Below are positions 1 to 33,875 of a stretch of 33,875 bases of DNA, one piece after another. Made by a program: the position numbers and the translations under genes. The stretch lies in NCBI GenBank assembly GCA_017532085.1, contig JAFXJT010000023.1, positions 1 through 33,875 of the forward strand, read 5' to 3'. Under the pieces are notes generated by a model that saw only the letters and a list, made by a program, of their open reading frames with translations, was not told where the DNA came from and made no database searches. Each line of letters begins with the position of its first letter. Within the stretch, counting starts at the first letter, position 1. The DNA comes from Oscillospiraceae bacterium (GTDB taxonomy: Bacteria > Bacillota > Clostridia > Oscillospirales > Ruminococcaceae).

Positions 1-1053
1 ATCACATACATTATAAATATAGATGGTTTTTTCCTTACCATCTTTGATACCGGTGAAGATACAGCCGATATTGGTCTTGCCGACAGTGCGGGGACCCAAG
101 GATGCAGGATCAGGCAACAGCGCCTTCAGGAACTGAATCGGAACAATCTCTGTACCATTGAATTGGATGGGTGTGGTAGAGAGCATGCCGACATTTTCAA
201 GACACTGCATATGGGTCAGATAGCTTTGTCCGAATGTCATAAAGAAACGGATGCGCTTGACACCGGGAATATTCTTTGCCAAAGACTCGATTTCTTCATG
301 GTGCAGCAGATACATATCCTTTTGACCGACCTCCGGAAAATCATACACACGCTTAATCTCCATGGGCTTGGTTTCAACCCAATGACCGTTCTTCCAGTAG
401 GAGCCATTGGCAGAAACCTCGCGCAGATTGATCTCAGGATTGAAGTTCGTAGCAAAGGGATATCCATGATCGCCGCCATTGCAATCGAGAATATCAATTG
501 TATGGATCTCGTCAAAATAATGCTTCAGGGCATAGGCAGTAAATACGGAAGTCACACCCGGATCAAAGCCGCTGCCCAACAAAGCAGTCAGACCGGCTTT
601 TTCAAAACGCTCATGATATGCCCATTGATAGCTGTAATCAAAATAGGCAGTAAAGCCCTTTTCTTTGCAGCGCTTTTCATAGGCTGCACGCCATACAGGC
701 TCATCAATATCCTCCGGCTCATAGTTGGCAGTGTCAATATAATGCACACCGGTTTCCAGACATGCTTCCATAATCGTCAAATCCTGGTAAGGCAATGCAA
801 GATTCAGCACCGCACAAGGCTGATAAGAACGAATCAGTGCAGCAACCGCATCCTTATCATCTGCATCCAGAGCCGCTGTGGTAATCACAGTGGAAGTTTT
901 GCCTTCCGCTTCAATTTTTGCCTTCAATGCCTCACATTTGGAAACAGTACGGCTTGCAATACAAATCTCTTGGAACACTGCACTGTTCATACAGCATTTC
1001 TGAATCGCAACGGATGCAACACCACCGCAGCCAATAATCAAAACTCTGCTCAT
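1..1053 (-). CDS. Carboxynorspermidine dehydrogenase (saccharopine dehydrogenase family), 3' end cut by window
   Basis: The reverse frame from the ATG at 1053 stays open for 351 codons to the window edge, so the C-terminus is missing. It starts MSRVLIIGCGGVASVAIQKC, a Rossmann nucleotide-binding loop (GCGGVA), and continues with LLGSGFDPGVTSVFTAYA and DCNGGDHGYPFATNFNPE, typical of the Lys1-like enzymes that condense aspartate semialdehyde with a polyamine using NADPH. The ATG follows AGGAGGATTCAAAA, a good ribosome-binding site. It lies about 40 bp downstream of the spermidine synthase gene in the same direction, so it is probably the third gene of the polyamine operon. By family knowledge the substrate is putrescine (giving carboxyspermidine); agmatine as substrate cannot be excluded. 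A decarboxylase (nspC type) would be expected just beyond the left edge, but this is inference. Confidence 0.82.
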   Translation of the reverse strand, partial: MSRVLIIGCGGVASVAIQKCCMNSAVFQEICIASRTVSKCEALKAKIEAEGKTSTVITTAALDADDKDAVAALIRSYQPCAVLNLALPYQDLTIMEACLETGVHYIDTANYEPEDIDEPVWRAAYEKRCKEKGFTAYFDYSYQWAYHERFEKAGLTALLGSGFDPGVTSVFTAYALKHYFDEIHTIDILDCNGGDHGYPFATNFNPEINLREVSANGSYWKNGHWVETKPMEIKRVYDFPEVGQKDMYLLHHEEIESLAKNIPGVKRIRFFMTFGQSYLTHMQCLENVGMLSTTPIQFNGTEIVPIQFLKALLPDPASLGPRTVGKTNIGCIFTGIKDGKEKTIYIYNVCD

Positions 1054-1095
1054 TTTTGAATCCTCCTAACATCATTGCTTTATTGATTGGAAATC

Positions 1096-1959
1096 TTATT
1101 TATTTCGATCCTCTGCTTCTTCCAGCAGATCTTCCACATACCGAGGCAGCATAAAGGCACCCGTATGCAGATTCGTTGTATAATACCACGTCTGAATCGC
1201 ACGCTTTTTCCAGCGCTTGGGATCAAAATCCTTCAGCGGATGGTATTTTTTCGATGCAAAGCCAAACAGCCAATAGCCTGCCGAGCAGGTAGGAATATGC
1301 GCCTGATAAACACGGCAAATGGGAAAAGAACGATAAGCTTTTGAATGCATGGATCGGCAAGCGCCTTCATCCTCATCATAAAAAGGACTGCCGTGCTGAT
1401 AAACCATAACACCATCATCCTTCAGCGCCTTATAGCAAAGACCATAAAACTCTTTGGTGAACAATCCTGCGGTATGCCCAAAAGGATCCGTTGCATCATT
1501 GATAATCAGATCATATTCCCCGTGACGGGTTCGCAGCGCACGCAAGCCATCTTGATTATAGATAGTAACACGAGGATCCTCCAGCCCTTTGGCATTATCC
1601 GGAAAAAACTCACGGCACACATCCACAAACATCTCATCCGGCTCAACCACATCAATCACTTCAATTTCCTCATAATGAGAAAGCTCTCTGGCAACACCGC
1701 CGTCACCGCCGCCGATTACCAAAACATTCTTGACATTGGGATGAACCGCCATCGGCACATGTACAATCATTTCATCATAGATGAATTCATCCTTTTCAGA
1801 AAAGATCACACTGCCATTGGAAACCAGAAAGCGTCCGAATTCAGCAGATTCAAACACATCGATCCGCTGAAAATCGCTCTGACCGCTATACAATTGCCGA
1901 TCACAGCGAATGGACATCTTAACATTGCCTGTATGCAGTTCCGAAAACCAAAATTCCAT
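1096..1959 (-). CDS. speE: Spermidine synthase (polyamine aminopropyltransferase)
   Basis: 287 residues from ATG 1959. I chose this start rather than an in-frame codon at 1989 because GGAGGTG sits 4-5 bases before it and the protein then begins MEFWFSELHTGNVKMSIRC, as SpeE proteins do. The SAM-type fold is shown by VLVIGGGDGGVARELSHYE (about residues 80-98), the acidic VDVVEPDEMFVDVCREFFPD stretch, YNQDGLRALR, and YDLIINDATDPFGHTAGLFT, which holds the catalytic aspartate region. The family transfers an aminopropyl group from decarboxylated S-adenosylmethionine to putrescine. It lies 31 bp after the decarboxylase gene and is probably cotranscribed with it. No S-adenosylmethionine decarboxylase gene is visible in the window, so the donor must be made elsewhere or the true substrate differs. 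Confidence 0.93.
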   Translation of the reverse strand: MEFWFSELHTGNVKMSIRCDRQLYSGQSDFQRIDVFESAEFGRFLVSNGSVIFSEKDEFIYDEMIVHVPMAVHPNVKNVLVIGGGDGGVARELSHYEEIEVIDVVEPDEMFVDVCREFFPDNAKGLEDPRVTIYNQDGLRALRTRHGEYDLIINDATDPFGHTAGLFTKEFYGLCYKALKDDGVMVYQHGSPFYDEDEGACRSMHSKAYRSFPICRVYQAHIPTCSAGYWLFGFASKKYHPLKDFDPKRWKKRAIQTWYYTTNLHTGAFMLPRYVEDLLEEAEDRNK

Positions 1960-1990
1960 ACGACACCTCCCACCGATGTAATGCTGCAAC

Positions 1991-3445
1991 TCAATCCTCT
2001 GTCAGAACATTCAGCTTGTTCACATCGGGATCTTCAGTACCCTGCATCGAGCAGCCTTTTTCTTTGGCATATCGAATATATGCCAGAATATCCTTTGTAA
2101 TAATTTCTCCGGGTGCCAGAATCGGAATCCCGGGTGGATAGCACATTACAAATTCAGCACAGATACGTCCATGCGTATCTTCCAGCGGCAGCATTTCCTT
2201 TTTCGCATAAAACGCCTTCTGCGGAGTCGCCACCACCTTCGGCGGGATATATTCCAGACTCAGCATACCGGTATTATCCTTCGCATACAAGCGTTTGATA
2301 TCCGCCAAAGCACCCACAAGACGTTCAATATCCTGAATACGATCTCCGATTGAAATATACGCCAGAATATTGCCGATGTCACCAAACTCAATCTGAATAT
2401 CATATTCATCACGAAGCAGATCATACACCTCAATGCCGGCAAGACCAATATCTCTGGTGTACACCGAAAGCTTCGTCACATCATAATCAAACGCACTGGT
2501 GCCATTGCAAATCTCTCTGCCATAGGCATAATAGCCGCCGATTGCATTGATCTCTTCCCGCGCATATTCAGCCATGGACATCACCTTTGCAAAGGACACC
2601 TCTCCTCTTTGCGCAAGATTGCGTCGTGAAATATCCAAACTGGACATCAACAGATAGGAAGCGCTGGTTGTTTGCGTCAGATTAATGATCTGTTTGACAT
2701 AGCCTTCATTAACACTGCTATTCAGCAGCAGCAGCGAACTCTGCGTCAGACTGCCGCCGGATTTGTGCATGGAAACTGCTGCCATATCAGCGCCGGCTGC
2801 CATTCCTGAAACGGGAAGCGTATCATTGAAATAAAAATGTGTGCCATGCGCTTCATCCACCAGCACCAGCATATTATGTGCATGAGCAAGATTTACGATG
2901 GCACGCAAATCAGAGCAAATACCATAATAAGTCGGGTTATTTACAAAAACAGCAACCGCATCCGGATTGGCATGAATCGCCTGTTCTAACTGCGAAAGCT
3001 CCATACCCAATGCAATCCCGATTCTCGGCTGTACGTCAGGATTGACATATACCGGAACAGCACCGCAGAGCACCATGGCATTGATCACACTTTTATGTAC
3101 ATTACGAGGGACAATGATCTTTTCTCCGGCTTTACAGGCAGAAAGAATCATACTCTGCACAGCTGATGTCGTACCGCCCACCATAAAAAACGCATGGGCA
3201 GCGCCAAAAGCATCTGCTGCAAGATTCTCTGCATCCAGTATCACAGAAACCGGATGGCAAAGATTGTCCAGCGGTTTCATGGAATTGACATCAATTCCAA
3301 CACATTGCTCACCAAGAAGCTGAACCAACTCAGGATTGCCTCTGCCTCGTTTATGACCGGGCACATCAAAAGGCACAACACGTTGTCGGCGCAGTCGTTG
3401 GAGTGCCTCATAAACCGGCGCATGTTTTTGCTTTTCTAAATCCAT
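1991..3445 (-). CDS. speA: PLP-dependent arginine/lysine/ornithine decarboxylase (fold type I), probably arginine decarboxylase
   Basis: 484 residues from ATG 3445, the usual length of the short Bacillus/Clostridium enzymes. The N-terminus has FDVPGHKRGRG (about 26-36), a hallmark of the group. DEAHG (197-201) and SMHKSGGSLTQ (225-235) supply the cofactor-binding aspartate and the Schiff-base lysine K228. It makes agmatine (or cadaverine/putrescine) by decarboxylation; the arginine assignment comes from its linkage to speE and carboxynorspermidine dehydrogenase. The frame stays open upstream to an ATG at 3589, but the promoter places transcription start near 3594, only about 5 bases before that codon, and conserved sequence begins at MDLEKQKHAP, so I prefer 3445. 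The gene heads the polyamine operon and has a leader of about 150 nt. Confidence 0.9.
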   Translation of the reverse strand: MDLEKQKHAPVYEALQRLRRQRVVPFDVPGHKRGRGNPELVQLLGEQCVGIDVNSMKPLDNLCHPVSVILDAENLAADAFGAAHAFFMVGGTTSAVQSMILSACKAGEKIIVPRNVHKSVINAMVLCGAVPVYVNPDVQPRIGIALGMELSQLEQAIHANPDAVAVFVNNPTYYGICSDLRAIVNLAHAHNMLVLVDEAHGTHFYFNDTLPVSGMAAGADMAAVSMHKSGGSLTQSSLLLLNSSVNEGYVKQIINLTQTTSASYLLMSSLDISRRNLAQRGEVSFAKVMSMAEYAREEINAIGGYYAYGREICNGTSAFDYDVTKLSVYTRDIGLAGIEVYDLLRDEYDIQIEFGDIGNILAYISIGDRIQDIERLVGALADIKRLYAKDNTGMLSLEYIPPKVVATPQKAFYAKKEMLPLEDTHGRICAEFVMCYPPGIPILAPGEIITKDILAYIRYAKEKGCSMQGTEDPDVNKLNVLTED

Positions 3446-3595
3446 TTTGCACTTGACCTTGTTCCTTATAAAATCATGCTGCACTTTGTACAGCCTGTAA
3501 AAACAGAAGGCACCCTGCAAGCCATCGCATTGTAGGCGGTATAACACCGCGGGCAAAAGATGAAAACTGCAGTTTGCCTTTTGGGACATATTCCG
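3446..3595 (-). promoter_or_regulatory. Long 5' leader of the polyamine operon
   Basis: Between the predicted transcription start (about 3594) and the decarboxylase ATG lie about 150 nt. On the minus strand they contain small hairpins, clearest being GCGGTGTTATACCGC, and a GGCAAA/TTTGCC pairing. The leader is open in the decarboxylase frame and holds an 18-codon ORF ending at 3474 without a ribosome-binding site. I recognise no known riboswitch. A regulatory role, for example polyamine sensing, is only inference. Confidence 0.35.
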
Positions 3596-3600
3596 TTTTG

Positions 3601-3629
3601 ATTATATCATAACTGCATGAAACTGTCAA
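3601..3629 (-). promoter_or_regulatory. Promoter of the polyamine operon
   Basis: Minus-strand TTGACA (3629-3624), a 17-bp spacer and TATAAT (3606-3601) form a perfect vegetative sigma-70 promoter. TGA just before the -10 also fits the extended TGn element. Transcription should start near 3594. Confidence 0.85.
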
Positions 3630-3663
3630 GTATCTTGCTGATATTTCGAATGAAAATACACGC

Positions 3664-3712
3664 AAAAAGCAAAGTCCCGGCACGGCTCATCATTCCATAC
3701 CGGGACTTTGCT
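3664..3712 (-). terminator. Intrinsic terminator of the CE4 esterase gene
   Basis: Read on the minus strand, AGCAAAGTCCCGG (3712-3700) pairs with CCGGGACTTTGCT (3680-3668), a 13-bp stem with a 19-nt loop, followed by a T run. It lies just after the esterase stop codon and before the polyamine promoter. Confidence 0.85.
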
Positions 3713-3724
3713 TGTAGGGTGTCC

Positions 3725-5176
3725 TTATAAACCGTTGTATACATTACCTGCGAACATTTCCTTGCCCTTGGCACGGAACATCTCGGAAATGGTTACAACC
3801 TGCCAGCCGTTCTGCTTAAAATACTTGCAAAGGGTTTCCACAGCTTCGGCAGTAGACGTATAATTCTCGTGCATCAGAACCACTTTTCCGTTCAGAGAAC
3901 CATTCTGGGCTGCAGACTGAATCTTATTGATCATATCATTGGCAGTTGCATGATTCCAGTCACCGCTGTCGAGGGCACAGTTCACAAGCGGAACCGGCAG
4001 CGTATTCTTCACAGTATCATTGACAGCAAGGTAAGGTGGTCTGACTAAGAAGTCCTGCTGACCGGTCAATCGGCGCAGAATATCAGCAGTCTGATTGTAT
4101 TCATTCATAATCTGATTGGGCGAAAGCTCCGTCAGTTTAGGATGAGTAAACGTGTGATTCGCGATCTCAAATCCACGCTGCTGTGCTTGCAGGATTTCAT
4201 TTTCATTGCTGCTGTTGATACGATTGCCCCAATAGAAGAAGGTTGCATGGAAGCCGTTATTGGTCAATGCATCATGAATTCGGGCAGCAGCTGTGCCATT
4301 GAGTCCGACAGGACCGTCATCAAAGCTCAGTGCAACCATAGGCTTATTGGGATCAATCCAACTGATATCAGCTTGATTGTTCCACTGACCGGGCTGCAAA
4401 CTGGGTGCCGTCGTTGTTGTGGTGGTTGTTGTCGTGGTGGTTGTAGTTGTCGTAGCAGTCAGTTCCGGATAAAGGAAGAACTGACGAAGCATCGAAAGAT
4501 CCACACCGGAAATGATATGATCTTGATTCAGATCCGCTGCTTTGCCGTTGATCTGACAATCATCTCCGCAAAGCCATTCGGTAAGCAGAATCACATCATT
4601 GCGATTGACAGCATTATCTTGATTCACATCACCTTTGAGATACACAGCACAGCGCTCAGCAGTAACGGCATCCAGATAAAAATCGCATAAACTCTCTGTT
4701 GTTTCTACATACAGAATCTCATTGGAAGCATTGGAAGGCAATGTATAACAATCATTGAAAAGAACCGTCCATTGCCCACAAGGAACGCTTTGCGTGTCAA
4801 TTTGCAGATATGAAGTTGTACCATCCGCAGTATTATACTGCAGCGACAATTGCATGGTCACATTACCGGAGCCAACCGGCATCACTGCACAGGAAAATGC
4901 ATAATCGGCACCATCCACCCAGCCATCGCCCAGGGAGATTGCAGCGCCGTTCCATGCGTTTGTTCTGCCGGATGTAAGCAAGCTGTGTGACCCTTCAAAG
5001 GCAAACGCATTGGTTTGTGCTACCGCAGCATCGCCTCTGCCGATAAAGCCCTCAGTACCGGACTCAAAACCAATGGAAAGCGCATCACCGGCGCCGGATA
5101 CATAACCGGTTAATGCAGAAAGATATACAATACTTGCGCCAAGAAATGCAGCAAGGTACTTTCGGAATCGCAGCAT
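3725..5176 (-). CDS. Secreted CBM22-dockerin-CE4 polysaccharide deacetylase (acetylxylan esterase type)
   Basis: 483 residues from ATG 5176, chosen because AAAGGGTG lies 5-6 bases upstream; an ATG at 5194 has no such site. Parts in order: signal peptide (about 1-30); a CBM22-like xylan-binding module (about 33-173, with GFIGRG and WNGAAISL); a type I dockerin (about 180-238) with calcium loops DVNQDNAVNRND and DLNQDHIISGVD; a poly-Thr linker (about 241-257); and a NodB/CE4 domain (about 275-475). CE4 motifs are SFDDGP (metal ligand and base), NHTFTHP (metal-binding histidines), RPPY, DSGDW and LMHE. The family removes acetyl groups from xylan, chitin or peptidoglycan; CBM22 and dockerin point to xylan on a cellulosome. 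The dockerin is internal rather than terminal. The gene is monocistronic with its own promoter and terminator. Confidence 0.9.
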   Translation of the reverse strand: MLRFRKYLAAFLGASIVYLSALTGYVSGAGDALSIGFESGTEGFIGRGDAAVAQTNAFAFEGSHSLLTSGRTNAWNGAAISLGDGWVDGADYAFSCAVMPVGSGNVTMQLSLQYNTADGTTSYLQIDTQSVPCGQWTVLFNDCYTLPSNASNEILYVETTESLCDFYLDAVTAERCAVYLKGDVNQDNAVNRNDVILLTEWLCGDDCQINGKAADLNQDHIISGVDLSMLRQFFLYPELTATTTTTTTTTTTTTTTAPSLQPGQWNNQADISWIDPNKPMVALSFDDGPVGLNGTAAARIHDALTNNGFHATFFYWGNRINSSNENEILQAQQRGFEIANHTFTHPKLTELSPNQIMNEYNQTADILRRLTGQQDFLVRPPYLAVNDTVKNTLPVPLVNCALDSGDWNHATANDMINKIQSAAQNGSLNGKVVLMHENYTSTAEAVETLCKYFKQNGWQVVTISEMFRAKGKEMFAGNVYNGL

Positions 5177-5208
5177 AATTTCACCCTTTTTCATTTTATA
5201 ATCAATCT

Positions 5209-5258
5209 AAAAAAGAAAACGGAGCGCCGAGATTGGAGGCATCCTGTACCGGCGCTCC
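5209..5258 (-). terminator. Terminator-like hairpin in the CE4 leader (possible attenuator)
   Basis: On the minus strand GGAGCGCCG (5258-5250) pairs with CGGCGCTCC (5229-5221) around a 20-nt loop, followed by GTTTTCTTTTTT. It looks like an intrinsic terminator, yet lies between the esterase promoter and its ribosome-binding site, so it could end transcription early. No separate gene upstream needs it. Confidence 0.6.
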
Positions 5259-5269
5259 GATAGGGGGAA

Positions 5270-5308
5270 CAATGAAATGAACAGGTATCTTTCCTGTTGA
5301 TTTCATTG
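5270..5308 (-). repeat. 39-bp palindrome over the CE4 promoter start region
   Basis: CAATGAAAT + one base + AACAGG, a 7-base centre, then CCTGTT + one base + ATTTCATTG: arms of 16 bases with a single central mismatch. It overlaps the -10 box (5310-5305) and covers the predicted start near 5298. It may be a repressor operator, or form a 5' stem-loop on the mRNA, where the inner AACAGG/CCTGTT stem would start at about +1. Confidence 0.7.
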
Positions 5309-5333
5309 TAGCACAACATACCTCAAAAATCAA
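5305..5333 (-). promoter_or_regulatory. Promoter of the CE4 esterase gene
   Basis: Minus-strand TTGATT (5333-5328), 17-bp spacer, TACAAT (5310-5305), with TGC before the -10. The -10 box overlaps the palindrome at 5270-5308. Confidence 0.65.
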
Positions 5334-5409
5334 ATAGGAATCTTATGATAAGGGGTATAGGAAAAATAATATAAAGCAGTGATTATACAATCCGTATTGT
5401 GATTTAAGC

Positions 5410-5443
5410 AAAAAAGATCGTGTCAGTTAAGTGACACGATCTT
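5410..5443 (-). terminator. Intrinsic terminator of pnp
   Basis: AAGATCGTGTCA and TGACACGATCTT form a perfect 12-bp stem with a 6-nt loop, followed on the minus strand by a T run. It starts 9 bases after the pnp stop codon. Confidence 0.92.
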
Positions 5444-5451
5444 CTTTCCAC

Positions 5452-7587
5452 TTAAGCTTCTTCACCGGCAAGCTGCTTTTTTGCTTCAAGATCAGCCAGT
5501 GCATCCTTACGGGACAGGGAAATCTTTCCCTTCACGTCATCAATTTCCATGACTTTGACAACGATCTCATCGCCAAGAGAAACGACATCCTCTGTTTTCT
5601 CCACACGATGCTTGTCCAGCTTGGAGATATGCACAAGACCTTCCTTACCGGGAACAATCTCAACGAAAGCACCAAAGGTTTGAATACCGGTTACTTTACC
5701 CTTATAGATCGCACCGATTTCCGGACCCTTTGCAATGGTATCCACAATGGTAATTGCCTTCTGCGCATTGGCAAGATCAATACCGGAAACAAATACGCTA
5801 CCGTCTTCATTGATATCAATCTTTACATCACACTCTGCAGAGATCTTCTGGATCACCTTACCGCCGGAACCGATCACCTCACGGATCTTATCCACAGGCA
5901 CACGAGTCTGAAGCATCTTCGGTGCATAAGCGCTGACCGTATTGCGAGGCGCTGCAATTGCCTTGAGCATAATCTCATCCAGGATATATAAACGTGCCTT
6001 GCGAGTTTTTTCAAATGCTTCCTTAATGATTGCGGGGGTCAGACCATCCACTTTAATATCGACTTGAATTGCAGTAATACCGTTATGGGTACCGCCAACT
6101 TTGAAGTCCATATCACCGAAGAAGTCCTCAAGGCCCTGAATATCCACCATCGTCATAAAGTCGTCGGAATCGGGCTTTGTAATCAGACCGCAGGAAATAC
6201 CTGCTACGGGAGCCTTGATCGGTACTCCGGCATCCATCAGAGCCAATGTGGAACCGCAGATCGAACCCTGAGAGGTGGAACCGTTGGAGCTCAGCACTTC
6301 AGATACCAGACGCAATGCGTAAGGGAATTCCTCAACAGAGGGAATCACAGGCAGCAGAGCACGCTCAGCCAATGCACCATGACCAATCTCACGACGACCC
6401 GGGCCACGACTGGGCTTTGTCTCACCGACAGAATAGGACGGGAAATTATAATGATGCATATAACGCTTGCATTCCTCATTGGCATCCAAGCCGTCAATGC
6501 GCTGCGCATCGGAAACAGGACCGAGTGTTGCAATGGTGAGCACCTGTGTCTGACCTCTGGTGAACAAACCGCTGCCGTGTACACGAGGCAGCAAACCAAC
6601 TTCGGAAGCCAAAGGACGAATCTCATCGATCTGTCTGCCATCCACACGCTTGCCCTCATAGAGCCACTCACGAACGATTGTCTTTTGCAGTTTATAGATG
6701 CACTCATCAATCATGGCAATGCGCTCTGCATTATCGGGATCAAATTTTTCGTGGATCGCATTTTTGACAGGGCTCAACCGTGCTTCGCGAATGTTCTTGT
6801 CGTTGGTATCCAGTGCATATTCGACATCTTTTCTTGCAAATTCAGCAATTGCGTCGAACAGTGCATGATCCACTTCCATGGACTCAAAGGTAAACTTCGG
6901 CTTGCCGATCTGTGCACGAATCTCATTGATGAAAGCAACCAGCTTCTTGATCTCCTCATGCGCTTTCAGAATTGCTTCCAGCATCACTTCTTCAGAAACC
7001 TCGTTTGCACCGGCTTCGATCATAACGATCTTTTCCGCACTGGCAGCAACTGTCAGATTCAGATCACTGACAGCACGCTGTGCCTGCGTAGGCATCAGGA
7101 TAATCTCACCGTCAATCAGTCCAACGGAAACACCGCCGATAGGACCGTTCCAAGGAATATCAGAAATGGAAATTGCAACAGATGCACCGATCATACCGCA
7201 GATCTCAGGCAGATAATCCTGATCAACTGCCAAGACGGTCATAACAACCGAAACATCATTGCGCATATCCTTCGGGAACAAAGGACGAATCGGGCGATCA
7301 ACCACACGAGAAGTCAGAATTGCCTTTTCGCTGGGCTTGCCCTCACGCTTCATAAAGCTGCCGGGAATTCTGCCGACAGAATAAAGACGCTCCTCATAAT
7401 CCACGGAAAGCGGGAAGAAATCCACGCCCTCACGAGGCTTTTCACTGGCAGTAACATTTGCCATAACAACGGTATCACCGTAACGAACCCAACAGGAACC
7501 GTTGGAGAGTTCACAGGTTTTGCCGGTCTCAATGGTCAGAGTACGACCGCAAAACTCTGTCTGAAATACTTTGTAGTTATCAAACAT
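5452..7587 (-). CDS. pnp: Polynucleotide phosphorylase
   Basis: 711 residues, the normal length. It degrades RNA 3' to 5' with phosphate, releasing nucleoside diphosphates, and works with other RNases in mRNA decay. Two RNase PH domains (about 10-145 and 325-460), separated by an all-alpha linker, are recognisable from GRIPGSFMKREGKPSEKAIL, DRPIRPLFP and GQTQVLTIATLG. A KH domain carries IGSGGKVIQ (about 572-580) and a C-terminal S1 domain runs from about 622 to 693 (GKVTGIQTFGAFVEI, GLVHISKL, KISLSRKDA). AGGAGGT precedes the ATG by about 8 bases. It follows rpsO in the common rpsO-pnp order, with about 190 bp and a terminator-like hairpin between them. No residues look abnormal. Confidence 0.98.
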   Translation of the reverse strand: MFDNYKVFQTEFCGRTLTIETGKTCELSNGSCWVRYGDTVVMANVTASEKPREGVDFFPLSVDYEERLYSVGRIPGSFMKREGKPSEKAILTSRVVDRPIRPLFPKDMRNDVSVVMTVLAVDQDYLPEICGMIGASVAISISDIPWNGPIGGVSVGLIDGEIILMPTQAQRAVSDLNLTVAASAEKIVMIEAGANEVSEEVMLEAILKAHEEIKKLVAFINEIRAQIGKPKFTFESMEVDHALFDAIAEFARKDVEYALDTNDKNIREARLSPVKNAIHEKFDPDNAERIAMIDECIYKLQKTIVREWLYEGKRVDGRQIDEIRPLASEVGLLPRVHGSGLFTRGQTQVLTIATLGPVSDAQRIDGLDANEECKRYMHHYNFPSYSVGETKPSRGPGRREIGHGALAERALLPVIPSVEEFPYALRLVSEVLSSNGSTSQGSICGSTLALMDAGVPIKAPVAGISCGLITKPDSDDFMTMVDIQGLEDFFGDMDFKVGGTHNGITAIQVDIKVDGLTPAIIKEAFEKTRKARLYILDEIMLKAIAAPRNTVSAYAPKMLQTRVPVDKIREVIGSGGKVIQKISAECDVKIDINEDGSVFVSGIDLANAQKAITIVDTIAKGPEIGAIYKGKVTGIQTFGAFVEIVPGKEGLVHISKLDKHRVEKTEDVVSLGDEIVVKVMEIDDVKGKISLSRKDALADLEAKKQLAGEEA

Positions 7588-7733
7588 TGTATTGACCTCC
7601 TAATATCTTTTTCGCAACAATCCGGATGACGCAAGCGGCATCCCAATGCAGATTTAGCACAAAAGCCTGTACTGCCCGTTACAGTACACGATTTCATGCT
7701 AATCGCCATGGAAGCCACTGCTTTTTACTGCAT

Positions 7734-7763
7734 AAAAAGGCAGAGAGAAGGAATCCCACTGCC
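7734..7763 (-). terminator. Terminator-like hairpin between rpsO and pnp
   Basis: On the minus strand GGCAGTGGGA and TCTCTCTGCC pair with one mismatch, followed by TTTTT. It could end most rpsO transcripts or be a processing site, while letting some read through into pnp. The remaining 7588-7733 holds no gene I can support and no clear separate pnp promoter. Confidence 0.6.
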
Positions 7764-7777
7764 CTATATGCGCATGA

Positions 7778-8044
7778 TTACTTACGCAGACCAAGACGCT
7801 CGATTGTTGCACGATAGCGCTCGATATCCTTCTTCTTCAGATAGTTCAGAAGGTTACGTCTGCGGCCGACCATCTTCAGCAGACCTCTGTAAGAATGATA
7901 ATCCTTCTTATGATCCTTCAGATGTGCGTTCAGGTCGTTGATGCGACGAGTCAGAATTGCGATCTGCACCTCAGGAGAACCGGTATCGCCCTCGTGAGTC
8001 GCATTGGCAAGAATGACCTCTGTCTTTTCTTCCTTACGAAGCAT
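7778..8044 (-). CDS. rpsO: Small ribosomal subunit protein S15
   Basis: 88 residues, the family length. It binds the 16S rRNA three-way junction early in 30S assembly. The sequence [51 protein letters not shown] and [12 protein letters not shown] is S15 throughout. I chose ATG 8044 because GAGGTG lies 6 bases upstream; an in-frame GTG at 8053 would overlap that site. It has its own promoter and a leader of about 105 nt, where S15 commonly represses its own translation. Confidence 0.97.
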
Positions 8045-8150
8045 GTGTTTCACCTCTTTAAGTAATATTCACCGATAAACCCAGAAAGAAGGTAGGTGAA
8101 TCTCCCTGCACACGGCATATGGGCAGATCCTTCACTCCGAGTAAACGGTC
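8045..8150 (-). promoter_or_regulatory. rpsO leader, possible S15 autoregulatory RNA
   Basis: The roughly 105-nt untranslated leader contains a 7-bp stem, ATTCACC (8101-8095) with GGTGAAT (8073-8067), ending a short distance before the ribosome-binding site. Many S15 mRNAs have leaders that bind S15; whether this one folds into a known type needs a covariance model. Confidence 0.4.
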
Positions 8151-8156
8151 TTTAGT

Positions 8157-8162
8157 ATTATA
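8157..8162 (-). promoter_or_regulatory. -10 element of the rpsO promoter
   Basis: Minus-strand TATAAT preceded by TGG forms an extended -10 (TGGTATAAT). The -35 is weak (TGTTAT at 17-bp spacing). It fires away from the divergent nadB promoter at 8300-8328. Confidence 0.6.
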
Positions 8163-8205
8163 CCATATACAGGCAGACAATAACATGAATTTATAGTGAA
8201 TATTT

Positions 8206-8226
8206 TATGAACATTCTATGAACATT
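8206..8226 (+). repeat. Tandem 10-bp direct repeat in the rpsO/nadB divergent region
   Basis: TATGAACATT occurs twice with one base between, an 11-bp period that puts both copies on the same helix face. It lies between the rpsO and nadB promoters. The 323-bp rpsO-nadB interval otherwise holds only the two promoters and the rpsO leader. Confidence 0.5.
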
Positions 8227-8299
8227 GAGGCGAATTCCGACGTTATTCGACATATTTCCTTTGAATTTGCGAAGATTCGAAAAGATTCTGAAAAACACG

Positions 8300-8328
8300 T
8301 GACAAATTCCCTAAAGTATGGTACAATA
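8300..8328 (+). promoter_or_regulatory. Promoter of nadB-nadC
   Basis: GTGACA (8300-8305), 17-bp spacer, TACAAT (8323-8328), with TGG before the -10. It is 40 bp upstream of the nadB start. I see no convincing NAD-repressor operator. Confidence 0.65.
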
Positions 8329-8367
8329 AAAGGGAATACAATGCAAATCGGAAGGAGATTTCGATCC

Positions 8368-9828
8368 ATGCTGAATTTGGACAAAAATTATGATGTGGTG
8401 ATTGCCGGTGCCGGTGCTGCCGGTCTTTATGCAGCACTGCATCTTCCGCCGACACTCCGTGTTCTGGTGCTGGCAAAACGAGAAGCCACTTTATGTAATT
8501 CTGCGCTTGCACAGGGCGGTATTGCCGGTGTCTGGAATGCACCCGATGATAACACCGAGCTGCATGCCAATGATACCCGTATTGCAGGAGCCTTTACCAA
8601 CAATCCCGAAACTCTGCATATTCTGGTAACAGAAGCAGCCAGAGATATCGAACAGCTGGTTGCTTATGGAGTAGATTTCGATCGCAATGAAACCGGCGAC
8701 TATGATCGCACATTGGAAGGCGGTCATTGCCGCAGAAGAATTTTCCATTACCGCGATTCCACAGGCGCAGAGATTCTGCGCGGACTGCTGGCTGCTACGG
8801 CTATGCTGCCCAACGTTACATTGGCAGAGCATACCATTATGAGCAGAACCATCCAGACCGAAACCGGTTTTTCCTGTGAACTGCTTCATGATAATACCTT
8901 TTCCGTAGTGAATTGTCATTTTCTGATTATGGCAACAGGCGGCATCGGACGCGTATATGAATACACCACCAACTCAGCCATTGCAACCGGCGACGGAATC
9001 CGCATTGCCTATGAGCTGGGAGCCCGCATCAAGAACCTGAATCTGATTCAGTTTCATCCCACAGCCTTTAACAACAAAAATACCAGAGAATGCTTTTTGA
9101 TCTCCGAAGCAGTACGTGGTGAAGGTGCCTATCTGCTCAATCCGCATCGTGAGCGTTTCATGCATCGATATGACGATCGTTTGGAGCTTGCTCCCCGTGA
9201 TGTGGTGTCGCACGCAATCATTCTGGAAAGCCGCCGCACGGGATCTCAGGATTTTTGGCTTGATATTTCTCACAAAGATCCCGAGGAAGTCCACAATCGT
9301 TTCCCCAAGATTCACAGCAAGCTTCTGGAACAAGGCTATGACCTGACCAAGGAACCTGTGCCGATTTTCCCCTGTCAGCATTATCTGATGGGCGGCATCA
9401 ATGTCAATGCCAATGCCCAAACCCGCATCGATCGTCTTTATGCCTGTGGTGAATGCGCCCATACCGGTGTGCACGGCAACAATCGTCTTGCCAGCAACAG
9501 TTTATTGGAAGCGTTGGTGTTCTCTCGTCGTGCTGCCGAAGAAATCGCCCGGGAAGCATTGGATATCAATCCTCGCTTTGTACAGGGTACCTTCAAGCCG
9601 GTTACTGCAACCGAGCCAATCCCCCATGGCATTCGCACTGAGCTTCGTAAAATCTTACAGGAAACCTATTTCGTGATTCCCAATACAGATCGAATTCAAG
9701 CCGCCTATGATCGAATTACCGAGCTGATCCAGTTGATTGCCTGTGAAGATTGGCGTCTGGATCGTGATTACTTAGAGGCACGTTCTCAAGCAACGGTTGC
9801 CTATCTGATTCTGGAGGAATTATTATGA
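8368..9828 (+). CDS. nadB: L-aspartate oxidase
   Basis: 486 residues from ATG 8368, chosen because GAAGGAG lies about 10 bases upstream and MLNLDKNYDVVIAGAGAAGL starts like the family; the frame is open further upstream into the promoter. It oxidises L-aspartate to iminoaspartate, the first step of de novo NAD synthesis. Evidence: FAD-binding GAGAAG (about 14-19), SALAQGGIAG, the HCRRRIFHYRDSTGAEILRG region, HPTAF, RGEGAYLLN, HYLMGGINV and ACGECAHTGVHGNNRLASNS. The stop codon overlaps the nadC start (ATGA), so translation is probably coupled. Quinolinate synthase (nadA) is not in the window. Confidence 0.95.
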   Translation: MLNLDKNYDVVIAGAGAAGLYAALHLPPTLRVLVLAKREATLCNSALAQGGIAGVWNAPDDNTELHANDTRIAGAFTNNPETLHILVTEAARDIEQLVAYGVDFDRNETGDYDRTLEGGHCRRRIFHYRDSTGAEILRGLLAATAMLPNVTLAEHTIMSRTIQTETGFSCELLHDNTFSVVNCHFLIMATGGIGRVYEYTTNSAIATGDGIRIAYELGARIKNLNLIQFHPTAFNNKNTRECFLISEAVRGEGAYLLNPHRERFMHRYDDRLELAPRDVVSHAIILESRRTGSQDFWLDISHKDPEEVHNRFPKIHSKLLEQGYDLTKEPVPIFPCQHYLMGGINVNANAQTRIDRLYACGECAHTGVHGNNRLASNSLLEALVFSRRAAEEIAREALDINPRFVQGTFKPVTATEPIPHGIRTELRKILQETYFVIPNTDRIQAAYDRITELIQLIACEDWRLDRDYLEARSQATVAYLILEELL

Positions 9829-10673
9829 TGCAGCTTCTGCCTTGTTATGTTGATGAACTGATTCGCAATGCACTGATGGAGGACATCACCGGCATTGATA
9901 TTACCTCCGATTTCCTGCTTTCCCCCGATGACTGCTCCGATGCGTATTTGGTCGCAAAGGACAGCGGTATCCTTTGCGGCATGGATATTGCTGCACGTGT
10001 TTTTGCACTGGTAGGCGAAGGGGTAACCTTCACGCCCAAAATGCAGGATGGTGCTCGTATTGAAAAGGGCGATCTCTTGGCCGAGATGCATGGCAACACC
10101 CGTACTTTACTGAAGGGTGAACGCACAGCATTGAATCTATTGCAGCATCTTTCCGGCATTGCTACCGAAACCGCACGCTGTGTTGCACTGGTCGAAGGCA
10201 CCAATGCTTCGATTGCCGATACCAGAAAGACCGCTCCCGGTCTGCGTGCTCTGCAAAAATATGCAGTAAGAGTTGGCGGCGGCAAGAATCACCGCTTCAA
10301 TCTTTCGGATGGTGCTATGCTGAAGGATAATCACATCGATGCCTGCGGCGGAATCACACCGGCTATTACACAGCTGAGAAAGCACGTAGGGCATATGGTA
10401 CGAATCGAAGTAGAAGTGCGGACATTGGAGGAACTCAAAGAGGCACTGTCTGCCGGTGCGGATATCATTATGCTGGATAATATGGATTGCAATACCATGC
10501 GCGAGGCAGTGGCAATCACCAACGGCAAAGCCTTGCTGGAGGCTTCCGGCGGCATTACGCATGACACATTACGTGCCGTTGCCCAGACCGGTGTCAATAT
10601 TATTTCCATCGGTGCCTTGACCCATAGCGTAAAAGCCTTTGATATTTCAATGAAATTCCATCCGAAAAAATAA
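9825..10673 (+). CDS. nadC: Nicotinate-nucleotide pyrophosphorylase (quinolinate phosphoribosyltransferase)
   Basis: 282 residues. It converts quinolinate and PRPP to nicotinate mononucleotide, CO2 and PPi. Typical motifs are LMEDITGIDITSDFLL near the start, LKGERTALNLLQHLSGIAT, the phosphate-binding ADTRKTAPGLRALQKYAVRV stretch, GGGKNHRFNLSDGAMLKDNH, IEVEVRTLEEL, IMLDNM and LEASGGI. The start codon overlaps the nadB stop by four bases; a second ATG follows directly at 9828. It consumes the PRPP that the synthetase at 28681-29835 would make, although that gene is far away. Confidence 0.96.
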   Translation: MMQLLPCYVDELIRNALMEDITGIDITSDFLLSPDDCSDAYLVAKDSGILCGMDIAARVFALVGEGVTFTPKMQDGARIEKGDLLAEMHGNTRTLLKGERTALNLLQHLSGIATETARCVALVEGTNASIADTRKTAPGLRALQKYAVRVGGGKNHRFNLSDGAMLKDNHIDACGGITPAITQLRKHVGHMVRIEVEVRTLEELKEALSAGADIIMLDNMDCNTMREAVAITNGKALLEASGGITHDTLRAVAQTGVNIISIGALTHSVKAFDISMKFHPKK

Positions 10674-10695
10674 TGACAAAGCCCGGAGGTTGCCT

Positions 10696-11982
10696 ATGCG
10701 TATTGCAAAACGCATTCTTACACTGCTTTGTGCCTGCGGTATGCTGCTCCCATATACAGGATGCAGGCAAAACAGCAGCAGCCATGTTACGACAAATCAG
10801 ATGGAATCTGCAGTATCCTCCGCCATCGTCACAGAGCCATCCTGGACTCCCGCAGATCCTACCCTAAATCTGCCTTCGCTTCAGCTTGGCTATACGACTG
10901 AAGAAATGTGCAAGCGTGCGATGATAAATACAGGCAATCAAGCACGACTTGCCAATGTAATGAAAAAAGCTGCCGACAACAAAAAAGTCACAATCGGCTG
11001 TATCGGCGGTTCTATCACACAGGGTTCCGGTGCCGCCTCCTCTAGTGAAAACTATGCGTTTTATCATGTGAGCTGGTGGGTAAAGCAATTCCCTCAAAAT
11101 GCAGCTCTGAACTTTGTCAATGCAGGCATCGGTGCGACAGGCAGCTATATTGGCGTGCATCGTGCAGCAGAGGATCTGCTTTCACAAAAACCGGATGTGG
11201 TTGTAGTGGAGTTCTCTGTGAATGATACCGATGCGGCATTCAATTACAAAACCTACGACAGTCTGATACGAAAAATACTCCAGGCAGACAATCAACCGGC
11301 TGTGATCTTACTGTTCATGTGTCAGGAGAATAACACCACCTTGGCAAAAACGCATATGCAAATCGGTGAAGCATATGATCTTCCCATGATCAGCTATCAG
11401 AATGCTGTGATGCCTGAAATTGAGAAGAACACTTTCCTTTGGAGTGATATTGCCGTTGATCATATCCACCCCAATTCCAACGGTCACGGCATCATCGGAG
11501 AGCTGCTCTGGAACTACTATAATTCTGTCTATGCGCAGCTCGATACCATTGATACAACTCTGCTCACCTTTGACACAGAATCCCCTACCGGCGATCTGTA
11601 TGCCGATGCAGAGCTGCTCAATGCCAGCGAAATCATGCCGATTGCCAACACCGGATTTCAAAATCAAACAGTCATGTATCAATTCCCCGATAACTGGGTA
11701 GCGAATACTGAAGGAGCCAGTCTTACATTTGAAGTAGAAGCTCGTAATATCGGTATTCTATATCAGCGGACCATCCATGGCAAAAGCGGTCAATATGAGG
11801 TATATGTAGACGGTACTTTAACCAAAACGCTGGATGGAGATTTCAAAGGCGGTTGGGGCGATTATGCGGAAGCAACCGAAGTATTTGCCTCAGACAAAAA
11901 AACCAAACACAAAATTGAAATCAAAGGAAAAGAAGGCAGCACCGCTTATCAATTTGCAGTGCTGGGACTCTTAATCAGCTGA
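10696..11982 (+). CDS. SGNH/GDSL-type lipoprotein hydrolase, probable carbohydrate esterase
   Basis: 428 residues from ATG 10696, preceded by GGAGGT at 5 bases. The N-terminus is a lipoprotein-type signal with a probable lipidated cysteine C23 (LLPYTGC), followed by a Ser/Thr-rich spacer. The catalytic domain (about 95-290) shows block I GCIGGSITQGSGA with nucleophile S106, the oxyanion region NAGIGATGS, block III VVVEFSVND and block V DHIHPNSNGHG with the Asp-His pair. A C-terminal beta-rich domain (about 315-428, FEVEARNIGILYQRTIHGKS) could be a substrate-binding jelly roll. The family cleaves esters, often acetyl or acyl groups on polysaccharides. It lies 22 bp after nadC in the same direction, but has no obvious link to NAD synthesis. 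The substrate cannot be told from sequence. Confidence 0.8.
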   Translation: MRIAKRILTLLCACGMLLPYTGCRQNSSSHVTTNQMESAVSSAIVTEPSWTPADPTLNLPSLQLGYTTEEMCKRAMINTGNQARLANVMKKAADNKKVTIGCIGGSITQGSGAASSSENYAFYHVSWWVKQFPQNAALNFVNAGIGATGSYIGVHRAAEDLLSQKPDVVVVEFSVNDTDAAFNYKTYDSLIRKILQADNQPAVILLFMCQENNTTLAKTHMQIGEAYDLPMISYQNAVMPEIEKNTFLWSDIAVDHIHPNSNGHGIIGELLWNYYNSVYAQLDTIDTTLLTFDTESPTGDLYADAELLNASEIMPIANTGFQNQTVMYQFPDNWVANTEGASLTFEVEARNIGILYQRTIHGKSGQYEVYVDGTLTKTLDGDFKGGWGDYAEATEVFASDKKTKHKIEIKGKEGSTAYQFAVLGLLIS

Positions 11983-11995
11983 GTGCCATATGCAT

Positions 11996-12033
11996 ACAGC
12001 CATCCGTTCTGTTGTATCAGAAGGGATGGCTGT
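11996..12033 (+). terminator. Hairpin after the nadBC-esterase unit
   Basis: ACAGCCATCC and GGATGGCTGT form a 10-bp stem with an 18-nt loop, followed by a pyrimidine-rich but weak T stretch (AGTCTTCTCT). Probable terminator of the plus-strand unit. Confidence 0.55.
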
Positions 12034-12054
12034 AGTCTTCTCTATCTATATAAG

Positions 12055-12086
12055 AAAAACAGGCTGCATGTTTCAGAGTGCAGCCT
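12055..12086 (-). terminator. Intrinsic terminator of the dgt-dnaG-rpoD operon
   Basis: AGGCTGCA (12061-12068) pairs with TGCAGCCT (12079-12086) around a 10-nt loop; on the minus strand it is followed by GTTTTTC. It lies between the convergent esterase and sigma genes and may work in both directions. Confidence 0.8.
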
Positions 12087-12109
12087 ATTTTGATGCAAAG
12101 GATTATGGA

Positions 12110-13195
12110 TTATTCCAGATAGTCTCTTACTTTTTTGCTTCTGCTTGGATGACGAAGCTTTCTGAGTGCCTTGGCTTCAATCTGACTGATACGCTCATGA
12201 GTCACATCAAAAGCCTTTCCGACTTCTTCTAAGGTACGTGCTCTGCCATCATCCAGACCAAATCGCAGCCGAAGCACCATTGCTTCCCGTTCCGTTAATG
12301 TACCCAGCACTTCATTGAGCTGCTCCTTGAGCATCAGATTGGAAGCCGCCTCTGTCGGAGCCGGCGCCTGCTCATCGGGAATAAAGTCTCCCAGATGACT
12401 ATCCTCCTCTTCACCGATGGGTGTTTCCAACGAAACAGGATCTTGTGCAATCCGCATGATCTCACGCACTCTGTCTACGGGCATATCCAGCCGATCCGCA
12501 ATCTCATCCGCAGTCGGATCATGTCCGTTTTCATGAAGCAGCTGACTGGATACCTTTTTGACCTTGGTAATGGTCTCAACCATATGCACGGGAATGCGAA
12601 TGGTACGAGCCTGATCCGCAATCGCACGGGTGATCGCTTGTCTGATCCACCAAGTAGCATAGGTAGAAAACTTAAATCCTTTTGTATAGTCAAATTTTTC
12701 TACCGCTTTGATCAGACCAAGATTGCCCTCCTGAATGAGATCCAGAAACTGCATTCCGCGGCCAACATACTTCTTGGCGATGCTTACCACAAGACGCAAA
12801 TTCGCTTCGGAAAGACGTTTTTTGGCATAAGAGTCCCCTGTCTGAATCCGCTTGGCCAGTTGCGTTTCTTCTTCCGCAGTCAGCAAAGGTACACGGCCGA
12901 TTTCTTTCAGATAGATCTTAACCGGATCATCAATGGCAATGCCTTCCGTAGCAAGCGCCACTTCCAGATCATCGGCAAGATCAGCATCCATACCGATTTT
13001 CAAATCCAAGACATCGATGCTGTAATCATCCACGATTTCAATGTGCAATGCACTGCAAGTATCGTAAAAGCTGTCCATCTGCTCCGAATCGAATTCCAGT
13101 TCTTCAAAGGTATCATTCATTTCCCGCAATGAAATTTTACCATTGGCTTTGGCCATCTCCAGCAATTGATCGTATTTTGTTTTATCGCCGGGCAT
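12110..13195 (-). CDS. Primary-type sigma-70 factor, downstream copy, with altered -35 recognition helix
   Basis: 361 residues from ATG 13195, chosen for AAGGAGGA at 7 bases; an in-frame codon at 13216 has no such site. It has a region 1.1-like segment (about 8-50), region 1.2 ([17 protein letters not shown]), region 2 ([53 protein letters not shown]), region 3 ([16 protein letters not shown]) and region 4. In region 4.2 the recognition helix reads VTHERISQ: H333 and S337 replace the two arginines of the usual VTRERIRQ (E. coli R584 and R588). The tail [13 protein letters not shown] is normal. It lies 74 bp after a second, upstream sigma gene of the same type, a clear tandem duplication. Which copy is the housekeeping factor is uncertain. 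Confidence 0.93.
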
Positions 13196-13269
13196 ATCAC
13201 GTCCTCCTTCACACACGACTGAGTTTTCTTTCTCTCTTTTGATTGATTACGCTGCCTGATATACAACAA

Positions 13270-14352
13270 TCAATTGCAATATCCGCTCAAATATCTGTGA
13301 CGGCGATTCCGCAGCTTACGCATCGCTTTGGCTTCGATCTGACGAATACGCTCTCTGGTCACTTCAAATGCCGCACCGACTTCCTCCAAAGTATGCGTCT
13401 GACCGTCATCCAAACCAAAACGCATCCGCAGAACCAATGCTTCACGCTCGGTTAAGGTGTTCAGAAGATTATCCAATTCTTCCTTCAGAATGCTGTTGGA
13501 TACTGCTTCCACAGGATCAATTGCTTGTTCATCGGGAATAAAATCGCCAAGATGGCTGTCATCCTCTTCGCCAACCGGTGTTTCCAGAGAAACCGGATCA
13601 TATGCAATCCGCATAATCTCACGCACTTTATCCACAGGCATCTCAAGACGTTCAGCAATCTCTTCGGGTGTTGGATCGTGACCATTCTCATGGAGAAGCT
13701 GGCTGGAAATCTTCTTGACCTTTGTGATGGTTTCCACCATGTGCACAGGAATTCGAATGGTGCGGGCCTGATCGGCAATTGCACGAGTGATCGCCTGTCT
13801 GATCCACCAAGTTGCATAGGTTGCAAACTTGAATCCTTTTGTATAATCAAATTTTTCAACAGCCTTGATCAGACCGAGATTGCCTTCCTGTATCAGATCC
13901 AGAAACTGCATTCCTCTGCCCACATAGCGCTTTGCAATACTGACTACCAATCGAAGATTGGCTTCAATCAGACGCTTTTTGGCAAAACTATCTCCTGCCT
14001 TCATTTTTTGGGCAAGCTGTGTTTCCTCCTCTGCTGTCAGAAGCTGCACGTGACCGATCTCTTTGAGATAAATCTTAACGGGATCATCTACGCCAATGCC
14101 TTCTGTGGAAAGCGCAAACTCCAGATCATCCGAAAGATCCGCATCAATTCCCATCTTCAGATCCGCATCATCGGTGCTGTAATCGTCGATGATCTCAATG
14201 TGCATACTGCTGCAGCTATCATAAAAGCTGTCAATCTGCTCAGGATCGAATGCCATACCTTCGAAGGCATCATTCATCTCTCTCAGCGAAATCTTGCCGC
14301 TTTCCTTTGCTTTTTCAAGCAGGCTTTGATACTTGTTCTTTTCATTTGACAT
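13270..14352 (-). CDS. rpoD: Primary-type sigma-70 factor, upstream copy, with divergent C-terminal tail
   Basis: 360 residues from ATG 14352, preceded by AGGAGG at 8 bases. Regions 1.1, 1.2, 2, 3 and 4 are all present, and the protein is closely similar to its downstream neighbour over nearly the whole length. Its recognition helix is the canonical VTRERIRQ, so it is the better candidate for the housekeeping factor, directing RNA polymerase to TTGACA/TATAAT promoters. The end is odd: after EAKAMRKLR it reads [12 protein letters not shown] in place of the usual HPSRS...YLE tail. I checked the other frames and see no simple frameshift that restores the normal ending. The gene follows dnaG by 80 bp, as in the common dgt-dnaG-rpoD order. 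Confidence 0.93.
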
Positions 14353-14369
14353 TGCTACATCCTCCTAAA

Positions 14370-14432
14370 ACAGGGTACTCTTATATTTCTATTTTTTATA
14401 CCATACAGAAAGTTTGTGCCGTACCCTTCAGC
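14370..14432 (-). promoter_or_regulatory. Possible internal promoter upstream of the sigma genes
   Basis: The dnaG-rpoD gap contains, on the minus strand, TGGTATAAA, an extended -10 without a clear -35, flanked by the 6-bp inverted repeat GGGTAC/GTACCC. It could let the sigma genes be transcribed independently of dnaG. The call is tentative. Confidence 0.35.
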
Positions 14433-16187
14433 TTATCCATTTTTCTGTATTCGCTTCTTCACGAACAGCGCTGCAAAATCCTCATCACTGAGCGAATCCG
14501 CAGGAGCCTGTCCTTTATCGCATGCCTTCAGCACCGCAATCGCATCCAAAACAGAGTTTTCGCCAATATCCACATCGGCATATCTGGCTTCAATTCCTGT
14601 GATTCTTCCCATTTCATCCGGATGGAAGCAATCGGAAAAAATCGACAAGGAAAACTGCTGCATCTGCGGCATACGGTTTAGGTATTCCCGATATACACGC
14701 TGATAAAGCTCTGTGACAAATTGTTCCGGTTGAATGCGTTCCCGAATCACTTCCATATCATCAGGATGCCGGAACAAATAACAAAGGATCAGTTCCTCTG
14801 CCTTTGCTTCCTTCCGATGGGAAACTGCCTGCGGATTCACAGAATCCTGCATCAGCGGCAGTGAGGTAATTGCCTGCCACGACTGCTTCTTCTCACGAGA
14901 CCGCCGTTTTGCAATCTCACGATTCACCTGTGCAGTCAAGAGCTGCGCATCCACCTCCTGCTCCTTGGCAAGATTGGAAATATAGATCGAGCGCTGCATC
15001 TCATTTTCAATGGAAGCCAAAACAGATATGGCTTTCTCAATCAAAGTCACTTTTCCGTCAACAGCCTCCGGATCCAGGCCATCCTTACAGCGTTCCAGTG
15101 CATATTGCACTGCATCATCCGCCTCTTCCAGCAGCAGTCGGAACCGTCCGGCACCAAACTTCTTGATATATTCATCGGGATCCTTTGCATCGTGGAGCCT
15201 GAGTATTTTCGGCTGAATCCCCACAGCACGCAAAAGATTCACCGCCTTGATGGTGGCATTCTGTCCTGCGGTATCGCTGTCATAGGCAATCACAACCTCT
15301 TCGGCATATTGCCGCATCAGCCGACATTGATCGGCCGTCAGAGCCGTACCGAGAGAAGCAACGACATTATCGAAACCCGCTTGATGAATTGCTATGACAT
15401 CCATATAGCCTTCTGCAAGAATCAAGCGCTTGGACTGGGATTTTTTCGCAAACTGCATGGAAAACAGATTTCTTCCCTTTTTGAACACCGGTGTGTCGGA
15501 GGAATTAAGATATTTTGGCTGACCATTGGGATCAATGGTACGTCCGCCAAAAGCGATCACGCTGCCTCTGAGATCAAATATCGGAAAGATCACACGATCT
15601 CGGAACCGATCAAAAAGCGTTCCTTTCTGTGATCGGCTGCATAAATTGGAGGCAATCAGCTCATCCTCAGTATAGCCCAGCGCCTTCATGGCACGCAGCA
15701 GACCATCCCATTCACCGCCTGCAAAACCCAGACCGTATTTTTTGATAATCTTCGGATCCAAGTTTCGTTGTGCCAGATACTGCAAGCCACGCTTATCGGA
15801 TCCGCATAATTGTTTGTAATAATACTGTGCTGCATTCCGATTTAATTCCAGCAGCCGGGTACGGCGTTTGCTTTCACCATTATCACGCTCCTCAGTTGGC
15901 ACAGACAGTCCTGCGTTTTGTGCCAAAGTCTGAACAGCATCCATATATCCCAGACCTTCGATCTTCATCAGAAATGTGATGACATCTCCACCGGCGTGGC
16001 AGCCGAAGCAATAGAAATGCGGATCCTGTGTTCCGGCATAAACCACACAAGATGGCGTTTTCTCAGAGTGAAACGGACACTGACATTTCAGCAGCGAGCC
16101 TGCACGCACAAGCTGTACATAGCGTCCCATGACGGTTTCAATTGGATTCGCCTGCTTGAGCTGGTATAAAAATTCCTGTGGCAGCAT
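14433..16187 (-). CDS. dnaG: DNA primase
   Basis: 584 residues, a normal bacterial length. It makes RNA primers at the replication fork and binds the replicative helicase through its C-terminus. The N-terminal zinc-binding domain has C37, H40, C60 and C63 (CQCPFH and FYCFGC). The catalytic core contains KYGLGFAGGEWDGL, FPIFDLRGSVIAFGGRTID and KKGRNLFSMQFAKK, and a TOPRIM fold starts at LILAEGYMDVIAI (about 260) with VIAYDSDTAGQ supplying metal ligands. AAAGGAGGG precedes the ATG by about 10 bases. It follows the dgt-like gene by 35 bp and precedes the two sigma genes, so all four probably share a transcript. Confidence 0.97.
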   Translation of the reverse strand: MLPQEFLYQLKQANPIETVMGRYVQLVRAGSLLKCQCPFHSEKTPSCVVYAGTQDPHFYCFGCHAGGDVITFLMKIEGLGYMDAVQTLAQNAGLSVPTEERDNGESKRRTRLLELNRNAAQYYYKQLCGSDKRGLQYLAQRNLDPKIIKKYGLGFAGGEWDGLLRAMKALGYTEDELIASNLCSRSQKGTLFDRFRDRVIFPIFDLRGSVIAFGGRTIDPNGQPKYLNSSDTPVFKKGRNLFSMQFAKKSQSKRLILAEGYMDVIAIHQAGFDNVVASLGTALTADQCRLMRQYAEEVVIAYDSDTAGQNATIKAVNLLRAVGIQPKILRLHDAKDPDEYIKKFGAGRFRLLLEEADDAVQYALERCKDGLDPEAVDGKVTLIEKAISVLASIENEMQRSIYISNLAKEQEVDAQLLTAQVNREIAKRRSREKKQSWQAITSLPLMQDSVNPQAVSHRKEAKAEELILCYLFRHPDDMEVIRERIQPEQFVTELYQRVYREYLNRMPQMQQFSLSIFSDCFHPDEMGRITGIEARYADVDIGENSVLDAIAVLKACDKGQAPADSLSDEDFAALFVKKRIQKNG

Positions 16188-16222
16188 CCTGATTCACCCT
16201 CCTTTCATCAGCGGATCAAGCG

Positions 16223-17215
16223 TTATCGCACATCCCAGCAGCGGGGAACAAATATTTTTTCATATGTCCAGATGGCATAATCATCACTCATACCGGCAAT
16301 ATAGTCACAGACCGCACGATCCATATCCATTCGTTCTGCAATACGCTGATATTCCTTCGGCAGAGCATCAATATGTTTGATAAAATAATTGTACAAGCGA
16401 ATGACAAGCTCCTGCGCTTTGGGTTCCTCTTGTTTTGCGGCAGAATTGCTGTATATATTCTCACGCAAAAACGTATGAAGCGCATCATGTGCTTCCTGAA
16501 TTTCCCTGGTCATGCGAATGACATCGGGGCCATTGGCGATGACAGAAGAAATCATCGCAGTAATTCTGCGGCTTTTGGTATCACCAAGCGTCTGCACACA
16601 ATCTCTCGGCAGCTCGCTTTTCTTAAGAATCCCACCACGAATGGCATCGTCAATATCATGATTGATATAAGCAATCCGATCTGCAACACGAACAATATTA
16701 CCCTCTCTGGTAGAAGCAATGCGATTGGTATGACAGGCGATACCGTTCTTGACCTGCATCGTAAGATTCAAACCCTTGCCATCCTTCTCGATATAATGCA
16801 CAACACGCACACTTTCCAGATAATGCTGATAGCCATAGGGACAAACCTGATCCAGCGCCGCCTCGCCGGCATGACCAAAGGGAGAATGCCCCAGATCATG
16901 TCCCAGCGCAATGGCCTCTGTCAGATCCTCGTTCATATGCAGTGCACGCGCAATGGTGCGGGCGATCTGCGAAACCTCAAGCGTATGGGTCAGCCGTGTA
17001 CGATAATGATCACCAATGGGCGAAAGAAAAACCTGTGTTTTTCTCTTCAAACGACGAAATGCCGAAGAATGCAGGATCCTGTCTCTGTCACGCTGAAATT
17101 CTGTACGATAGGGACATTTCACTTCACGTTTGCTGCGCTTTGCTTTTACAGATGGACAGGCAAATTGACTCAAATTACCGATTTCCATAATCTCAATTTG
17201 TTCTCGAACTGTCAT
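16223..17215 (-). CDS. dgt: dGTPase-like HD-domain phosphohydrolase
   Basis: 330 residues from ATG 17215, chosen because GAGGA lies about 7 bases upstream; the ATG at 17221 would sit almost on that site. HD-domain metal ligands are visible: RLTH (H77), GHDLGHSPFGHAGE (H106, D107), and NHDIDD (about 185-190). The N-terminus PYRTEFQRDRDRILHSSAFR is the signature of deoxyguanosine triphosphate triphosphohydrolases, which split dGTP or other dNTPs to nucleoside and triphosphate and so tune dNTP pools. Its place before dnaG is common in Clostridia and fits a link with replication. True substrate specificity cannot be read from sequence. Confidence 0.92.
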   Translation of the reverse strand: MTVREQIEIMEIGNLSQFACPSVKAKRSKREVKCPYRTEFQRDRDRILHSSAFRRLKRKTQVFLSPIGDHYRTRLTHTLEVSQIARTIARALHMNEDLTEAIALGHDLGHSPFGHAGEAALDQVCPYGYQHYLESVRVVHYIEKDGKGLNLTMQVKNGIACHTNRIASTREGNIVRVADRIAYINHDIDDAIRGGILKKSELPRDCVQTLGDTKSRRITAMISSVIANGPDVIRMTREIQEAHDALHTFLRENIYSNSAAKQEEPKAQELVIRLYNYFIKHIDALPKEYQRIAERMDMDRAVCDYIAGMSDDYAIWTYEKIFVPRCWDVR

Positions 17216-17267
17216 ACACATTCCTCGCTTTTTCTTCCTATGACCTACAGCTATTCATACGATGGGC

Positions 17268-17285
17268 ATCTATATTGATTATACA
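17268..17285 (-). promoter_or_regulatory. Possible promoter of the dgt-dnaG-rpoD operon
   Basis: Minus-strand TATAAT lies about 60 bp before the dgt start in TTTTGTATAATC. I see no good -35 at 16-18 bp, and the TGn element is absent, so this is tentative. The rest of 17286-17389 shows nothing I can name. Confidence 0.4.
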
Positions 17286-17389
17286 AAATCAACCCGCAAA
17301 AACCCTTTTTTTCGCAAGCTTCAAACAGATTTCAGCGTTATGCACAACACAAGATTCGACTCCCTTTGTAAACTAGAGGATATAACAAC

Positions 17390-17420
17390 AAAAACGGTAT
17401 CGTCATAACGATACCGTTTT
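17390..17420 (-). terminator. Intrinsic terminator of the small membrane protein gene
   Basis: AAAACGGTATCG and CGATACCGTTTT form a perfect 12-bp stem with a 6-nt loop; T runs follow on the minus strand. Confidence 0.9.
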
Positions 17421-17434
17421 ATCTTTAAAAGCAA

Positions 17435-17950
17435 TCAGGAAAACAAATCAATCATTGCAAAGCCGCCGTAAGATATAATACACATGATTACGGTAGCCAT
17501 GATCAGACCCAGGAGAATTGCAGGAACTGCCTTTTTCATTTTGATATGGAGCAGTGCCGCAATAAAAGAGCCTGTCCATGCACCGGTACCCGGCAGCGGA
17601 ATGCCAACGAAAAGCAGCAGACCCCAAAACTCATATTTTCGGATCTTCTGTGACTTTTCACCTAAAGCTCTTGCTTCCAGCCAACAGGCGAACCGCTGAA
17701 ATATCTTCACTTTACAATTCTTCATCCAATTCAGCAGCTTCTCAATAAAAAACAAAATAAATGGAATCGGCAATATATTACCGAGAATACAGACAATCAC
17801 AGCAGTCCAAAGATCGATACCAAGTAATGACGCAGCAAGCAAACCGCCGCGCAATTCCAGAATCGGCAGCATTGATATCAAAAAGACAATGACAACCGGC
17901 GGCAAACCGCCTAACGCTTCTGTCAAGGCAGTTGTAATTTCTTGACTCAT
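17435..17950 (-). CDS. Small integral membrane protein, putative small multidrug-export family (COG2426-like)
   Basis: 171 residues from ATG 17950, with GAGGG and GGGAG upstream; the frame is open further upstream but crosses the promoter. The protein is mostly hydrophobic, with about four membrane segments. Recognisable family features are ISMLPILELRGGLLAASLLG near the N-terminus, LGNILPIPFILFFIEKLL, and FVGIPLPGTGAWTGSFIAAL in the second half. The family was named for a suggested role in small multidrug export, but a transport function is poorly established. The gene stands alone between its own promoter and terminator. Confidence 0.75.
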   Translation of the reverse strand: MSQEITTALTEALGGLPPVVIVFLISMLPILELRGGLLAASLLGIDLWTAVIVCILGNILPIPFILFFIEKLLNWMKNCKVKIFQRFACWLEARALGEKSQKIRKYEFWGLLLFVGIPLPGTGAWTGSFIAALLHIKMKKAVPAILLGLIMATVIMCIISYGGFAMIDLFS

Positions 17951-17981
17951 CGCCCTCACTCTCCCTTCACATAATATTTCT

Positions 17982-18010
17982 ATTATCTCATAATTTCTGA
18001 TTTCCGTCAA
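17982..18010 (-). promoter_or_regulatory. Promoter of the small membrane protein gene
   Basis: Minus-strand TTGACG (18010-18005), 17-bp spacer, GATAAT (17987-17982), with TGA before the -10. Confidence 0.7.
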
Positions 18011-18140
18011 GTATCTATATAAAAAACGCCATTTTGCACAAATTCTTCTATCGTGATTTGTGAATTCGTTCGATTCCCCCAAAATCATGTTGATAATTGG
18101 TTTAATTTAAGAAGCTATGCATAGTTTTTATGTTTTGTTA

Positions 18141-18169
18141 TTTACTTTTGCATGCGGATATGGTATAAT
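18141..18169 (+). promoter_or_regulatory. Promoter of the ABC transporter operon
   Basis: TTTACT (18141-18146), 17-bp spacer, TATAAT (18164-18169) with TGG before it, forming an extended -10. The start codon lies about 80 bp downstream. Confidence 0.65.
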
Positions 18170-18249
18170 GAAGTGAAAATGATGTTGCTGACACAGCACA
18201 ATCATCTTCATTCCGCACAAAAGCGACAACAATGAAAGGAACTATGATT

Positions 18250-19188
18250 ATGGGCTTAGTTGTTAAGGAATTACATAAGCGTTACGGTCAAAAGGTTGTG
18301 GTGGATTCATTAAGCTTTTCCATCGAACAGCCCGGTGTATACGCTTTGCTGGGCACCAATGGTGCCGGTAAAACCACTGCAATCCGTATGATGCTCGGAA
18401 TGCTTGCAAAGGATGGAGGACAAGTCTTTTGGAATGATAAACCTTTGAGTATTGATCAATGCAACATTGGTTATCTTGCCGAAGAACGCGGACTCTATCC
18501 CAAAACAGAACTGATGGATCAATTGATTTATTTTGCATCTCTTCGCAATGTTTCCAAGGCAGATGCCAAGCAAAGGATCAAATATTGGGCGGAGCGTCTG
18601 GAAGCCGTCGAATATCTTTATCCGCAGCAAGAGGGCAAACGTACCGTAAAGCCCAAAAAAGCCGATCAGCTTTCTAAGGGCAATCAGCAAAAGATTCAGT
18701 TTATGACAGCTTTGCTCAGCGACCCTGAGCTGATTATTCTCGATGAACCGCTTTCCGGTCTGGATCCGGTCAATACCGATCTCTTCAAAAGCATCATTCA
18801 TGAAGAAATCAACAAGGGTAAATATCTGATTATGTCCAGCCATCAAATGTCAACCATCGAAGAATTCTGTACCGATCTGACAATCCTCAATCGCAGTAAA
18901 ACTGTACTGCAGGGAAATCTTGCCGATATCAAAAAGAGCTATGGCAGAATCAATCTCTTTATCAAAACCGAACAGGAAATCGCACCGCTGATTACACAAG
19001 CCGGTGTTACCATTCTGTCTCAGGTGGGGTATTCCTATCAATGCAAGGTCAACGGCGAAGATCACGCCAATACCTTACTGAAGCTTCTGGTTGACCGGGG
19101 CATCTTACTGGTTGCATTTGAATTGAGAGAGCCGAGCCTGCATGAGATCTTTGTGGAAAAGGTTGGTGAGCCTCATGGTGAAGCGTAA
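18250..19188 (+). CDS. ABC transporter ATP-binding protein (ABC-2/NatA type)
   Basis: 312 residues from ATG 18250, which lies 9 bases after AAAGGA; ATGs at 18244 and 18232 are in frame but badly spaced. Walker A is GTNGAGKTT (about 35-43), the signature is LSKGNQQK, Walker B is LIILDEPLSGLDP, and the switch histidine is in MSSHQMS. The C-terminal extension (about 220-312) is typical of ATPases that energise ABC-2 exporters. It powers the two permeases that follow; the first permease start overlaps this stop by 14 bases. Similarity to NatA suggests efflux of sodium, a drug or a peptide, but the substrate is unknown. Confidence 0.93.
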   Translation: MGLVVKELHKRYGQKVVVDSLSFSIEQPGVYALLGTNGAGKTTAIRMMLGMLAKDGGQVFWNDKPLSIDQCNIGYLAEERGLYPKTELMDQLIYFASLRNVSKADAKQRIKYWAERLEAVEYLYPQQEGKRTVKPKKADQLSKGNQQKIQFMTALLSDPELIILDEPLSGLDPVNTDLFKSIIHEEINKGKYLIMSSHQMSTIEEFCTDLTILNRSKTVLQGNLADIKKSYGRINLFIKTEQEIAPLITQAGVTILSQVGYSYQCKVNGEDHANTLLKLLVDRGILLVAFELREPSLHEIFVEKVGEPHGEA

Positions 19189-20515
19189 TTCACTTCGTGG
19201 TATCGGCACTGTCTTTCAGTTTTCTGTGCAGCAGCATTATAAAGCAATTTCCATCCGGATCTTTCTGCTGATTCTGTTTGTGATCTCTTTGGCTTCTCTG
19301 CCGGTTGCCAGCATCTTCCTCACCGATGAGGTAGCAGACAGCTCTTCGGTAACCACGCTGTATCTGCGTAACGAAACCGGCATTCCGTTTCTGTCCGATA
19401 CCATTCTTGCCGATGAGCGATATGCATCTCTGAAGATTGTTGAAACCGAATCTTCCGATGAGACCTTTGCAAGCCTTCTGGCAGAATCACAAACCAATAT
19501 GGCAGCCTCCATTGTTCTGGATGAACAGAAAGGCTTTGCAATCAAGGGCTTTTACAGTGAAAACAGCTCGCTGGATGAACTGGATGTGAATACTCTGACT
19601 GATATGATCGCGGAAGCATTTCATCAATCACAGATGCAGGCGCTCTCGATTACCGATGAACAATTGGATATTGCAAATGCGCCCTACTCGATGCAGGTAC
19701 AACTCATCAGCGACTACAATGCTGACAGTGATCAGACCGATTTCTCAGTGCACGGCATGATCAGTATGTTTTATTCTATGATTACCATGTTCTTAGGCAC
19801 ACTCTCCATGAGTTATATTTTCCAGCTCTGTGTGGACGAAAAGAACTCAAAGCTTGTGGAACTCTTGCTGGTCAGTGTCAATCCCTTGGCAATTCTCGTG
19901 GGTAAGGTTATGGCAGTCACTGTATTTCTTACAGCTGGCATCGGCCTGATTCTGCTGGGATTATTCCTTTCTTATCTGATTACAAGTTCCATGGGCAGTG
20001 TGGAATTTATCCACGAAATGTTTGAGACGATTGGAATCAATCATCTGATCGACAGTCTGAACGTAAAAACCATCTTACTGTTGATTCCTTCCGTTTTCCT
20101 GGGCTATGCAACCATGGCACTTCTTAGCAGTATTTTTGCATCCTGCTGTTCCAAAACGGAAGATATTCAGACCAACAGTCTCTATGTGGCTCTCATTCTG
20201 ATGGTCGGCTATATGGTTGCAAGCTTTGCACCAATGCTTGAAAGCGAATCCGTGAATCTCTTTGTATCCTTATGTCCGTTCCTTTCTGTATTTACTGCAC
20301 TTGCAAACTATATTTGCGGAAAAATCAGCTTTGCGATCCTGTTGCTTGCCTGGGCAATTCAAATTGCCTTGATTGTGGCGCTTGCCATCATCGCAGGACG
20401 TATCTATCGCATGATGATTCTGTATCGTGGCGGCGTTCCGAAGCTGAACAAACTGATCGCTATGTATCGTGCAGAACGTAAGCAGAAACAGGAGGTGCCG
20501 CATGAAAAAGCGTAA
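19175..20515 (+). CDS. ABC-2 type transporter permease, first subunit (NatB-like)
   Basis: 446 residues from ATG 19175, inside the end of the ATPase gene, with GGTGAG upstream. It has one N-terminal membrane segment (about 25-50), a large extracytoplasmic domain (about 50-205), and a cluster of about five membrane segments to the C-terminus. The motif CVDEKNSKLVELLLVSVNPL between the domain and the membrane cluster is typical of this family. It is paralogous to the next gene and both begin with a KRNSL motif, so the two probably form a heterodimeric channel with the preceding ATPase. Confidence 0.9.
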   Translation: MVKRNSLRGIGTVFQFSVQQHYKAISIRIFLLILFVISLASLPVASIFLTDEVADSSSVTTLYLRNETGIPFLSDTILADERYASLKIVETESSDETFASLLAESQTNMAASIVLDEQKGFAIKGFYSENSSLDELDVNTLTDMIAEAFHQSQMQALSITDEQLDIANAPYSMQVQLISDYNADSDQTDFSVHGMISMFYSMITMFLGTLSMSYIFQLCVDEKNSKLVELLLVSVNPLAILVGKVMAVTVFLTAGIGLILLGLFLSYLITSSMGSVEFIHEMFETIGINHLIDSLNVKTILLLIPSVFLGYATMALLSSIFASCCSKTEDIQTNSLYVALILMVGYMVASFAPMLESESVNLFVSLCPFLSVFTALANYICGKISFAILLLAWAIQIALIVALAIIAGRIYRMMILYRGGVPKLNKLIAMYRAERKQKQEVPHEKA

Positions 20516-21887
20516 TTCTCTTGCCGGTGTCAGCCGTGTTTGCGCCTTCACGCTCAAGCAGACTTGCATGAACAAAAGCTGGCTGATTTCTACGATTCTT
20601 TTGACCGTATTTCTGCTGGGAGGTATTCCACTGATCCTGCATCTCATCGCAACCACCACGGTCAGCGATGAACCGTTGGATCAGCCGATTCGCAATGTCA
20701 TCATCTGCGATGAAACAGAAGGTGCTGCTGACTATAATGTATTCAAAGAAATGGGCAGCTATCAAGATGTCACGTATACCACCGCCAATTCCATGGCAAC
20801 AGCGCAAACCATGCTTTCCGAAGCAGATGCCGATGCTACACTGCTGCTCAACATCCGCAAAGTGGATCAGCAATATGCACTGACAGTATATCTGCCCAAG
20901 GATACAAACTTATCCAGAGCAGAAGCTCATACCTTTGGTGCCTATGCGGAAGAGTGCTTTCCCTTCATTCTGATGCAGAAAGCCAATCTGACCGCCAATG
21001 ATATCGCTTTGCTTTCCGTACCGATTTCCACTGAAATCCAGCAGCTCTCTCTTGAAAACAGCGATGCGGAAGACGGGAACATCGTCAGTGAAGTCATTGA
21101 AATGCTTGTCCCCTATCTGATTCTCATGCTGCTCTATTTTATGATCTTGTTCTACGGACAGAGCGTTGCAAACAGCGTTTTGCTGGAAAAAACGTCTAAG
21201 CTGATGGATACGATGCTGATTTCCGTGAATCCTTTGGCTATGATATTCGGTAAGCTGTTCGGTGTGGCTCTGGCTGCCTTCCTGCAGATTCTGATCTGGA
21301 TGGCAAGCGCTGTAGCAGGATGTCTGCTCGGTTTGATGACTGCATTGAAAATTGTACCCGAAACCGGGGATACCGTGATCCATACCCTGGATACGATTAT
21401 CGATAATCGTGAGATCTTTTCTCTGTCGGGAATCATACTGACCTTGCTTTGCTTTGCACTGGGCTTCTTGCTGTATTGTTCCATTTCTGCAATCAGCGGT
21501 TCCCTTGCTTCCAAAGCGGAAGACCTGGGCAAAACCAATTATATCTTCGTTTTGGTATTGCTGTTCAGCTTTTTCATGTGTATTGGTTCTCCCAGCTCCG
21601 GAGACAGTTTCTTGTCCGAGGCCATGTGGCTCACCTACTTCCCTTTTACCGCTATTCTTGTTCTGCCCAGCAAATTGCTGCTGGGACAGCTTTCTGCAAC
21701 ACAGATTCTCATTGCCTTCTCTCTGATCATTGCAACAGCCTGTTTCATGATATGGCTTTCTGCTACCATCTATCGACTGCTGGTGCTGTACCGAGGCAAT
21801 CCGCCTTCCATGAAAACACTGTTGAATATGATCCGAACAAAACGCTCCGAACCTTTGGAAGAAAAACAGAATCCTTCTCAGGAATAG
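20502..21887 (+). CDS. ABC-2 type transporter permease, second subunit (NatB-like)
   Basis: 461 residues from ATG 20502, preceded by AGGAGG at 7 bases and overlapping the previous gene by 14 bases. It has the same layout as its neighbour: N-terminal membrane segment (about 27-50), extracytoplasmic domain, then a membrane cluster, with LLEKTSKLMDTMLISVNPLA matching the family motif. It ends with a short charged tail. I see no strong terminator between this gene and the lipoprotein promoter at 21973, so some read-through is possible. Confidence 0.9.
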   Translation: MKKRNSLAGVSRVCAFTLKQTCMNKSWLISTILLTVFLLGGIPLILHLIATTTVSDEPLDQPIRNVIICDETEGAADYNVFKEMGSYQDVTYTTANSMATAQTMLSEADADATLLLNIRKVDQQYALTVYLPKDTNLSRAEAHTFGAYAEECFPFILMQKANLTANDIALLSVPISTEIQQLSLENSDAEDGNIVSEVIEMLVPYLILMLLYFMILFYGQSVANSVLLEKTSKLMDTMLISVNPLAMIFGKLFGVALAAFLQILIWMASAVAGCLLGLMTALKIVPETGDTVIHTLDTIIDNREIFSLSGIILTLLCFALGFLLYCSISAISGSLASKAEDLGKTNYIFVLVLLFSFFMCIGSPSSGDSFLSEAMWLTYFPFTAILVLPSKLLLGQLSATQILIAFSLIIATACFMIWLSATIYRLLVLYRGNPPSMKTLLNMIRTKRSEPLEEKQNPSQE

Positions 21888-21972
21888 TCCTAAAAGCCGT
21901 ATCTTTCTATTCATAATCCGATCATTTCAAATATCTATCACCAAATTCTTACTGCTTGCTCAAAAAATACAC

Positions 21973-22001
21973 TTGACTTTTTATAGCGGATTGTGTATAA
22001 T
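21973..22001 (+). promoter_or_regulatory. Promoter of the cohesin-like lipoprotein gene
   Basis: TTGACT (21973-21978), 17-bp spacer, TATAAT (21996-22001). It is one of the few promoters here without TGn before the -10. Confidence 0.8.
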
Positions 22002-22056
22002 GAAGTCAAATCTGCATTGTACCAACTTTGCATTATCAGAAAGGAGATTCACCCAC

Positions 22057-22857
22057 ATGAATCGATTTTATAAGCAAGTAACAGCTGTTTTGCTGGCAAG
22101 CTTCATGACATTGCCGGCTTTTGCCTGCACCAAGGGAAAGGATAACTCAAAGATTGATCTGACCAACTCTGCCGTTTCTACCGACAAAGAAGGTATGGTG
22201 CATATCGATCTTACCCTTACTCCCGATCCTGAAGTCAATGTTACCACAACACCTGCCGTTACTACATTTGTCGACGAAAATGGTGATATCTTTGTCAACA
22301 AAACCGATATCAACGGTACCACGGTAACAGAATCCGGCGGCGCACCTGTCACTGAGGCTTATACCGGTACCACATTGGCTACTTCTTATGCGGAGAAGGA
22401 TTATACTCCCAAGAACAAATCCTACCAAGCTATGTGGCTGGATATGTCCAAAAAGGCCGATTTCGTCTTTGACGGCGAATTTCTGATCTTTGATGCAAAG
22501 ATCTCTGAGGATGCCAAGGACGGTGTCTATCCGATCGATGTGTTCCATCCTGATTTTGCAAACTATGATGCCAAGACTCTGCCGGTAACCACCAATATCG
22601 GTTATGTCTGCGTCAATGCCAATGCACCCAATGTGAAAAAGAACATCGGCGATGGTCTGACGATTTCCTGCAACACCGTTACTGCAAAGCCCGGCGATAC
22701 CGTTCAGCTTGTATTTGTACTGGATAACAACCCCGGCTTTGTTGGATTCAACTTTATGTTCAGCTATGACGGCAATGCAATGACCGTCAGCGGCGGCGGT
22801 GCCGGTAAGGACTTCTCTTCTCGCGCAAATCTTACCGCACATGAGGTGAAGAACTAA
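22057..22857 (+). CDS. Probable lipoprotein with cohesin-like halves in swapped order
   Basis: 266 residues from ATG 22057, preceded by AAAGGAG. A signal peptide ends in LPAFAC, giving a probable lipidated C24, so the protein should be anchored to the outer face of the membrane. A Thr-rich spacer follows (about 50-120). Residues 122-187 look like the second half of a cohesin or a related carbohydrate-binding beta-sandwich: DGEFLIFDAKISEDAKDGVY followed by a terminal strand. Residues 200-255 look like the first half: LTISCNTVTAKPGDTVQLVF, then NPGFVGFNFMFSYDGNAMTV. The order is thus reversed compared with a normal cohesin. It could be a permuted domain, or remnants of two. Cohesins bind dockerins like those on the two enzymes in this window, but binding here is only inference. 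Confidence 0.6.
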   Translation: MNRFYKQVTAVLLASFMTLPAFACTKGKDNSKIDLTNSAVSTDKEGMVHIDLTLTPDPEVNVTTTPAVTTFVDENGDIFVNKTDINGTTVTESGGAPVTEAYTGTTLATSYAEKDYTPKNKSYQAMWLDMSKKADFVFDGEFLIFDAKISEDAKDGVYPIDVFHPDFANYDAKTLPVTTNIGYVCVNANAPNVKKNIGDGLTISCNTVTAKPGDTVQLVFVLDNNPGFVGFNFMFSYDGNAMTVSGGGAGKDFSSRANLTAHEVKN

Positions 22858-22889
22858 TCTTTGTTCCGCCCAACATCGGATCATTCCAA

Positions 22890-22926
22890 CACTGACTGAG
22901 ACAGCATATATACTGTCATGTCAGTG
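22890..22926 (+). repeat. Two-stem hairpin in the 3' region of the lipoprotein gene
   Basis: CACTGAC/GTCAGTG forms an outer 7-bp stem and GACAG/CTGTC an inner 5-bp stem. No T run follows, so it is not a terminator itself; it may protect the mRNA 3' end. Confidence 0.5.
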
Positions 22927-22941
22927 TAAATACCGGATTAC

Positions 22942-22975
22942 AAAAAAGGAGCTATCGAAATGGATAGCTCCTTTT
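22942..22975 (+). terminator. Terminator of the lipoprotein gene (probably bidirectional)
   Basis: AAAAGGAGCTATC and GATAGCTCCTTTT form a perfect 13-bp stem with a 6-nt loop, with T-rich tails on both strands. Confidence 0.88.
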
Positions 22976-23011
22976 ATTGTATTTTCTGAACGAATCTTTT
23001 TTTCCTCTGAT

Positions 23012-23052
23012 AAAAAACAGTGCTATGCCATAGGAATATGACATAGCACTGT
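23012..23052 (-). terminator. Terminator of the transglutaminase-like operon
   Basis: ACAGTGCTATG (23017-23027) pairs with CATAGCACTGT (23042-23052), an 11-bp stem that extends by A-T pairs; on the minus strand it is followed by TTTTTT. Confidence 0.88.
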
Positions 23053-23060
23053 TTCTTTGA

Positions 23061-25589
23061 TCAAGCAATATCATGTAACAGCCAGCGCATGATAAATCGT
23101 CTGCATGTTCCCGACTGTTCATACATTCTTTGGGCAAGTGTCTGCGCTAAGGATGCAATCTGCGCTGCGTCCTCCTTGGATACCGGCGTGGTGCCGAAGG
23201 TCACAGCAAGCTGAGTCGCTACAGCTTTTGTCATAGCGCCCGAAGGAATCAAATCGCATTGTTCCTCCGCATACTGCGCAAACCTTTCATGAGACAAATT
23301 GCTCTGTTCGATTTGCTGATGCTTCAGTAATGTGAGCAGATAGCCATACGATGCTGCAGCGGCTTGATTGGGATCGCTATGCTGCATAGCAAGCGTTCTC
23401 TTTCGTATGATATGCAAATGTCTTTGATAGCAGAACCAAATCACGAAGCCCAATATCAAAGCCACGCCGACAAGTGTCAATAAAACAATCCAAAGCCACG
23501 ACCATATCTGAGACACATTTCCTTGATCGCCAGTGATGTCACCGATCGGAATCGTATCACTCTGATGCAAGTCCTCCTCAGTATCTGACAGAACAGATTG
23601 ACTGGAGGCAGTGGTTTGTGTGGTCAGTGTCGTGGTGGGTGCTGTACTGTTCAGCGGATTGGTTGAAACAGTGGTAGCGCTTGTCGTTACAATATTCGGA
23701 CTTTGCTGCGTGACATATCCTTCCGTTGTCTCAAAAGGAACCCATCCGTAATCAGGCAGAAAAACTTCCGCCCATGCATGGGCATTGGTATCTTTCACAG
23801 ACAACATATAGCTGCCATCTGCAACGGTGGTAATATCTTCGTTATAAAAATCCGACTGAAAAACAACATAACCTTGACAATATCGTGCAGGGATATCCAG
23901 CATCCGGCAAAGTATGACTGCGGCAGATGCATAATGCGTACAATAGCCTTCTTTGCTTTCCGACAAAAAATAAGCGATATAGTCTCTGCCAGCCGGTGTT
24001 TTCGGTGGCTGCATGCTGTAATCCGCTGTATTTGCCAGATAATCACGGATGGCATGTAACGCTTCCTGCTGCGAACTCCATTCGGTATTCAAAAGTGCAG
24101 CAGCTTCCTTACGAATTTTCTCATACTCAGAGGATTCCATATGCCTCGTATAATTCACGCGACAAAAGACTTCATAATCCTGCAGAAGTGCCGATTCACG
24201 CTCATATGCATCACAAATATCATGAAAATCATACTGAGAGGATGACGGATCGGGATCTATGAAAAAGGTATAATGCTTCCGATCTTGCAATACCATCAAA
24301 GTATCATCAATATATTTGGCATTTTTATCATAAATGCAATGATATGGCGTGAAATTAACGGAATGCGATCCAACGGTATGAATCGTCAGCGGAACCGTTT
24401 GCTGCTCCATCCGATTCCAAAGCTCATATCCAAGACATTGAGGCATTACTTTCACGGATTGCATGTTGTTATATAGTGTATTCCAGTTGCGCCACACGGA
24501 ATCATCCAAAGTGGTCCAGCCTTTTTCCGTATACACCGAATGGACAGTGCTTTTCAGATACAGTGTCTGTGGCGTATAGTCCTCCGGCAGCACCAATTCA
24601 AAGACTGTTTCACCACGAAACACAAGATCACCCCGATCTGCAAGATTGATCTCATCCACAGTGGGCGTAATCGAATAGAAAGGATTCAGATCTTGCACAT
24701 GCTCTATGACATCCATCCATCGAATACTGCGAAACTGTGTACGAAAATACATCCGTTTCGATTCGATCCATGCATTGTTCGGTGCTTTCTCGGCAATCAT
24801 ACCGGCAACTGCACCGATGCTACAGATTGCGGCCATCAAAAGAAACGCTGTGATTTCAATTGTCATAAACCGCATACCGGGCTTGGCATAAAAGATATTA
24901 CCCCGTCGATAAAACCCTGACTGAGACTGTTTCGCAGAGAACTTATGCGTTGCACGCTGCATGGCAAGAACTGCCGCCCAGAATCCAACCAAGATCATCA
25001 CTGCTCGGGAGTCCGTCCGATAGCCAAAAAACAAACCCAGTTCCAAAAATGGAAACGTACAGAAAAAGCATGGCAGGAAATGGGGATGCAATATGCTATA
25101 ATAGCTGAGAATCAGTGACAGAAACATAGTCACCAAACAAAGCATCAACGTACAGCACGCCATATCATTCCAGCCATTGGTCAGATCATTGGCATCATAA
25201 GTAAATGTCTGATCCAATACCGATGCTTTGATCGTCTGATACAACACAGTATAGCCTCGCAAGAGCTGCGGAAAATGTATCACTGCATAAAGAATCATTG
25301 CACCATACAGAACACAGCCGCGCCAGATCGGAAATGGTTTTTTCTGCCATAACCATCCATTGATAGTTGTCAACAGAAAAGCAAATCCCAGCAGTACTTT
25401 TGCAAAAATCTGAAATTCAAAAAAGCCGAGAAAGCTCAGCAGTGTTCCAAACACACCACAGTAAGCAATTGCGGTACGGATCTGTTTTTTCGGTACAAAA
25501 CGTATCCGCTGCATCGACATGGCAATGGCATCATGCAGCACAACACAAGAATCGTTCTCTTGCTTTGAAGGATCATATGATTTGTTCAC
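23061..25589 (-). CDS. Membrane-anchored transglutaminase-like protein (TgpA type)
   Basis: 842 residues, starting with GTG at 25589; AGGAGGTG lies 7 bases upstream and GTGA overlaps the stop of the DUF58 gene by four bases. The N-terminal third has about six or seven membrane segments. A transglutaminase-like domain follows with the Cys-His-Asp triad visible: C550 (EGYCTHYASAAVI), H604 (TNAHAWAEVF) and D613 (LPDYGW). A Ser/Thr-rich linker (about 625-670) leads to another membrane segment (about 697-722) and a cytoplasmic tail. Such proteins are widespread next to MoxR and DUF58 genes. The reaction, cross-linking or peptide cleavage at the envelope, is not established for this group. Confidence 0.88.
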   Translation of the reverse strand: MNKSYDPSKQENDSCVVLHDAIAMSMQRIRFVPKKQIRTAIAYCGVFGTLLSFLGFFEFQIFAKVLLGFAFLLTTINGWLWQKKPFPIWRGCVLYGAMILYAVIHFPQLLRGYTVLYQTIKASVLDQTFTYDANDLTNGWNDMACCTLMLCLVTMFLSLILSYYSILHPHFLPCFFCTFPFLELGLFFGYRTDSRAVMILVGFWAAVLAMQRATHKFSAKQSQSGFYRRGNIFYAKPGMRFMTIEITAFLLMAAICSIGAVAGMIAEKAPNNAWIESKRMYFRTQFRSIRWMDVIEHVQDLNPFYSITPTVDEINLADRGDLVFRGETVFELVLPEDYTPQTLYLKSTVHSVYTEKGWTTLDDSVWRNWNTLYNNMQSVKVMPQCLGYELWNRMEQQTVPLTIHTVGSHSVNFTPYHCIYDKNAKYIDDTLMVLQDRKHYTFFIDPDPSSSQYDFHDICDAYERESALLQDYEVFCRVNYTRHMESSEYEKIRKEAAALLNTEWSSQQEALHAIRDYLANTADYSMQPPKTPAGRDYIAYFLSESKEGYCTHYASAAVILCRMLDIPARYCQGYVVFQSDFYNEDITTVADGSYMLSVKDTNAHAWAEVFLPDYGWVPFETTEGYVTQQSPNIVTTSATTVSTNPLNSTAPTTTLTTQTTASSQSVLSDTEEDLHQSDTIPIGDITGDQGNVSQIWSWLWIVLLTLVGVALILGFVIWFCYQRHLHIIRKRTLAMQHSDPNQAAAASYGYLLTLLKHQQIEQSNLSHERFAQYAEEQCDLIPSGAMTKAVATQLAVTFGTTPVSKEDAAQIASLAQTLAQRMYEQSGTCRRFIMRWLLHDIA

Positions 25590-26788
25590 GGCTGCACCTC
25601 CTCACCATGAACCGAATCAAGCTTCCATTCTTTTCTTTCTTCCGAACACAAGATGGGAATACATTGCAAATTCTCAGCACCCTCCGGCAGATTCGCTGCT
25701 GCCTCCTCTGCAACGGCATAGAACACAATCAGATCAAACTGCTCCGCCAATACACATAGGCAAGGAATGGTTTCGGGATCAAGACTGGGCGTAAAATATA
25801 AAAGGCTTGTACAGCGCGGATTTTCACACAACAGACTGATCACACCGGGCTCTGCCTGCGATTGCGGTGCGGTACACAACAGTTGTCGAAGTGCCTGTTG
25901 TGTATCGGCTGATGATTGCAAAGACAGCTCTGTATAGTGCCGCTCACTACTCTGATACAGCAAGCAGCGCTGCGAGATTCCATGGTCATGCATCTGACAG
26001 GAAACCGCATAAAACGCTGATAACACCGCATCGAGAAAGGCTGCTGTATGCATCGATCTGCCGCATCGGCGATAATCCGGAAACAAAACTACATCATCAT
26101 TGATCGGTAAACTATATTCCTTTACCAGCAGGTCATCTGCCTTTGCACTGAGCTTCCAATGAAATCTTGAACAGCGATCGCCGGGCTGATATGCCCGAAT
26201 CCCAAAAATCTCCGAAGGATCATCGCCGCTTTTTTCCTTGGAATATTGATCGGCTTCCACATTGGAAAGATCAGAAATCAAATCTTCCGCAATCGGATGC
26301 ATCGGCGGAAGAAGCAAAATATTGGTGGTATCCTTCAAGAAAATCCGCATGCGGAATAAACAAAGCGGATCATAAAGCGTCAGGGTTTGCGTATGTATGG
26401 AGACTCTGCCGCAATACGGAGACGAAAACGGAAATTGTATCTGCTCAGAATTATTGGCTGCAATCGGAATATGCATTGTAATCGTCTCGGATTTCGTATC
26501 AAAAGAATGGGTAAAAGTAAGTGTCAGCTTTACATTGATCAACGGAATCGGGCATCGATTGCGAATCCGAACGATATAATAGAACAACGAATCGCTGGGG
26601 ATCTCATGGTCATTCCATTTCCTTTGCAGAGAAATGGAACAGCGCTGCCATAGCAGACAGAAAAACAGCAGAATCGGCAGAATGATTGCCAGTAATAAGA
26701 GCTGAAGTGACAGCGAACCCCGATACAGCATATAAAACATTGCCAGTATGATCAGCAAAAACAGATAAAGCACTTGATTGCGGAGCAT
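25586..26788 (-). CDS. DUF58 domain protein
   Basis: 400 residues. Two membrane segments at the N-terminus (about 5-22 and 27-47) precede a soluble part. The DUF58 signature lies at about 191-225: PSEIFGIRAYQPGDRCSRFH followed by WKLSAKADDLLVKEY. DUF58 proteins resemble von Willebrand A folds and usually pair with a MoxR ATPase; their exact job is unknown. The gene starts 4 bp after the MoxR stop and overlaps the transglutaminase-like gene by 4 bp, so all three are translated from one mRNA. Confidence 0.9.
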   Translation of the reverse strand: MLRNQVLYLFLLIILAMFYMLYRGSLSLQLLLLAIILPILLFFCLLWQRCSISLQRKWNDHEIPSDSLFYYIVRIRNRCPIPLINVKLTLTFTHSFDTKSETITMHIPIAANNSEQIQFPFSSPYCGRVSIHTQTLTLYDPLCLFRMRIFLKDTTNILLLPPMHPIAEDLISDLSNVEADQYSKEKSGDDPSEIFGIRAYQPGDRCSRFHWKLSAKADDLLVKEYSLPINDDVVLFPDYRRCGRSMHTAAFLDAVLSAFYAVSCQMHDHGISQRCLLYQSSERHYTELSLQSSADTQQALRQLLCTAPQSQAEPGVISLLCENPRCTSLLYFTPSLDPETIPCLCVLAEQFDLIVFYAVAEEAAANLPEGAENLQCIPILCSEERKEWKLDSVHGEEVQP

Positions 26789-26792
26789 GGGA

Positions 26793-27791
26793 TTACGCCT
26801 TTCTCAATGCAGGAATCGGTACATCACGAAGAATCTCGTCAAGCACAGAACCTACTGTCATATGATCCATTTTGGCTCTGGGATGCAAGAGAATTCGATG
26901 CGCAAACACATCCTGCAGTATAACGGCGACATCATCGGGAATGACATACTCTCTGCCGCGTGCAATGGCCACCGCCTTTACTACTGCTATCATTGCCAAG
27001 GATCCTCTGGGGCTCACACCAAGACGAATCATCGGATGTTTTCGCGTGGCCTCAGCAAGCTGAACAATATAACGGAGCATCTCATCCGCAACATGAATCT
27101 GCGCAGCAAGCTTTTGCAGCGCAATCAGCTTCTGTGGATCCACTACCTGAGCCACATCCTGCAAAGATCCGGCAGAACCACCGTTGCGAAGAATGGTAAT
27201 CTCACTTTCCAAATCCGGATATCCCATTTGCAAACAAAGCATAAAACGATCCATTTGGGATTCCGGCAGCATCTGCGTTCCTATGGATCCAACCGGATTC
27301 TGCGTTGCTATGACACAATACGGCTTCGGCATGGGATAGGTCACACCATCGACTGTGACAGCGGTTTCTTCCATCACTTCCAACAGCGCCGACTGCGTTT
27401 TCGGTGAGGTTCGGTTGACCTCATCTGCCAGCAGCAAATTACAGAACGCTACGCCCTTATGAAATTCAAACACTCCGCTTTCCTTATGATACATGGAAAA
27501 CCCGGTGATATCACTGGGCAGGACATCAGGAGTCAATTGTACTCGATGATAATCAAGGCCCAATGTTTTCGCAAATGCCAGAGCAAGTGTTGTTTTTCCA
27601 ACTCCGGGAATATCCTCCAGAAGTACATGGCCATTTGCCAGAAATGCCAATAACACTTTCAGAACAATGATGTCTTTGCCAACAATCACCTTGCGAATTT
27701 CATGCATAATTCTTTGTATCAGTTCTGTACCCTCTTGAAAAGAAATGTTTTCTGTCAATGATTCTGAACGAATGTCCGGCATTGATTTCAT
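26793..27791 (-). CDS. MoxR-family AAA+ ATPase
   Basis: 332 residues. AAA+ features: Walker A GVGKTT (about 63-68), Walker B LLLADE (about 119-124) followed by VNRTSPKTQSALLEVMEE, sensor 1 VIATQNP, and a C-terminal lid with LGVSPRGSLAM. MoxR proteins act as chaperone-like ATPases that mature or assemble partner complexes, often VWA or DUF58 proteins encoded beside them, as here. The start is slightly uncertain: ATG 27791 is very close to AAAGG, while ATG 27782 is 11 bases away from it. It is the first gene of the three-gene operon. Confidence 0.93.
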   Translation of the reverse strand: MKSMPDIRSESLTENISFQEGTELIQRIMHEIRKVIVGKDIIVLKVLLAFLANGHVLLEDIPGVGKTTLALAFAKTLGLDYHRVQLTPDVLPSDITGFSMYHKESGVFEFHKGVAFCNLLLADEVNRTSPKTQSALLEVMEETAVTVDGVTYPMPKPYCVIATQNPVGSIGTQMLPESQMDRFMLCLQMGYPDLESEITILRNGGSAGSLQDVAQVVDPQKLIALQKLAAQIHVADEMLRYIVQLAEATRKHPMIRLGVSPRGSLAMIAVVKAVAIARGREYVIPDDVAVILQDVFAHRILLHPRAKMDHMTVGSVLDEILRDVPIPALRKA

Positions 27792-27835
27792 CGCCTTTCA
27801 TTTTGTAAACTCTGATCTGAACACACCATAAATAT

Positions 27836-27864
27836 AGTATAGCATATTTTCCGCATCTTTGCAA
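27836..27864 (-). promoter_or_regulatory. Promoter of the moxR-DUF58-transglutaminase operon
   Basis: Minus-strand TTGCAA (27864-27859), 17-bp spacer, TATACT (27841-27836), with TGC before the -10. Confidence 0.65.
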
Positions 27865-27982
27865 CAACAAACCCTGCTGCATTACGAAATATCACGAATT
27901 CTAAGGGTTTTTGTAAATCAAAACAGATTTTGCGCAGAAGCCATCGGAATTCATGCAAGATTCACAAAAATGGGAAACGTGA

Positions 27983-28011
27983 TTGACACTTTAGTCATTT
28001 TGTGGTATACT
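27983..28011 (+). promoter_or_regulatory. Promoter of the inorganic pyrophosphatase gene
   Basis: TTGACA (27983-27988), 17-bp spacer, TATACT (28006-28011) with TGG before it. A strong vegetative promoter; expected start near 28018. Confidence 0.85.
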
Positions 28012-28052
28012 TTCATTGGTGGAAAAGCCGGAAAGGATGGATTCGTTGCGTT

Positions 28053-28583
28053 ATGAATATCTGGCATAACATCAGTCCCAAGCGTATCACACCGAATGAT
28101 TTCGTTGCTGTGATCGAGATTCCCAAGGGAAGTAAAAATAAGTATGAACTGGATAAGGAAACCGGTTTGATCAAGCTGGATCGGATTCTGCATACTTCAA
28201 CGCATTATCCGGCAAACTATGGTCTGATTCCAAGAACCTATGCAGATGACAACGACCCTCTGGATGTATTGGTGCTCTGTTCTGAAACGCTGTCCCCCAT
28301 GACATTGGTGCGCTGTTATCCGATCGGCGTAATCCGTATGATTGACCAAGGACATCGGGATGACAAAATCATTGCTATCCCCTTTGATGATCCCAATTAT
28401 AACGGCTACACCAGCATCGATGATCTGCCTTCTCATATCTTCAAGGAAATGGTCCATTTCTTTTCGGTATACAAAGAACTGGAAAAGAAATCAACCGCTG
28501 TCAATGAATTCGGAGATGCCGAAACCGCTCGTTCCATTATCCAAGCGGATATCGATCATTATATCGAGGAATTTTGTAAATAA
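28053..28583 (+). CDS. ppa: Inorganic pyrophosphatase, family I
   Basis: 176 residues, the family length. It hydrolyses PPi to phosphate, pulling biosynthetic reactions forward. Diagnostic sequence includes AVIEIPKGSKNKYELDKETG, the YPANYGLIPRTYADDNDPLD block with the metal-binding DxDPxD motif, and the later DDKIIAIPFDDP stretch. I chose ATG 28053 because the longer frame begins inside the -10 box. The nearest purine-rich site (GGAAAGGA) is about 15 bases away, longer than normal. The next gene makes PRPP, and PRPP-using enzymes release PPi, so the pairing makes metabolic sense. Confidence 0.94.
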   Translation: MNIWHNISPKRITPNDFVAVIEIPKGSKNKYELDKETGLIKLDRILHTSTHYPANYGLIPRTYADDNDPLDVLVLCSETLSPMTLVRCYPIGVIRMIDQGHRDDKIIAIPFDDPNYNGYTSIDDLPSHIFKEMVHFFSVYKELEKKSTAVNEFGDAETARSIIQADIDHYIEEFCK

Positions 28584-28604
28584 ACCGATGCGTTCTGCAC
28601 GGTT

Positions 28605-28648
28605 CCGTACGATACGGATCGTCTGTATTTGAACCTTCAGATACAGAC
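28605..28648 (+). repeat. Two small inverted repeats between ppa and the PRPP synthetase gene
   Basis: CCGTA-CGA-TACGG (28605-28617) and GTCTGTAT/ATACAGAC (28621-28628 with 28641-28648). No T run follows, so they do not look like a terminator. They could be an mRNA processing or stability element; no separate promoter is evident. Confidence 0.4.
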
Positions 28649-28680
28649 AGAATGTAAAAAAAGTGGAAGGATGTACCGCT

Positions 28681-29835
28681 ATGACGCTCGCAGCCAGTGA
28701 CACGCTTTACCGCAAAAACCAAGTTGTTGCTCCCCTTGGCATTATTGCCATGCCCGGTGCCGAACAGCTTGGCGCCCAGATCAACCAGTTCCTTGTTTCA
28801 TGGGCAAATGAAAATGGCATTCCCGACAGAAATTATCTGATCGATTGTGAATGTCCTCGTTTTGCCTCCGGTGATGGCAAAGGTCTGATTAAGTCCACCA
28901 TCCGCGGCAAAGATCTGTTCATTATTGTTGATGTCGGAAATTATAGCTGCACCTATAAAATGTTCGGAAAGAACAATGCCATGTCTCCCGATGATCATTA
29001 TCAGGATCTGAAGCGTATTATTCAGGCAGCTTCCGGTAAGGCACATCGTCTGAATGTCATCATGCCGATCCTTTACGGCGGCCGTCAGCATCGCAGAAAT
29101 TACCGTGAGTCTCTTGACTGTGCTTATGCTTTGCAGGAGCTCGAAAGCATGGGTGTTGAGAATATCGTTACATTCGATGCCCATGATCCCAGAGTCAGCA
29201 ATGCAGTACCGCTCATGGGTATTGATAACGTCATTCCATCCTATCAGGTGCTCAAGACAATGCTCAAAACCATTCCGGATATGGATATTACTCCGGATAA
29301 TTTCATGGTCATCAGCCCCGATGAAGGTGCTCTGGGACGCAATATGTATTATGCTACCATGCTGGGTGTCAATCTGGGTATGTTCTACAAGCGTCGTGAT
29401 TACTCCAAGATTGTGGAAGGAAAGAATCCCATTGTGGCACATGAATATCTGGGCAATCCTGTCGAAGGCAAAACCGTGTTCATTGCTGATGATATCATTG
29501 CATCCGGTGAGTCTATGCTGGATCTTGCCTATTCGCTGAAGCAGAAAAAGGCAACTCGCATTCTTGCCTATGCAACCTATGGTCTGTTTACTCATGGTTT
29601 GGAGAAATTTGATAAGGCATATGCCGATGGCATTCTGGATGCCGTATTCGGCACAAACCTCACCTACCGTATGCCTGAGCTGTTGGAACGTCCTTGGTTC
29701 CATGAAGTGGATGTTTCCAAGTACGCTGCCTACTTCATCGCTGCAATTAACCATGACGTTTCGATCAGCACTGTGATTGATCCCCATGAAAAAATCCGCA
29801 CTCTGTTGAACGCTCGTCATAATCACATGGAATAA
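28681..29835 (+). CDS. prs: Ribose-phosphate pyrophosphokinase (PRPP synthetase), divergent long form
   Basis: 384 residues from ATG 28681, with AAGGA 9 bases upstream. It should make PRPP from ribose 5-phosphate and ATP for purine, pyrimidine, NAD, His and Trp synthesis. Family features: APLGIIAMPGAEQLGAQINQ near the start, MPILYGGRQHRR (compare the ATP-site motif), TFDAHDPRVSNAVP in place of the usual DLHAxQIQGFF, YKRRDYSKI as the flexible catalytic loop, and VFIADDIIASGES in place of the typical PRPP loop VDDxIDTxGT. It is about 70 residues longer than ordinary Prs (about 315). The activity is therefore likely but rests on partial motifs. Confidence 0.8.
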   Translation: MTLAASDTLYRKNQVVAPLGIIAMPGAEQLGAQINQFLVSWANENGIPDRNYLIDCECPRFASGDGKGLIKSTIRGKDLFIIVDVGNYSCTYKMFGKNNAMSPDDHYQDLKRIIQAASGKAHRLNVIMPILYGGRQHRRNYRESLDCAYALQELESMGVENIVTFDAHDPRVSNAVPLMGIDNVIPSYQVLKTMLKTIPDMDITPDNFMVISPDEGALGRNMYYATMLGVNLGMFYKRRDYSKIVEGKNPIVAHEYLGNPVEGKTVFIADDIIASGESMLDLAYSLKQKKATRILAYATYGLFTHGLEKFDKAYADGILDAVFGTNLTYRMPELLERPWFHEVDVSKYAAYFIAAINHDVSISTVIDPHEKIRTLLNARHNHME

Positions 29836-29846
29836 TCGTTTCTTCT

Positions 29847-29878
29847 AACCGGATGCTGATACCGCGCAGCATCCGGTT
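29847..29878 (+). terminator. Terminator of ppa-prs
   Basis: AACCGGATGCTG and CAGCATCCGGTT form a perfect 12-bp stem with an 8-nt loop; the following T stretch (CTGCTTTG) is weak. Confidence 0.75.
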
Positions 29879-29926
29879 CTGCTTTGTATCAGCCTGTGCT
29901 TGTTTGACATCGCTCTGCAAAAACCA

Positions 29927-29946
29927 CGTAAATAAATGGGTTTACG
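29927..29946 (+). repeat. Small inverted repeat in the 29.9 kb intergenic region
   Basis: CGTAAA and TTTACG separated by 8 bases. Function unknown; possibly an operator upstream of the promoter at 29997. Confidence 0.3.
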
Positions 29947-29993
29947 AGAAAACATACCAATTTTGACATGTTGCGGTAAATTTGGAAAATTTA

Positions 29994-30002
29994 TGTTATA
30001 AT
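29994..30002 (+). promoter_or_regulatory. Extended -10 promoter of the putative small RNA
   Basis: TGTTATAAT is a full extended -10 element. The -35 at normal spacing is poor, though a TTGACA lies further upstream (spacer 28). Expected start near 30009. Confidence 0.55.
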
Positions 30003-30008
30003 AAATAT

Positions 30009-30084
30009 GCTGTGGTGTTTCTCTTACGCACCCAGCCTTCCTTATGAGTGAGGCGTCAACGATTGTTGGCGCCTTATTCTTTTT
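30009..30084 (+). ncRNA. Putative small RNA or attenuated leader (promoter plus terminator, no gene)
   Basis: An extended -10 promoter at 29994-30002 is followed about 50 bases later by a full intrinsic terminator, giving a predicted transcript of about 75 nt with no convincing gene. GCCTT (near 30035) can pair with GAGGC (near 30050), which would compete with the 5' arm of the terminator stem, so two alternative folds are possible. I do not recognise it as a known RNA family. The larger 29836-30334 gap otherwise holds the prs terminator and xylanase promoters. Confidence 0.45.
30051..30084 (+). terminator. Intrinsic terminator of the putative small RNA
   Basis: AGGCGTCAAC and GTTGGCGCCT form a 10-bp stem (one G-T pair) with a GATT loop, followed by TATTCTTTTT. 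Confidence 0.85.
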
Positions 30085-30169
30085 GATCCATCTGTAAAAA
30101 CTGCTTTTTCTATGAGATTTTAGATGCGTTATTACAATTTACCTATACCTGTTATCAAGAGAAAGCTAT

Positions 30170-30198
30170 TTGATTTTTCTTCTGCCTTGTGTTAGAAT
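30170..30198 (+). promoter_or_regulatory. Possible distal promoter of the xylanase gene
   Basis: TTGATT (30170-30175), 17-bp spacer, TAGAAT (30193-30198), with TGT before the -10. Just after the expected start the sequence forms TCGTTC/GAACGA, a 6-bp stem (30209-30224). Confidence 0.5.
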
Positions 30199-30270
30199 AT
30201 AATTAGTGTCGTTCACCGGAACGATAAACAGAATTTGTACGGTTTTTCTTTCTTTTGATAGGAATCCCTA

Positions 30271-30300
30271 TTGACGGAAGATGTTGTTTTATGTTATAAT
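30271..30300 (+). promoter_or_regulatory. Proximal promoter of the xylanase gene
   Basis: TTGACG (30271-30276), 18-bp spacer, TATAAT (30295-30300) with TGT before it. It lies 34 bp before the start codon. Confidence 0.7.
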
Positions 30301-30334
30301 GTTAGCATAATTTTCAAGAATGAAGGAGGACACT

Positions 30335-32203
30335 ATGATACAATATCGTAAATTGCTTGCTGTATTGCTCACAGCAACTTGCACAGCAATCTCTATGCCT
30401 GCAATCGTTACCTCAGGCGCTGACGATGTTCTGTATGAGACCGGCTTTGAAAATGATGAGATCGTATTCACCGGCCGCGGCGGAACAGAAGTATTGGAAG
30501 CCAGTACAGAGGCTGTACACAGCGGCGAATATGCTTTATGTGTATCCGAAAGATCACAGGGCTGGCATGGTCCACAGTTTCTCTTAGATGATCTATGCAA
30601 ACCCTTCGTGGAATATACAATCAGCGCTTGGGTAAAGAGCGAATGGTACAGTACGCTCAATCTCAGTATGGAGTATACGGACAGCAATGGTATTCGTCAA
30701 TACATGAATCTGAAATCTGCACAGGGCGATTCGTGGTTTGAGTTTTCGGATGTCAAAGTCAGCTTTACCGATGATGTGACCAATGTTTATGTCTATTTTG
30801 AAGCTTCGGATAATAAATGCAAGCTGTATGTTGATGATTTTGTTCTGAAAGCTGCACCGATTATCCCGATTCAGGACGATCTGCTTTCCCTGTCTGATCT
30901 TTATTCTGAGCATTTTATGATCGGCACCGGCATTATGAATTCGAACCTTTCTTCTCCGTCTTTCATGGATCTGGTGAAAAAGCATTTTGATCGCTCCATG
31001 ACGTTCGGCAATGAGTTAAAACCTGAAAATGTTCTGGATTTGAATGCCACACTTGCTTATATGGAGCAGAACGACGGTGATGATACCAATCCGCAGGTTA
31101 CACTTTCGGCTGCACGCAGCCTGCTGAAATATTGCCAAGCAACCAATACACCGGTCAGAGGCCATGTGCTTGTTTGGCATAGCCAAACGCCTGATTGGTT
31201 CTTCAAAGAAGGATTTTCCGATTCCGGAGAATGGGTCGATAAGGAAAAAATGCTTGTCCGCATGGAAAACTACATCAAAAATGTATTCGCAATTCTGGAA
31301 GCGGAATATCCCGACGTGAATATTTATGCATGGGATGTTGTTAATGAAGCGTTTCTGGATTCCGGTGACCCGCGCAGTCCCGGATCTGATAAAGCTTCCT
31401 CCGGTCAATCTGCCTGGGTCAAAGTATTCGGTGACAATTCCTTTATTGAACCTGCCTTTACGTATGCAAGAAAATATGCTCCTGCCGGTACAAAGCTTTA
31501 TTATAACGATTTCAATGAATACATTGAAGGAAAAATGAATGCCATCTATCAAATGGCAATGGATCTCAAAGCAAAGGGTCTGATCGACGGCATTGGTATG
31601 CAGTCACATATGGATGTAACTTTCCCCTCCGCAGCACAGTTCAAAACCGCTCTTGCAAAATATGCTACTACCGGTCTGGATATCCAAATTACTGAGCTGG
31701 ATATCACCACCAAGGATACCTCTGCTGCCGGTCTGGAAAAACAAGCACAGATGTACAGCGATATTATGGATGCTTGTGTAGAGTATTCCGATCATATTTC
31801 TGCTGTGGTTTTTTGGGGCGTTACCGATGATCAAAGCTGGCGCGGCAATCAGGTGCCTCTGCTCTTTGATGGCAGCTTCCAAGCAAAACCCGCTTATTAT
31901 GCAATCGTTGACGGCATGGAAATGCCCGATATCATAGAAACTACTACTACCACTGTAACCAATCCTTCGATTTCGGATCAACCGGATGCCAAAATGCCGG
32001 GTGATGTCAATGATGATGGTGTGATTAAAATTGATGATGTGGTGCTCATGAACCGCTATATCGGTGAAGATACCACAATTGAACTATCTGAAGCTGGCTT
32101 GCTGAACGCAAATTGCGATGGCATCAAGGGTGTTGATGCCGATGATGCGACGCATCTGCTCAAATATCTTGCCGGTCTGATTGCTATTGAGGATCTACAC
32201 TAA
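30335..32203 (+). CDS. Secreted CBM22-GH10-dockerin endo-beta-1,4-xylanase
   Basis: 622 residues from ATG 30335, with AAGGAGG at 7 bases. Parts in order: signal peptide (about 1-28); CBM22-like module (about 32-172, GFENDEIVFTGRGG, WHGPQFLL); GH10 catalytic domain (about 185-525); Thr-rich linker; C-terminal dockerin (about 555-620). GH10 residues: GNELKPENVLD, HVLVWHSQTPDWFF, acid/base E338 in WDVVNEAF, and nucleophile E454 in ITELDI. The enzyme cuts xylan backbones outside the cell. The dockerin has a normal first calcium loop (DVNDDGVIKIDD), while the second (NANCDGIKGVDADD) is two residues longer than usual. CBM and dockerin link it to the CE4 esterase at 3725-5176. Confidence 0.95.
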   Translation: MIQYRKLLAVLLTATCTAISMPAIVTSGADDVLYETGFENDEIVFTGRGGTEVLEASTEAVHSGEYALCVSERSQGWHGPQFLLDDLCKPFVEYTISAWVKSEWYSTLNLSMEYTDSNGIRQYMNLKSAQGDSWFEFSDVKVSFTDDVTNVYVYFEASDNKCKLYVDDFVLKAAPIIPIQDDLLSLSDLYSEHFMIGTGIMNSNLSSPSFMDLVKKHFDRSMTFGNELKPENVLDLNATLAYMEQNDGDDTNPQVTLSAARSLLKYCQATNTPVRGHVLVWHSQTPDWFFKEGFSDSGEWVDKEKMLVRMENYIKNVFAILEAEYPDVNIYAWDVVNEAFLDSGDPRSPGSDKASSGQSAWVKVFGDNSFIEPAFTYARKYAPAGTKLYYNDFNEYIEGKMNAIYQMAMDLKAKGLIDGIGMQSHMDVTFPSAAQFKTALAKYATTGLDIQITELDITTKDTSAAGLEKQAQMYSDIMDACVEYSDHISAVVFWGVTDDQSWRGNQVPLLFDGSFQAKPAYYAIVDGMEMPDIIETTTTTVTNPSISDQPDAKMPGDVNDDGVIKIDDVVLMNRYIGEDTTIELSEAGLLNANCDGIKGVDADDATHLLKYLAGLIAIEDLH

Positions 32204-32245
32204 TTTGACTATCCCAATCCCTTCATCCTATCATACTCTCCAGCG

Positions 32246-32284
32246 AATCGAACCCCGTTATGCATATCATAACGGGGTTCGATT
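32246..32284 (+). terminator. Hairpin terminator of the xylanase gene
   Basis: A perfect 17-bp stem (32246-32262 with 32268-32284) with a 5-nt loop, followed by GTTTCTGC. The T run is short, but the stem is unusually strong. Confidence 0.75.
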
Positions 32285-32307
32285 GTTTCTGCAATCCATT
32301 CATCAAC

Positions 32308-32341
32308 AAAAAAGCAGCCTCTTGAGTAAGAGGCTGCTTTT
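32308..32341 (-). terminator. Terminator of the HD-GYP gene (bidirectional)
   Basis: AAAAGCAGCCTCTT and AAGAGGCTGCTTTT form a 14-bp stem with a 4-nt loop. On the minus strand it ends in TTTTTT; on the plus strand it backs up the xylanase terminator. Confidence 0.92.
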
Positions 32342-32347
32342 CAATTA

Positions 32348-33562
32348 CTACTTTGTTGCTTCCGATTTTTCACTTGAAAAAGAAAACGGATAATTCGCCT
32401 GCACTTCAGAAACAAATCCATCTTGAATCATTTCAATCATGTAATCAACGATATGAGGATCAAATTGCTTACCGGCATTTCGTTTCAGCTCCTCAATGAT
32501 AGAGGCGGTATCCATATATCCACGATAACAGCGATCACTGCTCATAGCATCAAAGGCATCGGCAATACAGATAATACGTGCACATAGAGGGATTTCCGTT
32601 CCTTTTAAGCCCGATGGATAGCCTTTTCCGTCATATCGCTCATGATGAAACCGTGCTCCATCCTGTATGCCTGGAATCGCTGTAAAGTTTTGCAGCATTT
32701 GTGCGCCCAGTGTTGTATGGGATTTGATGAGCGTATATTCTTCTTATGTCAGCTCAGAATTCTTTTTCAATACAGCATCAGAAATACCGATCTTTCCGCA
32801 ATCATGCAGCATTGAGGTATAGAAAATATGCGAAATCTCCTCACTGTCCAGCTTCATACGGAATGCAATCTCCACACTATATGCCGAAACACGTTGCGAA
32901 TGACCCTTCGTATAGGAATCCTTGGCATCAATGAAGCTTGCAAAGGTATCCATTGCCTGATTGATGATCTTCATATCCAGAGTTTGACGCTTAATATAGC
33001 TTTGTGTACGCAAATATACAGCTATATGCGCACAAACCGCCACGAGCCATGCAAGGGCTGCTACGAATAAGACCGCAAACACCTGCGTGTCCCGCATATG
33101 GGTAATATGATAGCCGGAAATCGTATATCCCTTCAACTGCAAGATCTGGTTTGCATACATCACCGCACCAAAGGTTCGGGTATCCATTTCATCGGGCGCA
33201 AAGCGGACGATACAGTTTTCAGAGGTCAATGTACCATTCCATGCGCTGTCAATATAAGCTTCACCATTGAACTCCAAGGCAACGGTCCAGTGATCGAACT
33301 TTGCTTTGGGATCCATTTGCATCACAATATCATATTGTGCGCCCATAGGTGCTTCGGGATGAAATGTGCCGTCATACCATTCTTTGGATATCGTCAGTGT
33401 CAGTGAAAGGCCATTCTGCGGTGCTGCTTCGGGTGATTCAAAATAATAGATATGCTGTTTGGAAGATACTGTGCGGCAATAAACATACAGTCCGCTGTAT
33501 CCAAGGATAATACAGAGCAACGAAATTAAAATGGCTCGCAAAAAAAACCGATTCTTCTGCAT
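32348..33562 (-). pseudogene. Membrane HD-GYP domain protein (c-di-GMP phosphodiesterase type), broken by an in-frame TAA
   Basis: From ATG 33562 (GGGGAG 7 bases upstream) the frame runs 272 codons to a TAA at 32746-32744 and then continues in the same frame for 131 codons to the true end at 32348. The product has a membrane segment (about 8-28), an extracytoplasmic domain, a second membrane segment (about 160-184) and an HD-GYP domain. Before the stop are KGHSQRVSAYS (H221) and LHDCGKIG (H253, D254); after it come FHHERYDGKGYPSG and CIADAFDAMSSDR. Joined, these form a complete HD-GYP domain, a family that degrades cyclic di-GMP. The stop falls in LT-EEYTLIKSHT, where relatives usually have E, D or P, so one base change would explain it. 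Alternatives are a sequencing error or translational read-through. Confidence 0.85.
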
Positions 33563-33616
33563 AGCACCGCTCCCCTCACTGGAGTATTCTTGAATCATCA
33601 ACAAGATACTGCTATC

Positions 33617-33645
33617 ATTATAGCACATCCATTCTAATTTGTCAA
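33617..33645 (-). promoter_or_regulatory. Promoter of the HD-GYP gene
   Basis: Minus-strand TTGACA (33645-33640), 17-bp spacer, TATAAT (33622-33617), with TGC before the -10. The promoter is intact although the gene is broken. Confidence 0.85.
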
Positions 33646-33686
33646 TCAAAGAACTGTTTTTCTTATGCTTTTTATGACACTGACAC

Positions 33687-33716
33687 AAAAAAGAACTGCC
33701 CGATTTCGGACAGTTC
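33687..33716 (-). terminator. Terminator of the rfbB-like gene
   Basis: On the minus strand GAACTGTCCG and CGGGCAGTTC pair over 10 bp (one T-G) with a 4-nt loop, followed by TTTTTT. Confidence 0.9.
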
Positions 33717-33727
33717 CATTCACTGTA

Positions 33728-33875
33728 TTAAGCTCGATTGCCGTACATTTTGTCATAATAATCACGGTATTCTCCGGAAATGATGGTTTCCCACCACGCA
33801 CGGTTCTCCAGATACCACTGAATCGTCTTTTTGATGCCGTCTGCAAATTTGGTTTCCGGCAGCCAGCCCAGCTCA
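33728..33875 (-). CDS. rfbB: dTDP-glucose 4,6-dehydratase, C-terminal end only
   Basis: The last 48 codons before the TAA at 33730-33728; the rest lies beyond the window. ELGWLPETKFADGIKKTIQW followed by YLENRAWWETIISGEYRDYY is the characteristic C-terminus of RmlB/RfbB. The enzyme converts dTDP-glucose to dTDP-4-keto-6-deoxyglucose for rhamnose synthesis in cell-surface polysaccharides. Other rml genes would be expected to the right. Confidence 0.85.
   Translation of the reverse strand, partial: ELGWLPETKFADGIKKTIQWYLENRAWWETIISGEYRDYYDKMYGNRA

Follow-up and report, generated by a model that had tools for sequence, protein, structure and literature searches.

The textbook bacterium relies on a single, essential housekeeping sigma factor, and the helix with which it reads the −35 element is almost frozen. 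In other sigma factors, the tail that follows this recognition helix contributes to the surface recognized by activators and the α-subunit C-terminal domain. The group 2 sigma factors, namely, RpoS, the cyanobacterial SigB to SigE, and the actinobacterial Hrd proteins, are primary-like paralogs that stand beside a primary sigma factor. The closest described system to the locus reported here is the single RpoD/SigA (group 1) sigma factor of the dnaG, or macromolecular synthesis, operon. Single changes at R584 and R588 of Escherichia coli sigma70 are reported in the accessible part of PMC2613000. The titles and abstract openings of the literature searched, in which few subscription journals were represented, did not mention tandem genes for primary sigma factors in this group of bacteria.

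Two tandem sigma-70 genes were found in the presumed dgt-dnaG operon of an Oscillospiraceae bacterium (genome G000), in the 33,875-nucleotide stretch of DNA that we refer to as the window. As the preliminary description stated, both genes are intact and lie on the minus strand after dgt and dnaG, in the order dgt, dnaG, copy A, and copy B (Table 1). We regard the two as an old, maintained, paralogous primary-type pair that specialized, a reading to which we assign a probability of roughly 0.55. The start of copy B had been placed at a GTG at 13216; the ATG at 13195 is most likely the start codon instead, since GGAGG lies close upstream and the resulting length is that of the homologs in genomes G006 and G013. 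A sigma-70 promoter scan of positions 11900 to 17500 returned 6 sites, compared with 8.7 in shuffled sequences, and zero sites both between dnaG and copy A and in the spacer between the copies; because no site was listed in the spacer, A and B are likely cotranscribed. The gene dnaG adjoins the sigma gene or genes in 9 of 10 other genomes with larger stretches read, the tenth being the cut piece of G002.

Table 1. Features of the tandem sigma locus in the window
Feature	Positions	Strand	Remarks
Sigma copy A (upstream), 360 aa, RpoD/SigA type	13270..14352	-	−35-reading arginines intact; noncanonical C-terminal tail
Sigma copy B (downstream), 361 aa from ATG 13195	12110..13195	-	canonical tail; altered recognition helix
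Copy A tail, 12 codons plus stop	13270..13308	-	replaces the usual end
Copy B CAT (His) codon	12197..12199	-	at the E. coli R584 position
Copy B AGT (Ser) codon	12185..12187	-	at the E. coli R588 position
Spacer between A and B, 74 bases	13196..13269	-	own ribosome-binding site
dnaG primase	14433..16187	-	upstream of sigma pair; same presumed operon
dgt-like HD phosphohydrolase	16223..17221	-	upstream; same presumed operon

Elsewhere in the window, positions 3725 to 5194 and 30320 to 32203 encode a dockerin-bearing polysaccharide deacetylase and a GH10 enzyme, which are pieces of a cellulosome-type, fiber-degrading outfit. The DnaG protein of the window is 70% identical to those of G017 and G010 and 62% identical to those of G006 and G013, an affinity that contradicts both the neighboring sigma genes and a tree of RpoB and Pnp.

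Individually, both proteins belong to the RpoD/SigA kind, and the novelty is the pair. Regions 1.1 to 4 were correctly recognized in both copies: the Pfam models for regions 1.1, 1.2, 2, 3, and 4 all exceed their curated cutoffs and stand in that order. No known family of alternative sigma factors accommodates either copy, as RpoD is the best NCBIfam model for both, with RpoS and cyanobacterial sigma models scoring well below it. For TIGR02393, the model of the RpoD C-terminal domain, both copies exceed the cutoff. For NF006666 (RpoD; cutoff, 572 bits), copy B passes narrowly at 573.3 bits and copy A falls below at 539.9 bits. The two proteins share 79% amino acid identity over 350 residues and are, as previously noted, nearly identical in regions 2 and 3. 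Their divergence was said to lie mainly in region 4 and its tail; it is indeed concentrated there, but region 1.1 diverges too, and the DNA difference between the copies peaks in the two outermost 40-codon windows, which cover the leader with region 1.1 on one side and the close of region 4 on the other. A and B have in common with the RpoD/SigA of the dnaG operon the domain set, the gene place, and regions 1.2 to 3, but the window has two copies, of which A lacks the canonical tail and is under the RpoD cutoff and B lacks two −35 arginines. They resemble group 2 sigma factors in being primary-like paralogs; unlike in group 2, the paralog is a tandem neighbor within the dnaG operon, and in the trees it joins its own partner and near relatives.

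The recognition helix of copy A, VTRERIRQ, contains all of Arg584, Glu585, and Arg588 (E. coli numbering). That of copy B is VTHERISQ, with His, Glu, and Ser at the corresponding positions; overlooked in the preliminary description, it is the most important difference between A and B. The motif filters of our script let through 139 distinct RpoD-like C-terminal halves, the two of the window included; 138 of them have Arg at both positions, and copy B is the sole exception, at both. Sequences that failed these filters, the first copies of G014 and G173 among them, were inspected separately, and those with a visible helix keep both arginines. The canonical end of region 4 after the helix is present in B and absent in A. 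Its pattern occurs in 105 of the 139 halves; the remaining 34 comprise 29 from genomes with two genes, the lone A-type copy of G015, and four loci of other Firmicutes (L117, L120, L125, and L127) whose copy number lay outside the count. G006 and G013 are the closest relatives in which the locus is present, and their single sigma genes have both the canonical helix and the canonical tail, which indicates that both copies in the window have changed.

The His and Ser positions of copy B are taken by us to be R584 and R588 in E. coli numbering. The residue list in the accessible part of PMC4943231 agrees. In the available portions of PMC2613000, R584 contacts −31, the R584A mutant prefers A:T at −31, changes at E585 and R588 relax reading at −33, and R588 makes no specific base contact in the crystal structure; the sections seen of PMC10911233 are in agreement on the reading of −33 and −31. 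As far as these sources extend, the E. coli changes are single, whereas copy B carries a natural His and Ser double change at the same two positions in a maintained paralog. Since copy B is without the two −35-reading arginines, it is doubtful that it reads the −35 element as A does, and by analogy with the published mutants, its −35 reading is likely changed.

The two substitutions, or the tail of A, might also be consensus errors of metagenomic assembly. CGT to CAT and CGT to AGT are single-base changes, and with 82 contigs and a completeness of 83%, the assembly appears to be metagenomic. The frame reads cleanly, however, and the differences of B from A and its relatives lie mainly at silent sites, so that we consider such errors very improbable. 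The pair as such is in the main not an assembly artifact, for the order dnaG-sigma-sigma recurs in other genomes.

Two RpoD-like genes were found in 24 of 30 genomes of the genus, one in 4, and none in 2. The one-gene genomes are G006, G013, G015, and G002, whose match is truncated where its contig stops; the two genomes with no sigma match (G008 and G011) have no dnaG match either. The expectation of a single rpoD at this position holds in the order, where 181 of 194 genomes with a match have one gene, but not in this genus, in which two are the rule. In the 22 other two-gene genomes apart from G014, the pair has the same locus and order as in the window and consists of an upstream A-type copy, ending in LKHYSRSKKLQGYI(D/E), and a B-type copy. 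All genus A-type and B-type copies whose helix was read keep VTRERIRQ (VTRERVRQ in the B-type copy of G042), which window copy B does not. The upstream copy of G014 (L041/L160) is very divergent, with about 50% identity to window copy B and a different C-terminal end. G015 (L036/L158), rated 96% complete, shows only an A-type sigma gene with the odd tail and no B-type gene; both roles are thus not always needed in the genus, and an odd-tailed A-type copy is apparently able to serve alone.

As the G000 assembly is 83% complete, a third, canonical copy could be missing from it, with A and B both being accessory, group 2-like factors; the two genus genomes without any match at the locus show that such gaps happen. 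A and B nevertheless occupy the standard dnaG-sigA place, none of the 30 genus genomes has a third RpoD-like match at an E value of 1e-75, and the other sigma matches in G000 are far weaker, at 67 bits or less versus 89 to 91. We consider this explanation improbable and retain that of a specialized pair.

The pair is old. Between A and B, pS is 0.736 (dS of about 3, saturated) and pN is 0.144, so that replacement sites are constrained; in 7 close A-type and 7 close B-type ortholog pairs of other genus members, dN/dS is 0.085 or less. Saturation between A and B together with the low dN/dS of the genus pairs marks these as old genes under selection. A recent duplication is rejected, as the preliminary description had supposed in not taking the pair for a recent accident.

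In a quick species tree of RpoB and Pnp (27 rows, midpoint rooted), G000 groups with G011, then with G006 and G013, and then with G014, against the other 22 rows. In three sigma trees, window copies A and B group with the genes of G006 and G013 (support, 97/82, 83/82, and 83/87), and a segment close to the end of region 1.1 is common to these four but missing from the A-type and B-type copies. The best tree does not group the window pair copy by copy with the A and B types of the genus. When copy B was held with the B type, the AU test gave a P value of 0.017 (0.009 with G006 and G013 added); when copy A was held with the A type, P was 0.060 (0.033 with G006 and G013 added); and A and B as sisters were not rejected (P = 0.38). 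LG+G4 was the model in these tests, and the meeting of long branches in the tree is a reason for caution. The data do not support simple orthology to the genus types, which is rejected for B and not clearly so for A. From the grouping and the AU tests, the window pair is probably either a separate duplication or an old pair whose bodies were homogenized; gene conversion of an old pair is possible. The tail of copy A has L-x-G-Y, as does the A-type tail, and similar ends occur elsewhere, e.g., in L045. Terminal branches are shorter for copy B (0.12 to 0.22) than for copy A (0.26 to 0.6).

In a draw of 197 genomes across the order (E value of 1e-80), two genes were found in 13, one in 181, and none in 3. 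In a tree built without the tails, the g77 pair groups together (97/96), as does the g17 pair (93/94), and the genus copies are separate from both, which implies that duplication took place at least three times. In G031, the f8 pair was grouped (99/96) in one sigma tree and ungrouped in the tail-less tree, which was built without the first copies of G173 and G014; f20, G173, and G202 had no resolved position in the trees. The copies of f20 are 0.8 kb apart, and those of G202 are on different contigs. In each two-copy lineage read, at least one copy has a changed end after the helix: besides that of the genus, these are HPTRISKFKGFR in g77, HPSRIKMFKEFGGE in f20, and, mildly, HPSRSKQLRDFYVYQKGF in f8, together with both copies of g17, G173, and G014 and one of G202. 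The tandem pair of G173 (L354) has lost the canonical region 4 tail in both copies, and six other members drawn from the genus of G173 have one gene each.

Promoters of G000 were sought in upstream regions from 749 kb of the 1,985-kb assembly, window included, as TATAAT with at most one mismatch plus the bases 17 upstream, with gene starts set by a simple script rather than by annotation. At 17 bases from the −10 element, TTGA occurs 57 times (TTGAC, 45) and TTGC occurs 40 times (TTGCA, 27), compared with means of 2.2 and 1.7 in 50 Markov resamplings. The spacing peak is sharp, and TG precedes the −10 element in most of the promoters found. TTGC is commoner in G000 than in the single-sigma genomes G006 and G013 together (62 TTGA and 12 TTGC; Fisher P = 0.0004), and its share is lower in all three of the sampled genomes that have a single canonical sigma gene, the third being G130 (9 TTGA and 2 TTGC in 80 kb). 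G003, which has an A/B pair with intact arginines, yielded 25 TTGA and 14 TTGC, and G015, with an A-type gene only, yielded 22 and 9; when these two were pooled, no difference from G000 was seen (P = 0.33). An exploratory comparison of G000, G003, and G015 (63 TTGC and 104 TTGA) with G006, G013, and G130 (14 and 71) gave a P value of 0.0005, from few, nonindependent genomes pooled after the first counts were known. Outside these tests stood 80 loci of other Firmicutes (7 TTGC and 12 TTGA), with one sigma gene each where read, as well as G011 (4 and 7; no sigma match), pooled genus loci (1 and 7), G014 (1 and 0), and G031 plus G040 (0 and 1).

The TTGC class was considered as proof of B specificity and rejected, as G003, G015, and the other Firmicutes loci carry it too; because TTGC is common where the arginines are intact, the class cannot be assigned to copy B. 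Its presence in G000 agrees with the prediction based on R584, short of proof. Promoter class agreed in 11 of 12 comparable orthologous pairs (P = 0.010), of which 4 were TTGC-TTGC, all with G003 or G015, and 7 were TTGA-TTGA, and the one discordant pair has TTGC in G000 and TTGACA in G013; this agreement may be plain descent. A sharply spaced second −35 class, (C)TTGCA(A/T)TTT with TGnTATAAT, was observed upstream of genes in G000, G003, and G015, for example, upstream of 26793 to 27791 in the window and of L279:10996-11685. In Bacillus, Spo0A touches the end of SigA region 4, and a Spo0A homolog at L275:10149-10910 has a TTGC-class promoter.

No clear functional split between TTGC and TTGA genes was seen in the 20 plus 20 that were annotated, of 97 class rows. 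This result, the near identity of regions 2 and 3, and the one copy of G015 would fit a pair kept for dosage or timing, in which both copies do the same job jointly or at different growth stages and the region 4 differences are tolerated drift. Drift sits poorly with the loss in B of arginines that are otherwise invariant while the rest of B is constrained, and with the recurrence of changed region 4 ends in pairs of several lineages; we hold such a back-up arrangement to be unlikely. Less likely still, one copy could be becoming a regulator, with B, for example, as a competitor for core polymerase or an extended −10 sigma factor that does not read −35. The absence of both −35 arginines from B and the frequent TG before the −10 element point that way, but B is the better match to the RpoD model and the slower-evolving copy in the trees.

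We therefore return to a specialized pair. A and B are old, constrained, and intact, and their region 4 changes are complementary. The sequences suggest that the housekeeping job is split between them, and we infer that promoters are divided between A and B and that the partner contacts of A are altered. Given the conservation of regions 1.2 to 3, both copies would be expected to engage core polymerase and to melt −10 elements. Copy A would still read a TTGACA −35 element while having lost the tail behind the recognition helix. Copy B would keep the tail and have a relaxed or shifted −35 reading, preferring TTGCA to TTGAC, because the arginines that read −31 and support the reading of −33 are absent, and it would depend more heavily on activators and the extended −10 element.

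More tentatively, in-place duplication of the primary sigma gene may be recurrent in the order, with the copies dividing the jobs of region 4, and the split may be complete in the lineage of the window, so that two sigma factors run the basic promoters. If so, one copy would read the usual −35 element and the other would keep the contact tail and read TTGCA, and the organism would have no single housekeeping sigma factor. A lineage with two sigma factors that lack distinct parts of region 4 would be a natural experiment on how promoter reading might be uncoupled from activator contact, for which the order supplies several independent duplications as test cases.
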